Positions 1-64,000 of a stretch of DNA of 64,000 nt are shown piece by piece. A model generated the notes under the pieces. It saw only the letters and a program-made list of their open reading frames with translations, did not search any database and had not been told where the DNA came from. The translations under genes and the position numbers were made by a program. Every line of letters starts with the position of its first letter. The stretch's first letter is position 1. This stretch comes from a virus, in IMG/VR virus record IMGVR_UViG_3300032820_000001, positions 62,001-126,000 of that record. One strand, 5' to 3'.

Positions 1-417
1 ACCCAGATAATAAAGGCGGATAGTGAAATAATCTTCGCCACGGCCACCTGACTTCGTAAAAGTAAAGGGAACTCGATAGCCAAAATCGAATTCGTGGCCC
101 CCTGAAGTTATTCCTGGGCCCAAGAAGCCTCTATCGTTAAAGTCCGAGGGGAAGGGCCGTGGCCACGAAAGAGTCTCACCGGGCTGACGCCTGTTTGTTG
201 GTGCAAAGTCATCCCAGAGGGGTCTGTCCACGCCAGGGAAAAGGTCTCGATTGGGGTACATTTTCGTTTTGTCCCAAAAAGCTTTTGCTGCGATTAGAAA
301 TAGTGCTTGATTTGTATTGATCGCTGTGTTGCGCAACACATTTTTGCCATCATCCGCCAGCTTTCCTTTGAAAAGATTCTGTCGTAATTCTTTTTTAAGT
401 TCGGGAGAGTAAGTCAT
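1..417 (-). CDS. Uncharacterised tail/base-plate region protein, C-terminus cut by the window
   Basis: I do not recognise this gene. The reading frame is open from an ATG at 415-417 to the window edge, giving 139 visible residues without a stop. An AGGGAG Shine-Dalgarno lies about 5 nt upstream of the ATG and the gene starts 10 nt after the LysM gene ends. The N-terminus is helical and charged (MTYSPELKKELRQNLF), followed by a segment rich in Pro, Asp, Arg and aromatics (about residues 50-110). No signal peptide or membrane segment is visible. Its position after the tape measure and the LysM protein suggests a base-plate component, but that is inferred from context only. Confidence 0.7.
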   Translation of the reverse strand, partial: MTYSPELKKELRQNLFKGKLADDGKNVLRNTAINTNQALFLIAAKAFWDKTKMYPNRDLFPGVDRPLWDDFAPTNRRQPGETLSWPRPFPSDFNDRGFLGPGITSGGHEFDFGYRVPFTFTKSGGRGEDYFTIRLYYLG

Positions 418-427
418 ATCTGTCTCC

Positions 428-769
428 CTACATCCTTAACAGGCCATAGACCTTATCCAGTGGCTTGGGAATATAAAGGGCGTCTCCAACGGAAATGTGA
501 CCTTCGGTGGGCTTGCCGTTATACCATGCAATGATCCACCACAACTCTGGTTTTCCGTAGTGTTCATCGGCCAATTTGTAGAGTCTGTCACCAGTTCCCC
601 AAATGTGCATGATGTTGTTGAACGTTCCTACCTCTTCGATATCTGGTTGTCTTTTCCTGTTTGTTTTATACTGAATTAAACCCTGCGTAACACCGCGAGC
701 TTTGCGGAGCTTGCGATATAACATTGAGTTATTAAATTTTGTTTGTGATGATTTATATCTGCCTGACAT
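428..769 (-). CDS. LysM-domain base-plate wedge protein (gp53-like)
   Basis: This 113-residue protein has a basic N-terminal arm (about residues 1-45) followed by a LysM-like fold: a Gly-Asp-x-Leu-Tyr-Lys-Leu-Ala stretch, the helix ADEHYGKPELWWIIAWYN, and a C-terminal YIPKP strand. T4 base-plate wedge protein gp53 is also a small LysM-like protein, and many contractile phages carry one near the tape measure. Here it is the second gene after the tape measure. Its start (ATG at 767-769, SD GGAGGA) directly abuts the upstream stop, so the two genes are probably translationally coupled. LysM normally binds peptidoglycan, but in base plates it mainly acts as a structural module. Confidence 0.7.
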   Translation of the reverse strand: MSGRYKSSQTKFNNSMLYRKLRKARGVTQGLIQYKTNRKRQPDIEEVGTFNNIMHIWGTGDRLYKLADEHYGKPELWWIIAWYNGKPTEGHISVGDALYIPKPLDKVYGLLRM

Positions 770-1540
770 CTATCGTCCTCCCTTCTTTTTTGGCTCGTCT
801 GCGTTTCTGGGAAAGGATGGGCCTATGTCTTCGTTGCCGGCGTTGGTGAGGAACTTTCCTCTTTGGCCATCGCTCCAACCCAATGGGTGATCGTGAGCTA
901 CATAAAATCCAAAAGCCAATTTAATGGTTTGGGGATATAAAATTCCTGGTGCTGGGTCAAAGAACCCCTGTTCAATGTCCGGGGAATATGTGAGACCGTC
1001 GATGGTTCCGATAAGGCCAGAAGCAATTCCGGAGCCTTGGGCATTATAGCGCGCACTCTGTATAAGGTTGCCAAATTTTAACCTGAAGAGTGGGGCACCC
1101 ATGATGGTTGATGCGTTGTTTTGTGTGGTGAGGCTCTTTTGGGTTGTGACATTTTTTTGGGCGGATTCTTGTTGCTTACCACCGGGGGCTGCAGGGATGG
1201 TTGAGGGCGTTTGATCATAAGATGGGTAAAGCATAGAAAGAAGCGTCGAGCAGTTCTTCAGATTGTGGTGAGCTTCTTCGATGCCGTCAGCGACGACATC
1301 CCAGCCCAACGATATAATTCGTTGAGTGCCCCTGAAACTTCTAATTGGATCCATTCGCCCGAAAGTTCTCTCGGTGTTCCACTCGGAGGAAAACTGATCT
1401 TCAAACTGAGTTATGAACGCTTTAAATTGTACTTCGGCTCCGGAGGGGATGTGTTGGATGTGAATATAATATTGACCATGATTGAAGATGGCCTTTTCTG
1501 TATCGTTTCCCACTTTTAAGATTGGTTTTTTGTCGGCCAT
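770..1540 (-). CDS. Putative base-plate/tail-tube-associated protein
   Basis: This 256-residue soluble protein lies between the tape measure and the LysM gene. About residues 20-110 form a compact beta/alpha domain with the pattern GQYYIHIQHIPSG, then RSFRGTQRIISLGWDVVAD, then a helix ending SMLYPSYDQ. A similar pattern (beta strands, aromatic helix, 'LYP.Y') occurs in phage base-plate or tail-tube-cap proteins next to LysM proteins, but I cannot assign a T4 number. A Gln/Thr-rich linker (about 112-145) precedes a C-terminal beta domain (about 145-230). The SD (AAAGGAG) is rather far from the ATG, about 12 nt. Structural role is inferred from context. Confidence 0.55.
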   Translation of the reverse strand: MADKKPILKVGNDTEKAIFNHGQYYIHIQHIPSGAEVQFKAFITQFEDQFSSEWNTERTFGRMDPIRSFRGTQRIISLGWDVVADGIEEAHHNLKNCSTLLSMLYPSYDQTPSTIPAAPGGKQQESAQKNVTTQKSLTTQNNASTIMGAPLFRLKFGNLIQSARYNAQGSGIASGLIGTIDGLTYSPDIEQGFFDPAPGILYPQTIKLAFGFYVAHDHPLGWSDGQRGKFLTNAGNEDIGPSFPRNADEPKKKGGR

Positions 1541-1565
1541 TTTAAATTATTAACTCCTTTGTTGT

Positions 1566-3791
1566 TTAGTATGGTGAAAGTGAATCTTGAAGAATTGATA
1601 TCGGAGCTGGATTGCTTTGCGATGCAAATCCTTTTTTGTTAACTTCTGCTAAGTTGTTAACGGCTTGGGCAATTTGCATTCCATTCTCGGCTGTAATCTT
1701 GGCCAAAACTTGAGTGTCGCCATCCAAGTTGGTGCCGGTCATCTTATCAAGGTATGCCCCAAGCTTACCCATGTAGGCACCACCGTAAGCGGCGCCGGCT
1801 ACAGCGCCCGCAGGGGCAAGTACTGGGGCGGCGGCCATGGTGAGGCCGCCCGCAGCAAATCCTGCAGCGCCTCCGCCGATGCTGCCGATTGATTGAAGAG
1901 TCGCCTCCCACTTTCCAATCTTCCCCGTCACTAACTGTAGGCCACTTGCAGCAACAGTCACAGCGGCACCCACTGCTGGTAGGCGTTTAAGTGCCGCCAA
2001 TGCTTTGGGACTGTTTTTGAGGAGCCCGGTGGATGCGCTCGCCAAAGCTTTGTCGCGGGCCGGATTAAAAAGGGCCTTCTTTAGCCATGGGGCATATCCA
2101 AGGGCAGTGCCAGTGGCAAGCGCACCGCCAACGTTCCCGCCCATTTCTTGGGCCTGTTGAAAAACGCCCTTGGGGCCTATGCCGGCCTTTTTTCTGGCCA
2201 GTGTTTCGGCTGCGGTTGTTCCTGCGCCTCCGGCGCCGACACCTAAGCCAGTGGCGTTGCCCTTTATCCAATTATCCACAAGTTTGCCCAAATCTTTAGC
2301 TATTACACCAAACCACTTCCCAACAAAAAACTTTAAGATATTAAAGATTTTCTCCAACATCTTCGATGATTTAAGGGCAATCGACTTCTCATCCATTTTT
2401 CCCTCTTCGAGCTTCTTCTTGATGGTGCTGGTGTCTATTTTTCCCGTCAGCATCTTCTTGAAGGTGGGTGCGTCGACGCCCATATGTTTGGCCATCATAT
2501 CTAACTCTGCTCCGGCCACTTGTGAAATATCTTTTCCCGCAAGTTTGTAAATTCTCCTCACCTCCATGAGTGGAGCGAGAGGATCTTCAAAAGCCTTTTC
2601 CATAAATCTCATAGGATCAGCCAATCCTTGGCCAACGATTGAATTTAACTTGCTCGCAAAATCGGCAGCACCTGAAATTGTTTTTAATGAATCATTAAAC
2701 CCAAGAATCGTATCAGTCGATACAGATAGTTGAGCGGATGCAATCGCAACGTTGCTAAAATTGTCTTTAAGCTGCCCGGCATAAAGAGAAAGTCGAGGCA
2801 TCGCTTGCTGGAATGCAGCAAGCATTTCACCTGGAGGTTTTTTCATGGCGAGACCAAGTTCCATCATATCCCTCTGAATATCTCTTGCCTGCAATGGAGC
2901 CTCTCCGAATGCCTTTACCAAGTCTGTGAAGCTTTGGGCTGCCGAATCAGTGGAAACTCCGAACCGCTCCCACAAAGCAAAGGATTCTGCGATGCCCTGA
3001 GTGAAGCCCTGAAGCTGGTTTGTCGGGAAGGCTCGCTCAAGAGACGTAAGCGCGTTTGTTATTTGGGCTCCATAGGGGAGCAGGCGGATCATAGATTGTT
3101 GTAGCTGTTCGGTCATCTCGGCGCCGCGACCAGTTACCCGATTATAATCGGCCACCACGTCCTCCGTGGCGGAAAAGGCAAATGCAATTCCTGCAGCTGC
3201 ACCTTGCATGGCCTTTTTTCCTGCTGCCATCGCTACATTCTGCACATTGATGGTTTTGGCAACTTCGGCTCTGGCTTTTATGGCCTCTTCGGAGTTTGAG
3301 GACATAGCTTTGCTGGCCAGCTTTATCTTGTCTATGTAGCTGTCTTGAATACCAATGAGGCCGGTGAGATCGCGGGCAAGGTCATTATATGCGCCGATGC
3401 TTGCTTGCATCCCCTTGTTTTCTTTTTCGCGTTCTTTGTTTATTCTCTTAATTTCTTTACGAAGGTTTTTAAGAGCATCAGCGTGATCCTGTCCCTTATC
3501 CTCTAAGGATTCATAAAGATCAACCTGCGCTTCCATGATCGCAATGTTAGCTTTTTCTTGTTCTTCTACACTCGCATTCAGATCCAGCTCGTCGCGGCGT
3601 TGCTGCAATCTTCTCCACATCGCGGCTTCTTGCTTTTCTTGCATCTTATCAAAATCACCGGGGGATGAGGGTGAGGGTGAGGGCGTTGGCGGTGTAGGTC
3701 CAGGCGAAGGGGTGCCTTGGGCCGTTATCGTGGTCCTGAGCGCATTTAGAGCGGCAATAAGAGCTGCGGAGTTGAAATTAGGGGGTGGCAT
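1566..3791 (-). CDS. Tail tape-measure protein
   Basis: This 741-residue protein has a Pro/Ser-rich N-terminal linker (about 25-50), a long charged coiled coil (about 50-130), a helical central region, and a C-terminal third rich in Gly and Ala with hydrophobic segments (about 530-700). That layout is typical of tape-measure proteins, which fill the tail tube and set its length. It follows the tube gene, the gp26-like gene and the small ORF in the usual tail-assembly position. At 741 residues it would give a tail of roughly 110 nm by the family rule of about 1.5 Angstrom per residue. The start is ATG 3789-3791 with SD AGAGGT. The hydrophobic segments could serve in membrane passage of DNA, as proposed for other tape measures. 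Confidence 0.75.
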   Translation of the reverse strand: MPPPNFNSAALIAALNALRTTITAQGTPSPGPTPPTPSPSPSSPGDFDKMQEKQEAAMWRRLQQRRDELDLNASVEEQEKANIAIMEAQVDLYESLEDKGQDHADALKNLRKEIKRINKEREKENKGMQASIGAYNDLARDLTGLIGIQDSYIDKIKLASKAMSSNSEEAIKARAEVAKTINVQNVAMAAGKKAMQGAAAGIAFAFSATEDVVADYNRVTGRGAEMTEQLQQSMIRLLPYGAQITNALTSLERAFPTNQLQGFTQGIAESFALWERFGVSTDSAAQSFTDLVKAFGEAPLQARDIQRDMMELGLAMKKPPGEMLAAFQQAMPRLSLYAGQLKDNFSNVAIASAQLSVSTDTILGFNDSLKTISGAADFASKLNSIVGQGLADPMRFMEKAFEDPLAPLMEVRRIYKLAGKDISQVAGAELDMMAKHMGVDAPTFKKMLTGKIDTSTIKKKLEEGKMDEKSIALKSSKMLEKIFNILKFFVGKWFGVIAKDLGKLVDNWIKGNATGLGVGAGGAGTTAAETLARKKAGIGPKGVFQQAQEMGGNVGGALATGTALGYAPWLKKALFNPARDKALASASTGLLKNSPKALAALKRLPAVGAAVTVAASGLQLVTGKIGKWEATLQSIGSIGGGAAGFAAGGLTMAAAPVLAPAGAVAGAAYGGAYMGKLGAYLDKMTGTNLDGDTQVLAKITAENGMQIAQAVNNLAEVNKKGFASQSNPAPISILQDSLSPY

Positions 3792-3803
3792 TTAACTTTA
3801 CCT

Positions 3804-4139
3804 CTATCTAAACGGCCATTTAATGCCAGTGGTTCTCTCAAACTTGCTAACCGCAGAATTTAATGAATACTTACTTCTATATGTCTGAGGATTATCAAGT
3901 CCATATTTCTTGTACTTGGTTAAATAGTCTTTTTCTTTTCCCAAAACTTTTGAGAAATCGCGGACTTGAGATTGAGTTCCTTTAACTGTTACGGGAATGC
4001 TAGTTCCGCCAAACATGGAGCCCATGATCTTTTCAATTGCCCAGCCAAAAGTTCTAAACCAACTCTCGTCGAGTTCGCCATTGGCCATTGCATTTAAATC
4101 AATCTCAATTTCTTGCAATTCGCCTGTTGTATCGTTCAT
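3804..4139 (-). CDS. Small tail protein of unknown function upstream of the tape measure
   Basis: I do not recognise this 111-residue protein by family. The first half is acidic and helical (GELQEIEIDLNAMANGELDE), followed by WFRTFGWAIEKIMGSMFGG, an amphipathic helix around residues 26-45, and then a basic C-terminal half ending in IKWPFR. It has a strong SD (GGAGGAAAG). It starts about 35 nt downstream of a candidate promoter octamer and just after a terminator, so it is probably the first gene of a unit that continues into the tape measure 12 nt later. A role in tail initiation or tape-measure chaperoning fits the position but is inference. Confidence 0.65.
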   Translation of the reverse strand: MNDTTGELQEIEIDLNAMANGELDESWFRTFGWAIEKIMGSMFGGTSIPVTVKGTQSQVRDFSKVLGKEKDYLTKYKKYGLDNPQTYRSKYSLNSAVSKFERTTGIKWPFR

Positions 4140-4173
4140 GTTCTTTCCTCCATAAGAAGTTGTATTTCCTTAG

Positions 4174-4181
4174 TAAATAGT
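4174..4181 (-). promoter_or_regulatory. Candidate late promoter octamer (ACTATTTA)
   Basis: On the coding strand this reads ACTATTTA. It lies between the terminator at 4188-4222 and the SD of the gene starting at 4139, about 35 nt upstream of that ATG. It is one of eight copies of an ACTAYTTA-like motif placed in this way in the window. Confidence 0.4.
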
Positions 4182-4187
4182 TCAAAT

Positions 4188-4222
4188 AAAAAAATAGAGA
4201 GAATGTATAAAGTCCTCTCTAT
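4188..4222 (-). terminator. Rho-independent terminator
   Basis: On the minus strand an 8-bp stem (4215-4222 pairing with 4194-4201, ATAGAGAG/CTCTCTAT) closes a 13-nt loop and is followed by seven T residues (4194-4188). It overlaps the stop codon of the small ORF ending at 4219 and precedes the next promoter-like octamer. Confidence 0.7.
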
Positions 4223-4455
4223 CTTCTTCCGCGAGAACTGGATGCTCTGTTCTCGGATTCTCTTTCTTTTTGTTCTATGAGTCGCTTAATAAACCACCTT
4301 CGAATTGTAATTGGGAGAGTGTAAGCCTCTGCAAATGACCAATTCCCATGGTATTTTAATACAAATAATTCTTCGTATACTGATTCAATATAATTATTAT
4401 CGAGGCCAAAAAAACTCGTAATTGACAGGAACCTCCAGGTCCTGTCGCTCGCCAC
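4219..4455 (-). CDS. Small tail-chaperone-like ORF overlapping the gp26-like gene, possibly expressed by frameshift
   Basis: The frame is open from a GTG at 4455 to TAG at 4219, overlapping the end of the gp26-like gene by 59 nt in another frame. The C-terminal 60 residues look real: YEELFVLKYHGNWSF followed by TLPITIRRWFIKRLIE. This is the aromatic/'RRWF' helix pattern seen in small proteins encoded next to gp26-like genes in other contractile phages. No ATG or TTG exists in the frame. The only conventional start is the GTG, which has no SD. Two other routes are possible: an ATT codon about 9 nt after a GGAGG, or a +1 (or -2) ribosomal shift on the seven-T run at 4408-4414. The boundaries given are therefore the open frame, not a proven gene start. 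Confidence 0.55.
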   Translation of the reverse strand: MASDRTWRFLSITSFFGLDNNYIESVYEELFVLKYHGNWSFAEAYTLPITIRRWFIKRLIEQKERESENRASSSRGRR

Positions 4456-5278
4456 ACTTAGAACATTGAAATTTTTGAGTCATATCAATGTTGGGGGTTA
4501 ATTCAGCATATACGCCGCGCAAATACTTGGAGTCCAGCGCGGGCATAATGTCTACAAAGTTAGAAATTTGTGATCGGTCTTTGATGCCATTGGCTCCGAT
4601 GATAATCATTTTAAGAGTATCGGTTAGAGCAGTGGATGCGTGACCCTGCTTCTCTTTTCGTTTTTGGAAGGCTTCCAGTTTCTCCTCGTCAGCACCCGTC
4701 ATCAGCCTGATCTCTACGTCGGTCTCACTCTTGGGAAGTGTCACAATAAAGGTGCCGTCATCAGTAACTTGGATATCTTCGAGTTCTCCATTGAGCTCTT
4801 CTGCACTAAAGGAGGCACCAACAGTCGACTTTTCATCCAAGTCAAAGGAGAAGTCCTGCTCTGTATTGCAAGAGGGGCACTCCACTTTCGTCAGATAGTC
4901 GGCCCCATAGCCAGCTACACGAGCTGCCACAGTGAGGGCGTTCCTGTCTCCCGTAAGGAGGTCTTTAACATTAATTTCTTCGTCCACGATGAGGCTCTGA
5001 AGCATTCTATCAACAGCAACACCTTTCTGGATAAGGGAAACTGATGCTAGGATGTCTTCTTCCTTTGCGGTCATGTGGCGCATTTCTACCGATTCAACGC
5101 CGCTGAGTGCATGGTTGGCCGGATAATACAATCCGCGTGAAGGAAGATCCACAAATTCAGTGGGAACTGTGAAACTTAATCCTTGTGCGGGTGGTGGCGT
5201 GGTGTTTTCTTCCACGTCAGGAGCAGAGGCTTTGGGGGTTTTTGTCCCCGTCCTCGCTCGATTATTTCTTGATGACAT
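4397..5278 (-). CDS. Base-plate hub assembly protein, gp26-like, with zinc-finger cysteines
   Basis: This 293-residue protein matches the T4 base-plate (gp26-like) family. An N-terminal segment reads FVDLPSRGLYYP (about 40-52), then MRHMTAKEEDIL (about 67-78), and two Cys-x2-Cys knuckles, CPSCNTEQ (about 140) and CSKCGERQ (about 276), could together bind one zinc. The family forms or helps assemble the central hub of the base plate. The first 35 residues are a low-complexity basic/Pro arm. It starts at ATG 5276-5278 behind SD AGAGGTGA. The last codons include TTT TTT TGG on a seven-T run, four codons before the stop, where a shift would fuse it to the next ORF. Confidence 0.75.
   Translation of the reverse strand: MSSRNNRARTGTKTPKASAPDVEENTTPPPAQGLSFTVPTEFVDLPSRGLYYPANHALSGVESVEMRHMTAKEEDILASVSLIQKGVAVDRMLQSLIVDEEINVKDLLTGDRNALTVAARVAGYGADYLTKVECPSCNTEQDFSFDLDEKSTVGASFSAEELNGELEDIQVTDDGTFIVTLPKSETDVEIRLMTGADEEKLEAFQKRKEKQGHASTALTDTLKMIIIGANGIKDRSQISNFVDIMPALDSKYLRGVYAELTPNIDMTQKFQCSKCGERQDLEVPVNYEFFWPR
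4406..4446 (-). other. Candidate programmed frameshift signal
   Basis: On the coding strand, in order: a perfect 7-bp inverted repeat GACAGGA/TCCTGTC (4446-4440 and 4430-4424), whose loop holds an internal SD-like GGAGG, then a run of seven T residues (4414-4408), then TGG in the zero frame. The downstream ORF lies in the +1 frame (equivalent to -2), and the zero frame stops three codons later (4397-4399). A shift at the run would give a product of about 352 residues: the gp26-like protein plus the 62-residue tail. Confidence 0.4.
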
Positions 5279-5306
5279 TAATCACCTCTTTCTTTCTCTG
5301 GTGTTA

Positions 5307-5918
5307 TTATAAAGTGGTATCACCTTGCGGTTTGAAAAATGGTGTTCCGCCGCCCAATCCGTTTTGGGGGGTTGAAAGTTCGGCGTAATCATATCTCAAT
5401 ACAAGCTCAATGGTACTCAACTCGTCCGATTCATAATCAAGCATGCTGAAATTTACTGATTGGATCCATGCACTCTTCAAAACCCATTGCTCAAGTTTGG
5501 TATTGGTATTCTCGCCAATTTGAGTAATTGTCACAGTACCCATGGCGGCGATGGCGTCCGACTTATTGACGGTTGTGATACCCTCAGTTGCAGTTGTAGC
5601 ATTGCCTGGAATTCTATACCCCGAATTTTGGAGTATTTTGGCAGTTGCAGCAGCGGCATCCGGGTTGACCGGATCAACAAGTGTAATTGTAACAGTTTCC
5701 CACTCCACACGACCTGGGTAGTGGAAGGTGTGGTTAATATATTTATGTGCTGTCTCAGTGATAGAGAATTTTGGCTTGTCCGCTTTAGACGCGTACCAAC
5801 TTGCGTTTTGGGGGAAGCCTTCTTCACCGACGAGACCGGAGGCGATGTCCACAAGAAATCTATATGCCCGTTTAGGGTCTTGACCTTTAGGGTTTGTCCA
5901 AAAATTCTGGTTTGTCAT
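5307..5918 (-). CDS. Tail tube protein (gp19-like)
   Basis: This 203-residue protein fits the T4 gp19 / tail-tube family. It has an N-terminal arm with NPKGQDPKRAYRFLVDI, an ITETAHKYINHTFHYPGRVEWETVTITLVDP segment (about 52-85) typical of the tube beta-sandwich, and a C-terminal WIQSVNFSMLDYESDELS strand pair (about 155-175) followed by a final beta strand. Such subunits stack as hexameric rings inside the sheath. The gene directly follows the sheath gene, as in T4. The start is ATG 5916-5918 behind SD AAGGAGAAA. A candidate promoter octamer lies 35 nt upstream of the ATG, so the tube may have its own transcript in addition to read-through from the sheath gene. Confidence 0.85.
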   Translation of the reverse strand: MTNQNFWTNPKGQDPKRAYRFLVDIASGLVGEEGFPQNASWYASKADKPKFSITETAHKYINHTFHYPGRVEWETVTITLVDPVNPDAAAATAKILQNSGYRIPGNATTATEGITTVNKSDAIAAMGTVTITQIGENTNTKLEQWVLKSAWIQSVNFSMLDYESDELSTIELVLRYDYAELSTPQNGLGGGTPFFKPQGDTTL

Positions 5919-5952
5919 TTGTTATTTCTCCTTATGAATCAATCTTCACAGA

Positions 5953-5960
5953 TAAGTAGT
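5953..5960 (-). promoter_or_regulatory. Candidate late promoter octamer (ACTACTTA)
   Basis: Coding-strand ACTACTTA, 35 nt upstream of the tail-tube start codon and just downstream of the sheath stop codon. The spacing matches the copy upstream of position 4139. Confidence 0.4.
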
Positions 5961-5972
5961 GCCTTTATTCCT

Positions 5973-8900
5973 TTAATCTTCAAAAGATGCTCCAGTTTTC
6001 TGAATGATAAAATCAATTGCAATAAATTCTATTGATCTAGCTGGCTTCAAGAAAACTTTAGCATACATAACATTTCTGTCAATCAAGTCAGGAGTAGTAG
6101 TTGTTTCGTCCAAGACGATCTTATAGTCAGTTAATCCCATTTGAGCCTGAACATCTGCCAAGAAAGGCTCTGCTCTAGCCAGGAATCGTGACCAAGTGGC
6201 CGGACCATTGTTATCGAACAAAGTAGTTGAAGCAATATTAGAAATCCCTTTCTTAACATATAGCATCATTCTTCGAACGTTCACTCGGTCCAATGCAGAT
6301 TGGGTGGCTTGTAAAGTTTTCTGTCCGAAAATTACAATACCCTCTGCTGGGAATTTAGCGATTGGGTTCACATTGTTCTCGTAGAGTTTATCTCTCATCT
6401 TCCGAGTCAAGTGTTCGCGAACACCAATCACAGGGATACCCGCTGCACCATCAGATAGGCCGCCGCGTGTGAATCCTGCTGGCGCGAACCATGGTGCTGC
6501 CTTCTTGTCGTTGCTCGCAAAAGTACCGAGAGCGGCGACAGAAGGGGGAACCCATAAAATTAACCCTGCGCCAAATTCATCCTTCGTCTGAACCCAGGGG
6601 TAATATGAGCAGCCATAGCTGCTGTTAAGTGACCTGTCTTTAAGAGCGGATACTGTACTATTGACGGATCCTACTCGATCTTCTGGGGGGTCGTTTGAAT
6701 CTGCTGATGGCAGATAGCCGTCCTCCAAATCAATGATGGCGAGGGCATCTGCGCGTGTTTCGCAAACATCAATCAAGTGAGTTGTGAGAGCGGGGGTTGT
6801 AACACCCGGCACAGTGGCCAAACTTATGTTCACGACTTCCGGATCGGCAATTGTGTCAATCGCCCTCTTCACAGAGTTGAATGCATAATTATTATATTCC
6901 GTAGAGTTACCACCTTCCGACGTTTTCGTGTTTCTGATGGGATCTTGATCATAAATATCAAATCCGTCAAATCCTCCAACAAGTGGCATCGTAAAGCGAT
7001 TGATTCCCGCATCTAAAACGCGAGTATAACTGGGGGATAGTCCACCAGATTCGGCGTCTGGGGTTGGGCCACCTGCGGTGATGGAAAGGCCATCGACTCG
7101 GTTAGTTGTGTTATAAACCACCTGATTTTCAATTCCGCCGGAGCTTGAGACATACGCAATGTTATCTAAACTAAATACGAAATTTCCTCCGTCGGCGACA
7201 GTTGTTTTGGTAGCATCGGTAGGTAGGTAACGAGCCAAATCGATATAAGATCTTTCAAAACTCGTGCTGCCTGCTCGATCTGTGGTAATTCCGAAATATG
7301 GCTCTGTTGGATCTGTGAATCCGCCTTCCGAAGAACTAACTCTGAGTGCCATAGAGGGCCCTGTAAGTGTAAAGGAACCTGTTGATCCTGCTGCTCCTGA
7401 AATAGATGTAGTCAAAGCAGAATGAGGAATATCAAGTTGCCAGTTTGCAGGGGCACTACCGGTGGAATTAACAGCGCCGGTGGTTGTTACATATGTATCT
7501 GGCCCTTGGAAACCAAAAGGTAGGTAATCAGACCCGTATTGAGTTGACTCCATATCCACATAAATATATTTGGATTTATTGGCATAATCTCCGTACTCAG
7601 TAAAGCGTCTTTCATTGTCAGACCATTCGGCGTATTTATCTCCAATTTTAACGGGGAGGTAATCAGCAGAATTGGGGTTCAAATTACAATTAGTAAACAT
7701 TTCTAAGACGCGTTTTTTGGTGTCAGTGTCTCGCGCATCGCGGACTTCAACCGTGAACGAACCATAGGGATTAAAATCCGGGTTCGTTGGAGCCGAGATA
7801 TCTGAGATAGAAATTTTAATATTTGAATTGGCCCACTCGCCAGTATCAATCGCCTTCAAACTAAAGAGCGTAGGCATATCAGCGGGGTCATAAGAGCCCG
7901 TATCTGGGCTCGTTGCTTGGCCAATCACCTTGCCAGTTTGGGCGGTCTGAGATCCTACCTTGCGGCAGCACCCGTCCGTCAATCCGACAATTACTCCATA
8001 CGCATTTCCTGCCAAGGCTGCTGTGGAACCTAGAGTGTCTTCGAGATTTCGTTCATACGTTTCTCCCAAAAAGTAAGTGGCAGCACTTGGTGTAATTTCA
8101 CCGAGGCGGGTGGGATCAGTGTTGAAGGACTTACGAATATAAGCTCCGTCATTGGGATTAAAATTAAAAGAAGATGTAACGACAGGGTTGCCATCAGCAT
8201 CCTCAATAATTGCTTTAAACTGAAAATCTCCGCCATTGCTGGAGATGAATTCACATGCGCCATTGGTGGTAACGGCGCCATTAAGGTTTTCACCAGCTAG
8301 CCGGATCGAGCCTGTATTGAGATACCAGATGGCAGCAAGGGTGCCCCCATCTGCGGCTGCGCCGGGCGTTGTTGATGCGTCGGTTCCTCCCGATAGGGCG
8401 CCGCCTGGGCCAGTGGTAAGAGTGGCATTGCTGAAGTCCGTTGTAACTGTGTGAGTATTTCCATCTGCTCCCGCAACGCTGGCGGAAATAGTGATTACAC
8501 CCAGCACATTGCTGGCGCTGAAATACGAACTTCCATTAATGGCGAGGACACAAGCTTCGGCGCGGGCTGTGTTATCGGCGCCGCCTCCGGCTGGTGGGGC
8601 GATGGGGATTTCATCATTAACAGTTTTCGTATCGTCGCCGCCTGCGACGGTGGTGAGGGTAATAATTTGTCCATCAATCAAAACGTCAGTAATCTCCAGG
8701 CTACAAGTAGCATAGGTCGCAGGGACCACAACGGGGGATGAAGATGCCGAGGCAACAAAAAGGCCGAATGCGCCTCCGTTGGAGGCAGTGCTCGGATTTG
8801 GAGTGTTTACTGTCTTCCAGCCCGCTTCGCCGTTTCCAGCAGAAGCACCTGTTCGAGTTTCGCCAAGAACACGAACCACGGTCAGCGGTGATCCGCTCTT

Positions 8901-9173
8901 GAGCCATGCTCGTGCAGCGTAAGATGCGTAAGTGGGGGAGGTTCGATTGCCCTCTCTCCAGACGTCGCCGCCTTCGCCGCCAGGAATGGGGTTTCCAAAG
9001 AGTTCCACAAAATCCAAGAATGAATTGACAGTGACGGGGCGCATTGCTGGCCCTCGCTGGGTTCTGCCGATGACAGCTGGGCCGACTTCGGCTGCCTGCC
9101 TGGGCAATTGAGATTGGTCTATTTCGGTTAAGAAAATTCCGGGGGATACAAAACGATACTTATTAGCTGACAT
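5973..9173 (-). CDS. Tail sheath protein (gp18-like), enlarged by a long insertion
   Basis: I chose the ATG at 9171-9173 (SD AAAGGAGA, 7 nt spacer) rather than an ATG nine codons earlier, giving 1066 residues. The N-terminus (YRFVSPGIFLTEIDQS, then VGPAVIGRTQRGPA) and the last roughly 175 residues (WFAPAGFTRGG, IPVIGVREHLTRKMRD, GIVIFGQKTLQ, VNVRRMMLYVKKGI, ending RSIEFIAIDFIIQKTG) are classic contractile sheath domains. The C-terminal part forms the inner mesh that drives contraction. T4 gp18 has 659 residues. Here about 400 extra residues lie between the conserved ends and include a Gly/Thr-rich beta domain (about 150-280), which would project outwards. The gene precedes the tube gene and follows the putative tail terminator. 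Confidence 0.9.
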   Translation of the reverse strand: MSANKYRFVSPGIFLTEIDQSQLPRQAAEVGPAVIGRTQRGPAMRPVTVNSFLDFVELFGNPIPGGEGGDVWREGNRTSPTYASYAARAWLKSGSPLTVVRVLGETRTGASAGNGEAGWKTVNTPNPSTASNGGAFGLFVASASSSPVVVPATYATCSLEITDVLIDGQIITLTTVAGGDDTKTVNDEIPIAPPAGGGADNTARAEACVLAINGSSYFSASNVLGVITISASVAGADGNTHTVTTDFSNATLTTGPGGALSGGTDASTTPGAAADGGTLAAIWYLNTGSIRLAGENLNGAVTTNGACEFISSNGGDFQFKAIIEDADGNPVVTSSFNFNPNDGAYIRKSFNTDPTRLGEITPSAATYFLGETYERNLEDTLGSTAALAGNAYGVIVGLTDGCCRKVGSQTAQTGKVIGQATSPDTGSYDPADMPTLFSLKAIDTGEWANSNIKISISDISAPTNPDFNPYGSFTVEVRDARDTDTKKRVLEMFTNCNLNPNSADYLPVKIGDKYAEWSDNERRFTEYGDYANKSKYIYVDMESTQYGSDYLPFGFQGPDTYVTTTGAVNSTGSAPANWQLDIPHSALTTSISGAAGSTGSFTLTGPSMALRVSSSEGGFTDPTEPYFGITTDRAGSTSFERSYIDLARYLPTDATKTTVADGGNFVFSLDNIAYVSSSGGIENQVVYNTTNRVDGLSITAGGPTPDAESGGLSPSYTRVLDAGINRFTMPLVGGFDGFDIYDQDPIRNTKTSEGGNSTEYNNYAFNSVKRAIDTIADPEVVNISLATVPGVTTPALTTHLIDVCETRADALAIIDLEDGYLPSADSNDPPEDRVGSVNSTVSALKDRSLNSSYGCSYYPWVQTKDEFGAGLILWVPPSVAALGTFASNDKKAAPWFAPAGFTRGGLSDGAAGIPVIGVREHLTRKMRDKLYENNVNPIAKFPAEGIVIFGQKTLQATQSALDRVNVRRMMLYVKKGISNIASTTLFDNNGPATWSRFLARAEPFLADVQAQMGLTDYKIVLDETTTTPDLIDRNVMYAKVFLKPARSIEFIAIDFIIQKTGASFED

Positions 9174-9304
9174 TGCGAGGTCTCCTTTTGGCTTACTCAT
9201 CTCTAAAAATTGAGTATTACAACACGATTATATACCATATTAATTAGTATTTAAGAATTTCAAAAGCAGAAAAAGTGTTTTTTATGGCTAATAAAGGGGG
9301 TTTA

Positions 9305-10123
9305 TTAAAAGAAGTCTAAATCAGACTCGTCTAACATTGTTCTTTCGCGGGGGATTTTCACCTCAACAGCATTCTGTCTCTTCACAATAAATGGCTTCTC
9401 TTGGTTGGGGCCGGCGCCGACGAGATAACCCAAGACGCGGATGTCAATTTCACACTCATACATTCTCTCATCCTCTCCCATCTCCTCAACATTACTTGTA
9501 GATGTAAAATCAGATTCAATAAAAGCTTCGTACTTGTGGCCGTCTTTTATGACCGTGAAATAATTTATATTACCTGTCGCGGTCATAAATGGTTGTAATA
9601 AATCATTCATTTGCTGTTGGTACTCGGTTCGAACCTTAACAATATAGTTAGCGTTAACCGAAACTGGAAAAGGGATAGTGATGGTTTCATACACAATCTT
9701 TTTGTTCTTCCTTGGAAAATTTATCTGCCCGCGATCTTTGAGGGCGTCGGCGTTGGCAAAATTAGATGACTTATCTTGGTTGATTTGTCGAGTAATTTGA
9801 AATCCGCCGCCTTTTGCATCAGGGTCATTTGGAATGTTAGCCCATGCAACCCCTTTGCGCGTGGCATCTTTCTCAAACCCTGTTCGCTCTAGAGATAAGA
9901 GAGGAAGGATCAGGGCCCCTTCTTTGTCGCGCATTTCTTTGCTGCGCTTTGACTGATAAGCTCTCTCTGCGGAAACCCAAATAGTGGGGACTTTTTTATA
10001 CCCCCTGTTTGAAGTAACATGGAGATCCATCACTTCGTTTAGCCACTCGTACATCGCCAAGTCCATCGTTTCAATAGTTGATGGCTCAAAAGGTATTACA
10101 ATTTCTTCTTTATCTTCTGCCAT
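9305..10123 (-). CDS. Putative tail terminator / sheath stabiliser (gp15-like)
   Basis: This 272-residue soluble protein lies between the neck-fibre gene and the sheath, where T4 has gp15. Features consistent with the gp15 type are KKVPTIWVSAERAYQSK (about 43-60), LILPLLSLERTG (about 71-82), a beta strand pair ETITIPFPVSVNANYIVKV (about 145-165), and RMYECEIDIRVLGYLVG (about 225-240). The family caps the tail tube and sheath and connects them to the neck. Its start codon overlaps the upstream stop as TAATG, so it is translationally coupled to the neck-fibre gene. The assignment rests on pattern and position and is not certain; a tube terminator (gp3-like) is the main alternative. Confidence 0.5.
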   Translation of the reverse strand: MAEDKEEIVIPFEPSTIETMDLAMYEWLNEVMDLHVTSNRGYKKVPTIWVSAERAYQSKRSKEMRDKEGALILPLLSLERTGFEKDATRKGVAWANIPNDPDAKGGGFQITRQINQDKSSNFANADALKDRGQINFPRKNKKIVYETITIPFPVSVNANYIVKVRTEYQQQMNDLLQPFMTATGNINYFTVIKDGHKYEAFIESDFTSTSNVEEMGEDERMYECEIDIRVLGYLVGAGPNQEKPFIVKRQNAVEVKIPRERTMLDESDLDFF

Positions 10124-13100
10124 TAGTTTCCGTCCCCGCCTGCGGTGTTGCTATCTGCTTTACTATAGAAGCTGCTGGCATGCCAAACTCCGCCTTCGTT
10201 GAAATAGTATTTATCTGATTGGACAAACACGCCAACGGGAGAGGAGCCAACCTTACTTAAGTAAATAGCACGTCCAGCGTAAGATGCCGCATTTTCATCT
10301 AATCCGATTAAAACAGCGCGATCTGAATTTTGTGTTCCGTCAAGAGTTAGTATATTCTGAATGTCAGGATGCGAAGAGGCTTGCGGTTCTTGCGGTGTAG
10401 TGTCAGCGTCCGTATAAAAGTGGGAGGGGTGCCAAATGCCGCCCTCATTAAAGTAAAATTTACTGGGTATTCTAAACGGCGTGACGGGGTTCGAAGCAAT
10501 TGACGACAAATATAAAGTCTTCCCAGAATATAAAACTGAGTTTGTGGCATATTCTTCTATCAGAGCCCTGTTGGGCCCGTCGCCGTCATCGGCCAATGTG
10601 AAAATACCAGACCCAATGGCAGCGATTGCAACAGTCGTAGTTCCACCACCGCCGGGGCCAAGATTAGAAAGTTGTTCATTTAAAGAATTTATTTGAAGCT
10701 GAATATCCTGCTGAGATCCCTGAATTAAGTCCGTGAGGCCATTGACATCTGCCGCCTCAACATATGAGGCAGTTAATCGGGAAAATGTTGGGGCGCCATC
10801 GGGGGTGTTGAATCTAAAGCCATTGGTTTCACCATCGATGGTTATTTTATGTGTTCCCCCGAAAATGATAGAGCCCGTAGAAACATAAATATCTCGCACC
10901 TGCTTGTCTATTGTTCCAATATCATAAAGGTTGCCAGATGCTGGAGCGATATGTCCATGAACCTCGATACCAGATGCGGTAAGAGACGAAACTGTCATTG
11001 CCTTGGTGGATGTGTTTCCTTTGTCGAGAATTGTATCGAGAGTATCTGCTTCCTCATAATAACTCGCAGTGAGGGCGTTTGCCACCGATCCTACAATTTC
11101 AGAGGCAGGGATGTTTGTCAAGTTGGAGGCATCCCCAATATAGGCAGAGGCAGACATTGAACCAGTATATGTTAAAACATTACTTGGGCCGGTAACAGAA
11201 AGAGTCCCCACTGCAGTTGAACCAGAGACAAAATGCAAAGAAGATCGGCGCACATAAATGGCATTCCATGGCTTCGCCAAGGCCCCCAGATCATGACTAA
11301 ATCGAGAATACGGCAAGATATTACCACTAGAATTTATTGTCCCCTCAAAATTGTGAGAGTCCAAAATCCCCGATCCAAAATTAGTTGTTCGAGTCACACT
11401 CAAGTTGCCCGTAATTGCGGCGGCGCCTACGTGATGTCCATCCCAAGATCCAGTGACACCAACCAAGCCAATGCCACTCCCAATAAAAGAGGAGGCCGAG
11501 AGCGTGGAAGAAACACTAACGTCGCCCATGAAATTAACGGTATCCCTGAATATAGAAGTTCCTCCTGAGCCAGTTTGAAGAAAAGAACCTGTAAACCTAT
11601 GAGTGTCGCTGAGGACATTGCCGAACGACGTGGAGCCAGAATATGTTAAGACACTACTATCGTCGACAGAAATTGTTCCCACATCCGTGGTACCGGATAT
11701 AAAGTGAAGAGAGCGATGGCCGACGTAGAGGGTATTCCACGGTTTTGCTGGGGAGCCTAAGTTGTGACTGAATCTCGCATTGGGGACAAGGTTCCCACTG
11801 ATATCTAGGCTTCCCGAAAAAATATGAGAGTCGGTATCGCTTGATCCAAAAGTTGTTGAATCCGACACAACTAGCGAGCCCGTAATTGCTGCATCACCTG
11901 TGTGTTGTCCATCCCAGTCTCCAGTGACGCCAGTGATGCCGGTGCCATCGCCAAAGAAAGCGGAGGCAGAGACGTGGCCAGAGGCGGTGAGGTTTGTTAC
12001 CTCAAGTGTTCCTGTAATTGCTGCATCGCCTGTGTGTTGACCATCCCAATCTCCGGTGACACCGGTTAAGCCAGCTCCATCGCCGAAAAAGGAAGAGCCG
12101 CTTATAATAGAGCCAGTTATATTTTGTGCGTGTACCAAAGTCCCGGACACGTTACCAGTTACATCACCCAGAACGCTGCCAGTGAGATCTCCAGTTACGT
12201 TCCCGGCTAAGTCGCCAGTTACGTTTCCTGCAACATCACCCAGAACGCTTCCGGTTAAGTTGCCAGTAACGTCACCAGTAACATCACCAGTAAGATTGCC
12301 AAGAACGCTGCCAGTTAAATCCCCAGTTACGTTTCCTGCAACATCACCCAGAACGCTTCCGGTTAAGTTGCCAGTGACATCTCCAGTTAAATTTCCAGCA
12401 ACGTTACCCAGAACACTTCCAGTTAGATTTCCAGTTACATTGCCAGTTACATTGCCAAGGATGCTGCCCGTCAAATTGCCAGTGACATCGCCAGTGACAT
12501 CACCAGTTACATTGCCAAGGACACTGCCAGTTAAATCTCCGGTCACGTTCCCGGTAAGGTCGCCAAGAACGCTTCCAGTTAAGTCACCAGTTACATTCCC
12601 AACAACATCGCCAGCAACGTCACCAATCACAGGCCCCAATAAAGAGCCAGTAAAGGATGTTGCCTCCACTGTTGATCCTGATATTGCTTGCGTCACAAAC
12701 ATAGAACCAGTTATGTGAGCATCACCAGTTAAATTTCCATCCCAAGAGCCACCAACGCCGCTTAGGTTACTACCATCGCCAAAAAAGGCAGATGCAGAGA
12801 TAGAAAGAGAGGAAGATAAATTTCCCTGAATTTCTATATCATCTTTGAAAATAGAAGTTGCGCCGGAGCCGGTCTGGAGGATAGATCCTGTAAATTGGTG
12901 GGTGTTGGTTAGAAGAGAGCCGAACTTTGTGGAACCCGTAAGATTTATATCTCCAGAAGAATTGATTGTTATCTCATCACTGGTGGAAGTTAGTGTTACG
13001 TTGGTTCCCTCCACTAAAGTTTTCATATTAAATTGGATTCCAGTTTTATTCCTGAAGACTCCCTCGCCAGTGCCAACATTGGCCATTGTGTTATCCACAC

Positions 13101-14268
13101 CATCGGGAGTTATAATGTTTGCGTTCTCGCATGCCGTAACGGAATCCAGATCAAACTCACTAACAGTCCCCTCAACCTCGGAAAGCTTGAAGATTCCTTC
13201 CCTGGCTCGGATGCAGCTGGCCACCACTTCAAACTTCTCGTCTATTTTCCCGAAAAGTAACTTGGGTTGTCCCACAGTAATAATTTCATAAAGAATATTC
13301 CCATAAAGGACGAAATCTCCCTCTCTAACAAAAAGATTTTGGTCTTCGGTGAGGCGCCGCTTGTGAAACTTAACGTCGATAGCGGATTTTCTGTCAATTC
13401 CAAAACTGGTGGTGGTGGTATCGCTGCCTTTCCACTCGATAGCTGCGAATACGCGTATGGGCGGCAAAAAAGTCTTATTTATAGCTTCGCCGTATAATTC
13501 ATGAAAATCAGAATTTGGAATGGACACCGGAAAGTATACAACCTGTTGGCCGACAACCCTTTCGAGTACCTCGTCGTTGACTTGTTTAACTAAATTTGAT
13601 TCTTTTCTCCCCGTAAAAAGGGGAGGAGGTGGTGTGCCCGGTCTTTCGTACACTTCGCCACAGGGTTGCTCGCCGGAGCCTCCGGTGCTGGTGGTGTCTC
13701 CCGTTAAAACTCGTATTTCTTGGATGGGATCGCATGCCGGTGCTGTTAAGCGCGGATCATCATCTCCGTCGTCTGCATAAGATTCCGAGGGGAAAGTTCC
13801 GTCCCTTGCGCGGACGCATTTTGCAGAAATTTCAATCTTTGAATCGGGTTGACCGAACAACAGCTTTGGCTGGGCCAGCTGCACAATCTCATACTTCTGT
13901 TCACCATACTGAATGAAGTCTCCCTCTCTTACAAAGAGGTTTTGGTCTTCGGTAAGGCGGCGCTTGTGAAAATGAATTGTCACTGAGGACTTCTTATCTA
14001 TTCCGAAGCCAGTGGTAGCGGTTTCTTCGCCTTCCCACTCGGCCAAGACTTCCACATGAACGGGTGGCAAGTAAGTTTTGTTAATTGCTTCACCATAAAG
14101 TGGGTGGAAATCTGAGTGTTTTAAACTAATGGGATAGTAGAGTATCGAAGTTCCGATTACTCTTTCGATTACCTCGTCAGTAACCTGCTTTACAATGTCT
14201 TTTTCTTTTTGCCCCGTAAACAAAGGAGGTGGAGGGGCTTCAGGTTGCTTCCACTGATTATCAGACAT
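10123..14268 (-). CDS. Neck protein with duplicated gp14-like domain fused to a long fibre
   Basis: This 1381-residue protein starts at an ATG with SD AGGGGGAT. About residues 1-175 and 205-375 are two copies of one domain. Each begins PPPPLFTG-x-KE and contains LYGEAINKT, FGID-KS, FHKRRLTEDQNLFVREGDF, a YEI strand and a final C-x-RAR-G-F. This layout (YGE, FG-D, REGD, YEI, FG) resembles the T4 neck protein gp14. The rest is fibrous: repeated FFGDG-x-x-(L/I)TGV blocks, about 40 tetrapeptides of Gly-(Asp/Asn)-(Val/Leu)-Thr type (about 545-710), further blocks, then two C-terminal copies of a Tyr-Phe-x-Glu-Gly-Gly-x-Trp-His module. The gene follows the gp13-like neck gene, as gp14 does in T4. 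It may form a neck whisker or collar fibre in which the fibre is covalently part of the neck. Confidence 0.7.
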   Translation of the reverse strand: MSDNQWKQPEAPPPPLFTGQKEKDIVKQVTDEVIERVIGTSILYYPISLKHSDFHPLYGEAINKTYLPPVHVEVLAEWEGEETATTGFGIDKKSSVTIHFHKRRLTEDQNLFVREGDFIQYGEQKYEIVQLAQPKLLFGQPDSKIEISAKCVRARDGTFPSESYADDGDDDPRLTAPACDPIQEIRVLTGDTTSTGGSGEQPCGEVYERPGTPPPPLFTGRKESNLVKQVNDEVLERVVGQQVVYFPVSIPNSDFHELYGEAINKTFLPPIRVFAAIEWKGSDTTTTSFGIDRKSAIDVKFHKRRLTEDQNLFVREGDFVLYGNILYEIITVGQPKLLFGKIDEKFEVVASCIRAREGIFKLSEVEGTVSEFDLDSVTACENANIITPDGVDNTMANVGTGEGVFRNKTGIQFNMKTLVEGTNVTLTSTSDEITINSSGDINLTGSTKFGSLLTNTHQFTGSILQTGSGATSIFKDDIEIQGNLSSSLSISASAFFGDGSNLSGVGGSWDGNLTGDAHITGSMFVTQAISGSTVEATSFTGSLLGPVIGDVAGDVVGNVTGDLTGSVLGDLTGNVTGDLTGSVLGNVTGDVTGDVTGNLTGSILGNVTGNVTGNLTGSVLGNVAGNLTGDVTGNLTGSVLGDVAGNVTGDLTGSVLGNLTGDVTGDVTGNLTGSVLGDVAGNVTGDLAGNVTGDLTGSVLGDVTGNVSGTLVHAQNITGSIISGSSFFGDGAGLTGVTGDWDGQHTGDAAITGTLEVTNLTASGHVSASAFFGDGTGITGVTGDWDGQHTGDAAITGSLVVSDSTTFGSSDTDSHIFSGSLDISGNLVPNARFSHNLGSPAKPWNTLYVGHRSLHFISGTTDVGTISVDDSSVLTYSGSTSFGNVLSDTHRFTGSFLQTGSGGTSIFRDTVNFMGDVSVSSTLSASSFIGSGIGLVGVTGSWDGHHVGAAAITGNLSVTRTTNFGSGILDSHNFEGTINSSGNILPYSRFSHDLGALAKPWNAIYVRRSSLHFVSGSTAVGTLSVTGPSNVLTYTGSMSASAYIGDASNLTNIPASEIVGSVANALTASYYEEADTLDTILDKGNTSTKAMTVSSLTASGIEVHGHIAPASGNLYDIGTIDKQVRDIYVSTGSIIFGGTHKITIDGETNGFRFNTPDGAPTFSRLTASYVEAADVNGLTDLIQGSQQDIQLQINSLNEQLSNLGPGGGGTTTVAIAAIGSGIFTLADDGDGPNRALIEEYATNSVLYSGKTLYLSSIASNPVTPFRIPSKFYFNEGGIWHPSHFYTDADTTPQEPQASSHPDIQNILTLDGTQNSDRAVLIGLDENAASYAGRAIYLSKVGSSPVGVFVQSDKYYFNEGGVWHASSFYSKADSNTAGGDGN
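12126..12650 (-). repeat. Tandem tetrapeptide-coding repeat in the neck-fibre gene
   Basis: About 40 tandem 12-nt units encode Gly-(Asp/Asn)-(Val/Leu)-(Thr/Ala), interrupted at regular intervals by G-S-V-L or G-S-I-L, for example GDVTGNLTGSVLGNVTG. Units differ mainly at synonymous positions. Similar G-N-V-T repeats occur in tail fibres of other marine phages and probably form a triple-beta helix or comparable fibre. The repeat is prone to unit gain or loss. Confidence 0.85.
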
Positions 14269-14279
14269 CTATGATCCCC

Positions 14280-15548
14280 CTATCCCACAAAGATAGTCAG
14301 AGGGATCTTTTGTTGAATTCTGTTTGCGTTTTCGATGAGGTCAGCATCGCCAGACATTAGCTGCCCATACGTCATTTCGTCTAAGATGGTCTTCAGTTCA
14401 TCTCGAAGAGCAGTTTGTTCTTCTTTTGCCTGCGACGCCAACTCAGAACCGTTCAGCGTAACCGAATCTCCTGGAATTGGGATTGTGGCAAATTTCCCGC
14501 GAATGTGGCCAAGGGTCTCCTTGCTCAGTGCTAGACAAAATCTCCTGATCCACTGCTTTCCAATCGCATTGATATTTTCGTAAGGAACGTTGTCCAGTGG
14601 AAGGGTATTCATGTTATTTATACCGTCAATACCAATGTCGGCGCCGGAGGAATTAACCCAGTTATCGCCAGGAATAGTAAACTCAAACCACATCTTGTCT
14701 ATATTGTATGCGGAGGGGCTGGGAAAGACACGAAGTTTATTATCTCGCAACTCATAAGAGCATTGAGAGGTTCTGGTATATAGGGCATCCTCATAGGCCA
14801 TAGCTTGGAGTTTGTTTTCCCAAACGGGAACCACCTGGAAGGTGCTGTCGTCGGCATATTGCCCATAAGACGTTAAATTACCAATTACATTTAACCCTCC
14901 CTGATACCCGAAGAATCGCCACATGACGCGGGGGGTTTTGTAAAACACCTTTTTAATTAAGATCTTTTTATCTCCTACCAAGCCACTAAAGAGAGATCCA
15001 GTCTTGAGGGATTCCGCCTCGATGATAGATTGTAAGTTGTAATCTTGAACTTGAGATTCTATGTCAAAAGATGCAGAATAGATCGGGGTGCTTCCCCCTA
15101 CATTTGCTTCCTGCGAAATACCATCAGCAACACGACGGGCATAGGCGTAATCGAACAGTGGGTATTTTAAGCCAACGTGTCCGCCTTCTAGGGACGCGCT
15201 CAGGTCAGTGCCGGGTTTCATCTCACCTTTGTGATCAAACGTCCCTGTGGAGGCGCCCAGGACGTCAGAGAGTATGTTCTTCGACTGGTGTATGTTAATA
15301 AGATACGAGTATTCGAGACACGACTCTTCGTAGGCTGCGTATACGCTCTCTTCTTTAATTTCAATATCAAGAACGTCGCCGCCCAATTTGCGATATGTAT
15401 AGGTCACTTGGTCGACGGCGCCGGAGATGAAGTCATCGCTAGTATAGACGCCGGTTGCAAGTGAAGAAGTCACAAGCGAACGAGATCCTGTAGGGGGAAG
15501 AACTGAAACGCTGGTATTGCTTTTTGGGGTGAGAATCGGAGCTGCCAT
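14280..15548 (-). CDS. Neck / head-completion protein (gp13-like)
   Basis: This 422-residue protein fits the T4 gp13 neck family. The clearest match is the C-terminal helix region WIRRFCLALSKETLGHIRGKF, then PIPGDSVTLNGSELASQAKEE and RDELKTILDEM (about 335-400), the conserved 'W..R..LA..K...G..RGKF..IPIPG...LNG..L...A' signature. The N-terminal region includes EIKEESVYAAYEESCLEYSYLIN (about 63-85), the helix that in this family packs on the portal. It lies directly upstream of the gp14-like neck-fibre gene (11-nt gap) and downstream of the capsid gene. The start is ATG 15546-15548 with SD GAGGT. It has its own promoter-like octamer 34 nt upstream, after the capsid terminator. Confidence 0.75.
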   Translation of the reverse strand: MAAPILTPKSNTSVSVLPPTGSRSLVTSSLATGVYTSDDFISGAVDQVTYTYRKLGGDVLDIEIKEESVYAAYEESCLEYSYLINIHQSKNILSDVLGASTGTFDHKGEMKPGTDLSASLEGGHVGLKYPLFDYAYARRVADGISQEANVGGSTPIYSASFDIESQVQDYNLQSIIEAESLKTGSLFSGLVGDKKILIKKVFYKTPRVMWRFFGYQGGLNVIGNLTSYGQYADDSTFQVVPVWENKLQAMAYEDALYTRTSQCSYELRDNKLRVFPSPSAYNIDKMWFEFTIPGDNWVNSSGADIGIDGINNMNTLPLDNVPYENINAIGKQWIRRFCLALSKETLGHIRGKFATIPIPGDSVTLNGSELASQAKEEQTALRDELKTILDEMTYGQLMSGDADLIENANRIQQKIPLTIFVG

Positions 15549-15581
15549 TCAAAGTACCTCGTGAGATTATAATTCACTTAA

Positions 15582-15589
15582 TAAGTAGT
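15582..15589 (-). promoter_or_regulatory. Candidate late promoter octamer (ACTACTTA)
   Basis: Coding-strand ACTACTTA, 34 nt upstream of the gp13-like start and just downstream of the capsid-gene terminator at 15618-15642. An AATAAATA sequence lies immediately 5' of it. Confidence 0.45.
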
Positions 15590-15617
15590 TTATTTATTGA
15601 CTAAATGCAGAACAAAT

Positions 15618-15642
15618 AAAAAACCCGCCACAAGGACGGGTC
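15618..15642 (-). terminator. Rho-independent terminator after the major capsid gene
   Basis: On the minus strand a stem ACCCGTCC/GGCGGGT with a TTGT loop (15641 to 15623, one G-U pair) is followed by six T residues. It lies about 25 nt after the capsid stop codon and would isolate the abundant capsid transcript from the neck genes. Confidence 0.8.
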
Positions 15643-15668
15643 TTTCATATATTATGTATTGGTTTTAA

Positions 15669-17363
15669 TTAGCCGAGCAAATTTTCGACAATAACCATGC
15701 CATACATGTCAGGACGCACCATCTTCTTAGCATAGCGAGTCATCACACCCTTTCTGGGTACGAAGTCTTCTGGGCCAAAAATGGTAGGAGTGACTTGCAG
15801 TGGCACATACGGTGAGTAAACATATCCACTTTCGAGGAAGTTACTACCCTTACGACCAACGAGGATCACATTACGAGGGAAGTAGGGATCAACTAAGATA
15901 TCCCACTTACCTTGAAGTGTTCCAACCTGAACGGTTCCAGCGGTTCCCTTGTCATCGTCGTGAGTCACTTTGGCTCGGAAGCCTGCAGTGAATTCGAGGA
16001 TGTTGGCAACTTCGGGAGAAGTAACCAAGAAGGTCGCTCCGCCACGCAACACTTTGCGGTGAATCTGAGCCGATACGTCATTAACCACTTCGAGAAGTGT
16101 TTCGTACCATTCAGAAACCGTACCAGTGAAGTCGCCGCCGGCAACAGTCGCGCCAGTGTCTCGGTCAACAAAATTACCAGGGCGTCGGCTCCAGTAATAA
16201 GTGCTGGCTTTGGCACCTTTCACCAAGTCGTTCAAGATTTCTTGATCGATTTCGAGAGCAATTTGTTCAGAGAGAATGCTTGTCAATTCAACTTCGGCAT
16301 CGAGGTTGTGATAAGCGTTCAAGTCTTGACCCAATTCAGGGCTCCACTTTGCTTTCAATTTCTTGGTAACGGCGGTTACAGCAACACTGTCAACTTTGAT
16401 GTCAATCTCAGGAATGAGACCAACAGGTTCTCCGTTGAAAGTTCCGGCTTCATCGCCAGCGCCTTCAAGTCCCCATGGATCAGTACCAACAATAGAGCCT
16501 AAGCCTCCACCTTCAGTAAATTGATCTTTCAAGGGATAAGAACAGGTCAATGCGTCAGTCGCGACTGTGGCGATGGCGCCGGGGTTTGTCAATGTGAAGG
16601 TGAGTGTCTCTCCATCACGAGTTGTCAAACGACGCACCAACGAATCATCGGTACCAAGACCGCTAGTAATATCAATATCAATCAGGTTATCGATGTTTAC
16701 CATATCCATCGTGGATCCAATATCAAGGCTCAACTGTCCGACACAAGCTGCTCCGTCAGCCAAGGCCAACAAATCAGGATCGTAGCGAACTGCTGAGAGT
16801 TTTGCGGCAGCCATCGAAGAAGTAATCACGGTGCTTGTAAACGCCGGGGTTGCTGCTTCTGATGCGCCACTGGTAGATCCGGTTGGGGATGCATAACCAC
16901 TTTGAAGGTTATAAAACCCACCACCATCTTCCGTAAGGTTAGAATTGAGAATACCACCAGTAAGCTGAGAAGCTACTACGCCTCCACCATATACTGACAT
17001 TTCGTCGGTAAAGGGCGGACGGTCATTGCTCAAAGTAAAATCCATGAAGAAAATCAAGCCAGATGGCAAGCTCATGGGTTGTACGGAGACTAAATCATTG
17101 GCAATCAATCCACCGAACACACGACGGACGATAGGGAATGCAACAGCTGCAAATCCTTCAACATCGCCGGCGGCCATGGATGATGCTTCACGAAGAAGCT
17201 CCTTTGCTTGGTTTTCGAGTAAGCGACTCATTTGATCTTTTTTGCGGTCATTGTCAAGACCTTCCAAAAGTCCGGTTTGCTCCCATTTAGAAATAAGAGC
17301 GGCTCCTTCTTTGGAAAGGTCGCGGGAGACAATACCTTCAGTTAATTTTTCTAAAACAGACAT
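15669..17363 (-). CDS. Major capsid protein (gp23-like)
   Basis: The start is ATG 17361-17363 (MSVLEKL) with SD AAGGAGA and an 8-nt spacer, giving 564 residues. An in-frame upstream extension exists but lacks an SD and would overlap the scaffold gene. The family is clear: AFPIVRRVFGGLIANDLVSV (about 75-95), SGLIFFMDF (about 102-110), KAKWSPELGQDLNAYHNLDAE and EIDQEILNDL (about 345-385), then the C-terminal FLVTSPEVANIL, YVYSPYVPL and a final MYGMVIVENLLG. T4 gp23 has 521 residues and loses its first 65 to the prohead protease. The matching site here is probably after Glu59 (L-R-E/A). The gene follows the scaffold gene and has a strong terminator. Confidence 0.95.
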   Translation of the reverse strand: MSVLEKLTEGIVSRDLSKEGAALISKWEQTGLLEGLDNDRKKDQMSRLLENQAKELLREASSMAAGDVEGFAAVAFPIVRRVFGGLIANDLVSVQPMSLPSGLIFFMDFTLSNDRPPFTDEMSVYGGGVVASQLTGGILNSNLTEDGGGFYNLQSGYASPTGSTSGASEAATPAFTSTVITSSMAAAKLSAVRYDPDLLALADGAACVGQLSLDIGSTMDMVNIDNLIDIDITSGLGTDDSLVRRLTTRDGETLTFTLTNPGAIATVATDALTCSYPLKDQFTEGGGLGSIVGTDPWGLEGAGDEAGTFNGEPVGLIPEIDIKVDSVAVTAVTKKLKAKWSPELGQDLNAYHNLDAEVELTSILSEQIALEIDQEILNDLVKGAKASTYYWSRRPGNFVDRDTGATVAGGDFTGTVSEWYETLLEVVNDVSAQIHRKVLRGGATFLVTSPEVANILEFTAGFRAKVTHDDDKGTAGTVQVGTLQGKWDILVDPYFPRNVILVGRKGSNFLESGYVYSPYVPLQVTPTIFGPEDFVPRKGVMTRYAKKMVRPDMYGMVIVENLLG

Positions 17364-17388
17364 TTTTAGAATCTCCTTTGTAGTTAGA

Positions 17389-18441
17389 TTATTTGATCCC
17401 CGCCAGAAGTTTCCAGCGTTGTTCATGGGGATTAATAATTTTGGTTTCTTTTCGTCGAGGCATTCTCTTCGACGTATTGTTGCTAACTACTTCGCTTAGT
17501 GATTCAGGTCGTCCTTGCCTCTTTGTGGACACCACTGTGCTTTGAAGTGTTTCGAATACAGTCTTTGCATGCTCAACTGACTTTGTTTCGTGAAGTGCCT
17601 CGACAGCAATTTGTCTCTGTCGCTCATTCAAGGAGTCGGACTTTAATACTTCATTAGTATAAAGCAGTTTAGCATTTTGGAGACTGAGATTCTCCAACGT
17701 CGTCGCGAGCTTCTGAATATTCTTCTTCTGCTCGCTCATTCCGGATAACAATTTTTTATTATCCGCTTTGAAATTATCGTTTTGCACTTGGAGGGCTTTG
17801 ATAGTTTCTAAAAGTTCTTTTTTCTTGCCGGCGATCTTCTTAAGATCGATTGATTCGTTTTTCTTGCTTTCCTCGAATCCGTATCCGGCGTTCGGGCCTT
17901 TACATCTTGGATCGCTGGGATCCTTTTCGCAATCCTCTTCTTTTTCATCGTCTCTGCCTTCTTCCAATGAAACCTCTTCAACAGTTTCTTCTTCTCCGAG
18001 AAGTTCAGCAATTACGGAAGCAAGATCATCTTCTTCGAGTGTTAAGTCTCCTTCTTCTTCCCCTTCGGGTGGAACGAGATCGGCAAGTGGCTCAATTGGC
18101 TCTTGTTCAGAAGGGAGTGGCTCCTCTTCGGACTGAGCAATTGCGGCCAAGCCGTCAAGATCAATTGAAATCATTTCTTCTTCGTCTGGACATGCACATG
18201 CATTTTCTCCAGCGGCGGCTGCGAGGGGTAGATCTGTGGCGAGCGGATCTTCTGTGGCGGCAGCTCCATCAACAGTGACGTCGATGGCATTGTCCAAGTC
18301 GTCTTCAGCTTCGAGAATACTCTCCATCATCTTCTTAACTTCCGGAGCATACTTCTCAACTATTTCCGTTTCTGCGCTTTTAAGGGCCGCTTCTTTAAGG
18401 GCCTTTGCATCGATAATTGCTTGTTCTAACATTCGTGACAT
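17389..18441 (-). CDS. Prohead scaffold / core protein (gp22-like)
   Basis: The start is ATG 18439-18441 (MSRMLEQAI) behind SD GGGAG, giving 350 residues. The layout is a charged N-terminal helix (about 1-45), a very acidic middle rich in Glu, Asp and Pro (about 45-165), a helical coiled coil (about 185-270), and a basic C-terminus. It lies immediately upstream of the major capsid gene, as gp22 does in T4. The scaffold forms the inner core on which gp23-type shells assemble and is then degraded by the prohead protease. Sites of the form (Ile/Leu)-x-Glu, such as SILEAE near residue 42, fit that protease. Four Cys residues (about 91-94 and 171-179) are unusual for a scaffold and might pair or bind metal. 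Confidence 0.8.
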   Translation of the reverse strand: MSRMLEQAIIDAKALKEAALKSAETEIVEKYAPEVKKMMESILEAEDDLDNAIDVTVDGAAATEDPLATDLPLAAAAGENACACPDEEEMISIDLDGLAAIAQSEEEPLPSEQEPIEPLADLVPPEGEEEGDLTLEEDDLASVIAELLGEEETVEEVSLEEGRDDEKEEDCEKDPSDPRCKGPNAGYGFEESKKNESIDLKKIAGKKKELLETIKALQVQNDNFKADNKKLLSGMSEQKKNIQKLATTLENLSLQNAKLLYTNEVLKSDSLNERQRQIAVEALHETKSVEHAKTVFETLQSTVVSTKRQGRPESLSEVVSNNTSKRMPRRKETKIINPHEQRWKLLAGIK

Positions 18442-18507
18442 TTGGCTACTCCCATTCTTGTGATTCAAAATCTTTGATATAAAGTCTATAGGGACTTCTA
18501 ACTAATA

Positions 18508-18515
18508 TAAATAGT
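18508..18515 (-). promoter_or_regulatory. Candidate late promoter octamer (ACTATTTA)
   Basis: Coding-strand ACTATTTA, followed by TATTAG, 67 nt upstream of the scaffold start codon and about 100 nt downstream of the terminator at 18611-18645. It would drive the scaffold-capsid unit. Confidence 0.4.
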
Positions 18516-18610
18516 GCTCACATCGTGTAAACCCCCTTTTTTGCAAAAAAACCTGATTTTTAGAGAGATAGCCATGGGTTTTCATGGGGAGTTACTATTT
18601 CTTTGTCTCC

Positions 18611-18645
18611 TCAAAAGCAAAAGCACCCTCCGAAGAGGGTGCTTT
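18611..18645 (-). terminator. Rho-independent terminator after the giant fibre gene
   Basis: An 11-bp perfect stem (18635-18645 and 18620-18630) with a 4-nt loop; the arm ends in AAGCACCCTC and its complement. The T-run after it on the minus strand is short (TTTGC then TTTTGA). It lies about 45 nt after the stop at 18691. The stem shares AGCACCC with the terminators at 28062 and 32535. Confidence 0.8.
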
Positions 18646-18690
18646 GAGTAATTTAAAATGTCCGGTTAGAGACCGAAAGGGTGTTGTCTA

Positions 18691-21600
18691 TTAATTTCCA
18701 GGGTCACTAAATTCTCCAGATGCGGCATCCCATTCTAGAATTGTCTCAGTAGTGGGCGATGCTCCAAAAGGAGTAAATGTCGCCTCAACCGAGTAATCAT
18801 CACCATCTTTCACAAGTTGCAACGCAACAGTGTTGATGTTACCATTTAAGGTGTCTGCCTGAAATGTGTTTGATGTATCGTTCGTAATAGTGAGGGCTCT
18901 TAGGCTATTTCCGAGCTCTCCGGCCACCGCTGTGGACACCGATATCTCTGCAGTGAAGTCGTCCCACCCTGTAGATTTACAGTATTTGATAACCGTTGGT
19001 GGGACATTCGCAAAAAGACGGACACCAGAGGCAATGCCAGTAACATTCGTCCCGTTTGCGGCGGTGTTCATTTGGCCCGTGGTATAACCACCTGCTGAGT
19101 AGTCAATTGTTTGTCCAGTGCCGGTGCCGCCAGGGCCTCCGGTTATTGCGCCATAGAGAACATCATCATCAACGATGATGGTTAACTGGTCAACATATGC
19201 CTGATTAGCGCCGAAGAGATCGATCTGCATATCCAACCACTCATTTGGTATAAACGGATTGTTGGGATCGGCATCTGCGCCGTCGGTAACACCGTCTAAG
19301 TCGGTGTCGACGCAATCGGAGCCGGGAGCCAGACATAAGTATTCTTCTTCAGTATTAACAACAACAAGGGAGGTTACGTTCTCATCACCACCGGTGAAAT
19401 AATCTAATCTCAGCGGGGCGCCGGTGTTGGGTGCCGTGTAAACGACATGGCCAATAGTAAATTTATTATCAACCGGTGTTTCGGGGTTTGTGTTTACTGG
19501 GTAGAGCGAGTTCTCTGTGGTCACAGTTTCAGCAGGATCCAGCGGATTGTAAGAATCTAAATCCTGGCTATTGTTGTCGTCCATATACATGTGCTGGCCA
19601 CTGCTGTCATAGCCGTCGACAAAATAAAGAGATGTCGAGAGGCCGGTTGCTTCCTCGTTGTTATCATAGCGAAACACAAAAGATGATGCATCTGAGGCTG
19701 GTTTGTAGAGAAGTACATCTTCACGCACTGCAAAAACCGTTACTTCTAAACTGTGAATATTTCCAGATGGGTCTGGTGCTGACCAGCTCGTATTTAGCGG
19801 ATCAAGTATCGCACTTCTTTCCACGCCGGTATTTCCAATTTCAACCCTGAATGCATCAACTGACTCATGTATAGTAAGGTCTCCCTTCAGCCAATCAAAT
19901 GCGTCAGCACATTCTGGCTGAACAAGAAGAACCTGAGTATCGACCAGTGCATTGCTTGAATTTCCATACTGATTGTGCTGGGCGACATCAGCTGTTATTG
20001 CGCCGGGGTCGCCGTGGATATTTTCAAGGTGCGTCAATCGAACCCAGTAGCGACCATCAGGCATTCCTGCAGTATCTATAACAGCATTTTCACTTAAAGG
20101 CGTGAGTCCTTGCGTGGCTGAAGTATTATAAGAAACTTCAATAGCAACACCGTTACTATCAAGTTCGAGTCTATACAACTCAAAGGCTGCCCTCCAAGAA
20201 GCTGCCGTAAAAACTCCTGTGGTTGTCATTGAGGTAGGATCAATTACTAATTTGTTTCCAACAGTTGTGGCGATGAGGCCACTTGAATAACCTGTAGTAT
20301 AGGTATTATATTCAATTGTTTGGGCAGAGCCTGAAATCGTTATCGATTCTGCTGGAATAAGTGTAACCTCGCAGTGGACACCTGGATCTTCGGAATCTAA
20401 GTGTGGGTTTGGATTTTCGGCAGTGCCTACAGACATTTCGAGGTTATCTCCGTAACCATCGTTATCGGCGTCACTGTCTTCATTGGGATCGTTCGGGAAT
20501 GCATCATATGACCATGAAACACCATCGGAATCTGGATCGGCTTGGGCTTGATACTCAGCTTCAGTCTGGTGTATACAGACTTTTACGATTGGTTCCGAAA
20601 GTCCATTATAATCTGTGTCCCAAGGGGATCGTTGGAGATAATTGTGACTAGACTGAGCAACATTATTAACCGTATCATATAAAATTGCATATACCCTTAA
20701 TAAACCCCAACTTGAGCCGGCGCTGACGTTACTATTAAACATCTCTTGAGTGAGTTCAATTGTATCGTCGGGTCCTGCCATGTTATTGAGGTTCCATGGG
20801 TCGAGGGCATCAGTACCATCGGCACTATAATAGTTCCACCCGGTGGTGGTGTCGTGGTTCCTGAGCATGAACCGGGCTTCTAGGTTGGGAAGCGAAGTAC
20901 CATCCGGGGTTTTGAAGGATTGTGCTTGGCCCAAGTCACCGGAAAACTTCATGAAGTCTCCTACGACGGAAAGAATAGATTCCTCGCCGGTTAATTGATC
21001 GTTGGTAGAGCCCGGTCGGATGAAAGTGGAATCTGCGGGGATAATATCCCTCGTAATGCCAAGACCGTTATTAAAGACCCGGATGTGAGAATTGGTTGCA
21101 AATTCCATTTCTATGGATGAGCCGGCGGCAGCGATGGCGTCGCCTCCGGTAACTCCGTACTCCTGATCCGCGAGGGCCAGACCATTGTGAAAGGGAACAT
21201 TCGCCGCAGGTGAAACAAATATAAAAGCAAAAGGGCTTAATTCATCTCCAAAATACGCCACGTTAGATTGTTGGCCATATTGGTTAGTAACATAAGCTCT
21301 AATTTTCAAATAGCCACCTCCTCCGCCAGTGGGGTTTAGAGTCGCATCGGAGTACGCGACATTTTGGATGGCTCCATTTCCAGCATCGTTTTCTCCAATG
21401 TCTGGTATTTGGATAATACCTTCTTTGAATTTGCCGTTAATGGCGTCCCAAGTGGATGTGCCGGATGCCACGGTGATTGTGGCCATCGTGAGCTCAACAG
21501 TAAGTATTGATCCTACTCTGTTGGGTTCGTCGACCGTAACCTCTGATCCTACGAATTCAATCTGATCGCCGGGGGCAGCGATGAGAAGTCCCCATGGTTC

Positions 21601-24600
21601 TAGATGGTGGTATTTCTGAAAGCCTAGACCGGTTTCGGTGTTGACTATGGCCGATTGCAGTTCGGGGCCTGCGCCGGTCCACACGGGTGCCAGCGTCATA
21701 GTTGGCGCTGCGGGAAGTGCAGGGTTGCCATCGTCCGGATCGGGGGGGGTGCCGTCGGCAGCAATGCCGTCGCCGTCATCATCGATGGAGCCGTCAGGAT
21801 CGTTGGGTAAGGCATCTGCCTGCCACAAAACACCGTCGCCGTCTGGATCTGCATTTGCTGCCCATTCAGCTTCGTCGGCCGCCATCCAAAGGTGATTGAC
21901 GTTTGTTTTGGGTTGGGTAAATGACGAAATGATATCGCCGCCGTGATGGAGTAATTGGCCTGTGGATTCATCATGCACTTGATATGTAACGCGCATTGTG
22001 GAATCACCGATGTCAGAAAGCACTACAGTGTCGCCGTCCGAAAGGGGGTCTGTGGTGCCTGCGCCGGGGAGTTCGGTTTGCCAATTGCTCTTTGAAATTA
22101 TTAATCGGGTTTTAAGGTTAGTCAATACATTACCGTTAACATCCTTAAGTTCAACATCGGTATGATCAAAAGTTATCTCATCGTCGTAGACAGCAAAGAG
22201 ATATCCCGAAATCAGATTGTCGGTATTGTTGAGCCACGTTGCGCCCGTAGCGGCTGTCGTCCAAGTAATGGCCCCTGTGGGCTGCTCTCTAACCGCATCA
22301 TTGTCGTTGGGGTTAGTTATTGTGAACGAAGAGTTTGGCACAGGAGCATCGGGGTATGGACGATATTCGCCCGCAGATTGATACACATATGTTAAAGCAT
22401 CGGTAGAACCAACTATTCCAATTCTGAAGTCGTCGTTGCCGGCGCTTTCTGCACCGGTTGTTCCATTTGCATCGGTGCCGGCGAACTCTTCCCAATAGGC
22501 CAGAGTGGTGGTACTAATTCCGGAATTAGCATGAGTTACCACAAAATGAACTTGCAAGGATTCGGCACCTTCAAAATCACTTAAAGTGACGGGGGCAGCG
22601 ACGTCTAACGTAGGCTGAAGCCAGCCTGCGCTTTGCCAAGTGGTAGTGGCAGAAGCGAGTGTTGTAAGAGCATCCTCGGTTGATCTTAATTCAACGCTCA
22701 ACGTTGTGCCATCTACTTGACTTTCGGCATCAATTTCCAATAAGGAATCAAGATCGAACCGAATCTGATCAGCTCCCATTGCAAACAAGTAGGGGGTCTC
22801 GTAGCTATATATGGGCGTCGTTGTTGATATAATTGTATTTTTAGTTCTAGTAACATTACTAATTGCGTCAAAGCCCGGTAGATTTAGCAAAGTAAGTTGT
22901 GGTGTAGTTGTTTCACTAACCGCTGCAGCGTTATCTGCTGCAACTTGTGCCGCATCCTCAGCTATATCGTTTATCCTTATTCTAGATAAAGACCAGCCGC
23001 TGTAGAAACCAAGATCGCCTTGGGTCCAAGAGCCGTCTTCGTCAGCATATGCTGCAAACATCAAATCTCCAAAGGTTTTGGGCATCTGTGTCCAAGCGTG
23101 GGCACCGGCTCCTGGTACATCGGCGGTTGCAAGATCAATGAAATCGCCACTGTCCCAAACATGAAGGGCGCCGTTAATGTAGACGCGCATTTCCTCGCCA
23201 TCTCTGACGAGAGAAACGTGTGTCTTTTCGCCTGCTCTGATGGGGAATCCACTTTGGGGACCAGCTGCAGTGTTGTCAGTTCCGTATGGGAGGGGTATGT
23301 GTGAAAGATTGAGTGAATTATAAGTATGGTTATAAAATGAACCAATAGTATAATAATTTCCTACTTGCACACCACCTTCCATAAGGGGGCGACAAATATC
23401 ATCATCTTGATCGTCCTTAACCATTTGAGTCTGCACTGAGAAACCGCCGTTTTGGTAGAGAACTGCTTGGTTTCGCTTCGTTCCTATTATGTGCTTGGGC
23501 CTATTATAGCCGTTGCTGGCGAAAGTATTCTCTGGTATATCTAGTATAAAGGAAAGTGTAAATGGTCGCAATGCCATGGTTTTCATAATACTGGTATGTA
23601 ACGCTGCACCAGCGAACATGCTTGGTGATGTCCAAGATCCAGACAAATGAAGGGCAAGGGGATCTCCAACATAACTTATTTCGGCGCCGTCGTTGTCGTA
23701 GTTGTCGTTTACACTGTAGGCGGCAATCGTATCTGTGGTTAGAGGAATAATTGCCGGATAAGACAATCCCAAAGGAAGTCCTGGAATTGGATCGTTAATA
23801 ACAGATATGCCATCGGCGTCCCAATCGCCACTAACATAAGTGGCTAAAGAATCGTTTTTGGTGCTAATGGTGGCTAAAGTGACAACGGCTTGTTGTCCCG
23901 CAGCCAATTGTGCGTTATAGTGATCTTCCTGATCTGTACCAATTTGACTGGATGGGTTATTATCCCCAGTAATTAAATCAGCACAAATTGCAGCAACGTC
24001 TTGGGATTCTTGGAACGCCTGTGCAATAGCAGTTTCCGTATCGGTGATAATGGTTTGAGCAGCTGCCGTAAGATTACCGTCTGCGCCCACATCATAATGT
24101 GCTGCTGTGAGAGTTTCTTCCCACGTAGGGGATGTTACAGCAAGGAAGCTGTTATCTCGGAGGTTTTCTAGGGTGCTTACAGCATTAACCATGTTCTCGC
24201 CTTCGAGGGTGTAAGTCGCAGGTGCGCCGCTGCCAGGAACAAGGGTGGCGCCGGGGTAGACAGAGATGGGAGTGCCACCATCAACTACCAAATCCTTCCC
24301 GTCGTAATTAAGAACAAAGGTGGTTGGGACGTTGGCATCGGGGAATCCACCGGGCCCGATGTCTGCAAGATAAGAAGTTGGGTCTACAGGATTGGGAACT
24401 TGGTCATCCCTATGAATGAAAAGCTGTCCTCCATTATCTCCCCATGAGTCTGCCCAGTCAAGACTAATGTCTGTAAGGCCAGCAGAAATTGGGGGTGTGC
24501 TGGTAGTGGTTCCGTTTGGCGCTCCTGGTTGGGGCGCCATGTTTTCGTCCATGTAAAATCCGCCCTGGATCATAACCGTTGTGGTTGCATCTTGGATGAA

Positions 24601-27600
24601 AGATATTATTGGTTCGTTATAGTAAGTGTCAAAGAAAAATGTCCAGCGCAATGCGGGGCCGTCGAAGTATCCATCGCCGCCGGCGGTAAGCTGAACTGCT
24701 GTTTGTTCGCCCGGATCGAGATGAAAGTCATCAACTGGATCAAGAACGTTATCGGCATCGGTATCGGGGCTCATCAAATTGATGGTAATCACTTGAAGAG
24801 TTTCATTTCCGTCTGCGTCTACTACTTTAATTGTAAATGTATCGGCACCGGTGAATGCGCCTGCGGTTGCAGGAGTATAAATCCACTCTCCGTAGCGGAT
24901 GTCCGAAGAGCTTGGGTCCTGAGCTGTTATTACAGCTGTACCGTGTGAGCCCTGTGAAGAGATGCTGAAGGGGTTTGCTGCATCCATAAGATTGGCATCC
25001 ATGGCACGTATTTCAGAACTGTATACACCTTGTCCTGAATTATATTCAAAGACTCCGGCGGATACCCACTGTCCTGTGGGATCCATAAATGTGGTGGGAA
25101 CGTCAGATAATTCTTCGATGATTGCATGACCACCGTCGGTTTCAGCTATAAATTCATCAGACGGGACATAAAATACGTTCTGATCTCCGGCTCCGTCCGT
25201 AACAGTATATTGGGCTCGTAAAATTTTGCCCACCAAAGACGCAGCTATGGTAATGGGATCTTCGGGGCCCACGGAAATGGGGTCGTTAACATCGATGGTG
25301 GAGGTTGTCGGTGAACCAATATCAGTCCACGGTGTGGTTGGGTTTCCAAAGCCTGTGCCAGAAGTATTATCGGCAGGATCATTAGATTGCCACACCACGT
25401 CGATAACGGTGATTCCGGAGTTGTCCTCGATGGCGGCGGCAAATGTATTAACCGTCTGATCCACCATTGGTGGCGACATCATCTCTAAGTCGACTGCAAA
25501 TACCGTAGCATCTGGGTTGTCGTCATAAACGATTATCCCGTCAACGCCGCCGAAAACATCACCAACGCCTGCGCTGGATATGGTTCTTTTGATTACTAGA
25601 TTTCCCGTACCAGAATCAATCTCAACTGAGTATGTATCGGTAAGATATTCTTGAGGTCCTTGCGGGTTGGAATTCAGGCCCAACCACAGTGGGTTTCCGT
25701 AGTTATCGAAAAACGTCAATGTTTGGCCGCCGTCGTTAAAACTGTCCCCCATATTAAGTATGTGCGTATCTCCTTCAGAAATTGGAAGAGTACCCTGAAG
25801 GCTGGGGTTGCCGGTGGCCAATTCGCCAAGGCCATAGTTCACTGCCATATTGCCATTGATAATGACTTCGAAAGTACCTTCGGGGTCTCCGTAAGGTGTG
25901 CCGCCGTATTGATCTACCGAAAGAGAGTATACATAGGTAAAATCGGGCACAACTATGCTCCTAATTTCAGAATGTGCTCCACTAAGGCCGCTACTATCAA
26001 CCGTATATCTGATTATAACAGACAGCTGATCGTCAGCGGCCATGGCTGCAACAGTTGCGCCAGGAAGGGTATTTGTGGTTTGACCTCCGATGGTGGTGCC
26101 GTTGGCTAGCCACTCTATTGAAGTAATGGTAATGGCCTCAGACGCAATTGTAGTAGCGTCTGCAACGAGGTCATCGCTTGCACCAAAAAGAATAACTGCT
26201 GGAAGAAGTGCTCCAGATGTAACGCTAGTTTGTACATCCGGATCATTAACCGCATCGGTGCCGTCGAGATCATAATCGCCCGCTGGTTCAAGCCAGTCGG
26301 GGGTACCGTCGTTGTCTGCATCGGGCATCACTGCGTTGGCCCATGAACCGTTAGAATATGTCAAAATGGCTGTGCCATTGACGGAAAGAGTTGAGCCATC
26401 CCAGACAATCTGAATATCGTAAGGGCCCGTGGTGTAATCGGGTACAATGGAAAACACAATGGTGTCAGTGTCGGGGTTTTTGAAGTCAACGCTTGTAATG
26501 CCGCCGTCGCCAAAGGTGTCTAAGAGAGAAAGCGTTTGTGTGCCTTCCTGTGGTGTTATCACGCCATGGTCTGACATCAGAAGTGGGCTTTCCCAATTAT
26601 TTAACCCTCCGATAAGGCCGGTGGCGTTAAGAGCAATTTGCCATTCTGAAGTCCAATCGTCGCCGTTGAATACAATGGCGCCATAATCTGGTGATGCTTC
26701 AGATATCGCGTAGAACGGTGACATAAACCACTGTCCGCCTTCACAAAAGTAAAATTTCTCTGCCACTGAAAATGGGGCGAGAACGGGGTCACTGTCGTCA
26801 GCCGTAGTGAGATAAAAGACCTCTCCTTCGTGATCAGACATATCTGCTTTGAGTGCAGAGCCGTCTTTCAAGTGAGCTGGAACAGCGTCATAAAGTGGAA
26901 CAATAAATTTAGTTGATGTCATGTCTCCTGACATTTCAGCATTTTGACCTGCTGCAATAGAAAGAGTATCACTTCTCATACCGGCGGTTTTTGTAACGCC
27001 GTCGACTGCTTTATCGACAGCACCGAGCATAGCATCAAGCCTATTTTGGCGGCTTTGCAATTTCTGATCCAACATATCGTCGGCAGCATGCAAAGATGTG
27101 AGGCCAGTTAAACAATAGGTAGCCACGCCATAAGTAATTTCAAATGTAGAAGATGCACCAATAGATGCAGTTGCGTTAGAGATTTTGGCAGTTAAACCTG
27201 CTTCATGAGTATCTTCTGCGGTGGTATTATGGGCAATCAAAACTGCCTGCTGTGCAGCGATTGTATCGTCTGCAGGAGCTGCGCCACGGATTTCGGATTT
27301 CATGGTGTTTATTTTAGAAGTTAGGGTTCCACGCAAGTCTGGATCTGAGTCCATGGCTGTTTGGAGTGCCTCAAGTGTTTTCCAAGTGTCTTCAACGCCA
27401 GTGCCTTCTAGTCTCTGTGAGACTTGGTATGCCAAAGATCCTGATACGGTCTTGGCTCCTTGAATTCTTATAATGTCTGTATTGGAGTTTGAAAGTTGAG
27501 TGTCCAATTTCAAATCTGCGTCTTTCAGACTTGTAGCATTATCTGCATAATTTGTATCAGTTCGAGCTACATAATCGTGGCCTCGAAGTGAAGGGGTCGC

Positions 27601-27891
27601 GCCAGTGGCAGCGTCGGCTGCGGTTGCGATCCTAGTATTTTCTAAGTTGGTTTCGAGCGGACTGTGAGTCGCTGCAGAATCGACGGTTCGTTGTCTAATG
27701 GAACCGGATTTGCTTTCGAGTGTTGCAACAAGATCGTTGCCATCAACGCCCAAGACACCTATAGTGCCGGACATCGTAGATACAGCGTCAGCGGTGCCTA
27801 AGTTGGCGTCGCCGTCAGCTGTCATGGTGTGTTTCAGATCGTTGGCCAAGTCGCCAGATCCTGAAATGACTGCTATACCTTTTTTAGTCAT
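18691..27891 (-). CDS. Giant fibre/adhesin with Ca-binding-type repeats and a LamG-like domain
   Basis: The start is ATG 27889-27891 (MTKKGIAVISGSGDL) with SD GGAGGG in a conserved leader, giving 3066 residues. Residues 1-330 are paralogous to the next gene upstream. At about 370-390 is the shared module ending KFYFCEGGQWFMSPFY. After that come many beta-rich domains. Thrombospondin-type-3-like Asp-rich repeats such as DADNDGTPDW and DPDGDGV occur near residues 525-550, 1040-1060, 2010-2060, 2450-2490 and 2860-2880. A cadherin/VCBS-like domain lies at about 975-1037 and a LamG-like lectin domain (VSLVRDGEEMRVYINGALHVW) at about 1410-1630. No signal peptide or transmembrane segment is present. 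It is probably a long virion fibre with calcium-stiffened linkers that binds surface polysaccharide. Whether it sits on head or tail is unknown. Confidence 0.75.
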   Translation of the reverse strand: MTKKGIAVISGSGDLANDLKHTMTADGDANLGTADAVSTMSGTIGVLGVDGNDLVATLESKSGSIRQRTVDSAATHSPLETNLENTRIATAADAATGATPSLRGHDYVARTDTNYADNATSLKDADLKLDTQLSNSNTDIIRIQGAKTVSGSLAYQVSQRLEGTGVEDTWKTLEALQTAMDSDPDLRGTLTSKINTMKSEIRGAAPADDTIAAQQAVLIAHNTTAEDTHEAGLTAKISNATASIGASSTFEITYGVATYCLTGLTSLHAADDMLDQKLQSRQNRLDAMLGAVDKAVDGVTKTAGMRSDTLSIAAGQNAEMSGDMTSTKFIVPLYDAVPAHLKDGSALKADMSDHEGEVFYLTTADDSDPVLAPFSVAEKFYFCEGGQWFMSPFYAISEASPDYGAIVFNGDDWTSEWQIALNATGLIGGLNNWESPLLMSDHGVITPQEGTQTLSLLDTFGDGGITSVDFKNPDTDTIVFSIVPDYTTGPYDIQIVWDGSTLSVNGTAILTYSNGSWANAVMPDADNDGTPDWLEPAGDYDLDGTDAVNDPDVQTSVTSGALLPAVILFGASDDLVADATTIASEAITITSIEWLANGTTIGGQTTNTLPGATVAAMAADDQLSVIIRYTVDSSGLSGAHSEIRSIVVPDFTYVYSLSVDQYGGTPYGDPEGTFEVIINGNMAVNYGLGELATGNPSLQGTLPISEGDTHILNMGDSFNDGGQTLTFFDNYGNPLWLGLNSNPQGPQEYLTDTYSVEIDSGTGNLVIKRTISSAGVGDVFGGVDGIIVYDDNPDATVFAVDLEMMSPPMVDQTVNTFAAAIEDNSGITVIDVVWQSNDPADNTSGTGFGNPTTPWTDIGSPTTSTIDVNDPISVGPEDPITIAASLVGKILRAQYTVTDGAGDQNVFYVPSDEFIAETDGGHAIIEELSDVPTTFMDPTGQWVSAGVFEYNSGQGVYSSEIRAMDANLMDAANPFSISSQGSHGTAVITAQDPSSSDIRYGEWIYTPATAGAFTGADTFTIKVVDADGNETLQVITINLMSPDTDADNVLDPVDDFHLDPGEQTAVQLTAGGDGYFDGPALRWTFFFDTYYNEPIISFIQDATTTVMIQGGFYMDENMAPQPGAPNGTTTSTPPISAGLTDISLDWADSWGDNGGQLFIHRDDQVPNPVDPTSYLADIGPGGFPDANVPTTFVLNYDGKDLVVDGGTPISVYPGATLVPGSGAPATYTLEGENMVNAVSTLENLRDNSFLAVTSPTWEETLTAAHYDVGADGNLTAAAQTIITDTETAIAQAFQESQDVAAICADLITGDNNPSSQIGTDQEDHYNAQLAAGQQAVVTLATISTKNDSLATYVSGDWDADGISVINDPIPGLPLGLSYPAIIPLTTDTIAAYSVNDNYDNDGAEISYVGDPLALHLSGSWTSPSMFAGAALHTSIMKTMALRPFTLSFILDIPENTFASNGYNRPKHIIGTKRNQAVLYQNGGFSVQTQMVKDDQDDDICRPLMEGGVQVGNYYTIGSFYNHTYNSLNLSHIPLPYGTDNTAAGPQSGFPIRAGEKTHVSLVRDGEEMRVYINGALHVWDSGDFIDLATADVPGAGAHAWTQMPKTFGDLMFAAYADEDGSWTQGDLGFYSGWSLSRIRINDIAEDAAQVAADNAAAVSETTTPQLTLLNLPGFDAISNVTRTKNTIISTTTPIYSYETPYLFAMGADQIRFDLDSLLEIDAESQVDGTTLSVELRSTEDALTTLASATTTWQSAGWLQPTLDVAAPVTLSDFEGAESLQVHFVVTHANSGISTTTLAYWEEFAGTDANGTTGAESAGNDDFRIGIVGSTDALTYVYQSAGEYRPYPDAPVPNSSFTITNPNDNDAVREQPTGAITWTTAATGATWLNNTDNLISGYLFAVYDDEITFDHTDVELKDVNGNVLTNLKTRLIISKSNWQTELPGAGTTDPLSDGDTVVLSDIGDSTMRVTYQVHDESTGQLLHHGGDIISSFTQPKTNVNHLWMAADEAEWAANADPDGDGVLWQADALPNDPDGSIDDDGDGIAADGTPPDPDDGNPALPAAPTMTLAPVWTGAGPELQSAIVNTETGLGFQKYHHLEPWGLLIAAPGDQIEFVGSEVTVDEPNRVGSILTVELTMATITVASGTSTWDAINGKFKEGIIQIPDIGENDAGNGAIQNVAYSDATLNPTGGGGGYLKIRAYVTNQYGQQSNVAYFGDELSPFAFIFVSPAANVPFHNGLALADQEYGVTGGDAIAAAGSSIEMEFATNSHIRVFNNGLGITRDIIPADSTFIRPGSTNDQLTGEESILSVVGDFMKFSGDLGQAQSFKTPDGTSLPNLEARFMLRNHDTTTGWNYYSADGTDALDPWNLNNMAGPDDTIELTQEMFNSNVSAGSSWGLLRVYAILYDTVNNVAQSSHNYLQRSPWDTDYNGLSEPIVKVCIHQTEAEYQAQADPDSDGVSWSYDAFPNDPNEDSDADNDGYGDNLEMSVGTAENPNPHLDSEDPGVHCEVTLIPAESITISGSAQTIEYNTYTTGYSSGLIATTVGNKLVIDPTSMTTTGVFTAASWRAAFELYRLELDSNGVAIEVSYNTSATQGLTPLSENAVIDTAGMPDGRYWVRLTHLENIHGDPGAITADVAQHNQYGNSSNALVDTQVLLVQPECADAFDWLKGDLTIHESVDAFRVEIGNTGVERSAILDPLNTSWSAPDPSGNIHSLEVTVFAVREDVLLYKPASDASSFVFRYDNNEEATGLSTSLYFVDGYDSSGQHMYMDDNNSQDLDSYNPLDPAETVTTENSLYPVNTNPETPVDNKFTIGHVVYTAPNTGAPLRLDYFTGGDENVTSLVVVNTEEEYLCLAPGSDCVDTDLDGVTDGADADPNNPFIPNEWLDMQIDLFGANQAYVDQLTIIVDDDVLYGAITGGPGGTGTGQTIDYSAGGYTTGQMNTAANGTNVTGIASGVRLFANVPPTVIKYCKSTGWDDFTAEISVSTAVAGELGNSLRALTITNDTSNTFQADTLNGNINTVALQLVKDGDDYSVEATFTPFGASPTTETILEWDAASGEFSDPGN
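27390..27425 (-). repeat. 36-nt identical segment shared with 29335-29370
   Basis: This segment is identical to 29335-29370 in the paralogous fibre gene, inside a longer, less perfect match covering the first roughly 1 kb of both genes. It encodes part of YQVSQRLEGTGVE. Identity at synonymous sites points to recent duplication or gene conversion. Confidence 0.85.
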
Positions 27892-27892
27892 A

Positions 27893-27914
27893 TTATATCC
27901 CTCCAAGGATTAAA
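27893..27914 (-). promoter_or_regulatory. Conserved 22-nt leader with SD, copy 1
   Basis: Coding strand: TTTAATCCTTGGAGGGATAT then AA. It is identical in front of three fibre genes (also 31025-31046 and 32334-32355), ends one to three nt before the ATG and carries the SD GGAGG. Copies 1 and 3 also have a nearby TTAATTAA just upstream. Confidence 0.8.
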
Positions 27915-27972
27915 AGTTAATTAACTTATCATGATCATATTTTGGACACAGAAGTGCCAAGAGTATCGTTGG

Positions 27973-27980
27973 TAAGTAGT
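27973..27980 (-). promoter_or_regulatory. Candidate late promoter octamer (ACTACTTA)
   Basis: Coding-strand ACTACTTA, 82 nt upstream of the giant fibre start and downstream of the terminator at 28062-28093. The 27892-28150 gap (259 nt) holds, in transcription order, the terminator, a GATCTA/TAGATC inverted repeat (28041-28056), this octamer and the conserved leader. Confidence 0.4.
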
Positions 27981-28061
27981 TGATTTTCATTAGGAAACCT
28001 AAAGTATTTTCATATCCTTTGTTACCCGAAAATCAAGGCGGATCTAGATTTAGATCTCAAA

Positions 28062-28093
28062 AGAAAAAGCACCCCGCCTTGTGGGGGTGCTTT
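28062..28093 (-). terminator. Rho-independent terminator after the 552-aa fibre gene
   Basis: A 10-bp perfect stem (28084-28093 and 28066-28075, AAAGCACCCC and complement) with an 8-nt loop, followed on the minus strand by a T-rich tract (TTTTTCTTTT). It lies about 60 nt after the stop at 28151. Confidence 0.85.
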
Positions 28094-28150
28094 GTAATTG
28101 TTTGTTGTATCGTTCATCTTTATCTCAAAGAGATTAAGAGTTACAATTGT

Positions 28151-29809
28151 TTAGGAGTCGGTGAACTGCACCGTGACCACGTTAAAGGAATCATCTATAA
28201 ACTGAAATGTATAAACGTGTCCAGGTCCCTGATCCAACCCGATCTCCGCCAACTTCACCAATGTGGTGGTTCCTGCGGCGAGGGGATATGGTGCACCAGT
28301 GGGAGGTGGGCTGCCAAACCAAACATCACCGTAGCCGGCGTTCGTTGCAACCGCCACGCAATTGGCGCTACAGGTAATATCAATGCTGCCACCGTTGTCA
28401 ACAATTGAAGCTGCAAAGGCAATATCAGCTTCTATCGTTACATCAACAGTAGCGGTGGCCGTTTGGTTTTGGCTGTCTGTTGCTGTAAAAGTCACTGTTT
28501 GGTTTGCACCAACAGCCATAGTGCTGGCATTTGCGGGATCCGCAGTAACAGCAAGTGCGCCGTCTTCGATATCAGTTGCAGTTGCATTAGACGCGAAGTC
28601 ATAATTAGTATTCTCTGTTAGAGTGGTACTTACTCCTGCAGTGTTAATCGTTGGCAAGTTGTCATAAAAGAACGGTGATGCAAACCACTGAGAATCTTCG
28701 CGGAAATAAAATTTATTATTCGCTGGGAACTCTGTGGTGCTGTTGGCACTAAATTCAGCGGCAGAACATTCCAAATAGAACACTTCTCCCTCTTCTGGGC
28801 TGGCTTCAATATCGGCAATTGTCGATACTTTCGGCGTGAAGAATTTCTCACAGGAAGTGTCGCCCGACATTTCAGCGTTCTTGTTGGCTGCTACAGTGAG
28901 AGAGTCACTTCGCATGCCAGCTGCTTTAGAAGAGCCGTCGACAGTTTTAGCGGCTGCGCCAAGCATGGCGTCAAGTCTATTCTGTCGACTTTGCAATTTC
29001 TTATCCAACTCATCGTCGGCTGCATGCAAGCTCGCTTTACCGTTCAAATAATTTGTAGCTTCTGCATTACCATAATCAACAGCAAATGCACTACTTGCCC
29101 CAATGGAACTGGTAGCGTTGCTGAGTTTGGTAGTCAAACCTGCTTCATGAGTATTTTCTGCGGTGTTATTGTGGGCACTCAAAGTTATCTGTTGTGCAGC
29201 AATTGTATCATTAGGTGCCTGAGCGGTACCTCTAATTTCTGATTTCATTGCGGTGATCTTAGAAGTTAAGGTGCCTCGCAGATCTGTATCTGCATCCATG
29301 GCAGTCTTAAGTGCTTCAAGAGTTTTCCAAGTTTCTTCAACGCCAGTGCCTTCTAGTCTCTGTGAGACTTGATATGCAAGCGAACCAGAAGTGGTATTAC
29401 TACCATTGATACGATTGATATCGGCCTTTGAAGCGTCAAGTTGAGTGTCCAATTTCAAATCGGCATCAAGTAAGCTTGATGCACTATTTGCATAGTTGGT
29501 GTCAGCTCGTGCTACATAGTCGTGGCCATTATTGGCTCCGTCTACAGCACTCGCTGCGGTTGAAACTCGCACGTTTTCCAGGTTTGTTCCGAGTGGACTG
29601 TGAGTCGTTGCGGAATCGGTGGTTCGAGTTCGAACCGAGCCTGAAAGGGTTTCGAGTCTAGTTACGATGTCTCCAGCAGATCCTAATACAGTAACTGTAC
29701 CAGAAAGAGTGGAAATGGCATCAGCATGACCTAATTCGGCCACACCATCGTCCATAAGTTTGTGTTTCACGGCTGAAGAGCCTGAAACTACTGCTATACC
29801 TTTAGTCAT
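28151..29809 (-). CDS. Fibre protein, paralogue of the giant adhesin (552 aa)
   Basis: This protein starts MTKGIAVVSGSSAVKHKL at an ATG with SD AGAAGGAG. Residues 1-330 closely match the start of the 3066-residue protein downstream, including YQVSQRLEGTGVE and SRQNRLDAMLGA. At about 350-395 is the shared module (GEVFYL, then KFYFREDSQWFASPFF). The last 150 residues form cadherin/Ig-like beta domains (TVTFTATDSQNQTATATVDV, about 460-480) with a final beta domain holding two Cys (about 500). It looks like a short version of the giant fibre: same attachment base, shorter distal part. It probably shares the transcript of the 395- and 421-residue genes upstream (26-nt gap) and ends at a strong terminator. 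Confidence 0.7.
   Translation of the reverse strand: MTKGIAVVSGSSAVKHKLMDDGVAELGHADAISTLSGTVTVLGSAGDIVTRLETLSGSVRTRTTDSATTHSPLGTNLENVRVSTAASAVDGANNGHDYVARADTNYANSASSLLDADLKLDTQLDASKADINRINGSNTTSGSLAYQVSQRLEGTGVEETWKTLEALKTAMDADTDLRGTLTSKITAMKSEIRGTAQAPNDTIAAQQITLSAHNNTAENTHEAGLTTKLSNATSSIGASSAFAVDYGNAEATNYLNGKASLHAADDELDKKLQSRQNRLDAMLGAAAKTVDGSSKAAGMRSDSLTVAANKNAEMSGDTSCEKFFTPKVSTIADIEASPEEGEVFYLECSAAEFSANSTTEFPANNKFYFREDSQWFASPFFYDNLPTINTAGVSTTLTENTNYDFASNATATDIEDGALAVTADPANASTMAVGANQTVTFTATDSQNQTATATVDVTIEADIAFAASIVDNGGSIDITCSANCVAVATNAGYGDVWFGSPPPTGAPYPLAAGTTTLVKLAEIGLDQGPGHVYTFQFIDDSFNVVTVQFTDS
29335..29370 (-). repeat. 36-nt identical segment shared with 27390-27425
   Basis: Second copy of the identical segment described at 27390-27425, inside the homologous N-terminal part of the 552-residue fibre gene. 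Confidence 0.85.
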
Positions 29810-29835
29810 AGTTTATTTTCTCCTTCTAATAGTTA

Positions 29836-31023
29836 TTATGATTCTGGTTCGAATCTGAACATGGATGGATGCCATTCGCCATCTTCACACATGTAAAGTT
29901 TATCGTCTTGTTTAAATGAAGTTGCACCATCACCGTCGGTGATAAATACAAACTTGCCATTGTGGGCTTGTCGCGCTGCGTTTGTCGCTGGATCGAGTCC
30001 TGCGTTAACCGCTGCAGTCGAGCTCATGTTGGGGAGCGAAAAGCGACCACTATTTGCGGTGAATCTCACAGTTCCCAAATCTGCAGTGCTACTAACCGTA
30101 AGCTTTCCAGCGAGGGTCATTGCACCACCAGTGGTGCCGTTACCTTCGAGGGCCGTAAGAGACAAATCTCTTTGGTAAATAGCTTCGTCCAAGTCCTTAT
30201 CGGCTTGAACCATGGTTCCAGCTGCAGTGATGTAGTTTTCAGTAGCGTAAGCATCAGGAGTATTTGTGCCATCGGCAGCGAGGCCGAGGTTAGTAAACGT
30301 GGTGCTCAATTCGCCAACTAACAAACCGTTTTCGGTGTTATAGCGAGAAATTTCACTTTCAAGAGCGCCAGACAAATAGCCAAGAGTGGCTGTGGCACCT
30401 TCGAGGTTGGCGATAAATGTCGCCTTTGAAGACGAAATGTGATTCTCGATTGCAGTCACCACGGTTGTGGCGGGTGCGTCGTCAAGACTATCGCCTGCGT
30501 TTCTCAGGGAGTCTTGAATGCCTTCAATGGTATCAAGTGCTCCTGCGGGGTTGGTGAAGTTAGCACCGGTTGCGCCGGCTCCAAAAACAACTTCTGCAAT
30601 TTGTCGCTTGATTGAGTGTGCGCCAGTGTTGGCATCCATTACATCAATTCTGTCTTGTTCGGTTTTTGCCAAAGCATCAATTGCTTTATCTGCGGCAGAG
30701 AATTCTGCTGCAGCGCCGTCGCCGCTTAAGGCAACATAAGTTCCAGCACCGGTGGTGCCCATAAGAACTTCTGCTGCATCTAATTTTTGCTGAATATCAG
30801 CAATTGTGTTTGAGTCTAGGGTTGCTTCTGTCCCAAGGTCGGTGTCGACTTGGGTGAGAGTTGCGGCTACGTCAGTAACAGCTGCGCCATCTTTGGCGAT
30901 TGAAACAACGCCATCGAGGTTGACCTGCTTTGAAGAGCCTGCAAGACCTAAGTTAAATTCGCCCTCGTTGTCGAGCTTGTGTACCTCTGCGGTACCACTG
31001 CGAACTACTATACCTTTTTTCAT
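29836..31023 (-). CDS. Fibre-family protein (395 aa) with N-terminal KGI motif and C-terminal Trp module
   Basis: The start is ATG 31021-31023 (MKKGIVVRSG) with SD GGAGGG; a TTG five codons earlier falls inside the SD leader and is rejected. The N-terminal 35 residues (KGIVV-x-SG, HKLDNEGEFNLG) match the other three family members. A long, Ala/Thr-rich, mostly helical central region (about 40-300) contains repeated LxxxIxxxL-type patterns and probably forms a trimeric coiled coil. The protein ends with the shared module (GKFVFITDG, then KLYMCEDGEWHPSMF) as its last 45 residues. It appears to be a minimal member: attachment motif, helical shaft, terminal module. Confidence 0.65.
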   Translation of the reverse strand: MKKGIVVRSGTAEVHKLDNEGEFNLGLAGSSKQVNLDGVVSIAKDGAAVTDVAATLTQVDTDLGTEATLDSNTIADIQQKLDAAEVLMGTTGAGTYVALSGDGAAAEFSAADKAIDALAKTEQDRIDVMDANTGAHSIKRQIAEVVFGAGATGANFTNPAGALDTIEGIQDSLRNAGDSLDDAPATTVVTAIENHISSSKATFIANLEGATATLGYLSGALESEISRYNTENGLLVGELSTTFTNLGLAADGTNTPDAYATENYITAAGTMVQADKDLDEAIYQRDLSLTALEGNGTTGGAMTLAGKLTVSSTADLGTVRFTANSGRFSLPNMSSTAAVNAGLDPATNAARQAHNGKFVFITDGDGATSFKQDDKLYMCEDGEWHPSMFRFEPES

Positions 31024-31024
31024 A

Positions 31025-31046
31025 TTATATCCCTCCAAGGATTAAA
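31025..31046 (-). promoter_or_regulatory. Conserved 22-nt leader with SD, copy 2
   Basis: Identical to the leaders at 27893-27914 and 32334-32355. It occupies most of the 42-nt gap between the 421- and 395-residue genes and provides the SD for the latter. Confidence 0.8.
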
Positions 31047-31065
31047 GTGTTTTTATTAATTTCGA

Positions 31066-32331
31066 TTATGCATCATCCTTCAATAAGTGAGATGAGTGCC
31101 AGATTCCATTTTCACAAAAGTAAAGTACTGAACCTTCGGTAAATGGGGTTGCGCTCATGTCGGTAGCTGCGGCGTTGTTGAGGCAGAATACCTTTCCATT
31201 ATTGGAAGTATCACCATCTCGCATAGTCGCGTCATCAATTGCTTCTTGTCCAGTCATAACTGGGAAGTTAAAAGTTGAAGTGCTCATCATTTTCAGGTGT
31301 CCGCTAATGTCGGAAGTTCCGCTAATAGTGAGAGTGTTACATGCAAGCAAGTCAGAACTTAAAGCTGCTATGTCAGTTTCCAAAGTCTTGGTTGCGTCGT
31401 CAAACTTCTTATCTCTTGCGATCATTGAAGTTGCGCCAGTTGTATAATTACCTTCGGTCATGGCCGACATGGTTCCGTCAGCGGCCGTTCCAGCGCATGA
31501 GGCGCCTTGGGTGCTGTCGATATCGTCACGCAAAGCTTTTTGCGATCCACCCACAGGGCGAGCCGCGCTTGTCAGATCTGTCGTTCCTGCACGTCGGTTT
31601 TTCTCGGCTTCGATTTCTGTTTCGAGAGTGTTCAAGTTTTCGTCTGCAGTGCCGACATCACCGTCGATTTCTTCGAGTGCGGATGCAACGTCAGAAAGAA
31701 CGGTTCCGGAAAAGTCAGTGTCGTCAGCGATGCTGGCCTGAATTTCTGGAAGAGTGTCGAAAGCGTCACCGGGACTAGCAACAACATCAGCAATTGCTTT
31801 TTTGATGGAGCCAGCGTTGGATGCGTGTTCCAAAATGCCTAGTTCGGCTCTTTGTCTTACGATTTCAGCAACAAGTGCTTCGTCCACTGCTTTAAGAGTG
31901 GTTGCGTCTTTGACGCCTTGAATGTTTGCACTGGTTGTGTTCAGTGTGGGGTTAACCCCAACGATGCCAGAAGTGGCATTGTTTGTGGCTGCGCCGGTGC
32001 CCGCTGTCAAGCCGGCTGCAACGATCAAATCGTTAACCTTGCCGTCAAGAAGGTCTCTACGACCATCAGCATCTGATTCTTCTTTATCAAGAGAACCTTT
32101 TATACCATTGATGACTTTAGCTAAGTCATTTGAATTGGCGCCGTCGGCTGCCATGATGGTGCCATAAGTGCCGTCCGCTTTGACTTTAATGTCAAGGTTT
32201 TCGACTTGTACGGTACCATTAAGTGTTACGGCTGATGTGCCGCCGCCTCCGACTTTAGCGTCACCATTATCCACAAGCTTGTGAACGGTGGCGCCAGTGG
32301 AAGCATTTAATACTGCTATACCTTTTGCCAT
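31066..32331 (-). CDS. Fibre-family protein (421 aa) with N-terminal KGI motif and C-terminal Trp module
   Basis: The start is ATG 32329-32331 (MAKGIAVLNASTG) behind SD GGAGGG. A longer frame begins 32 codons upstream but would run through the conserved leader, so I reject it. The N-terminus carries KGIAV and HKLVDNGDAKVGGG, like its paralogues. The middle (about 60-350) is Ala/Asp-rich and helical, with segments such as LEEIDGDVGTADENLNTLE that look like coiled coil. The last 45 residues are the shared module (GKVFCLNN, then VLYFCENGIWHSSHLL). It is the first gene of the fibre cluster after a terminator and a 109-nt leader containing a promoter-like octamer. Confidence 0.65.
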   Translation of the reverse strand: MAKGIAVLNASTGATVHKLVDNGDAKVGGGGTSAVTLNGTVQVENLDIKVKADGTYGTIMAADGANSNDLAKVINGIKGSLDKEESDADGRRDLLDGKVNDLIVAAGLTAGTGAATNNATSGIVGVNPTLNTTSANIQGVKDATTLKAVDEALVAEIVRQRAELGILEHASNAGSIKKAIADVVASPGDAFDTLPEIQASIADDTDFSGTVLSDVASALEEIDGDVGTADENLNTLETEIEAEKNRRAGTTDLTSAARPVGGSQKALRDDIDSTQGASCAGTAADGTMSAMTEGNYTTGATSMIARDKKFDDATKTLETDIAALSSDLLACNTLTISGTSDISGHLKMMSTSTFNFPVMTGQEAIDDATMRDGDTSNNGKVFCLNNAAATDMSATPFTEGSVLYFCENGIWHSSHLLKDDA

Positions 32332-32333
32332 AT

Positions 32334-32355
32334 TTATATCCCTCCAAGGATTAAA
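32334..32355 (-). promoter_or_regulatory. Conserved 22-nt leader with SD, copy 3
   Basis: Third identical copy, 2 nt upstream of the ATG at 32331. Upstream of it lie TTAATTAA and two small inverted repeats (GCAGC/GCTGC at 32374-32390 and GGCAC/GTGCC at 32412-32425) in the presumed 5' untranslated region. Confidence 0.8.
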
Positions 32356-32439
32356 ATTGTTAATTAAATGTCCGCAGCAGACCTGGCTGCTACAAACACT
32401 AAAGACGATTAGGCACAGTGGTGCCATAGTCTTCGGGGG

Positions 32440-32447
32440 TAAGTAGC
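32440..32447 (-). promoter_or_regulatory. Candidate late promoter octamer variant (GCTACTTA)
   Basis: Coding-strand GCTACTTA, one mismatch to ACTAYTTA, 109 nt upstream of the 421-residue fibre gene and downstream of the terminator at 32535-32558. Confidence 0.35.
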
Positions 32448-32534
32448 TGAAATCATTGCTGAAATCTCAAATATATTCAATTGTTTTGATTGTGGCGAAA
32501 TAGGACTCATTCCGCAGGAGATCTGAAAAGAAAT

Positions 32535-32558
32535 AAAAAAAGCACCCTGCTGGGTGCT
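32535..32558 (-). terminator. Rho-independent terminator after the packaging/prohead unit
   Basis: A 7-bp stem AGCACCC/GGGTGCT (32552-32558 and 32541-32547) with a 4-nt loop is followed by seven T residues on the minus strand. It starts 6 nt after the stop at 32564 and separates the prohead-type genes from the fibre cluster. Confidence 0.85.
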
Positions 32559-32563
32559 TCCTT

Positions 32564-32989
32564 TTAGGGGGCGTTTATACCCGAACCGCTGAGAACGTAT
32601 TCATCCTCAATCTCGGTAAGGGCTGCTATAATTTCGTAATCCCTCGCAACAATGCCGGAGTTTCTTATATAGAGTCGGCGGCACCTAACATTAAGGGTTA
32701 ATGGTGCGTTGAGATCATCCGACGATGGTGTGAAATCTAAATAGTTTCCATCTGGCAGTGGTGTGCCCCATGGAGCAGCAGGGAAGCCTCCCAAGTCAAA
32801 TGATATCTGCATGCGGCCAATTTTGTTAATAGTAACAGAGCTAGCTACATGAGGGAACTCAATCTCCAAAAAAGTGGGGTCTGCTGCAGATCCGGCATCC
32901 ACGCTGCCAGTTACTATGAAGGGCCTGCCAGAGTTTGTATATTGTGTGGCATCGTCGATTCCCGGCTTATAAGAATAATAATTGCTCAT
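32564..32989 (-). CDS. Small virion-type beta protein, paralogue of the 125-aa neighbour
   Basis: This 141-residue protein begins MSNYYSYKPGIDDATQY and has SGRPF at about residues 20-24, matching the upstream 125-residue protein. The remainder is beta-rich with a conserved CRRLYIRNSG segment (about 102-111) and ends YVLSGSGINAP. Both paralogues end in 'EYxL(S/T)GSGI' and share the 'N-V-K/R-CRR-x-Y-I' stretch, so they are full-length duplicates. No signal or membrane segment is present. Small size, beta content, duplication and position between prohead and fibre genes suggest head decoration or fibre-base proteins. The role is inferred. Confidence 0.65.
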   Translation of the reverse strand: MSNYYSYKPGIDDATQYTNSGRPFIVTGSVDAGSAADPTFLEIEFPHVASSVTINKIGRMQISFDLGGFPAAPWGTPLPDGNYLDFTPSSDDLNAPLTLNVRCRRLYIRNSGIVARDYEIIAALTEIEDEYVLSGSGINAP

Positions 32990-32997
32990 GTTTTCCC

Positions 32998-33375
32998 CTA
33001 TGGCCCTGTAATTCCAGAGCCAGTAAGAATGTACTCATCGGTAATACCAGTCAGCTCACCCAAAGTTTGTATAGTGGTGGCATTGCCTGTGGCGGTTTCT
33101 ATATAAATCCTTCTACACTTGACATTAAAAATTCGAGGCTCTGAGGCTGCTTCGATGGTTATTTTGTTTGCAGCTGGTGCTGCAGCGTTGAAATAAAGTA
33201 AAATATCCTCATTGGTGCTCAGGATAGTGAACGACTTTGTTACACGGGGGAACTCAATCGGCTCTACGTGTCCCGAAGATGCAGGTGTTGTAACAATTTG
33301 GAACCATGGGCGCCCAGACATATAATACTGACCTGCCTCACCTATGCCCGGTTTATAACTATAATAATTACTCAT
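32998..33375 (-). CDS. Small virion-type beta protein, paralogue of the 141-aa neighbour
   Basis: This 125-residue protein begins MSNYYSYKPGIGEAGQYY, followed by SGRPW. It shares NVKCRRIYIET (about 83-93) and the C-terminus YILTGSGITGP with the 141-residue gene 8 nt downstream. Its ATG overlaps the stop of the bS21 gene as ATGA (33372-33375), so it is translationally coupled to it. Being beta-rich without a signal peptide, it may be a capsid decoration protein or a subunit of a fibre attachment complex. I do not recognise a named family. Confidence 0.65.
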   Translation of the reverse strand: MSNYYSYKPGIGEAGQYYMSGRPWFQIVTTPASSGHVEPIEFPRVTKSFTILSTNEDILLYFNAAAPAANKITIEAASEPRIFNVKCRRIYIETATGNATTIQTLGELTGITDEYILTGSGITGP

Positions 33376-33593
33376 ACGTTTTTCTCCAGTGATTTTTTCT
33401 TAGCATTTTGCTTTTCAATCTCGCGTTTGGCTTTCTTCTTTATGAGGCGGGCCTTGTCGGACTTCTTTTGATAATATCTACGCTCTCTCAGTTGTTCCAT
33501 GATTCGGAACTTCTTGATATGTTTCATAAACCTTTTTATCATTCTCTCCGACGATTCTCCCGCTCTTGCCTTTATTGTAACATTTGTTGCCAT
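33372..33593 (-). CDS. rpsU: Phage-encoded ribosomal protein bS21
   Basis: This 73-residue, strongly basic protein has the bS21 layout: a short beta start (VTIKARAGES), a helix ERMIKRFMKHIKKFRIMEQLRERRYYQKKSD, and a long Lys-rich C-terminal helix. In bacterial bS21 the equivalent reads 'A-x-RRFKR...G-x-x-x-E-x-R-x-R-x-x-Y-x-K-P', and the Glu-x-x-Arg-x-x-x-x-Tyr-x-Lys spacing is kept here. bS21 binds near the anti-Shine-Dalgarno end of 16S rRNA and helps initiation. Phage copies are known from marine viruses and can enter host ribosomes. Here it sits among late virion genes and its stop overlaps the next start. An AAAGG SD lies about 11 nt upstream. Confidence 0.75.
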   Translation of the reverse strand: MATNVTIKARAGESSERMIKRFMKHIKKFRIMEQLRERRYYQKKSDKARLIKKKAKREIEKQNAKKKSLEKNV

Positions 33594-33608
33594 TGTAATT
33601 AAGCCTTT

Positions 33609-34007
33609 CTAAATTAATTTTCCCCATCTGTTATTCATGAGTGAAGAAATATCGACACCAGAATCTCCCGGCTCGACTCCTTCCATCACATTTCCAGAAG
33701 CGGGGTCTGTGCCACGCATGGGGGTTGTTCCCTCAAATACATTTACACCACCATAGGCATCTTGGCCAATTGCGGTAAGCATTTTTCGCTTTGTCTCGTC
33801 GAGCTTCATCTTCATTTTCTTCGTGTCCTCGGTATCATCTCGTTTTTCTGTAGGAGTTGAAACCTCTGTAATCGGGGTGACTCCTTGGGAATATCCCTCA
33901 ACAACCTGAGATACAATGCTCTTCAGTAATCCTTCTTCGTATAGGGACTCTCTAATACATTCTTTGATGATGGGTTTTAATACTTTTTTGAGATCGCTTT
34001 TTTTCAT
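33609..34007 (-). CDS. Small prohead-region protein with amphipathic N-terminal helix
   Basis: I do not recognise a named family for this 132-residue protein. It begins MKKSDLKKVLKPIIKECIRE and continues SLYEEGLLKSIVSQVVEGYS, a helical start I associate with small proteins of marine phages. The middle is charged (EKRDDTEDTKKMKMKLDETKRKML, about 53-76) and the rest, with AYGGVNVFEGTTP and a final SLMNNRWGKLI, is loop-rich. Its ATG directly abuts the upstream TAA. Position between the protease and bS21 suggests an internal prohead or core-associated protein. Confidence 0.6.
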   Translation of the reverse strand: MKKSDLKKVLKPIIKECIRESLYEEGLLKSIVSQVVEGYSQGVTPITEVSTPTEKRDDTEDTKKMKMKLDETKRKMLTAIGQDAYGGVNVFEGTTPMRGTDPASGNVMEGVEPGDSGVDISSLMNNRWGKLI

Positions 34008-34805
34008 TTACTTTCCTTTTTTCTTATAGTCGCCCTGTTTGGCGTTAATAGCAAAATTAAGTTGCTGGACGGTTTTTATTTCGGCTGCAGTTCTTTCGCC
34101 CTTTTGCATCAGAGCGGCCTTCTTCCTCTCCAGCTCCTCTATTGTATAGTCAGTCCACTCGCCCGTAGATTTGATATCGCCCATCCAATCCTTATCTTTT
34201 TTCTTCTTCTTTTTCTTCTTTGCTTCAAACTGTGGGACGTAATCTTTTTCCGTGGAGTCTGTTTCTGGATCGATAGCACCGCCGCGCTTTTCTTTCTCAT
34301 CTTCATCGCCCTTTTTGTCACCACCTCTCATGGCGCGTTTGAGCTTATCGATGGCAGCGCCTGCTGAGGCGTCTTGATATTCAGACTCTTCCTGAACGCT
34401 TGTTACTTCCTTTGAAAACTCCGGGTCTTTCATCATAATTCGGAAATTGTGAATCTGCTGCTCATATGCAGTGTTGCCCATGCTAGGTGCATTAAGTTGA
34501 TCAGGGGGGACGACTTTTCCATTTAGGTCTCTCCAATTATTGGGGTCATCTGGAGAATTGTTGGGATCATATGTGGGATCGGCCCGGACTGTTTCTTCCA
34601 GATCTGGGGCTCCCTCGGAGAAAGCTTTTGTTATTTCTTGAGCTACAAGTTCATCGAGGCTGATGGTTTCGTCATCTTGGGTGATATTGTCGCCATGCAT
34701 TTGCGATGCGGGGCCATCGTTGATGTCCTCGTCTATGTTGATAAATTTTGCACTCTCAACTTCTTCTTTGATAATTTGTCTCAATCTAGATTTCTTGATT
34801 TGCAT
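34008..34805 (-). CDS. Acidic/lysine-rich prohead-region protein (265 aa)
   Basis: The start is ATG 34803-34805 with SD GAGGAGAA, overlapping the preceding gene by 20 nt. The N-terminus MQIKKSRLRQIIKEEV is a short amphipathic basic helix. Residues 20-180 are acidic and probably disordered (Asp, Asn, Pro-rich). At about 198-205 there is a run of eight lysines (EAKKKKKKKKDKDW), followed by a helical C-terminus (YTIEELERKKAALMQKGERTAAEIK). The strong charge segregation resembles scaffold or internal-core proteins. With the protease two genes upstream and a related small protein next, a prohead-core role is plausible but unproven. Confidence 0.6.
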   Translation of the reverse strand: MQIKKSRLRQIIKEEVESAKFINIDEDINDGPASQMHGDNITQDDETISLDELVAQEITKAFSEGAPDLEETVRADPTYDPNNSPDDPNNWRDLNGKVVPPDQLNAPSMGNTAYEQQIHNFRIMMKDPEFSKEVTSVQEESEYQDASAGAAIDKLKRAMRGGDKKGDEDEKEKRGGAIDPETDSTEKDYVPQFEAKKKKKKKKDKDWMGDIKSTGEWTDYTIEELERKKAALMQKGERTAAEIKTVQQLNFAINAKQGDYKKKGK

Positions 34806-35049
34806 TATTGTTCTCCTCTTTTTCTTTCGATAGTCGCATTAGGGTGTGGGCTTGGGCTTGTTTTACGATGCCGTTGATTATTTCGAGAAACAACAATTCC
34901 TTGGTCAAATCTAAGTTGCCATCTTCGTCGGTGAAAAGTTGCTTATAGCCGCTAGTCACGGAATCAACAAGCTCCTCAGCGCCAGGAAGACTGTGGTCTA
35001 TCATCCCGATTTTATGGCGTGGATTGTGTATCTCAACTAGAATAGCCAT
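34786..35049 (-). CDS. Small protein coupled to the prohead protease
   Basis: The start is ATG 35047-35049 (MAILVEIHN), which overlaps the protease stop as ATGA, giving 87 residues; an in-frame start five codons earlier lies inside the protease gene and lacks support. The protein has a short beta start (ILVEIHNPRHKIGMI), then a helical region SGYKQLFTDEDGNLDLTKELLFLEIINGIVKQAQAH, and a charged Asn/Glu-rich end. I do not recognise it. Coupling to the protease suggests a prohead-core or protease-regulating role (inference). Confidence 0.6.
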   Translation of the reverse strand: MAILVEIHNPRHKIGMIDHSLPGAEELVDSVTSGYKQLFTDEDGNLDLTKELLFLEIINGIVKQAQAHTLMRLSKEKEENNNANQEI

Positions 35050-35666
35050 CACTTGTTCTCCCAAGGTTTCAGAATTTCGTTGAGAGCTCTATTAATCCGG
35101 TCGGCTTTAGTTACAATGTTATCGCTTCTCTCTTTTCCTTCCTTCATCATGAAGGCACCAGTCGTAGACGGTTCGGAAACAAAATCAAAACAAATTAATT
35201 GAAAGTCATCTTGAACAATCGTTTCGCCGCCAGAGGCTTCGGCTACGGAACCAAGGCCGCGAGAGGAGATTCCAAGCTTTACGCCGCCATCAACAAGGTT
35301 GCGGAGAATTTGGCCAGATGGGGTATTGAGAACCTGAACTTTTCCTTTCACGTCGTCGCCATCCCACCACACATCAGTAACGATGTGAGATGCATTTTTA
35401 AGATTAACCACGTCGGAGTCTGGGTGATCAAGTTCTCCCACCGCCCTTCGGTCTCTAACAATCTTCTTGTAATTTTCCACTTCTCGTTGAAGTGTTTTAC
35501 GGGGATACTTTCTGCCGTTGCCGTTTTTAGCCTCCGCTCTCTGCATCACGCCCGTAAGAAACGTGGCTCCTTCTTTCACCAATTGCTTTTCAGCTTCGGT
35601 AAGAAGATCTTCACATGTACCATTGGGGCACAATTCATAATATTCTGTGAGCAAAAACTTTGACAT
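35049..35666 (-). CDS. Prohead maturation protease (gp21-like)
   Basis: I chose ATG 35664-35666 (MSKFLLTEYY, SD GGAGAA with an 8-nt spacer) over an ATG four codons earlier, giving 205 residues. The family signature is clear: RKYPRKTL (about 52-59), GELDHP with the likely catalytic His81, NTPSGQILRNLVDGG (about 114-128), GISSRG with the likely nucleophile Ser134/135, and FVSEPST near residue 165. In T4, gp21 cleaves scaffold and capsid proteins inside the prohead after (Ile/Leu)-x-Glu and then destroys itself. Here the gene is about 17 kb from the scaffold and capsid genes, whereas in T4 they are adjacent. A terminator directly precedes it. Confidence 0.85.
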   Translation of the reverse strand: MSKFLLTEYYELCPNGTCEDLLTEAEKQLVKEGATFLTGVMQRAEAKNGNGRKYPRKTLQREVENYKKIVRDRRAVGELDHPDSDVVNLKNASHIVTDVWWDGDDVKGKVQVLNTPSGQILRNLVDGGVKLGISSRGLGSVAEASGGETIVQDDFQLICFDFVSEPSTTGAFMMKEGKERSDNIVTKADRINRALNEILKPWENK

Positions 35667-35680
35667 CAAATTCTCCATCT

Positions 35681-35701
35681 AAAAAGCGGGCACAACCCGC
35701 T
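35681..35701 (-). terminator. Rho-independent terminator before the protease gene
   Basis: On the minus strand a 6-bp stem AGCGGG/CCCGCT with a 5-nt loop (35701 to 35685) is followed by a T-run (35685-35681). It lies between the membrane-protein stop (35710) and the protease SD. No promoter octamer is visible in the 43-nt gap, so this may be an attenuator that lowers protease expression. Confidence 0.65.
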
Positions 35702-35709
35702 CGAATATG

Positions 35710-36051
35710 TTACCCTTGCAACAGCGTCTTACTGGTTGCAACATCCACCTTTTGATTGTGTAATTCATGTTTAATTCCCTCGTCGCCAAAACTCTGACAC
35801 AAAATATAACTTGTTCCAGAGGAAAGACAGCCCAACAAAAACCCTGTTAGGATGCTATTATCGAAGGTAAATAGTGCGGTGAAATCGTTTATTCCCCAAA
35901 GAAATAAGCCAACCCAAAATCCTACGCACATAGAGCAGGAAAAAAGTTGACAGAACCACCCGTCTGCGGGGCGGATTTTATCAAATATGGTTCCGTAAAC
36001 GATGATTTGTGTTAGGCCATAGGCACACAAAACAAACAACAAGAGGTTCAT
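35710..36051 (-). CDS. Small integral membrane protein with Cys-x2-Cys-x-Gly-Phe-Trp motif
   Basis: The start is ATG 36049-36051, overlapping the upstream TAA as TAATG, giving 113 residues; a longer in-frame extension lies entirely inside the upstream gene. Three hydrophobic segments are visible: about residues 1-20 (MNLLLFVLCAYGLTQIIVYG), 33-53 (the motif SCSMCVGFWVGLFLW) and 65-84. The C-x2-C-x-G-F-W pattern resembles small membrane proteins of the DUF1360 type. The hydrophilic tail is about 30 residues. It is embedded in the head-gene cluster, so it may help anchor prohead assembly at the membrane, or it may be an unrelated passenger gene. Confidence 0.6.
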   Translation of the reverse strand: MNLLLFVLCAYGLTQIIVYGTIFDKIRPADGWFCQLFSCSMCVGFWVGLFLWGINDFTALFTFDNSILTGFLLGCLSSGTSYILCQSFGDEGIKHELHNQKVDVATSKTLLQG

Positions 36052-36587
36052 TAAACGTTCCAGTATCCTCTCAATTTTCCAATGGAGCCCTTCTTGGGGG
36101 CTTGTGGCACTTCGCCAAGTTCGGTAGAATCTTCCGGAGTGGGGTCGACCCAATCATCAATCTCATTTTCTTTGTAAGCTTTCTCGTAAATAAAGTACGG
36201 GCGCTCTTCTTCCATAAATTTCCCCAAAGACAGCATAACAACTTTGGTGGCATCTAAGCCGCCAGTTGGGTTAGGAACTTGAGCCTCAATTGAACCATAG
36301 ACATTCCCGCCGCGTATTGACTCTGGAATAACTACGCCCTTTTTTGCAAGGTAATCAAACATTCTATTTTGTGCTGCGTAAACATTCTCGTTTTGAACTT
36401 CCTTGGCAAACGTAACAACTTTTTTGTTTGACGGCATGTACACAATGTCAATATCAATGTGATCAAAGATCATAATATTTCCGTCGAGGGAGCGACGAGC
36501 GTTCATCTCAAACGAAATAGGTCGGTTGTCTGAGCCTATCTCTTTTTCATTTTCGGTTGCCGAATCAACTTCTACTTCAATTGTCAT
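36051..36587 (-). CDS. Conserved-type head-cluster protein, function unknown (178 aa)
   Basis: This 178-residue soluble protein follows the 271-residue gene with a one-base TAATG-type junction (36587). The N-terminus is acidic, then NARRSLDGNIMIFDHIDIDIVYMPSNKKVVTF (about 28-60) forms beta strands, and a helix-rich middle (ENVYAAQNRMFDYLAKKGVV) leads to a strand containing TKVVMLSLGKFMEEERP (about 115-131). The C-terminus is acidic, with Pro-rich linkers ending IGKLRGYWNV. I do not recognise a named family. The tight coupling between portal and protease genes suggests a capsid-assembly role (inference). Confidence 0.6.
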   Translation of the reverse strand: MTIEVEVDSATENEKEIGSDNRPISFEMNARRSLDGNIMIFDHIDIDIVYMPSNKKVVTFAKEVQNENVYAAQNRMFDYLAKKGVVIPESIRGGNVYGSIEAQVPNPTGGLDATKVVMLSLGKFMEEERPYFIYEKAYKENEIDDWVDPTPEDSTELGEVPQAPKKGSIGKLRGYWNV

Positions 36588-37402
36588 TATGATTCAACCT
36601 CTCTAACAAAATTCTGAATGTTTAGCACTTGTCTCACTAACTCCTCGTCAATCGGCTTCTTCGGGGCATTTTCCAGAAGAGCATAAACATCGTTTGTGGA
36701 CTTCTTCATTTCTGAGTCTTTGGAAATTTCCTCACAGTCAAGAGACTTCATTACTTTTTCCTTGAGTCTGCCGATCTCTTCATTCATGTAGAGTTTAAAT
36801 TCTATACCATTATCCGCAAAAGAAGAAACATACTTTCCAAGAAGTTCCTTTTGTTCGCTGGGCAGTACAGAAGAGTATTCTTCATTAAATTTAGAAACAA
36901 AGGATTTATATACAATATTATCCACGGGTTTCATATCGCCATCAGGCGCGTCTTTGGTCATAGTGTCTAAAACAACGTTCTCCAAAAGAATTCTACTTTT
37001 AGCATCGGACTCCCTGGAAAATATTTGTGAAATGGTAGCTAGATATTTATAATTTCCGACAAAGTTAGAGAATACTGATTTTGATAGCTTTTTGTTAATG
37101 GTGTTGATCATTGATGTTTGTTCTTCGAACAACTTCTCTTTATTGATGTCTTCGTAATCTCTCTTTACTTCTTGCAAAATTCTATTGGCGGTCTCTTTAT
37201 CACACTCAACAGACTCACTCAAGCTTCTATAAAGATCCAACTCTTTCCTAAGTTCTGTTCCGCGTTGGAAATACGAACGAATAATGGAGGTTACTCCCTC
37301 TTTCTTTTTTTCGTCCTTCTCCACAATTGCTTTGGTGATCTCCCTACTCAGAGCCTCAAAAATAAAAGCAGTGTTTCTTTTTTTGTTGTGTTTAGCTTTC
37401 AT
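36587..37402 (-). CDS. Helical head-cluster protein downstream of the portal (271 aa)
   Basis: This 271-residue protein is almost entirely helical and highly charged. It begins MKAKHNKKRNTAFIFEALSREITKAIVE, contains IIRSYFQRGTELRKELDLYR (about 40-59) and LLENVVLDTM (about 139-148), and ends with RQVLNIQNFVREVES. No enzymatic motif is visible. Its ATG overlaps the end of the portal gene by 11 nt, indicating coupled translation. In T4 the gene after the portal encodes a small prohead-core protein, so a core or portal-associated role is a reasonable inference, but I cannot match the sequence to gp67, gp68 or similar. Confidence 0.6.
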   Translation of the reverse strand: MKAKHNKKRNTAFIFEALSREITKAIVEKDEKKKEGVTSIIRSYFQRGTELRKELDLYRSLSESVECDKETANRILQEVKRDYEDINKEKLFEEQTSMINTINKKLSKSVFSNFVGNYKYLATISQIFSRESDAKSRILLENVVLDTMTKDAPDGDMKPVDNIVYKSFVSKFNEEYSSVLPSEQKELLGKYVSSFADNGIEFKLYMNEEIGRLKEKVMKSLDCEEISKDSEMKKSTNDVYALLENAPKKPIDEELVRQVLNIQNFVREVES

Positions 37403-39362
37403 CGTTATTCTCCGGGGCTTTCGAGTGGGCTAGAGATTCCGCAAACTTGTCCAACTCGTTCTTTGCTCTAAAGATTTTGTTTTCATCTTCTAGGTAATTA
37501 GTGTCTTTTGATTCAAATACCCCATTTGCAAGGCCGCTAAGATCTTTTAAGCCAGGATGAGTGTTGGTTTTTGTATTTCTTGCATATGAATCACCGCCGT
37601 GGGCTTTTGCGCTGTAACGGCGCGCAGCGGCCTTGTGGCCACCTTGGCCACGCTTTTCATAAGTCTTTCCTTTTGACCTTCGTGTTGTCGTTTTTTGACC
37701 AATTGAAACATTAGAATTTCTCCTGGCGGGGGGTGCGACCAATAGCGTCTCATCCTCGCCTGTGTCGGCAGTGTCTGCGCCAAGATCATCGCCGCCAAGA
37801 TCATCGCCGCCAAGATCATCGCCGCCAAGATCATCATCGCCAAGATCAAGATCATCGTCGCCGCCTAGATCATCGTCACCAAAGTCTCCGCCTCCGGAAT
37901 CTGTCGCTTCTGGTACTTCACCAGCAGCTTCCAACTGTGCGTTGAGTTTCCTATCAAAAAATTGCTCTCTCTGCATTCGAATAATCTCGTCATCAGTAAG
38001 ACCGAAGATCTTCTGAGCGATCCAACGCTGACTGAAAAATCCCTCGGTTGCTCCGCTGGCGACATCAAATTTAGTGCGCCAGTGTTCCAACTCCTGAAGT
38101 TCTGCAATTTTAGAAGGATTGTTAAGAGACAAAGTGAAGCTCACCAAGTCATCTCCACGGAAGCCAATAGTATACAAGTGAATGATTCCCATCTTTTCAA
38201 TCTCTGAAAGGATACTTCTCTGTAATCTTTGAATTGTACGAGCGAAGCGGATGTCTTTTTGGGCCAGTGTTGATTTGTCTTCGTCTGCTCCTTCGCCTCG
38301 TGAGAGGTAGGACTGAGGAACCTTAAGCGCAGAGAACAATTTATCTCTGAGATATTTAACATCGTCGATATCGCCAGTGAATGTTCCTCCGGCAAGATTC
38401 TCAATCTTTGAAGATGAGTCTCCGCGCACTGGAACAAAATAATCTTCTTCTACCGATAGGGGATTGTACCTTAAATCAACTCTTCCGGTTTGTGAATCAA
38501 CAATCTGGTTTCGTTTCATTTGAGTCATTACACGCTGCATATATTGTTCAACGTCTTGGGGGGCGATGTTTCCGACATCAATATAAAATACGCGGCGCTC
38601 AGGTGAGCGTACAATACGATAAGACATCATTGCATCTTCAAGGAGAGTTAATTGACGCCAGATCCTACGAGCTGGTTCTAAGACGGAGGTTCCATAAGGA
38701 GAATATTTATCATTCCCCAAAATTCTAAAATGAGCAACCTGCCAGTTTTCAAATGTCATTCCGCCGGAGTTCCACTGGAATTGGACGTAGTTTGGATTTG
38801 TGGGGTCTTCGCCTTCCATTCTCTCCACCTCTTGTGGCGGGAGACCAATTACATTTTTAATCCCCTCTTCCTCATCAATGTCGAGGTATAGGAAATAATC
38901 TCCGTACTTGCACATTGTGCGCGACCAGCCAAAAAGATTAAAATTGATGTTTAGAATGTTAGTATATAAGGATTCCAGAATCGTTTTTATTTCTTCGTTC
39001 TGACACTCGATGCTCAACATAGGTTGTAAGTGTGTATTGGTTGTCATCTCATCAGCATATATATCCATGGAAGATGCTATTTCTGGAGTGTACTCCATTT
39101 GATCAAAATCCATATATCTCTCTGCCCTGTTTTGGTTCGAGATTTGGTTGGTCTGCATGACGTCAAAAGGGTTGTAAGTTGACTTTTTAAATTGCAAGCC
39201 ACTTGTGGAATAGAATTGAGATCGGTATTTGTTAAGATCTTTGCGTCGCTGCTTGCGATACATTTGGACTCGACGATTTACAATCGGGCCCGAAAATAAT
39301 CTTGTTAGCTTTTTAAAAAGCTGGGACGTTGGGTTTCTGGGGTTAGTTCTTTGTTCAGCCAT
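37392..39362 (-). CDS. Portal vertex protein (gp20-like) with acidic repeat tail
   Basis: This 656-residue protein fits the T4 gp20 portal family: RAERYMDFDQMEYTPEIASSMDIYADE (about 80-106), LFGWSRTMCKYGDYFLYLDI (about 140-159), VAHFRILGNDKYSPYGTSVLEPARRIWRQL (about 210-240), RSPERRVFYIDVGN (about 254-267) and the long helix KDIRFARTIQRLQRSILSEIEKMG (about 370-393). Portals form a dodecameric ring at one vertex for DNA entry and tail attachment. Beyond the family core the C-terminus carries a Asp-Leu-Gly-Gly-Asp repeat (about 510-545), then a basic stretch (TTRRSKGKTYEKRGQGGHK, about 565-583). T4 gp20 has 524 residues, so this tail is an extension. It overlaps the next gene by 11 nt. Confidence 0.9.
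   Translation of the reverse strand: MAEQRTNPRNPTSQLFKKLTRLFSGPIVNRRVQMYRKQRRKDLNKYRSQFYSTSGLQFKKSTYNPFDVMQTNQISNQNRAERYMDFDQMEYTPEIASSMDIYADEMTTNTHLQPMLSIECQNEEIKTILESLYTNILNINFNLFGWSRTMCKYGDYFLYLDIDEEEGIKNVIGLPPQEVERMEGEDPTNPNYVQFQWNSGGMTFENWQVAHFRILGNDKYSPYGTSVLEPARRIWRQLTLLEDAMMSYRIVRSPERRVFYIDVGNIAPQDVEQYMQRVMTQMKRNQIVDSQTGRVDLRYNPLSVEEDYFVPVRGDSSSKIENLAGGTFTGDIDDVKYLRDKLFSALKVPQSYLSRGEGADEDKSTLAQKDIRFARTIQRLQRSILSEIEKMGIIHLYTIGFRGDDLVSFTLSLNNPSKIAELQELEHWRTKFDVASGATEGFFSQRWIAQKIFGLTDDEIIRMQREQFFDRKLNAQLEAAGEVPEATDSGGGDFGDDDLGGDDDLDLGDDDLGGDDLGGDDLGGDDLGADTADTGEDETLLVAPPARRNSNVSIGQKTTTRRSKGKTYEKRGQGGHKAAARRYSAKAHGGDSYARNTKTNTHPGLKDLSGLANGVFESKDTNYLEDENKIFRAKNELDKFAESLAHSKAPENNDES
37781..37840 (-). 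repeat. Four tandem 15-nt repeats in the portal C-terminus
   Basis: Four 15-nt units, three identical (37781, 37796, 37811) and a near-identical fourth (37826), encode the pentapeptide Gly-Gly-Asp-Asp-Leu in register. They belong to a longer Asp/Gly-rich stretch up to about 37895. Confidence 0.9.
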
Positions 39363-39365
39363 TTC

Positions 39366-40961
39366 TTATCCTTTATAGAGCCACATAAACTCTTGGTACT
39401 CCTTCAGGGTGTTGTCTGCCTCTGTACCTTTATCTGTATCTAGTATTCTATTATAACCCACTTGTCCATTTATTTTAGTATTTATTTTAGTATTTGCAAC
39501 AATCATTGAATCTAAACAAGCCTTACTGTATTCGACAGACCTACTGTTTGTCAGTATGGCCGTATCCCTTACCCAACACGCAATTGCAAGCGACATAACG
39601 AGATCATCGTTGTATCCTCGCATTGCCTGGGGGCGTCCATTGTTCCACACGAAAGTTCGCAATTCGCTGATAAAACGTATAGAACTCACTTTAAGTAGTT
39701 TATTTCTTATATATTCCTCCAATTTTGCAATGATTAGAGGTCTGGTCTTCATAGAAGTAGTAAACCCTGGGACCGTAGAGGACTTTGTTTCTGCAACGAG
39801 GGGGTCTACATACTCATGTGATCCCTTCTCAGAGTAATATAAATTGGGGTACTGCATAGCTATCAACTTTTCTAAGATGTTGAAGCCAATGTTGTTGTTT
39901 TCAACAACCAGCATGCACCCTCCAAACTCTCTTCCTGTTGTGCTGAGGAGGGCTGCAAACGAATCTAAGTTTGGCTTTCCTTGATATTCTGCGACCACTT
40001 CCATCGTTTCCAGCTTCACTATGTTAAACACTGAAAAATCTTTTCCGTCTCCCCGCGCAACGTCAGCAACCAATAAATATGTGTTTCCCGGCTGGTATTC
40101 TTCCCATATCCACAAATTTCTATCGAATGCGGTCTGGTACTTTGGTGCAGTTGCGGAAGCTTCCAATCTCCCAATATCGTCGGGGTGAATAACCGATTCG
40201 CCTGAAGCGAGGAATGAACACTCAAGTTCTTGCGCGATGTCGCGGCGAGACATGTTTCGTGTTTCTTTTTCAAACCAAGACTTATCTCTGTCGGGGTGCT
40301 CGTCCCATAGAAGAGTGGTGGCATGAAAATCATTTCTACTTTCCATTGAGTCCGAAAATGTTTTGTGAAACCAGTTGCCGACGCCATTTGGAGTTGATAG
40401 TGCGATGCATCGTCCACCAGTAGATAGGGTGGGGTAAAGACCCATCCACAATTCATCAAGACCTTCTACGTGGGCGGCCTCGTCAACAACCAATAAAGAC
40501 AAAGCCTCAGAACGACCAGCATCGCCAGTTGTCGAAGAAGCCTTTATTTGAGATCCGTTTGATAGCTCAAACGAGGATCGATTATCAATTGTAATAGTTG
40601 CCGTGGCCATCCACGGTGGCAGATTCTTAATGATTTGCTTAACCTTCTTAACAAGGTTAGATGCTGTACCAAACTTTGTCGCGACCACAAGAACATTCTT
40701 TTCTTTGTGGAACATCATAAGCCATGCAATATAGGCTCCGGAGATTGTCGAGATACCCAATTGCCGGGCTTTCAGAATAACGTTAAAGCGATAATCTGCG
40801 AAATCTTTCAGAAGCTGTGTCTGAAATGGGTATGTTTTAAATGGGATTTGCCCCTTGAGGGGGTGAGAAATTCGAGCGTATGTGTTAGTGAAATATACAG
40901 GATCCTTGCCACACTTGACAATCTCCTGTATAATTTGTTTCTTCGTTAGCTGGTAGGCCAT
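39366..40961 (-). CDS. Terminase large subunit (gp17-like)
   Basis: This 531-residue protein is the ATP-driven DNA packaging motor with nuclease. The N-terminal ATPase has a Walker-A-type KARQLGIST at about 64-72, Walker B LLVVDEAA with Asp160-Glu161, and a coupling motif CIALSTPNG (about 193). The C-terminal RNase-H-like nuclease has VADVARGDGKDFS (about 300), VENNN (about 352) and GYNDDLVMSLAIA (about 483), giving the expected acidic residues. The size is near that of T4 gp17 (610), slightly shorter. It lies directly upstream of the portal gene (3-nt gap). No obvious small terminase is visible next to it unless the 179-residue upstream gene serves that role. Confidence 0.93.
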   Translation of the reverse strand: MAYQLTKKQIIQEIVKCGKDPVYFTNTYARISHPLKGQIPFKTYPFQTQLLKDFADYRFNVILKARQLGISTISGAYIAWLMMFHKEKNVLVVATKFGTASNLVKKVKQIIKNLPPWMATATITIDNRSSFELSNGSQIKASSTTGDAGRSEALSLLVVDEAAHVEGLDELWMGLYPTLSTGGRCIALSTPNGVGNWFHKTFSDSMESRNDFHATTLLWDEHPDRDKSWFEKETRNMSRRDIAQELECSFLASGESVIHPDDIGRLEASATAPKYQTAFDRNLWIWEEYQPGNTYLLVADVARGDGKDFSVFNIVKLETMEVVAEYQGKPNLDSFAALLSTTGREFGGCMLVVENNNIGFNILEKLIAMQYPNLYYSEKGSHEYVDPLVAETKSSTVPGFTTSMKTRPLIIAKLEEYIRNKLLKVSSIRFISELRTFVWNNGRPQAMRGYNDDLVMSLAIACWVRDTAILTNSRSVEYSKACLDSMIVANTKINTKINGQVGYNRILDTDKGTEADNTLKEYQEFMWLYKG

Positions 40962-40969
40962 GCATCGCT

Positions 40970-41509
40970 CTACTTTTCATTTGCTTTTGGTGTTATAGAC
41001 ACATTCTCTGGCTTCTTTGCATTTTTACCTAACGCAAGAAAAGACTTGATTGTTGAATCAATATCATTCTTATCTTTCACGTCGTGCCCTTCAACTCCTT
41101 TAATTTCATAGTCACAGTGAGCTTGAACCCACGATCTGATCCTGGAAGTGGTCTGGACATTGCCCATTGTGAGGCTTCCTTTCTTCTTTAATTTCAGGGC
41201 CTCACCGGTGATTTTCTTATATTCCTTTTTCAAAAACTTGGTAACTTCTTCAATGGCGTGTTCGACTTCGCCCTTTAATTTGTTGGTTGTAACTTCTTTA
41301 GTTCCAACTTCGCGGTGGTAATTCACGCGCATCGTGGTGCCCAAGAGCTTCACGCCAAAACCATCGAGAACTCGACGGTCAGTGATTGGTGTTGGCTTGT
41401 CTCTCTCTAGTCCAATGTCAAGAGGCTCACCCTCATCATTGACGGCGCCGTCATGTGCGTTGGCCGCAGCTTGGTTAATTCCCTTAACAATATCTAATAT
41501 GTTTGACAT
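40970..41509 (-). CDS. Conserved-type protein upstream of the terminase (179 aa)
   Basis: This soluble 179-residue protein starts MSNILDIVKGINQAAANAHDG and has a core with ITDRRVLDGFGVKLLGTTMRVNYHRE (about 41-66), an amphipathic helix EVEHAIEEVTKFLKKEYKKIT (about 80-100), a basic segment, and SRIRSWVQAHCDYEI (about 122-136). I have the impression that similar proteins lie next to terminase and portal genes in other marine phages, but no function is known to me. It could be a small-terminase analogue or a structural protein. Coding-strand AATAAATAG lies about 30 nt upstream of its ATG, a T4-late-promoter-like sequence, but it does not match the octamer seen elsewhere. Confidence 0.65.
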   Translation of the reverse strand: MSNILDIVKGINQAAANAHDGAVNDEGEPLDIGLERDKPTPITDRRVLDGFGVKLLGTTMRVNYHREVGTKEVTTNKLKGEVEHAIEEVTKFLKKEYKKITGEALKLKKKGSLTMGNVQTTSRIRSWVQAHCDYEIKGVEGHDVKDKNDIDSTIKSFLALGKNAKKPENVSITPKANEK

Positions 41510-41527
41510 TTTAAATCACCCCTTTTT

Positions 41528-41719
41528 CTATTTATTTTCTTTTCGGTCATTCCTGACCTCAATGATCTCTGCTCTCATGTCTTTAAGGAGTTTAATAACC
41601 TCCATCGCACGTTTGCGAATTCGCGTTCCAGCGGTCGCATTTCCACGATCAAACTTATCAGCATCCTTACATCCGTCACAAAGCATCTCAACAATATCTT
41701 CTAAATCATCTTTAATCAT
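41528..41719 (-). CDS. Hc1-like histone / nucleoid protein
   Basis: The start is ATG 41717-41719 (MIKDDLEDI) with SD GGAGAA, giving 63 residues; a longer frame lacks an SD and lies inside the preceding gene. An acidic start with CDGC (about 14-17) is followed by KFDRGNATAGTRIRKRAMEV and a final helix KLLKDMRAEIIEVRND. The 'GN-x-x-AG-x-R-x-RK...L...R.E' pattern matches the globular helical part of bacterial histone-H1-like Hc1 proteins (chlamydial HctA and short homologues in Bacteroidota). It lacks the long Lys/Ala tail of chlamydial Hc1. Hc1 compacts DNA. In a phage, next to packaging genes, it could condense phage DNA or the host nucleoid, both inference. It overlaps the zinc-ribbon gene by 8 nt. 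Confidence 0.6.
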   Translation of the reverse strand: MIKDDLEDIVEMLCDGCKDADKFDRGNATAGTRIRKRAMEVIKLLKDMRAEIIEVRNDRKENK

Positions 41720-42107
41720 TTTTGTTCTCCACCACATTTGGTCGCCATCCTGACTCCCATCTCTCTTCTCTGCCTTCAACAAACTTAATGTAGCACTTTA
41801 AACAACATACAAAGCGATTCATATATAAATCATCTTTCTTATCAAAAGAGTAAGTGCCACAAACAGGGCAGGCCCTGTCGCTCGTCTTATTAATTAGTTT
41901 TTTGGATAACAAAAACCCGTTTAATTCGACTTTATCGCTAGCCTCAGAGACTTTCTGGTGTTTTTTTGTAGTTTTTTTGACCTGTTCAATATAATCTTTC
42001 TCTTTGTCTTCATCCCACAACGACTTTGGATTAACAATTGCCTCGTCACCATACTTCTTAGAAATGGCCTTTTCAATTGCTGCAATATCGTTTGTGTCTT
42101 TTTTCAT
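41712..42107 (-). CDS. Zinc-ribbon protein, function unknown (131 aa)
   Basis: The start is ATG 42105-42107, overlapping the upstream stop as ATGA. The N-terminal half is charged and helical: IEKAISKKYGDEAIVNPKSLWDEDKEKDYIEQVKK (about 10-44). The C-terminal half carries a likely zinc ribbon, ACPVCGTYSFDKKDDLY then FVCCLKCYIKFVEGREE (Cys residues near 80, 83, 102, 103 and 106). Charged helical proteins with a C-terminal zinc ribbon occur in marine phages with no assigned role. A DNA- or protein-binding accessory in late expression or packaging is possible. It sits between the lysis-like cassette and the Hc1-like gene. Confidence 0.6.
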   Translation of the reverse strand: MKKDTNDIAAIEKAISKKYGDEAIVNPKSLWDEDKEKDYIEQVKKTTKKHQKVSEASDKVELNGFLLSKKLINKTSDRACPVCGTYSFDKKDDLYMNRFVCCLKCYIKFVEGREERWESGWRPNVVENKND

Positions 42108-42544
42108 GCATCGCCTTGGGAGGTCTTAACGGCAGCATAGAAAATAGCAATCGAAGTTGCGATCCCCGCAACGACACCGCCAACAAACCACCACTCGCTA
42201 TAATCAGCAGACACATCCCTGAGAGCTCCCTGGAGTCTTGTAATTTCTGTGTCCTTAATCTTCGTGATGGCTGTATGTTTCTCGTGCAGGGATTGGAGTT
42301 TCGCCGCAAGAATATCCTTCTCCAGTTCACAATTTGCTTTCGCCTTCTTTGCATCGTGCTCTGATCTAATCTTGCACTTTTCAGTAGCATATTCGTGAGC
42401 CGAGATTACCTTGGCTGCAGAGGGGCCATCAAGAATGATCCCGCTGAACGGGGCTCGTTGGCCTTTCGTAATTGGCTCTGCCACAATCTCGTCGGCAAAG
42501 ACAGGGAAACTGAATAACAGTGATAATAGTATTAGTGTTCTCAT
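42104..42544 (-). CDS. Exported membrane-anchored protein, putative lysis-cassette (spanin-like) component
   Basis: This 146-residue protein has a clear signal peptide (MRTLILLSLLFSFPVFADEI, likely cleaved after Phe-Ala), a periplasmic segment with QRAPFSGIILDGPSAAKVISAHE, an alpha-helical charged region (about 50-105) with two Cys (about 57 and 71), and a C-terminal hydrophobic segment (WWFVGGVVAGIATSIAIFY, about 119-137). I recall similar signal-peptide/APF-x-G-x-L/helix/TM proteins near lysis genes in other marine phages. It follows two other membrane proteins, so the three may act together in envelope disruption. No lipobox is present, so it is not a classical o-spanin. Confidence 0.5.
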   Translation of the reverse strand: MRTLILLSLLFSFPVFADEIVAEPITKGQRAPFSGIILDGPSAAKVISAHEYATEKCKIRSEHDAKKAKANCELEKDILAAKLQSLHEKHTAITKIKDTEITRLQGALRDVSADYSEWWFVGGVVAGIATSIAIFYAAVKTSQGDA

Positions 42545-42547
42545 AAT

Positions 42548-42919
42548 TTAATCTTTCTTGGAAAATGCCTTCTTCATTTCTTCGGCGAGCAATTCCATTT
42601 CGAGGTCTTTAAGATCTTTTTCTCTTTTCCTTTTATCTCCCTCGGCTTTTTCGAGGGCTGCAGATTCTTCGGAAACGATGTCCTGCAGATCTTTGGAGAA
42701 TTTCTTGGCGCTCTTTTCAATCTTTGCGTTCTCTTTTTCGTTGGCAGAATTGACGGCTGCAAGTTCATTCTTGTGACTCTCCATCGATCCGATCAGCAAG
42801 TCAACAAGTTGTTCGACTTTTCCTCGGTGGAAAACAAACGCAACAAGAATGGCAACAAACACCACCGGAAAATACCAATAATGTTTGAGCCAAAGGAAAA
42901 CCTTCTTTAAAGTTGTCAT
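42548..42919 (-). CDS. Membrane-anchored coiled-coil protein, putative i-spanin-like
   Basis: This 123-residue protein has one N-terminal transmembrane segment (YWYFPVVFVAILVAFVFH, about 14-31) followed by a long, highly charged coiled coil (about 33-120, Glu/Lys/Ala-rich). That topology, one N-terminal anchor plus a periplasmic coiled coil, is typical of inner-membrane spanins (Rz-like), which connect inner and outer membranes at the last step of lysis. The gene overlaps the upstream putative holin gene as TAATG (42917-42921). No enzymatic motif is seen. Alternative: a structural membrane protein without a lysis role. Confidence 0.5.
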   Translation of the reverse strand: MTTLKKVFLWLKHYWYFPVVFVAILVAFVFHRGKVEQLVDLLIGSMESHKNELAAVNSANEKENAKIEKSAKKFSKDLQDIVSEESAALEKAEGDKRKREKDLKDLEMELLAEEMKKAFSKKD

Positions 42920-43170
42920 TACTTGTTGTAACCTTTAATCCTTTCAAAGATATCGATGGCTGATTGGCCGCCAAGGTAAACGATACTAATCCAGACCCAA
43001 TGCTCCGATTCGAGAGCGGCCACAGACATGAGTGCCGTAGCTGTCATCCAAACCATTAATTTGCGAGAAGCCACCTTGCTAAACAGCCTGTCCAGTGCTC
43101 CAGACTTGGATGTCATTTGGTCAAGCTTCTCCTCAATTGTATCTAACTTAATTTTCTCATCAGTGCTCAT
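42919..43170 (-). CDS. Small membrane protein, putative holin
   Basis: The start is ATG 43168-43170 (MSTDEKIKLDTIEEKL) with SD GGAGGTGA; an ATG six codons earlier lacks an SD. The 83-residue protein has a charged N-terminal helix, then two hydrophobic segments (LMVWMTATALMSVAALE, about 42-58, and WVWISIVYLGGQSAIDIF, about 62-79) and a short charged tail (ERIKGYNK). That is the size and topology of a class II holin. It is the first gene after a promoter-like octamer and is followed directly by two other membrane proteins. No endolysin is visible in the window, so lysis assignment rests on topology and clustering. Confidence 0.5.
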   Translation of the reverse strand: MSTDEKIKLDTIEEKLDQMTSKSGALDRLFSKVASRKLMVWMTATALMSVAALESEHWVWISIVYLGGQSAIDIFERIKGYNK

Positions 43171-43189
43171 AATCGTCACCTCCACCATA

Positions 43190-43197
43190 TAAATAGT
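43190..43197 (-). promoter_or_regulatory. Candidate late promoter octamer (ACTATTTA)
   Basis: Coding-strand ACTATTTA within AACTACTATTTATATGG, directly after the stop region of the Mre11-Rad50 gene and 20 nt before the putative holin ATG. It would start a lysis/packaging transcript. Confidence 0.4.
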
Positions 43198-43199
43198 AG

Positions 43200-46100
43200 T
43201 TATTGATTAATATGAGCAAATCCGTCCTTCCTGTCGATATCAATTGTCATATCCGCAGCATCCTTCAAACTATCCAAATGAGAGATTAGGATAACTTTAT
43301 TGAATTGCATCTTAATCAAATCAACAATCCTGTTAAAGCCTTCCATATTATTCTCATCCAAAGAGGTGCCGGGCTCATCAAGAATGAACACATCGCCACG
43401 AGGCAACGTGCTGACGCTCAAGAGAGCCAGACGAATGGCAATTGCTGCCAATGTCTTTTCTGCTCCCGATCCCAACTCAATTGGTCGGGGATCAAACTTC
43501 GGGTGCTTAATCAAAACATCAAGTTTTCTTCCGTCGGTTTCAAGATAAATCTCAAAGTCGGCAACGTTAGAGAGAACCTTAGAAATCTCTGCGTTAATGA
43601 CTGGAAGTCTTCGTTTCGTGATGTCCGAAGAAATTCCGTGGGAATGCATGCACTGCAAAAAATAATCATAAGCGGCATATTCTTCCCTCTTTTGGTTAAG
43701 CATCTCTCTGTCGGCTTCTAAAGATGATAATTTCTCTTCTAAGGAGCCGTGAATCTTATATAATTTTAAGATTTCTTCCTCGCAGCTATCCAGAGATAGG
43801 GACAATTCAGAAACCCTTTTTTGTCTCTTTTCTCGCTCTTTTAGAAGAAGTTCCAAATTTTCAATTGCATCTTTGTTTTCTTCATAAACTTCAATATCTT
43901 TTTTAAGATCCTCGATGTGTCGTTCCTTTGAAAGAATTTCCAAAGCCAACTTTTCAGACATAAGGGAGGCTTCTGAAACTGCTCTCTCCTTCTCCAGCTT
44001 CTTTGTAATAAGCTGATCGTATTTGTCAATGTGAGAAGTTACCACCTCTGGGCCTAATAGCTGGAGGCTGTCTTGTTTTTGCGATTTTGACGAGGTTATC
44101 TCATATAATCTCTCCTCAAGATCTGGCAGTCTTCCTTCTGCGGCCGTTGCGTCTTTCAGCAACTTACAGTGTAAAAATTTATCACCACATGGCACCTCGC
44201 TCAACAAAGACGCCTTTCGCTTTGCAACAGAAACTTTTTCATTGAGGGTATTCCACTCTCCTGAAAGGATATCAATGTCCCTCTCAAGATCTACAATATT
44301 TGATTTTCTCTCCCTATACTCTTCAATGTCAAAGGAAGATATAAAATCATTTATCTTTTCAAGTGCCTCTGAATCTTTCACTCTCGTGTTTGCTATTGTT
44401 GTTTCTGTCTCCTGCAAATTCAGGACGTCTTCGGTAATCTGCAAAACGGTGGTCTTCGCATTCTCCGCATCGATGATTTCCGCAGGAATAGAATCAATTT
44501 GGGAAGTGATGGTTGAGATCTCTTCTTCGTTTTCTTCTATTTCTTCTTTAAACCCTTCACACTTCGCTGTATGATCGGCTACTGCATTTTCGTTTCTCAC
44601 AATGTCGGCAGCTCCAGAGGCAATCTCGTTAGCGTAGTCCCGGCCCTCAAGGGCCTTTACGAAGCCACGCAAGTCTGCTGCCTCCAACTTTGCAATACTA
44701 AATTTCTCTTCAAACAAAAGCAAATCAAGAAACTTTGCAAGAATTTCCTTTCTTCTCGTAGAGCCCTCTTTAATAAATGTAAGAGAGTCTGTCTGAGATG
44801 ACATGGATGTAAGTAAAAAGTCATCAATGTTTCCAAAGTATTTGGCTATGTTTCGATCTGTTTCTATGCGAGTCGTCCCATTGAGTTCCCTCATGTCGCC
44901 GGCAGAATCAGTAACAAAGAAGTCGACGTCTGTCTTTGCTTCATTCGTCACCTCTCCCTTTAGTCTTTTAATATACTTCTCCGATTTTCTCTCAACAATA
45001 TAATCCTGGCCGGCAATATCAATTACAGCCCTGGCTCTGCAATTTGGTTTGTTTTGGTTAATAATGTTATATGCTTTCCTAACATTTTTAGTCGTACTGT
45101 TGAAAAGGGCATAACATAAAGAATCAATGGTACTACTCTTTCCAGAATAGTTTTCACCAAAGATGCCCACCACTCCGGAGAGATTTTCAAAATCAACATG
45201 GTTGCCATCTCCATAATTAAAAAGGTTATCCCACTCTAAGCTTTTAAGCTTCCAATGGATGTTGCGGGATACCTCATCACTTTCGGAGGCGTAAGAATTC
45301 ATGCGGCGATTAATAGCAAGGACTTCTGATATCATGTCATCAGCCAATTCATAGTCGTTGAGGTATTCTTTAATCAATCTCTCTTGGACCTTTTCATCTC
45401 TCAAATCTTCTTCGAGAGCCTCTTTTATCGCATCCTCGACGCTGCCAACAACTCCGCTTACGTTGTTCTGTGTCGTTGTTGATTCTGGTTTGAATTTCGT
45501 TTGAACAACTCCTTGGGCCTTTCTCATCGCTCCAACAGAAATCTGATTCATTGAGCGAATGCGGATGCGGGCGTTTTCCGGTATCTCTAGCTTCTTCGGC
45601 ACCTTACCTTTGGGTGTAAGGATAATTGTGACAAAAGGGTTTGGATTCAGAATTCGATGATGGGAAACTGAGAAGTTGTCCTTATCTTCGATGTCCCAGA
45701 TCAAGAACCCCTTATCGTCAGTCTCTCCATGATTTTGTTGAATGGTTGATCCGCAATATCGCACACGACCTTCATGATCAAGGGATTGATCAGTCTTGTG
45801 AATATCGCCAAGCATAGCATAATCAAAACCACAAAGAACTGAAATATCGATTCCATGCTCTAGCATGAATCCCGTATCGGTTCTGCAGCCTGCGACGCTA
45901 CCATGATAAAGGGCAATGTTTATTTTCTTCTTCTTTGTGGGTTCAGTGATCCAATTGTTCTTATCAAACACGGAAAGGATATTGAGAACAAGGTTGTGCT
46001 TAAGCGTAACCTCTTTAGAATTCTTGTGCAAGAAAACTTTCGGGTTTTTCATCGCATCCACAATAGGGCTGATTGCATCCTGCCGACTGTCGTTTCTCAG

Positions 46101-46352
46101 GTTGCCATCATGGTTCCCAAGAATAACGTGTGTCGGTGCAATATCTGCCATGCTTCTCAGGAAGTCGGTTGTCATGTCGACCAATTCTGGGGATATGTCT
46201 GTCTTGCGGTGAGCAATGTCTCCGCAGTGAACAATATAGTCGGGCTTCAATTCACGAAGCTGTCGATACATATCATCGAAAGCAATTTTATATTGCTTGT
46301 GATACTTCAAATTTCGAATATGAGTATCACTAATGTGAGCAATTCTAACCAT
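43200..46352 (-). CDS. Single-chain Mre11-Rad50 (SbcD-SbcC, gp47-gp46-like) fusion nuclease
   Basis: The start is ATG 46350-46352 (MVRIAHISDTHIR) with SD GAGG; nine upstream codons are excluded. The 1050-residue chain joins two proteins that T4 encodes separately. The Mre11-type phosphoesterase (about 1-250) has SDTH, HCGDIAH, LGNHDGN, YHGSVAG and GDIHK metal-binding motifs. A linker (about 270-370) follows. The Rad50-type ATPase starts with LKSLEWDNLFNYGDG and Walker A GENYSGKSST (about 400). Two long coiled coils flank a Cys-x6-Cys tip (CGDKFLHC, about 720) in place of the usual Cys-x2-Cys zinc hook. Signature LGSGAEKTLAAIAIRLAL (about 960) and Walker B VFILDEPGTSLD (about 985) follow. In T4 this complex resects ends for recombination-dependent replication. 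The frame is unbroken. Confidence 0.85.
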   Translation of the reverse strand: MVRIAHISDTHIRNLKYHKQYKIAFDDMYRQLRELKPDYIVHCGDIAHRKTDISPELVDMTTDFLRSMADIAPTHVILGNHDGNLRNDSRQDAISPIVDAMKNPKVFLHKNSKEVTLKHNLVLNILSVFDKNNWITEPTKKKKINIALYHGSVAGCRTDTGFMLEHGIDISVLCGFDYAMLGDIHKTDQSLDHEGRVRYCGSTIQQNHGETDDKGFLIWDIEDKDNFSVSHHRILNPNPFVTIILTPKGKVPKKLEIPENARIRIRSMNQISVGAMRKAQGVVQTKFKPESTTTQNNVSGVVGSVEDAIKEALEEDLRDEKVQERLIKEYLNDYELADDMISEVLAINRRMNSYASESDEVSRNIHWKLKSLEWDNLFNYGDGNHVDFENLSGVVGIFGENYSGKSSTIDSLCYALFNSTTKNVRKAYNIINQNKPNCRARAVIDIAGQDYIVERKSEKYIKRLKGEVTNEAKTDVDFFVTDSAGDMRELNGTTRIETDRNIAKYFGNIDDFLLTSMSSQTDSLTFIKEGSTRRKEILAKFLDLLLFEEKFSIAKLEAADLRGFVKALEGRDYANEIASGAADIVRNENAVADHTAKCEGFKEEIEENEEEISTITSQIDSIPAEIIDAENAKTTVLQITEDVLNLQETETTIANTRVKDSEALEKINDFISSFDIEEYRERKSNIVDLERDIDILSGEWNTLNEKVSVAKRKASLLSEVPCGDKFLHCKLLKDATAAEGRLPDLEERLYEITSSKSQKQDSLQLLGPEVVTSHIDKYDQLITKKLEKERAVSEASLMSEKLALEILSKERHIEDLKKDIEVYEENKDAIENLELLLKEREKRQKRVSELSLSLDSCEEEILKLYKIHGSLEEKLSSLEADREMLNQKREEYAAYDYFLQCMHSHGISSDITKRRLPVINAEISKVLSNVADFEIYLETDGRKLDVLIKHPKFDPRPIELGSGAEKTLAAIAIRLALLSVSTLPRGDVFILDEPGTSLDENNMEGFNRIVDLIKMQFNKVILISHLDSLKDAADMTIDIDRKDGFAHINQ

Positions 46353-46368
46353 ATATTTTCCTCTATTG

Positions 46369-47328
46369 TTAAATGGCACTCAGTGCCTGATATAGAAAAG
46401 ATGAATCCAAATCCATTGGGACGGCTTCTTCTTTTCGTTTCGCAAAGACCTCTTTGGGCATTGTGCCCACATCGCTGTATCCCGAAACATCTACTTTGTA
46501 GACTTCGCAATCATGCTGAATGAGGTTCTTAACTAACCTCATGGCCTTCGACTCAGCATCGGGATCGAGGGCAACATACAACGGTGTGTCGTGATTTACA
46601 ATTTTCGAAAACAATACGCTATCTTCCCTAAGTGAAGACCCAAGAAGCGGAATCGCATTCTCAGCAACAATTGCATCGAAAACACCCTCGACAAGTGTTA
46701 AATCATTTTCCCAATCCACATATAGCTCGTTAAAGACAATATCTTTCTTTGCGGATGGGTTTTTATATTTTATCCACTCTTCCTCATAAGAACGAGCAAT
46801 GAAATAATTTACTCTCCCGTCCATGTTAAAGGAGGGAATAATTACTCTCCCAGCGTATTCGCCAGATCCACAATATCCTATCTTCCACTTTAAGATGTCT
46901 TCTCTCTTTATGTTGCGAGATTTCAAATAATGTGCGGCCTTAATTGAGGAGATGTGGTTTTTCTTTCCTGTTAAAGTTCTAAATTCTTCTGGGAGGTTGA
47001 TGATCTCTTCTGGCTCTAATTCTTCTTTTTTCCCGATATTCTTAATAAGGGCCAAGAGATCCATCGGTGCATTGGCCAGATCCATCCTTCCGGTCAACTC
47101 TTCCCACAATTTTCTATGAGTATAAGATCCGTACCGGCGGATAAGGCGATAGATGGAAGGAGACTTATAATCACAAATCCAGCACTTAAAGCTGTCTTTT
47201 TCTATGTTTATAGAGAGTTTTGGCTTGTGATGTCTACACTTCGGGCATGTAAAGAGACGTTCCTCCCCGACACGATAAAACCCGCCGAGGACGTCTTTTA
47301 ATACCTTTATTTTCTTTTCTGCTGACAA
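46369..47328 (-). CDS. DNA primase, DnaG/T7-gp4-type, without helicase domain
   Basis: This 319-residue protein has a zinc-binding start (CPKC at 28-31, HH at 33-34, CWIC at 49-52), a linker region with KKNHISSIKAAHYLKSRNI and WKIGYCGSGEYAGRVIIPSFN typical of the DnaG core, and a Toprim domain: LTLVEGVFDAIVAE (about 208-221) and ALDPDAESKAM (about 255-265). It would synthesise RNA primers for lagging-strand replication. No RecA-type helicase follows. The start appears to be TTG at 47326-47328, preceded by SD AGGA, and overlaps the end of the RuvC-like gene by 22 nt. The Mre11-Rad50 gene follows after 16 nt, so the three DNA genes form one unit. Confidence 0.8.
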   Translation of the reverse strand: MSAEKKIKVLKDVLGGFYRVGEERLFTCPKCRHHKPKLSINIEKDSFKCWICDYKSPSIYRLIRRYGSYTHRKLWEELTGRMDLANAPMDLLALIKNIGKKEELEPEEIINLPEEFRTLTGKKNHISSIKAAHYLKSRNIKREDILKWKIGYCGSGEYAGRVIIPSFNMDGRVNYFIARSYEEEWIKYKNPSAKKDIVFNELYVDWENDLTLVEGVFDAIVAENAIPLLGSSLREDSVLFSKIVNHDTPLYVALDPDAESKAMRLVKNLIQHDCEVYKVDVSGYSDVGTMPKEVFAKRKEEAVPMDLDSSFLYQALSAI

Positions 47329-47828
47329 ATATGTCCTGCCTTTGCTATAACAATACTGTCTGCTTTATCAAAGCATTCAGGTTTAAAATTACCAAACTTA
47401 GTATATTGTACCACGAATTGGGGTTCTTTGTCAAGTAAAAACTCTACGACTTTTTGTTTGGCGTTTTCGCCTCTTGGAATCTTGATGCCGCAAGCCTTTC
47501 TTGCGGAAGCCGCAGACAGGTATTGGGGGACGACTCCAGTGTGCTCGTATATCAACCATGAAACTACTCCATTAAATCTACTCAAAGTAGATAGTGTTTT
47601 GGCCGAAGAAAATCCGCTTCGAAATGACTGGAGTGATTGTTCAATATAGATTTCCTCGATGTCAAATTGCGTGGTAAGGAAGGTTATTTTACTCCTAATG
47701 GACTTGGCTTTCGAAAAAAAGTCTTTATACTTTCTCGTATCCCATGCTTCATTATGAACTATTTTTCCATTTTTGTCAAGTATTGTGACGCCAGTTATAC
47801 TGGTGCTGACATCTAAACCGCAGATCAT
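47307..47828 (-). CDS. RuvC-like Holliday-junction resolvase
   Basis: This 173-residue protein has the RNase-H-like RuvC layout: Asp6 in MICGLDVSTSITG, a second strand (KIVHNEAWDTRK), Glu63 in IEEIYIEQSL, and the C-terminal pair Asp154/Asp157 in CFDKADSIVIAKAG. Size matches bacterial RuvC (about 170). The enzyme would cut branched DNA made during replication or recombination and could clear junctions before packaging. T4 uses an unrelated enzyme (gp49). Here the gene is first in a unit with primase and Mre11-Rad50, overlapping the primase gene. No clear SD precedes its ATG, suggesting coupling to the structural gene ending 12 nt upstream. Confidence 0.8.
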   Translation of the reverse strand: MICGLDVSTSITGVTILDKNGKIVHNEAWDTRKYKDFFSKAKSIRSKITFLTTQFDIEEIYIEQSLQSFRSGFSSAKTLSTLSRFNGVVSWLIYEHTGVVPQYLSAASARKACGIKIPRGENAKQKVVEFLLDKEPQFVVQYTKFGNFKPECFDKADSIVIAKAGHICQQKRK

Positions 47829-47840
47829 GCAATTATTATA

Positions 47841-48905
47841 TCACAGATCTAACTTAAGTTTAAATGTATAACTGTCTTTTTCTCGCTTGCGGATGGGGTT
47901 TGCTAGCTTTGCGGTGCCGAGCAGATTCATGTTGTCGTCGTAGATTCCGATGGATGATATGTAGGTTGTCTTTTCAAAAGAGCCCGTTTCCTGAAATGAT
48001 GAGGATACAATGTTTTTAATTTCCTGCAAATCATTTTCCAAATAAGTATAGGAATTGCTGCTATCAACTTTAGTCTGGCCGTATTCTACAAACGTTGGGT
48101 TATTGGAACTGTTTAAGTCTCCCCGGTTGGCGTGTGCAAACATCGTCATGGTGGGGGTGTAAGTTGTGCCGTTGAGACTAATATCAAAAGAAGAATCAGT
48201 TAGGGCGGCATCCTGTGTGCCAAAGTATTTCCACCTTGCAAAGTCAGATCCGCCAGGATAATTTTGGTTAGTGTCATTGAGGGCCCACGATCCCGTTAAA
48301 AGAATGAACCCCTCATTATATAATATCACTCCAGCGACCTTGCCATCATCCGTTCCGCCAGACTGCACGAGCTCGCCGCGCTTGGTGGAATCTGTCAATT
48401 GTCCAGCGACAGTTCCAGTTACATAAAATTTTAAATCAACGGTTCCCGCCTGCACAGCCGAGCCGTATAACAGTGACGGAAGGCTTATCAGCATTAGATC
48501 TTGTTCGGGCTTATTTCCGAGACTAGATGAGTAAGCGTAATGGGGGCTGAGTTTCTTATAATAATTTAGTGTATTCAGAAGGGAGTCTAATTTCAGATCT
48601 CCCGAACCTGCAGCCAAATAGTCCGAAGACACCACGACGCTGGAGCTTAGAAAATAATCTTTCTCGAAAGAGGCTGTGACCGAAGAGCCTGTGAAATCCG
48701 TTATCGTCACAAATGTTGGCCTTGCGGTGTATTGGTTTTTTCCTACTATCAATACACTGCCAGATACGTGAGGGATTGGTTTGTATCCAGATTCCGGTGA
48801 ACCATTAAAGTACGAAGCTGAATTTGCGATATAGATTTTGGTCTCAGGATAAGACCTTGCACTATTCAGGATGCTGTCGTTCTTATCAAATTTGTAAAAG
48901 GACAT
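47841..48905 (-). CDS. Structural-type protein, paralogue of the 336-aa neighbour
   Basis: This 354-residue, Ser/Tyr-rich beta protein starts MSFYKFDKNDSILNSARSYP (SD AAGGAGGAA). It shares its C-terminal 50 residues with the next gene upstream: 'TYI-S-(V/I)-G-(L/I)-Y', 'N-x-LL-x-TAKL-x-x-P-(I/L)-(R/K)K' and a final 'LKLDL/VRLDY'. About residues 190-240 hold GVILYNEGFILLTGSW, also paralleled there (GLLYYQAGVAVLTSS). It probably forms part of the tail or base plate with the neighbouring structural genes. I associate such pairs with marine phage virions, but no function is known to me. Confidence 0.65.
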   Translation of the reverse strand: MSFYKFDKNDSILNSARSYPETKIYIANSASYFNGSPESGYKPIPHVSGSVLIVGKNQYTARPTFVTITDFTGSSVTASFEKDYFLSSSVVVSSDYLAAGSGDLKLDSLLNTLNYYKKLSPHYAYSSSLGNKPEQDLMLISLPSLLYGSAVQAGTVDLKFYVTGTVAGQLTDSTKRGELVQSGGTDDGKVAGVILYNEGFILLTGSWALNDTNQNYPGGSDFARWKYFGTQDAALTDSSFDISLNGTTYTPTMTMFAHANRGDLNSSNNPTFVEYGQTKVDSSNSYTYLENDLQEIKNIVSSSFQETGSFEKTTYISSIGIYDDNMNLLGTAKLANPIRKREKDSYTFKLKLDL

Positions 48906-48931
48906 CGGTTCCTCCTTGACGGAAAAGACGC

Positions 48932-49942
48932 CTAGTAATCAAGTCTCACTCGAAGAGTTAGAGTTGTGGATGGATCCTTCTTCAGAGGTTCCGACAGTTT
49001 CGCAGTTGCAAGCAATTCGTTGTCTGCAGAATAAAGACCAACAGAAGTGATATACGAGGACGGTGAGTCAATAGCTTTGTCTTTCACTCTGATTTTACTG
49101 TCATTTAAATAGGTTGGATTAGAGCTGTAATTGAACTCGCAATGATTTGCGGGGCAAAAGTAAATTGTAGAATTCAATTCAATAGTGTTATTAAACGTAA
49201 GGTTGTCAAGGCAGTGTCGAACAGCATTGGCGCTGGAGGAAATTGTACTTCCTGTCAGCATTTGAAGGGCAGTTGTAGTTGCAGAACCAAACTCTTCAGG
49301 AAAAACTGAAGATGTTAGTACGGCCACTCCTGCCTGATAATACAGCAAACCTACGCCCGTTCCGGCGACGGCGGCTGAACCTGTATATAAGATACCATAT
49401 TCGCCAGCTGGTGAGTTTGTTCGGTAATTACTAGAGGCCCCATAATCACTAATGGTTATGGGTGTGGTAAAGGGGGTTGCGTAAGTTCCCGATCCCAAGG
49501 TGAGGATGAAAGTTCCCTTTTTTACTTCGTCTTTTGTGAGCAACCGAGCCAAGTTGATAAAGTATGCTTCATTAATTTTGTCTCCTCCGGAAAGGTCGCC
49601 ATCGCGGTCGAAAGGTCTAATGCTTCCCGTTGCATCATTTCCAACAAGAACCTGAGCCATTTGAGAATAGATGTTTTGCTTTTTGTCGTTCTGGCCGGTG
49701 GTGGTGTCTACGAGGGTTCCTGACGCATATCCGCACGTAAGGTCAAACAAGTGATTGGCCGAAGAGCTTAGGTAAGGGTAGTCATATACTGACTGAAACA
49801 TTCCGTGGGAATAGTTTTTAATGTTCGAGTCGCTGTACGTGCTTCCCGAAACTATCGCTCCCGTCACTGGTACATTCTCATGCAACAAGGTTCTTGTTGA
49901 TGTGATGTTCTCGCTTGAAAGTGTTTTAAATATAGTTGCCAT
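48932..49942 (-). CDS. Structural-type protein (336 aa), paralogue of the 354-aa neighbour
   Basis: This 336-residue beta-rich protein starts MATIFKTLSSENITSTRTLLHENVP and has an SD (AGAGGAA). Residues 60-90 contain LTCGYASGTLVDTTT; about 195-215 contain GLLYYQAGVAVLTSSVFPEE; and the C-terminus YITSVGLYSADNELLATAKL, then LRVRLDY, matches the 354-residue paralogue. Several Cys occur near residues 70, 246 and 263. The FKTLSSEN-I-x-x-x-(R/K)-(T/N)-xLHE start is a pattern I recall from virion proteins of marine phages. A tail or adsorption role is inferred from its cluster. Confidence 0.65.
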   Translation of the reverse strand: MATIFKTLSSENITSTRTLLHENVPVTGAIVSGSTYSDSNIKNYSHGMFQSVYDYPYLSSSANHLFDLTCGYASGTLVDTTTGQNDKKQNIYSQMAQVLVGNDATGSIRPFDRDGDLSGGDKINEAYFINLARLLTKDEVKKGTFILTLGSGTYATPFTTPITISDYGASSNYRTNSPAGEYGILYTGSAAVAGTGVGLLYYQAGVAVLTSSVFPEEFGSATTTALQMLTGSTISSSANAVRHCLDNLTFNNTIELNSTIYFCPANHCEFNYSSNPTYLNDSKIRVKDKAIDSPSSYITSVGLYSADNELLATAKLSEPLKKDPSTTLTLRVRLDY

Positions 49943-49958
49943 TATTTATTCCTCTGTT

Positions 49959-50843
49959 CTATGACTTTACGAACCTGACTGGGAGATCAATTGATGCGCC
50001 AGTTGTAGCTCCTTGGATTCTTACGGTGGTGTCGATGTAGCTAACATCACCGACGCCGGTGACATTTCCAGTGCTGCCAAGTTCTGTAAAAAGATACGTG
50101 CTTGAATTGAGTTCAATTGAAGACTGTATCGCAAATTTTAAAATTGTTCCCCTTGGGCCGTCAATTACTTCCGTCGGTGCGGCAGTTGTAATTGTATTCT
50201 CCGACACATAGGATGGGTCAGTCCCAAGCGTCAAATAATAGCTTGCGATCATGTCATCGTCAATGTATGCGATGCGAGCAGCGGGCCCATCGGGAGAGAC
50301 AATCTTTCCTAACCTATTGTCAATTTCCACGATATACTGCGTCTCTAAAAGATCTGTCTCTATCGAAAAGCTTGGGGAAATTGCGTCATTGTCGATTCCC
50401 TGATCAACCCGGATGAACGAGGCTCGTCCTGCGGTGATGTTCTCCCCGAAAAGAATTGGCATCGTGCCCGTGGCATTGTTCTCGGTTGTCTTGTCGACAG
50501 CAACCACATACATATTTATAGAAGTATTCAAGGCAGCATCTGCCTCATCGTTAGCTAAAAGAACTGACATATATAAGATGTTATTTCTTGGGATGGTCAC
50601 AAGTTTGCTTTTCATGGAGGAAGCGTTGTTTGTGAAGGCTTCTAAAATTGGGGTTTGCATAATTTGCAAATCTTGATCGCCAGTTGAGGCGGTCAAATCA
50701 TAGAGAGCGTAATTGATCTCGTCGTCGCCCAAGGCAAATTTTGTAATTGCAAAAGAGCCATCACCCTTTGCCAATCTGTACCGTCCGGTATCGGTTAATA
50801 CCGCATCGATAATAATATCACCACTATTGTCTAAAAATGCCAT
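49959..50843 (-). CDS. Structural-type protein (294 aa)
   Basis: This 294-residue protein starts MAFLDNSGDIIIDAVLTDTGRYRLAKGDGSFAI and continues ITKFALGDDEINYALYD (about 32-48). The start 'FLDNSGDII-DAVLT--GR--LA-GDG' and 'KFALGDDEI-Y' are motifs I recall from an abundant but functionally unassigned virion protein of marine T4-like phages. The rest is beta-rich, ending SIDLPVRFVKS. It has SD GGAGGAA and a promoter-like octamer about 37 nt upstream, so it probably heads a transcript that includes the next two structural genes and perhaps the DNA-metabolism unit. Confidence 0.65.
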   Translation of the reverse strand: MAFLDNSGDIIIDAVLTDTGRYRLAKGDGSFAITKFALGDDEINYALYDLTASTGDQDLQIMQTPILEAFTNNASSMKSKLVTIPRNNILYMSVLLANDEADAALNTSINMYVVAVDKTTENNATGTMPILFGENITAGRASFIRVDQGIDNDAISPSFSIETDLLETQYIVEIDNRLGKIVSPDGPAARIAYIDDDMIASYYLTLGTDPSYVSENTITTAAPTEVIDGPRGTILKFAIQSSIELNSSTYLFTELGSTGNVTGVGDVSYIDTTVRIQGATTGASIDLPVRFVKS

Positions 50844-50879
50844 TTGTTATTCCTCCACGTCATAATTAGTATTATACAC

Positions 50880-50887
50880 TAAATAGG
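50880..50887 (-). promoter_or_regulatory. Candidate late promoter octamer variant (CCTATTTA)
   Basis: Coding-strand CCTATTTA, one mismatch to ACTAYTTA, 37 nt upstream of the ATG at 50843. A related ACTAATTA lies at 50863-50870. Confidence 0.35.
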
Positions 50888-50888
50888 T

Positions 50889-50909
50889 GGGTTTTTTAAA
50901 TAAAAACCC
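50889..50909 (-). terminator. Possible weak terminator hairpin
   Basis: On the minus strand GGGTTTTT/AAAAACCC forms an 8-bp, A/T-rich stem with a 5-nt loop just after the stop at 50913. No T-run follows, so termination would be weak or absent, but it sits where other gaps have clear terminators. Confidence 0.35.
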
Positions 50910-50912
50910 TCT

Positions 50913-53291
50913 TTATTCTTCTCTAGGCTTAAAGTTGTAACCATACTCAACATTAAAGTCTATTTTTTTGCCAGTTTCAATTGATGTCAATCTTATCTTA
51001 AACTTCTTATCCCAAATAGAGCCCTCAGTTGTAATCCCAAGCTGGATATCCCCATTGGTAACATCCCTAGAAGATCTTTTGTCTCTTAGCGGCTCGGATT
51101 TAACAAGAAGATTCTGCATTGTTGGTCGCAGGCGCAGAAACTTTTTCATCTTGCGCTCCTTCACTCTTTCGTCTGGTAGAGACTCTTCATAATTATATTC
51201 ATTGATAATGAGGTACGGGGAGAATCCACCAATTAATGTAACCTCAAATGTCTTCGATGGATTAGAAACATTTCCATGAGCGTCAATTGATCTAAACATA
51301 TAATAATATGTGGTATCTGCTGTAACATCATCTAGTATTTCCTTCTGTGTAACCCTCCGCCACATCTTTCCTCGAAGGGAGCGCGGGGTTTCAGGAGCAC
51401 TGGTAGTTCTATAAACCTCATATAATTTTGTTTCGTCGTCGTTTTTAAAGGTAATACATTGAGGACACCCTTCCACTTCGGAGGGGCCTTGGGCCTTCCT
51501 TATTTTTTGCATTCGGATTACTTCCTCCTGCGACATCTCGAAAGGAACCTGACTCACAGTCTCTGTTTGATCTTCAAAGATAATTTGGATCTTTCTTGCT
51601 TCACCGATGAAGCTTCGAAACTCAACGTTCGGATAGACCGGCGGGTGGCTTGAAACAAAAGATTCGCCAGAACCAACAACATTCTCCACAATCTTAATAG
51701 CAGCATTATTGTTGACGACGATGCCAGCCTCGTTGCCGGCTTCGTCGACTTGAACGCTAACGGCATCGGCTTCCCATTCGGGGTCGCCCGGCATAGCTGT
51801 AGAACTGCCAATGTGAAAATCATTATAAGTATACTCTGACCCCAAAACTATGGAATATGAAAAAACTCTATAAATGTATTCCTCTCCAACCTTCACCTGA
51901 GTATCCATAAATTTAAATAACTGCGCCTGTTCCGAGTTGAAAAAGAAGAAATTCTGAATTGGTTTTTGGGTTGAATTCTTTTTATATTTCGCAACACGGT
52001 ACATGAGGGTTTCTGAATAGGCGTAGTCTCCATCTATAATATCACTGTAAGATCTCCACTGCTGATTTATAATGTTATATATTCCTTCCAAAAATTCAAG
52101 GTGATCAATCACATCAGTGAAGCCTCGGTTCTCTTCTTGGAACGTGTTTTTGCGATCTTCTTCTGTGCCGAGAACAATTGTTTTATCGCTAAATCCTCCG
52201 ATACCTGTTTCGAGGACTGTTAGTAGATCCCAAACTTTTGGCTGGGCTTGGTAAATCTGGCCAGTGGACGTGCTTCTTATAAACTCTTCTCTCTCTTGGG
52301 CTATCTCCACGTTAAGAGTAGATGCCACATTCTTCATGAGGTAATTTGCTAAATTCGTGTTTTCAAACTCTTTACCCACTGGGCCGCTTTCGGACATGCC
52401 AATATCAAAACCAACATAATATGGGAAAGATTCTTTAGTGACGTCGACGGCTCGGTTGACATCCAAGATACTTTTATTTGGATAAAATACATTTTTATAT
52501 TTTTCTGATGGTACTTGGCTCCTTATATTTACAGCGTAGTTTCGGAAGAAATTCTTTATGTTGTTGTCGGGATATCCCATCTGATTGCGGGTGGGTTGGT
52601 ATCCAGTCGACAAAGGCTCCCCGGTTGAATCATATCTCATAACTTCAGGATTTAGTTGTGCGGGGAAAGCAATACCATCGTCATGATACATGTACCTGCT
52701 TTCATAGTTCGCATCCAACATTAAATAGGTTCCATAAGAATCAAGCAAATTAAGTTCGCTGAAGTAGAGACCTGATGTTGCGTCTTCATACTCTTTTATA
52801 TAAAAATTGTACTTAGAGGACATAGTTCCTACGCGGGTCTCCGGTAAGATGAATGACAAATCCATAACTGGTATCGTTGATAAATCTTTTGAAAGATTGG
52901 AAATTCTTAATTCATCTCCGCTTACCATAATATTTTCAATTGTTCCACCGAAGCCGGCTGGGTTGGGTGGCATATTGTGGGCTGTTCCAAACGCGGTGAG
53001 ATCGAGGGGGAAGTTCTGATTTTCTGGTAGGTCTTTTGACAAATCAATTGAAGCTCTTCCCACCTTCCAAGAAGATCCGAGATCATTTCGAAATCTATCT
53101 TCTGAAAAGAGCTGGGCGTTGACCCACGTTTCCGAGGTTGCGCCGCCGGCAGTCGTGGGCCGAGGGGGTGCGGGCGTTTTTCTATATCCTCCGTCCATGT
53201 AGTTTTGTACAAACTGAGGAAGCGAAGAGTCGTCAATATCTTTGACAATATTCTTTTCGGTGAATAAAGCATTTATCTTAGAAAATTTCAT
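50913..53291 (-). CDS. Large tail/adsorption protein with a fibronectin-III-like domain (792 aa)
   Basis: This 792-residue protein starts MKFSKINALFTEKNIVKDID. About residues 1-500 are rich in Tyr/Asn/Asp without a domain I can name. A C-terminal region (about 625-690) looks like a fibronectin type III domain: LYEVYRTTSAPETP, then DVTADTTYYYMFRSIDAHGNVSNPSKTFEVTL. The last 90 residues are basic. FN3 domains are common in phage tail tips and adhesins and bind surfaces. The gene is 3 nt from the preceding 1009-residue gene and in the same transcript. I infer a base-plate or tail-fibre-attachment role. Confidence 0.65.
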   Translation of the reverse strand: MKFSKINALFTEKNIVKDIDDSSLPQFVQNYMDGGYRKTPAPPRPTTAGGATSETWVNAQLFSEDRFRNDLGSSWKVGRASIDLSKDLPENQNFPLDLTAFGTAHNMPPNPAGFGGTIENIMVSGDELRISNLSKDLSTIPVMDLSFILPETRVGTMSSKYNFYIKEYEDATSGLYFSELNLLDSYGTYLMLDANYESRYMYHDDGIAFPAQLNPEVMRYDSTGEPLSTGYQPTRNQMGYPDNNIKNFFRNYAVNIRSQVPSEKYKNVFYPNKSILDVNRAVDVTKESFPYYVGFDIGMSESGPVGKEFENTNLANYLMKNVASTLNVEIAQEREEFIRSTSTGQIYQAQPKVWDLLTVLETGIGGFSDKTIVLGTEEDRKNTFQEENRGFTDVIDHLEFLEGIYNIINQQWRSYSDIIDGDYAYSETLMYRVAKYKKNSTQKPIQNFFFFNSEQAQLFKFMDTQVKVGEEYIYRVFSYSIVLGSEYTYNDFHIGSSTAMPGDPEWEADAVSVQVDEAGNEAGIVVNNNAAIKIVENVVGSGESFVSSHPPVYPNVEFRSFIGEARKIQIIFEDQTETVSQVPFEMSQEEVIRMQKIRKAQGPSEVEGCPQCITFKNDDETKLYEVYRTTSAPETPRSLRGKMWRRVTQKEILDDVTADTTYYYMFRSIDAHGNVSNPSKTFEVTLIGGFSPYLIINEYNYEESLPDERVKERKMKKFLRLRPTMQNLLVKSEPLRDKRSSRDVTNGDIQLGITTEGSIWDKKFKIRLTSIETGKKIDFNVEYGYNFKPREE

Positions 53292-53294
53292 ATA

Positions 53295-56200
53295 TTATCT
53301 CCCTCCCCCAAGAATATCTTCAACCGTCTTTTCGTCAGCAACAGCGGCACACGCAGGATCGCCGGTACCGCCAGTGCCCGTTGATCTCGGATCGAACCTA
53401 TCACCAGTATCAATCCCAAAAGAATCATATATCTCATTTATCTGATCAAGATTATCTGCTAAATTAAGTTGTATTTGTAGTCGCGATATGACATCATCTG
53501 GGGCAGCGGCATATGCCGGAACACTGATAACAAAATACTCATTATAAATTTGTGCTGTGTTGCTTCTCTTAAACCCGATCTGATCCGCTTCATATGGTTT
53601 TAGTCTGCACAGAATATTTTTGCCGGCGCTGAAATTGTAATAGTCGCGGGTGAGAGGCATAAAATTGGGGGAGCTTATGAGTGTGTCTCCGTCAATGTCC
53701 TTGTCGTATCCCGTCAGAACCTCTATCTCTGCCATAGAGCCTAAAATTAAATTATATCTATCATTGTTTCCCGCGTTGGCAGAGGAGATGATAGCACTAA
53801 ATGCAGTACCAAAATTAAAACCAGACGAGAATATAGCCTTTAAGTGGTTGGGTAAAAGGTCAAAGTTCTTTTTAGATATGGTTTTATTTTTCCCATCGAT
53901 GCCGATGATCTCCAAGCTTTCACCAGATTGGATAATTTTCGAAGAAAGTGATGATAAATCCTTATCCAAAGTAGTGGGTGGAACTTTGGTGTTCTGCAAA
54001 TTTGGAGAATTAATACTCGTAAATCTCGCCATTGGATTAATGTTTTCTAGTTTTCTGTTAATTTCTTCAAAAGCCCTCGACCCCTTTTGCACCCCCGATG
54101 AAAGAATAATATCAGAAATTTTAGCAGTATCAAAGGGGTTTGAATAGCCAAGCTCTCTCGTGTGAAAGGCTGCCTCAAATTTCTCAATAGATTCTTTTGC
54201 TGCGTTATTTTCGTTTAGTTGGGTCTGATCGTTTACCATGGTAAAATTTTCGTCGTTTGCGGGACGAATCTGCAGAAAGCTTGAAAAATTGTTCTGTAAA
54301 CGAGGCTTCGTGAGTTCTGCTAATACATTTCTATATTTCTTTTCTTCATCTCCCGAAGAAAGTGTTTCAACTTGAACATCTCCAGAAAACGAAGTAGTAT
54401 CGTCGCTATTCACCATGTAGGTTTTGTCACTCAACCGAATAGAAGTTGGGGTAAGAAACGAGAAAGAAGAGCCTCGGCCTTGTGATGTTATCGACTGACT
54501 TCCATATTTTACAGAGAAGGAGACATCTTCTGCGTTGAAAAACCTAATACTTTCATCTTGCATTCTTTTTTCGAAGTCGGGGCCGCTGATAGTTTTAAGT
54601 CCTTGAGCGGCATCGATTTCCAAAACCTCCGTCGAGGAAAGGAAAGCAATTCCTTTTTTATAGGTATCAGCGGCGTTAAAAACTTCAGGAAACGTATATC
54701 CTATGGAAAATTTTAATTTGCCGCGTGGGGTTCCAGCAGTTTGAGCCTCTGTTTTTGTTTTCCATACTGTTCCGGTGCCACGGTCGACGACGGTCATCAC
54801 CTTCCTCATGTTTTGTTGCATGGTGGCAAGAATACTAATTGCTTTATCTACACCAGCAATTGTTCCAGTTCGGGGAGATAAATTATATCTCAAAGTGTTG
54901 ATAAACTTTTTAATCGAGGGGTCGTCTAAGTTATCAGCCAAAAAAGTTATATTCTCTGATATTGATATAAGGGCCCGAATATATGGGAGGTTTTCAAAGG
55001 GCGTTCTTAATTTCATATTAGCAATAAATTCAGGATCATATGTATCTGTGCTTTTATCGTAATTATTATTTTCGTCGAGCGTATTTCTATAGCTCTCAAG
55101 CTGCGCTTTTGATTGAGCGAGATCTCTGCTTTGGAAATCCATAAATTTATAAATTCCGTCGACTACTTCGGCCTGAACTGTATATTGGTATTTTCCCATA
55201 TTGATGTTTTTGAAAGAGCGATCTGCGCCGGAAAAACTTCGAAGAAGGAGATCTCCATGCTGAAAACTAAATTCTTCTTCGCGGAGGGCGCCATATCTGG
55301 CATTTGATTCTCTGAAATTATCTCCGGTTTCCTCTCCTCCGATAACAAACAATTCATTTGGCTCCGAGCATATATCTCCCGTTGTTCCTGCCGAGTCTAC
55401 GCGGCGTCTTTTTAATTCCATGACCCTTATCGCAGAACTCAAAAGAACTCGATCTCTAAGTCTCGGTGGCATACGATCAAAAAGATTTCCATACTTAGAA
55501 GTGTTTAAGTAGGCGGACTCATAATCTAGTGTAAAAAAGAACCTTAGATTTCCGTCTAGGTCTCTGCAGGTGCGGAGCGGGGAAAAGTAATTTAAGGTGG
55601 TGCCGCTCAAGCAGTGAAGTATTTCTTTTTTCAGTGAACTGAACGGGGATGAAATTCGAGGAAGAACATCATATAAGTCCCTATAATCTGCGACTTTTAT
55701 ATTGGGAATGGTTCGAACTGTTAGAAACTCAGGAGTATCGGTAGCACTGGTTCCTGTTATCCATCGGCCATTTTCGAGTTGTACTTTGGGGCCGCGATAA
55801 AAGGCAGTGCCCAAGAAATACCCCACAGATTTTGTAAGGGCTTCTCCGTTCTCCATCGTCGGAACAACCGATGGCACACCCGATATTTCCTTCATATCAA
55901 CAACTCTAAACGTAATTCCCCTACTAATACTTAAATCTTGTTTTGTTATTTTTGTATTGGCAGAATAAGACAACTTAATTAAATTATCATAATTGAATTC
56001 CTTCAAAACAATTTTATAAGCGACTCGCTGGAATTTCTTTCTTTTATTCTTCCTTGTGATTCTTTCAACAGAGTGGATGTGATCGTTGGACGATATTGTT
56101 ATAGAGCGAGGCGTGGATCCAAGTGCCCCTCTTCTTTTAGAAGCCTCAGTGAGTTCTATTTTCAGCAGATTTTTATAATCATCGTTCGTAACCCAAGTCC

Positions 56201-56324
56201 CAACACCCGATGAATTTATATACTCATTAATGGATAGGTGGACAACTACACGATCCCTCTCCAGAAGAACTGCGTCTATCTCCACATTTGGTACAAGATC
56301 CCCAACAAGATCAATCGCTGCCAT
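53295..56324 (-). CDS. Large structural-type protein (1009 aa), tail/base plate
   Basis: This 1009-residue protein starts MAAIDLVGDLVPNVEIDAVLLERDRVVVHLSINEYI, which looks like a beta-domain interface. It has no signal peptide, coiled coil or enzyme motif I can recognise. Regions about 90-150 (RITRKNKRKKFQRVAYKIVLKEF) are basic, the middle is mixed alpha/beta, and the last 50 residues hold a short Gly/Thr linker with a Cys (GTGGTGDPACAAVADEKTVED). It lies between the 376- and 792-residue structural genes with gaps of 13 and 3 nt. Its size fits a base-plate wedge or tail-tip component, but I cannot assign a homologue. Confidence 0.6.
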   Translation of the reverse strand: MAAIDLVGDLVPNVEIDAVLLERDRVVVHLSINEYINSSGVGTWVTNDDYKNLLKIELTEASKRRGALGSTPRSITISSNDHIHSVERITRKNKRKKFQRVAYKIVLKEFNYDNLIKLSYSANTKITKQDLSISRGITFRVVDMKEISGVPSVVPTMENGEALTKSVGYFLGTAFYRGPKVQLENGRWITGTSATDTPEFLTVRTIPNIKVADYRDLYDVLPRISSPFSSLKKEILHCLSGTTLNYFSPLRTCRDLDGNLRFFFTLDYESAYLNTSKYGNLFDRMPPRLRDRVLLSSAIRVMELKRRRVDSAGTTGDICSEPNELFVIGGEETGDNFRESNARYGALREEEFSFQHGDLLLRSFSGADRSFKNINMGKYQYTVQAEVVDGIYKFMDFQSRDLAQSKAQLESYRNTLDENNNYDKSTDTYDPEFIANMKLRTPFENLPYIRALISISENITFLADNLDDPSIKKFINTLRYNLSPRTGTIAGVDKAISILATMQQNMRKVMTVVDRGTGTVWKTKTEAQTAGTPRGKLKFSIGYTFPEVFNAADTYKKGIAFLSSTEVLEIDAAQGLKTISGPDFEKRMQDESIRFFNAEDVSFSVKYGSQSITSQGRGSSFSFLTPTSIRLSDKTYMVNSDDTTSFSGDVQVETLSSGDEEKKYRNVLAELTKPRLQNNFSSFLQIRPANDENFTMVNDQTQLNENNAAKESIEKFEAAFHTRELGYSNPFDTAKISDIILSSGVQKGSRAFEEINRKLENINPMARFTSINSPNLQNTKVPPTTLDKDLSSLSSKIIQSGESLEIIGIDGKNKTISKKNFDLLPNHLKAIFSSGFNFGTAFSAIISSANAGNNDRYNLILGSMAEIEVLTGYDKDIDGDTLISSPNFMPLTRDYYNFSAGKNILCRLKPYEADQIGFKRSNTAQIYNEYFVISVPAYAAAPDDVISRLQIQLNLADNLDQINEIYDSFGIDTGDRFDPRSTGTGGTGDPACAAVADEKTVEDILGGGR

Positions 56325-56337
56325 TTAGTCTACCTCC

Positions 56338-57468
56338 CTAATCATCACACGGTGGATCACTTTCGTTATTGCGAGTTGCATCATTATCATATAGCCCACC
56401 CTGATTCCCAGAAGAATTTTCCAAATCTTCCAATATCTCTGAATTCATATTTGCAATCTCGTCTAGGCTGAGGCCGTAGACATCGCTTCCTGCTCCACCA
56501 GTTCTTGAATTATCAATCGTCGGAAATCTAAAAGAACTAATCAAAGATTCCAAATCTCTAATGTCTGCAAATCTCCCACTGGCAAAGGCTCGCTGCAGAA
56601 TGGTTCTATCTATTTCACCATCCAACTCTAAATCAAAATAATACTCTACCATCCCAGGATCATACGAAGCATCAAAATCTGCATCAGAGGATGGATCATG
56701 ATCTAACATAATTCCGTCAACAATCCTATTAAACTGAGGTGTTTTCTTAAATTTGAGGGGATACAATATTTCTTCATTTGCCTCATCCTTCACTTCGTAA
56801 ACCTCGACATTAAAATTCTTGTCGTCGGAAGTGGAGTTTTTCTCTTGCAAGTAAAGTAAAAACTCTGCGTCTTCGGTTTCTTTGAGAGTGACACTGCTGC
56901 CATCTGGAAAGATATGGCCATAGACCGCTGAATTGTCGTCTGTTCCTCTTATTCCCTTCTCTGTAAAAATTCTTTTCTTGACCTCTATTTGCGGGATGTT
57001 AACGACAGAACCTGTCGTATCACCAAAATAAAAATAGGGAACTGCAGAATCAGTGGAGCCGAGGAGCATGTAAGATCTCCAGGCGGGGTAATATTTGCTA
57101 TCGTTGGACGAGTGGCCAATCGGGAGGAAGATATCTTTTCTCTTTTTCTCCTCCGCCAAAGTGGAGTCCAAATATCGAAGACCATAAGCCGATTCGTAAT
57201 TGTCCATGAAGTCGGTTGGTACGCCGTCGAAACTCACTTCGTTTCGGTTTCTTGCACCGTCCTTGTGAATTTGCAGCCTTGATCTTGGTGTTTCAAGGAT
57301 CCTTTGGTCGACGTTGCCGGAAGAACATCCATATTGGTCATCGTAAATTACATCATGATCAAAAAACGCATAATGAGAGGGATTAAGTCTCCCTCTCGAA
57401 TATAAAGTCTTTCCATAAGATGTCAATTTAATCTCGACTACTTCTTCTTTTTTATCAAAAAATGTCAT
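56338..57468 (-). CDS. Structural-type protein (376 aa), tail/base-plate cluster
   Basis: This 376-residue protein starts MTFFDKKEEVVEIKLTSYGKTL and continues RGRLNPSHYAFFDHDVIYDDQYG (about 26-48). The start 'FFDKKEEV--I-LT-YGK-L-SRG' with 'P--YAFFDDD--YD' is a pattern I recall from virion proteins of marine phages with no known function. The C-terminal 60 residues are Asp/Asn/Ser-rich and probably disordered (LSLDEIANMNSEILEDLEN), ending with Cys. Its ATG overlaps the upstream stop as ATGA, so it is coupled to the 2039-residue gene. It probably assembles with that protein. Confidence 0.65.
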   Translation of the reverse strand: MTFFDKKEEVVEIKLTSYGKTLYSRGRLNPSHYAFFDHDVIYDDQYGCSSGNVDQRILETPRSRLQIHKDGARNRNEVSFDGVPTDFMDNYESAYGLRYLDSTLAEEKKRKDIFLPIGHSSNDSKYYPAWRSYMLLGSTDSAVPYFYFGDTTGSVVNIPQIEVKKRIFTEKGIRGTDDNSAVYGHIFPDGSSVTLKETEDAEFLLYLQEKNSTSDDKNFNVEVYEVKDEANEEILYPLKFKKTPQFNRIVDGIMLDHDPSSDADFDASYDPGMVEYYFDLELDGEIDRTILQRAFASGRFADIRDLESLISSFRFPTIDNSRTGGAGSDVYGLSLDEIANMNSEILEDLENSSGNQGGLYDNDATRNNESDPPCDD

Positions 57469-60400
57469 CCTGTATCTTCATCATCCTTTTTAAATACAAC
57501 GCTCACGTCAACCTTTGCTCGCTCAACGAGGGAACAAAAATCATAAGGCCAATTGTAATTATACGACGGAATAACTTCTGTCTGCCCATCGCCTTGAAAA
57601 TTAAACTTAAATCTGTTATCATCTGAAGAATCTGTCGTTGTTTCATAGTAATTCCATTTGGCCATCTGTTTGACCTTGAACACCATGAATTTAATATCTG
57701 TCGGGAATTCTACATTGTGGAAAAAGTTATGCTGATCGAATCCGTGGGTGATTTCAATTTCATCTGTCTCTGGATTCGCGGCAATTGCAGGTGTGACCCC
57801 TTGCCAAATATCAATCAAGTCCCGCTGTGAAAGGACATGATCAAATTCCAGGAAGTAAGAAACAAACGTCTTAATGTCGTCATATTTAAGGAAATCATAT
57901 TGAGGGGGAACAACATATTTTTTCATCGCCTGTATGGTTTCTGAAATAGAAGTTTCTCTTATATCTTCACTAATCGCATACCCCTTGTCTTCCAAATTTT
58001 TCTTCTGCTTCTTCAATTCCGTCTTGCTAAATCGGATAAAATGTTTTCCCTTATCAATTTCCACCGTTTTATATGGGATGGCTTTATCAACATATGGAAT
58101 GACCATGATAGCCTCACTTATATCTTTCTTGTCAGCAACGGTTCCAACTTTCTTTGTTCCTGGCGTAAAACCGCAGACATCTATAAGTGAGCCAGTGGTG
58201 AGTGTGTTGACGCTTCGTTTTGCGAAGCTCTCTCTCAGCTCAAATTCATATCCCTTATCCGGCTGAACAGGTTGTCCGTAGCTCGTCCACACACTTCGAG
58301 GGGGCTTCCAACCGGCGGTGCCAGAAGTAAATTGAAACACTGGATCATCCTCAAGATCGGTTACGTGAGAGCTATAATTTGCCAAGTAAGCACTTGAAGA
58401 ATTATTAACAACGGGGCACTCATATTTTGTGGCAATTGCCCAACGAAGGTTTTCGGCGCTTCCTGCGGTTGCCCTATCCGCAATTGTACTGTCGCCGTCT
58501 TCAGATATAGAAAATTGAATATCTTTTTGAAGAATCTTGCCATACAGCTGAACCGAAGCTGAAACAGTTGTCTTCGTTGCTTCCTGGGTGTTTGTCATGA
58601 TGGCCGGCTCGCCGCCTTCTGTCCTTACTCTTGTTGGATCTAAAGTTAATATATTTTCTACTTTAACCGCCCTTAAAATTTCATCTAAACTTATTGGGCC
58701 ACCGACGGATGAACTATAAGATAGGCGAGCTATAGATTCTCCATAAAATCCGGGTGGTGTATATTGACAATAGGCAGGATCATAAAGACCGTCGATTGGC
58801 ATGCCATATAAACTTCCATGTATTCTATAATTTGTAGCGCGCTGGGCTCGGTATGTAAGTTGAACCATTCCGCCGGCGCTTACGACTTCGGGATCGGTGG
58901 GGGCGTAGTCATAACCAGAAGACCCAGCAGAAATATATACATCATTGATGTCCCCAGAAGAGCCGATGGCCATGTCAACACCTGAGCCATAATGCCCGCT
59001 GAACTGTTGGTAATCATTTCTAGCATATACGCGCTGTAAGATAGAACCGCTTAGGCCCTGTGAAAGCGATGGCCACGCGGCGACGTAGCCGGCCGCCATT
59101 GTTATTTCATAGAGCGTAATGCTACCTGCATTAGTAAGAGCATCCACATCGGTGCCAGTGGATCCTATCGCTAGATAAGAGTTGTGTTCTATATCGTCAT
59201 CTTCTTTTGTCTCTAATGATATATACTTTCCAAACTCAATATCATATTGCTCCGGTGATATTGTCATGGTACCTGGAGATGTGGCCCAAGCTCCATTTGA
59301 TGCCACTCTCACAAAACACACCTTGCCTTCGCCGGATGTTATATTTGCTCCGTAAGCGAGCAGCGTATCCGCGTCGAATGCCGTAAATGGGAGGCTGGCC
59401 GGAGTATAGAAGGGGGTTATGGACAAAGAGTTAATTACGGTAAGATCTGGTACAGAAGATGTATAATTGACTGATTCAAAAAAACTTGCACCGGTGTAAG
59501 TTAAAATTCGTATCGCTCCCTCCGGGTTTACTGCGGTACCATCAGTACCTTTAAATGCCACAACCGTTGCCTCAGAAGAAGAACAAGAAGTGAGGCAAAC
59601 GGCGCTGGCTTCGGCGGATGAAACGTCGACGACAGTGCAGGTGTCTAAGAGGGACGCCGTTAGGGGAGACGCGGTGTCGTAATTGTGTAAAAAAACAGTC
59701 GTGTCGGGGAGGGTGCTTATGCCGGACGAATCAGTAAAGCCCGATGAGGCGAAGATGACACCATCGGAGCCCGATGAGACAGACATAGTGGCGCCATAGC
59801 CCCGACTACCAGTAGGTTCGTACCTGGAAAGTAAAGAAATGGAAGTACCGTCGTACTTATAAAAGTAGGCTGCGCCGTACTCGCCGGGCGGATAACCGAT
59901 ATTTTCGCCGACTGCGCCGATGGCAAAGATCAAACCATCTGAACTAGATACCATAGCACAACTCTGGCCAAAGCCTGGAGAGTCACCGCCTGCTGCGGAC
60001 CCAGTTAGCATATCACCTGGATCCAAGTCAATAACATTTCCTGCTTCGTCCACGCTCAATAACATCGCTCGACCTACGAATGAGGATGTGGGGTGATATT
60101 TGCTGGTTGCCAGAACGTAAGCGCCGCCGGCGGGGTTCTCAATTACCGATGTGGCGAGCGACCACTGATCGAGTGTGGTAATATCTGCGTCCGGATCGGT
60201 AGCACTAACACTCATCCCTTCCGTCACGACCTCATTGACGGGGAAGAAGTCAGCCTCTCCATGATATTCAACGTTCTTACTCATGCCCACCTCGTCGCGT
60301 AAGACGATATCCATATAATATGTTTTATCTACCTCAACTTCAGAAAATTGTAATTCTGGGGCCGATGTAAAGGAGTTTAGTTCTCCCCCCTCTAAAAAGA

Positions 60401-63400
60401 AGTTCACACTTTCTGCGAGGAAATTATGAGAAGCTAATTCAAAATTTGGCTTCTTCTTGCCATCCCACTTGCTATAGTATTTAATACTAGCCGAAAAATG
60501 ATCTGGGTTGTCACTGCCAGGAATTGATGAAACGTTAAAAAAATCGGTGCTCTTTGGGAGGTTCTCATTAAAATTGTATAAGGTCTCAAACGGAAGGCGA
60601 ATGTTTGCTGCCGATGACAGGGGCACAATATAGAGTGGGTTTGCCACTGAGCCTGATGATCCGGAGAGGGGGTTCGATGTATAAATGGGATAATCCACGG
60701 CTAGCCCAGATTTAATAGAATTGTAAAGAATTCCAGGAGATGAAAAAGTTTTTAAGAAACTTTGCCAACCTTGGGCCGGGGCGAGCTCACGGACGGCCTC
60801 TGGTTTTGCGGCATCATATAAATACCCAGCCACATTATTGGACAAAGATTCGCTTAGTAAATTACCAAGCTGTACTGTTCTTGTATCTGGATAGAACCCG
60901 TTGTAAGGGAGTAATCTCTTAATTCCAGATGCCCTCAGCTTTATTTGTTTTGGATTTGCAAACTCCAAGTGATCGTCTCTGATTTTTTTCAAATGATCAA
61001 ATTCTTCTGACGAAAGATACGTATTTTCAAAATCAACATTAAAGGTCGTTGAAGTGGGGCTGTCTGCCGAAGAAGTGTAATTAGCTCCCAGGAGGGTTAA
61101 GAAATCTTTATTTTCGGCCCGGAAATTTCCCCCCTGTTCTGAAATATAATAGTCCATGTGTTCGGAGATTCTAAATTCCGGAAGGATTGAAGTTCCCTGT
61201 AGCAGACCCTTCATATTGTTATTATAATCTGAATATGTGTTATACCATCTTGTTTTCCCGGACATCTGCTCGATCAGTCGTTCCGAATAATCACTAAATG
61301 AGCCGTCAACTCCAATATTGTTTGTTTCCAGAAAAGCGAGTGCTGGTCTTGCTTCCGAGCCACCAGCTTGTGTCATTGACCGATCAGTGTCTGAATTAAG
61401 CTCTCCGACGTTCTTGGGTGCGGGGAGTACAGGGAGGGATGCATAACCATCAGATCTCATTGGATCGAAAGCTAGTGCATTAGATTGATTCTCTTCTCCC
61501 TCAATTTCATACCCCTGGGAATTTAGGGCGCCCGTTAAGCTCCTCATCTCCGTGGTTTTATATATTGTGTTTTGAGTTCCGTAAATTTTATCGTAGCCGC
61601 GTGGGCCGGTGCCAGCTACTTCAGAATAATTCCCACGGACACGAACCTTCTTCATAAAAGCGTTCTCATCTTTTGGCCATAAAGTCTGTCCATATGTTAA
61701 AGATATAAATCCCTTAACTGGATTATTGGGATCTTCACCTGACTCGTCGAGATATAGCTTTTTAAGTTCCGCATATTTTGTTTTCTTGTCGGAAACCCTA
61801 AAATTATAAAGCTGGTTAATCTCATCGTTGGAATACCGAGTTAGTTCATTTCCATAAGCGGTACTCAACAAAAATGGGGTTCCTGTCGTGTCAATTGCCA
61901 ATTCATGTTCCATTGGCATATGTTTTGCAACAACAGGGGGTTCGATATATTGAGTTGTCGGCGACTTCGTAATGGGAAGGATGTTGTGTTCCCGGTAATA
62001 TCTGGAGAGTCTTAGTTCGCCTCCTCGGATCTCTTTCCATGAATTATAAGTGTATGCAGCGCCAAAGAAATCAAAAGATTGTACAGCTGTGTCAGGATCG
62101 ATATAAACGTTGTTAAGGATGTGTGGGGAGGGTAAATTGATAATTACTGAAAAAACGTGTGCGTCGGTGCCGCCACCGCCGTCGGCCATATCCACAGTGA
62201 TGGTAGTATCTCCAACGTCGAGCAAAGTGGGAGATCCCGAAAAAGTTATGTTTTGACCTGCATAATCTATCACATACGACATCCAAGCTGGCTCATCGGT
62301 GACAAGAGCTGAAGTTACCGCAAATGGTGCATTAAAATACCACTTATATTCATAGGGCTCTTCAGCGATCCCATTCGGCAGAAGCGCCATCAGTGATGCT
62401 CTGCGCCAAGTAGTAAAATCAATAGTTCCAGAATAAAAAGCAATATCACTTCCGGTGGCGAATCCGGGAAACTCACTTTGTGTTGTTTCTGCTGAGGCTG
62501 TGATCCAGCTATACTGAAGGGTGCTTTGAGGAATGGCATGTGTTACATAACCATTATCATATACAAATTTATCAGTAACGACATCCGCATACCCACAATC
62601 CAAAGGGGGATAAAGGCAAGATCCGTCGTCAACCGTTGCATTAACTGTATAATTACACGCGTTGGCATCGGTACACCCTTCTGGAAAATCTGGGCCTCCA
62701 GGGAGGGCAGATGCCGAGGTATAGTCCCAACTGCTCGATATTACGTCAGATGACGACGTGAGAGTTTTATATAGTCGCGGGTTCCTATTTGTCGTATGAT
62801 ATTTTGTGGGTACACCTGGAGGAATATCCGTCGCCTTCGGCGTGTGTCTTGCCAAGTCTTCTGACAGCTCTCCTCGAACGTTCAAGTTCCGAAAAGGAAT
62901 TGCATTGTAAGCAGACATTTCTTCGCCGATTGGGTTTAAGAATCCACGCGACATTGTATACCGGCTTCCGGGAGCTGAGAACTTGTTTACGAAAATGAAA
63001 TTGTTGTATGAGCCAGTATTGTCTGGCATTGTATAGTCTGGCAATGTTCCAGTTGCAGGTTGCCCTGCAGCGTTGAGGGTATTTAAAACCCTTCCTTCCG
63101 TCCCCAAATGAAGGGGGTAATCAGTTGTGTATTGGCCGGGGAATTCGGCGAAGTGGCGAGGGTTTAATGTTCGTCCCGCTAATTGAACAACCTCATATTC
63201 CTGGCTGTAATTTCCAGGACTGTTAGTTTTTATGTTCCTGATATTTAGTGGTCGCTTTGCATAGGCATCGCGGAAGAACACGGGGCGCCCAGTTGACGAA
63301 ACAGATAGTGTTCCCGTCTGTGCTGCAACTACAAAGCCCTCTTGGCGGTCGGTGGTACTGCCAATTTCTTGATGTCTAAACGGCTCGCCTCCAACCATAT

Positions 63401-63584
63401 CATCAGCAAATGGGCCTTGCATTGGCGGGTTTCGGAAATCGCCATAAGTGTCCGTATGCATGTTGTTAAGTTCAACACTTGCAGTGAAATTTGTATGCAA
63501 ATCCGACAAGTATCCATCCTTTGCGGAGGAACTGAACATTGTAAATGGGACTCTTCTTGTTGATTTATTTCCGTCGTTGCTCAT
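57465..63584 (-). CDS. 2039-residue mosaic tail/adsorption protein with propeller-like and cysteine-rich insertions
   Basis: The start is ATG 63582-63584 with only a weak SD (AAAGG). The conserved-looking shell is Tyr/Asn-rich virion sequence at both ends, for example VPFTMFSSSAKDGY near the start and SQRDLIDIWQGVTP (about 1920). Inside are foreign-looking modules. GCTDANACNYTVNATVDDGSC (about 298-319) is a Cys-rich calcium-binding-type motif common in secreted proteins of marine Bacteroidota. An Ig/cadherin-like strand set (about 430-490, DAHVFSVIINL) follows. About residues 1170-1520 hold FG-GAP-like beta-propeller repeats (GFGQSCAMVSSSDGLIFAIGA and related). Propeller and Cys-rich modules usually mediate binding to glycans or proteins. 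I infer a large tail-tip or side-fibre adhesin. Confidence 0.7.
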   Translation of the reverse strand: MSNDGNKSTRRVPFTMFSSSAKDGYLSDLHTNFTASVELNNMHTDTYGDFRNPPMQGPFADDMVGGEPFRHQEIGSTTDRQEGFVVAAQTGTLSVSSTGRPVFFRDAYAKRPLNIRNIKTNSPGNYSQEYEVVQLAGRTLNPRHFAEFPGQYTTDYPLHLGTEGRVLNTLNAAGQPATGTLPDYTMPDNTGSYNNFIFVNKFSAPGSRYTMSRGFLNPIGEEMSAYNAIPFRNLNVRGELSEDLARHTPKATDIPPGVPTKYHTTNRNPRLYKTLTSSSDVISSSWDYTSASALPGGPDFPEGCTDANACNYTVNATVDDGSCLYPPLDCGYADVVTDKFVYDNGYVTHAIPQSTLQYSWITASAETTQSEFPGFATGSDIAFYSGTIDFTTWRRASLMALLPNGIAEEPYEYKWYFNAPFAVTSALVTDEPAWMSYVIDYAGQNITFSGSPTLLDVGDTTITVDMADGGGGTDAHVFSVIINLPSPHILNNVYIDPDTAVQSFDFFGAAYTYNSWKEIRGGELRLSRYYREHNILPITKSPTTQYIEPPVVAKHMPMEHELAIDTTGTPFLLSTAYGNELTRYSNDEINQLYNFRVSDKKTKYAELKKLYLDESGEDPNNPVKGFISLTYGQTLWPKDENAFMKKVRVRGNYSEVAGTGPRGYDKIYGTQNTIYKTTEMRSLTGALNSQGYEIEGEENQSNALAFDPMRSDGYASLPVLPAPKNVGELNSDTDRSMTQAGGSEARPALAFLETNNIGVDGSFSDYSERLIEQMSGKTRWYNTYSDYNNNMKGLLQGTSILPEFRISEHMDYYISEQGGNFRAENKDFLTLLGANYTSSADSPTSTTFNVDFENTYLSSEEFDHLKKIRDDHLEFANPKQIKLRASGIKRLLPYNGFYPDTRTVQLGNLLSESLSNNVAGYLYDAAKPEAVRELAPAQGWQSFLKTFSSPGILYNSIKSGLAVDYPIYTSNPLSGSSGSVANPLYIVPLSSAANIRLPFETLYNFNENLPKSTDFFNVSSIPGSDNPDHFSASIKYYSKWDGKKKPNFELASHNFLAESVNFFLEGGELNSFTSAPELQFSEVEVDKTYYMDIVLRDEVGMSKNVEYHGEADFFPVNEVVTEGMSVSATDPDADITTLDQWSLATSVIENPAGGAYVLATSKYHPTSSFVGRAMLLSVDEAGNVIDLDPGDMLTGSAAGGDSPGFGQSCAMVSSSDGLIFAIGAVGENIGYPPGEYGAAYFYKYDGTSISLLSRYEPTGSRGYGATMSVSSGSDGVIFASSGFTDSSGISTLPDTTVFLHNYDTASPLTASLLDTCTVVDVSSAEASAVCLTSCSSSEATVVAFKGTDGTAVNPEGAIRILTYTGASFFESVNYTSSVPDLTVINSLSITPFYTPASLPFTAFDADTLLAYGANITSGEGKVCFVRVASNGAWATSPGTMTISPEQYDIEFGKYISLETKEDDDIEHNSYLAIGSTGTDVDALTNAGSITLYEITMAAGYVAAWPSLSQGLSGSILQRVYARNDYQQFSGHYGSGVDMAIGSSGDINDVYISAGSSGYDYAPTDPEVVSAGGMVQLTYRAQRATNYRIHGSLYGMPIDGLYDPAYCQYTPPGFYGESIARLSYSSSVGGPISLDEILRAVKVENILTLDPTRVRTEGGEPAIMTNTQEATKTTVSASVQLYGKILQKDIQFSISEDGDSTIADRATAGSAENLRWAIATKYECPVVNNSSSAYLANYSSHVTDLEDDPVFQFTSGTAGWKPPRSVWTSYGQPVQPDKGYEFELRESFAKRSVNTLTTGSLIDVCGFTPGTKKVGTVADKKDISEAIMVIPYVDKAIPYKTVEIDKGKHFIRFSKTELKKQKKNLEDKGYAISEDIRETSISETIQAMKKYVVPPQYDFLKYDDIKTFVSYFLEFDHVLSQRDLIDIWQGVTPAIAANPETDEIEITHGFDQHNFFHNVEFPTDIKFMVFKVKQMAKWNYYETTTDSSDDNRFKFNFQGDGQTEVIPSYNYNWPYDFCSLVERAKVDVSVVFKKDDEDTG

Positions 63585-63629
63585 CTATGTTTTACCTTTA
63601 CTGTTCTAACTAGGCTCTTTTTGAGGGTT

Positions 63630-64000
63630 TTATCCAGTTTTGACGACCCTTCCGGTGATTTTAATTTTATTGTTTCCGGCGGGAGTTTCCGCAAGGTCGG
63701 AAGAATTAATATTGAGCTGACCAGTTTCGGGAACGTTTGTGTTTGTATCTCTCTTTTCCAGGGCGCTTGTATCTTCACTGGTTTCGAACTGGGAAACAGT
63801 TCGTGGCTGGCCATGGACAACGTTTAATAGGTTTAACCTGCCGCCGTCGACGATGGGGTTGCCAGAGAGTATGGAGTCGGGGAGCTCCAAAAATGGGCGG
63901 TTATTCCAGAATGGGTCACTATAATTAGCTGCATCGGTTACTCCATTTCCAGAATTATTTGTTGAAACATTCTGAATGGGGGCGACTACTGTTGATTCCT
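63630..64000 (-). CDS. Partial protein at the window's right edge, N-terminus outside
   Basis: The frame is open from the window edge (first complete codon ends at 63998) to a stop at 63630-63632, giving 122 visible residues. No start is needed inside the window; a TTG at 63890 would be an arbitrary start. The visible part is Asn/Thr-rich, with NRPFLELPDSILSGNPIVDG (about 33-52) and a C-terminal NNKIKITGRVVKTG. The next gene starts 45 nt later. It is probably another structural gene of the adsorption block. I do not recognise it. Confidence 0.6.
   Translation of the reverse strand, partial: ESTVVAPIQNVSTNNSGNGVTDAANYSDPFWNNRPFLELPDSILSGNPIVDGGRLNLLNVVHGQPRTVSQFETSEDTSALEKRDTNTNVPETGQLNINSSDLAETPAGNNKIKITGRVVKTG

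Follow-up and report, generated by a model that had tools for sequence, protein, structure and literature searches.

Comparative analysis of a contractile-tailed phage indicates that its gp26-like tail gene very probably carries a programmed +1 ribosomal frameshift, and sequence comparison strongly supports that the essential element of the site is YUU_U rather than a run of seven T residues as such. The DNA analysed, referred to here as the window, is a stretch of 64,000 nucleotides that forms part of a virus record of 191,133 bases. The following features of the window are relevant for the analysis:

9200-5973, minus strand: tail sheath gene, 1075 aa.
5918-5307, minus strand: tail tube gene, directly upstream of the gp26-like gene.
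4397-5278, minus strand: gp26-like gene (PF12322 T4_baseplate / phrog_150), short product of 293 aa.
4424-4446, minus strand: 7-bp inverted repeat GACAGGA/TCCTGTC (4424-4430 / 4440-4446) around GGAGG, restricted to this phage and its nearest kin.
4432-4436, minus strand: GGAGG within the coding sequence (CCTCC on the plus strand).
4408-4414, minus strand: T7 run (two TTT codons and the first base of TGG; an A-run on the plus strand).
4408-4411, minus strand: predicted +1 shift, assigned by comparison, in which the P-site TTT (4411-4409) re-pairs with TTT (4410-4408).
4219-4407, minus strand: +1-frame second part, extending from the Gly codon GGC that follows the predicted slip to TAG; three-helix, DUF6760-like.
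4222-5278, minus strand: predicted frameshift product P0001, 352 aa, translated with TTTT read as F.

On the minus strand the genes are ordered sheath, tube, gp26-like gene, second ORF, a 111-aa ORF and a 741-aa ORF. The gp26-like protein, which contains zinc-ribbon-like motifs, matches Pfam PF12322 (E 1.6e-16; 61.1 bits, exceeding the curated cut-off of 24.5) and PHROG phrog_150 (E 4e-19). Family searches gave no convincing match for the 741-aa gene of the window; tape measure is the annotation of the next large gene in relatives, the order there being tube, pair, tape measure. The gp26-like gene and the second part sit between the tail-tube and tape-measure positions (the latter by annotation in relatives), and a place between tube and tape measure is the classical one for chaperone pairs. 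A sheath C-terminal domain was recognized at residues 968-1064 of the tail sheath, which also has long inserts without a match. Upstream of the tail genes, a 1381-aa protein (window 10123-14268, minus strand) contains many tandem GNVTGNLTGS-type repeats.

The 3′ end of the gp26-like gene reads GAG TTT TTT TGG CCT CGA TAA. The first-pass annotation of this DNA had described a gp26-like frame ending on seven consecutive Ts and overlapped by an ORF in the +1 frame, and the sequence is as described: the +1 frame opens after an upstream in-frame TGA and ends at a TAG located at 4219-4221. The second ORF had also been said to lack ATG and TTG, which is correct; its open frame does contain one GTG (4455-4453), which had gone unmentioned, one CTG and one ATT (4422-4420), the latter being ahead of the T run with GGAGG 9 nt before it. 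Products of 293 and about 352 residues had been expected, and +1 readthrough gives exactly 352. The AF2 model of the 352-aa fusion has a mean pLDDT of 85.0, and the second part, modelled as a three-helix domain, one of 90.7. When compared with PF20546 (DUF6760), the second part gives E values of 2.9e-4 to 5.5e-4 (20.4-21.3 bits), which is below the curated cut-off of 27; at E≤0.01, PF20546 is matched by 29 of 64 second parts. Counting both strands, the 64 kb contain 16 runs of at least seven Ts, and T7 alone is not rare. The departure from chance lies instead in how consistently relatives keep the site and the frame relation, as judged from sequence comparison.

For this comparison, a viral scan yielded 580 stretches encoding gp26-like relatives, the best 80 of which were used, and further loci were added from phage, viral and genome collections. 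To determine the frame relation, all six frames were searched from stop to stop with profile HMMs. Among the 172 loci that yielded both parts (best 80 of the 580 viral stretches plus the other collections), 171 have the second part in +1; in the remaining one, L088, the second part has an ATG of its own, which overlaps the stop. A pair of this kind resembles one gene split by a one-base shift, as a pseudogene, a sequencing error or a chance overlap would, an explanation that we consider negligible when the same shift recurs in 171 loci, drawn from isolated phages and from numerous independent contigs, and both frames are conserved as proteins. Among the properties that the first-pass annotation had proposed to follow in relatives, the frame relation stood and the T run itself did not, the homopolymer being broken (TTC TTT TGG, TTT CTT TGG/TAC) in 26 of 145 sites; lack of any ATG, GTG or TTG for the second ORF, in a scan that began where the +1 frame opens and ended 12 codons beyond the slip, extends to 38 of 145 loci. 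What is conserved is NNN-YTT-T, present in all 145 distinct canonical sites and retained by the representative of each of the 23 groups obtained after clustering gp26 at 55% identity. The previous proposal of a frameshift on a T7 run therefore keeps its first half, with YUU_U taking the place of T7. The sites include TTTTTTTGG, TTTCTTTGG, TTCTTTTGG, TTTTTTTAC and TTTTTTTTC; the most frequent are TTTTTTTGGCCT (105 of 145), TTTCTTTGGCCT (17), TTCTTTTGGCCT (7) and TTTTTTTACCCT (4), with a few others. The codon in the A site is a sense codon, mostly UGG, otherwise UAC or UUC.

The broken runs also bear on how the frame would be changed. The first-pass annotation had left open a +1 or a −2 slip. 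A −2 ribosomal frameshift on T7, as in Mu-like phages, would lead into the same frame with one residue more; such a shift is known in Mu (PMC5009743), and −2 re-pairing is possible on the T7 run of the window. At the 26 variant sites, however, it would place tRNA-Phe on UCU or tRNA-Leu on UUC, whereas +1 re-pairing on UUU is preserved in every one of them. As TTT-CTT-T and TTC-TTT-T retain +1 P-site re-pairing and break −2 pairing, the −2 part of the proposal is disfavoured, and we regard it as very improbable. The same variants argue against transcriptional slippage, by which the T run would alter the base count of the mRNA: the seven-T homopolymer is indeed present at most sites, but the TTTCTTT and TTCTTTT sites keep the frame relation with the run broken. 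Runs of seven Ts are, furthermore, short for transcriptional slippage, and we assign this explanation hardly any probability.

The +1 relation with UUU-based sites extends to more distant phages, where the site assignments, made in part by inspecting the translated frames, are AAC TTT CTA (LR756508), TTC TTT CGT (a Streptococcus phage), TTT TTT CAC (SP-15), CTG TTT CAG (a Streptomyces phage) and TTT TTT AGT (a Listeria phage). In the Stenotrophomonas phage RAS14 (L086:4200-4400), the two parts look joined via the −1 frame, at AGT TTT TTT ATC (U UUU UUU A), unlike elsewhere in the family. In three other loci (L082:4234-4470, L084:4333-4443 and L089:4255-4374) the second part has been annotated either as a CDS by itself or as a short fragment, its start placed internally or upstream; these calls are probably annotation artefacts of the frameshift.

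Judged by codon usage, the slip codon and its flanking bases are under selection at the nucleotide level. All 126 slip codons for Phe are TTT, whereas TTT and TTC are mixed in all five other well-filled Phe columns. Immediately before the run, 132 of 145 loci have C or G. Among the codons before the run, Asp is GAC in 30 of 31 (35% elsewhere), Asn is AAC in 32 of 36 (31% elsewhere) and Ser is AGC in 21 of 22, while elsewhere in these genes Asp, Asn and Ser codons favour T-ending forms. A base other than T before the run would avoid the −1 heptamer T TTT TTT. Downstream of the slip, Leu is the second +1 codon in 143 of 145 loci, including loci without the frame-0 Pro (TGG TCT, TGG TTT). As Leu is kept when the frame-0 Pro changes to Ser or Phe, the +1 frame appears to be read as protein from the first post-slip codons.

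The first-pass annotation had also pointed to an inverted repeat and to internal SD sequences as stimulators of known frameshifts. The 7-bp inverted repeat GACAGGA/TCCTGTC with GGAGG in its loop is present in the window as reported. As a stimulator the hairpin was rejected: it is confined to close kin, with single pairs kept in 24-40 of 47 loci and the full 7 bp in 3. The 3′ end of GGAGG lies about 20 nt before the slip codon, a spacing common to 52 of 145 loci. In one clade (group 1), the Glu codon of this motif is GAG in 48 of 48 cases, and in 33 of 33 once loci are clustered at 70%, compared with 34% elsewhere, from which it follows that GGAGG is selected in that clade. The constraint on the group-1 motif is synonymous, yet no conserved start codon is found at initiation spacing from it. 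GGAGG is absent at the equivalent place in group 2 and lost in other loci, and 20 nt is outside the known stimulatory spacing; confined to one clade and at this distance, it was rejected as a general stimulator. Downstream RNA folding is near background (mean z −0.43 and −0.71), with no strong signal. A search across the loci for a universal stimulator among hairpin, downstream folding and GGAGG found none, a result that, like the sense codon in the A site, counts against the frameshift.

GGAGG also enters the alternative that the second ORF is independently initiated, be it at the ATT following GGAGG, at the GTG at 4455 or by termination-reinitiation. The arrangement of GGAGG and ATT in the window suits such a start, and so do the synonymous constraint on GGAGG in one clade, the ATG overlaps in two jumbo phages, and homologous actinobacterial pairs with a GTGA overlap and a GGGGGA motif. 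The ATT start put forward by the first-pass annotation nevertheless fails, because ATT occurs only in this phage and a near-identical copy. Independent initiation in general has to contend with the loci devoid of any ATG, GTG or TTG and with the lack of GGAGG in group 2, and it leaves the conserved YTT-T and the post-slip Gly-Leu codons unaccounted for. In 27 of the 145 loci the +1 frame opens merely 9-15 nt ahead of the first post-slip codon. We consider independent initiation to be of very low probability at this locus. Relatives with their own start and SD and no homopolymer, which had been named beforehand as the finding that would speak against a frameshift, turned up only as distant exceptions, namely the two jumbo phages and actinobacterial injection systems; all closer relatives retain the slip site. 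In the actinobacterial genomes, probably encoding contractile injection systems, DUF6760 is beside a gp26-like gene in the same order and with a similar helical pattern. There it has its own overlapping GTG start, whereas the second part in the phage is predicted to be reached via frameshift; in L185, L186, L188 and L189 the DUF6760 GTG overlaps the gp26-like stop (GGGGGAATCGTGA), an overlap instead of a frameshift. The own starts in jumbo phages and injection systems imply that the fusion is not needed everywhere.

Under the +1 frameshift, most ribosomes would terminate at TAA and release the 293-aa form. A fraction, with tRNA-Phe (tRNA-Leu at the CUU variants) in the P site on YUU while a sense codon, mostly UGG, awaits in the A site, would slip by +1 onto UUU and then read GGC CTN and so on in the +1 frame, by which a helical domain of approximately 62 residues would be appended to give 352 aa in total. 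The exact slip base within the T run is placed here by comparison of the sites. The predicted junction peptide of this phage is NYEFFGLDNNYIESVYEELF, with two Phe if the shift is +1 and three if it is −2. The frame relation, the conserved site, the missing start codons, the gene order and the copy numbers are observed in the sequences; we infer the occurrence and the efficiency of the shift, as well as a chaperone role of its product.

T4 gp26 and gp51 are listed as hub-assembly chaperones (PMC3004832). Both are strong PF12322 matches, and the family is shared with this phage. T4, taken as a control, has two PF12322 genes; this 191-kb record, which may be incomplete, has one; nine other matching records likewise have one apiece, and six further records give no PF12322 match at the cut-off, though a closer profile finds the gp26-like gene there. 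T4 gp26 ends with EFFELL after a zinc-knuckle-like motif, and the C-terminal stretch of gp51 extends beyond the gp26 end. Scores were low when the gp26 alignment was compared directly, at profile level, with T4 gp26 or gp51 as single sequences. The gp51 extension aligned with the second part at an hhalign score of 16.0, a value reached by 1 of 150 shuffles in a broad set and by 39 of 150 in another, and the comparison with phrog_634 gave E values of 0.03-0.9; homology between the gp51 extension and the second part is suggestive only. Searches of PDB folds with the fusion and second-part models returned no significant match, the HK97 chaperone 2ob9 being at rank 10 for the fusion model (Foldseek, E 1.4, probability 0.30). 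The simplest reading is that of a short/long tail-assembly-chaperone pair, obtained here by +1 recoding of one gene and in T4 from two: T4 would reach the same pair with the paralogous genes 26 (short) and 51 (with the C-terminal extension). Vladimirov et al. (2022, Virology 566:9-15) reportedly identify T4-like chaperone genes and propose a mechanism other than frameshifting.

The arrangement can be compared with the lambda gpG/gpGT and TAC-N/TAC-NC pairs, likewise encoded between tube and tape-measure genes. Lambda makes a short form and a rare extended form via a frameshift near the 3′ end, as is predicted for this phage; no sequence relation to gpG/gpGT is shown, and the shift in this phage would be a +1 at YUU_U before a sense codon. 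Extrapolating from lambda G/GT, the segment shared by both forms would engage the tape measure, and the rare C-terminal domain would serve to bring in tail-tube or hub proteins; the role of the predicted products as tail-assembly chaperones is proposed on this analogy. Chaperone frameshifts of −1, −2 and +1 are all known, in different phages (PMC5009743). The +1 site of prfB (release factor 2) involves a P-site slip on CUU_U or UUU_U, matched by YUU_U here; in prfB, CUU_U is the rule, UUU_U being found in a minority of species (PMC5009743). Unlike prfB, which has a stop codon in the A site and an SD sequence a few nucleotides upstream, the sites described here have a sense A-site codon and a GGAGG that is 20 nt away or absent.

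Taken together, it seems to us rather probable that a short/long chaperone pair is general in the T4-gp26 superfamily and is made in at least four ways: by +1 frameshifting at YUU_U before a sense codon, at a site without A-site stop, adjacent SD or conserved structure; by −1 frameshifting at U UUU UUU (one Stenotrophomonas phage); by overlapping genes (jumbo phages and injection systems); and by duplication (T4 26/51). While +1 frameshifts in chaperone genes are known, what appears to be new is the PF12322 family, a slip site whose A-site codon is a sense codon, and the difference from T4. In the open literature we found no paper on a +1 shift in PF12322 genes, though a prior mention in Vladimirov et al. 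(2022) is possible. To our knowledge, few bacterial or phage examples of +1 sites with a sense A-site codon are known. Such sites are difficult to recognize (PMC5009743), and the relatives analysed provide over a hundred natural variants of one. The frameshift would explain why annotated phages show "hypothetical protein" calls that are short or overlap, or lack such a call. It provides a predicted route to the long chaperone form in a large group of contractile-tailed phages, most of them environmental, and suggests a simple account of how the puzzling gp26/gp51 pair evolved, which would correspond to one recoded gene elsewhere and to two genes in T4.
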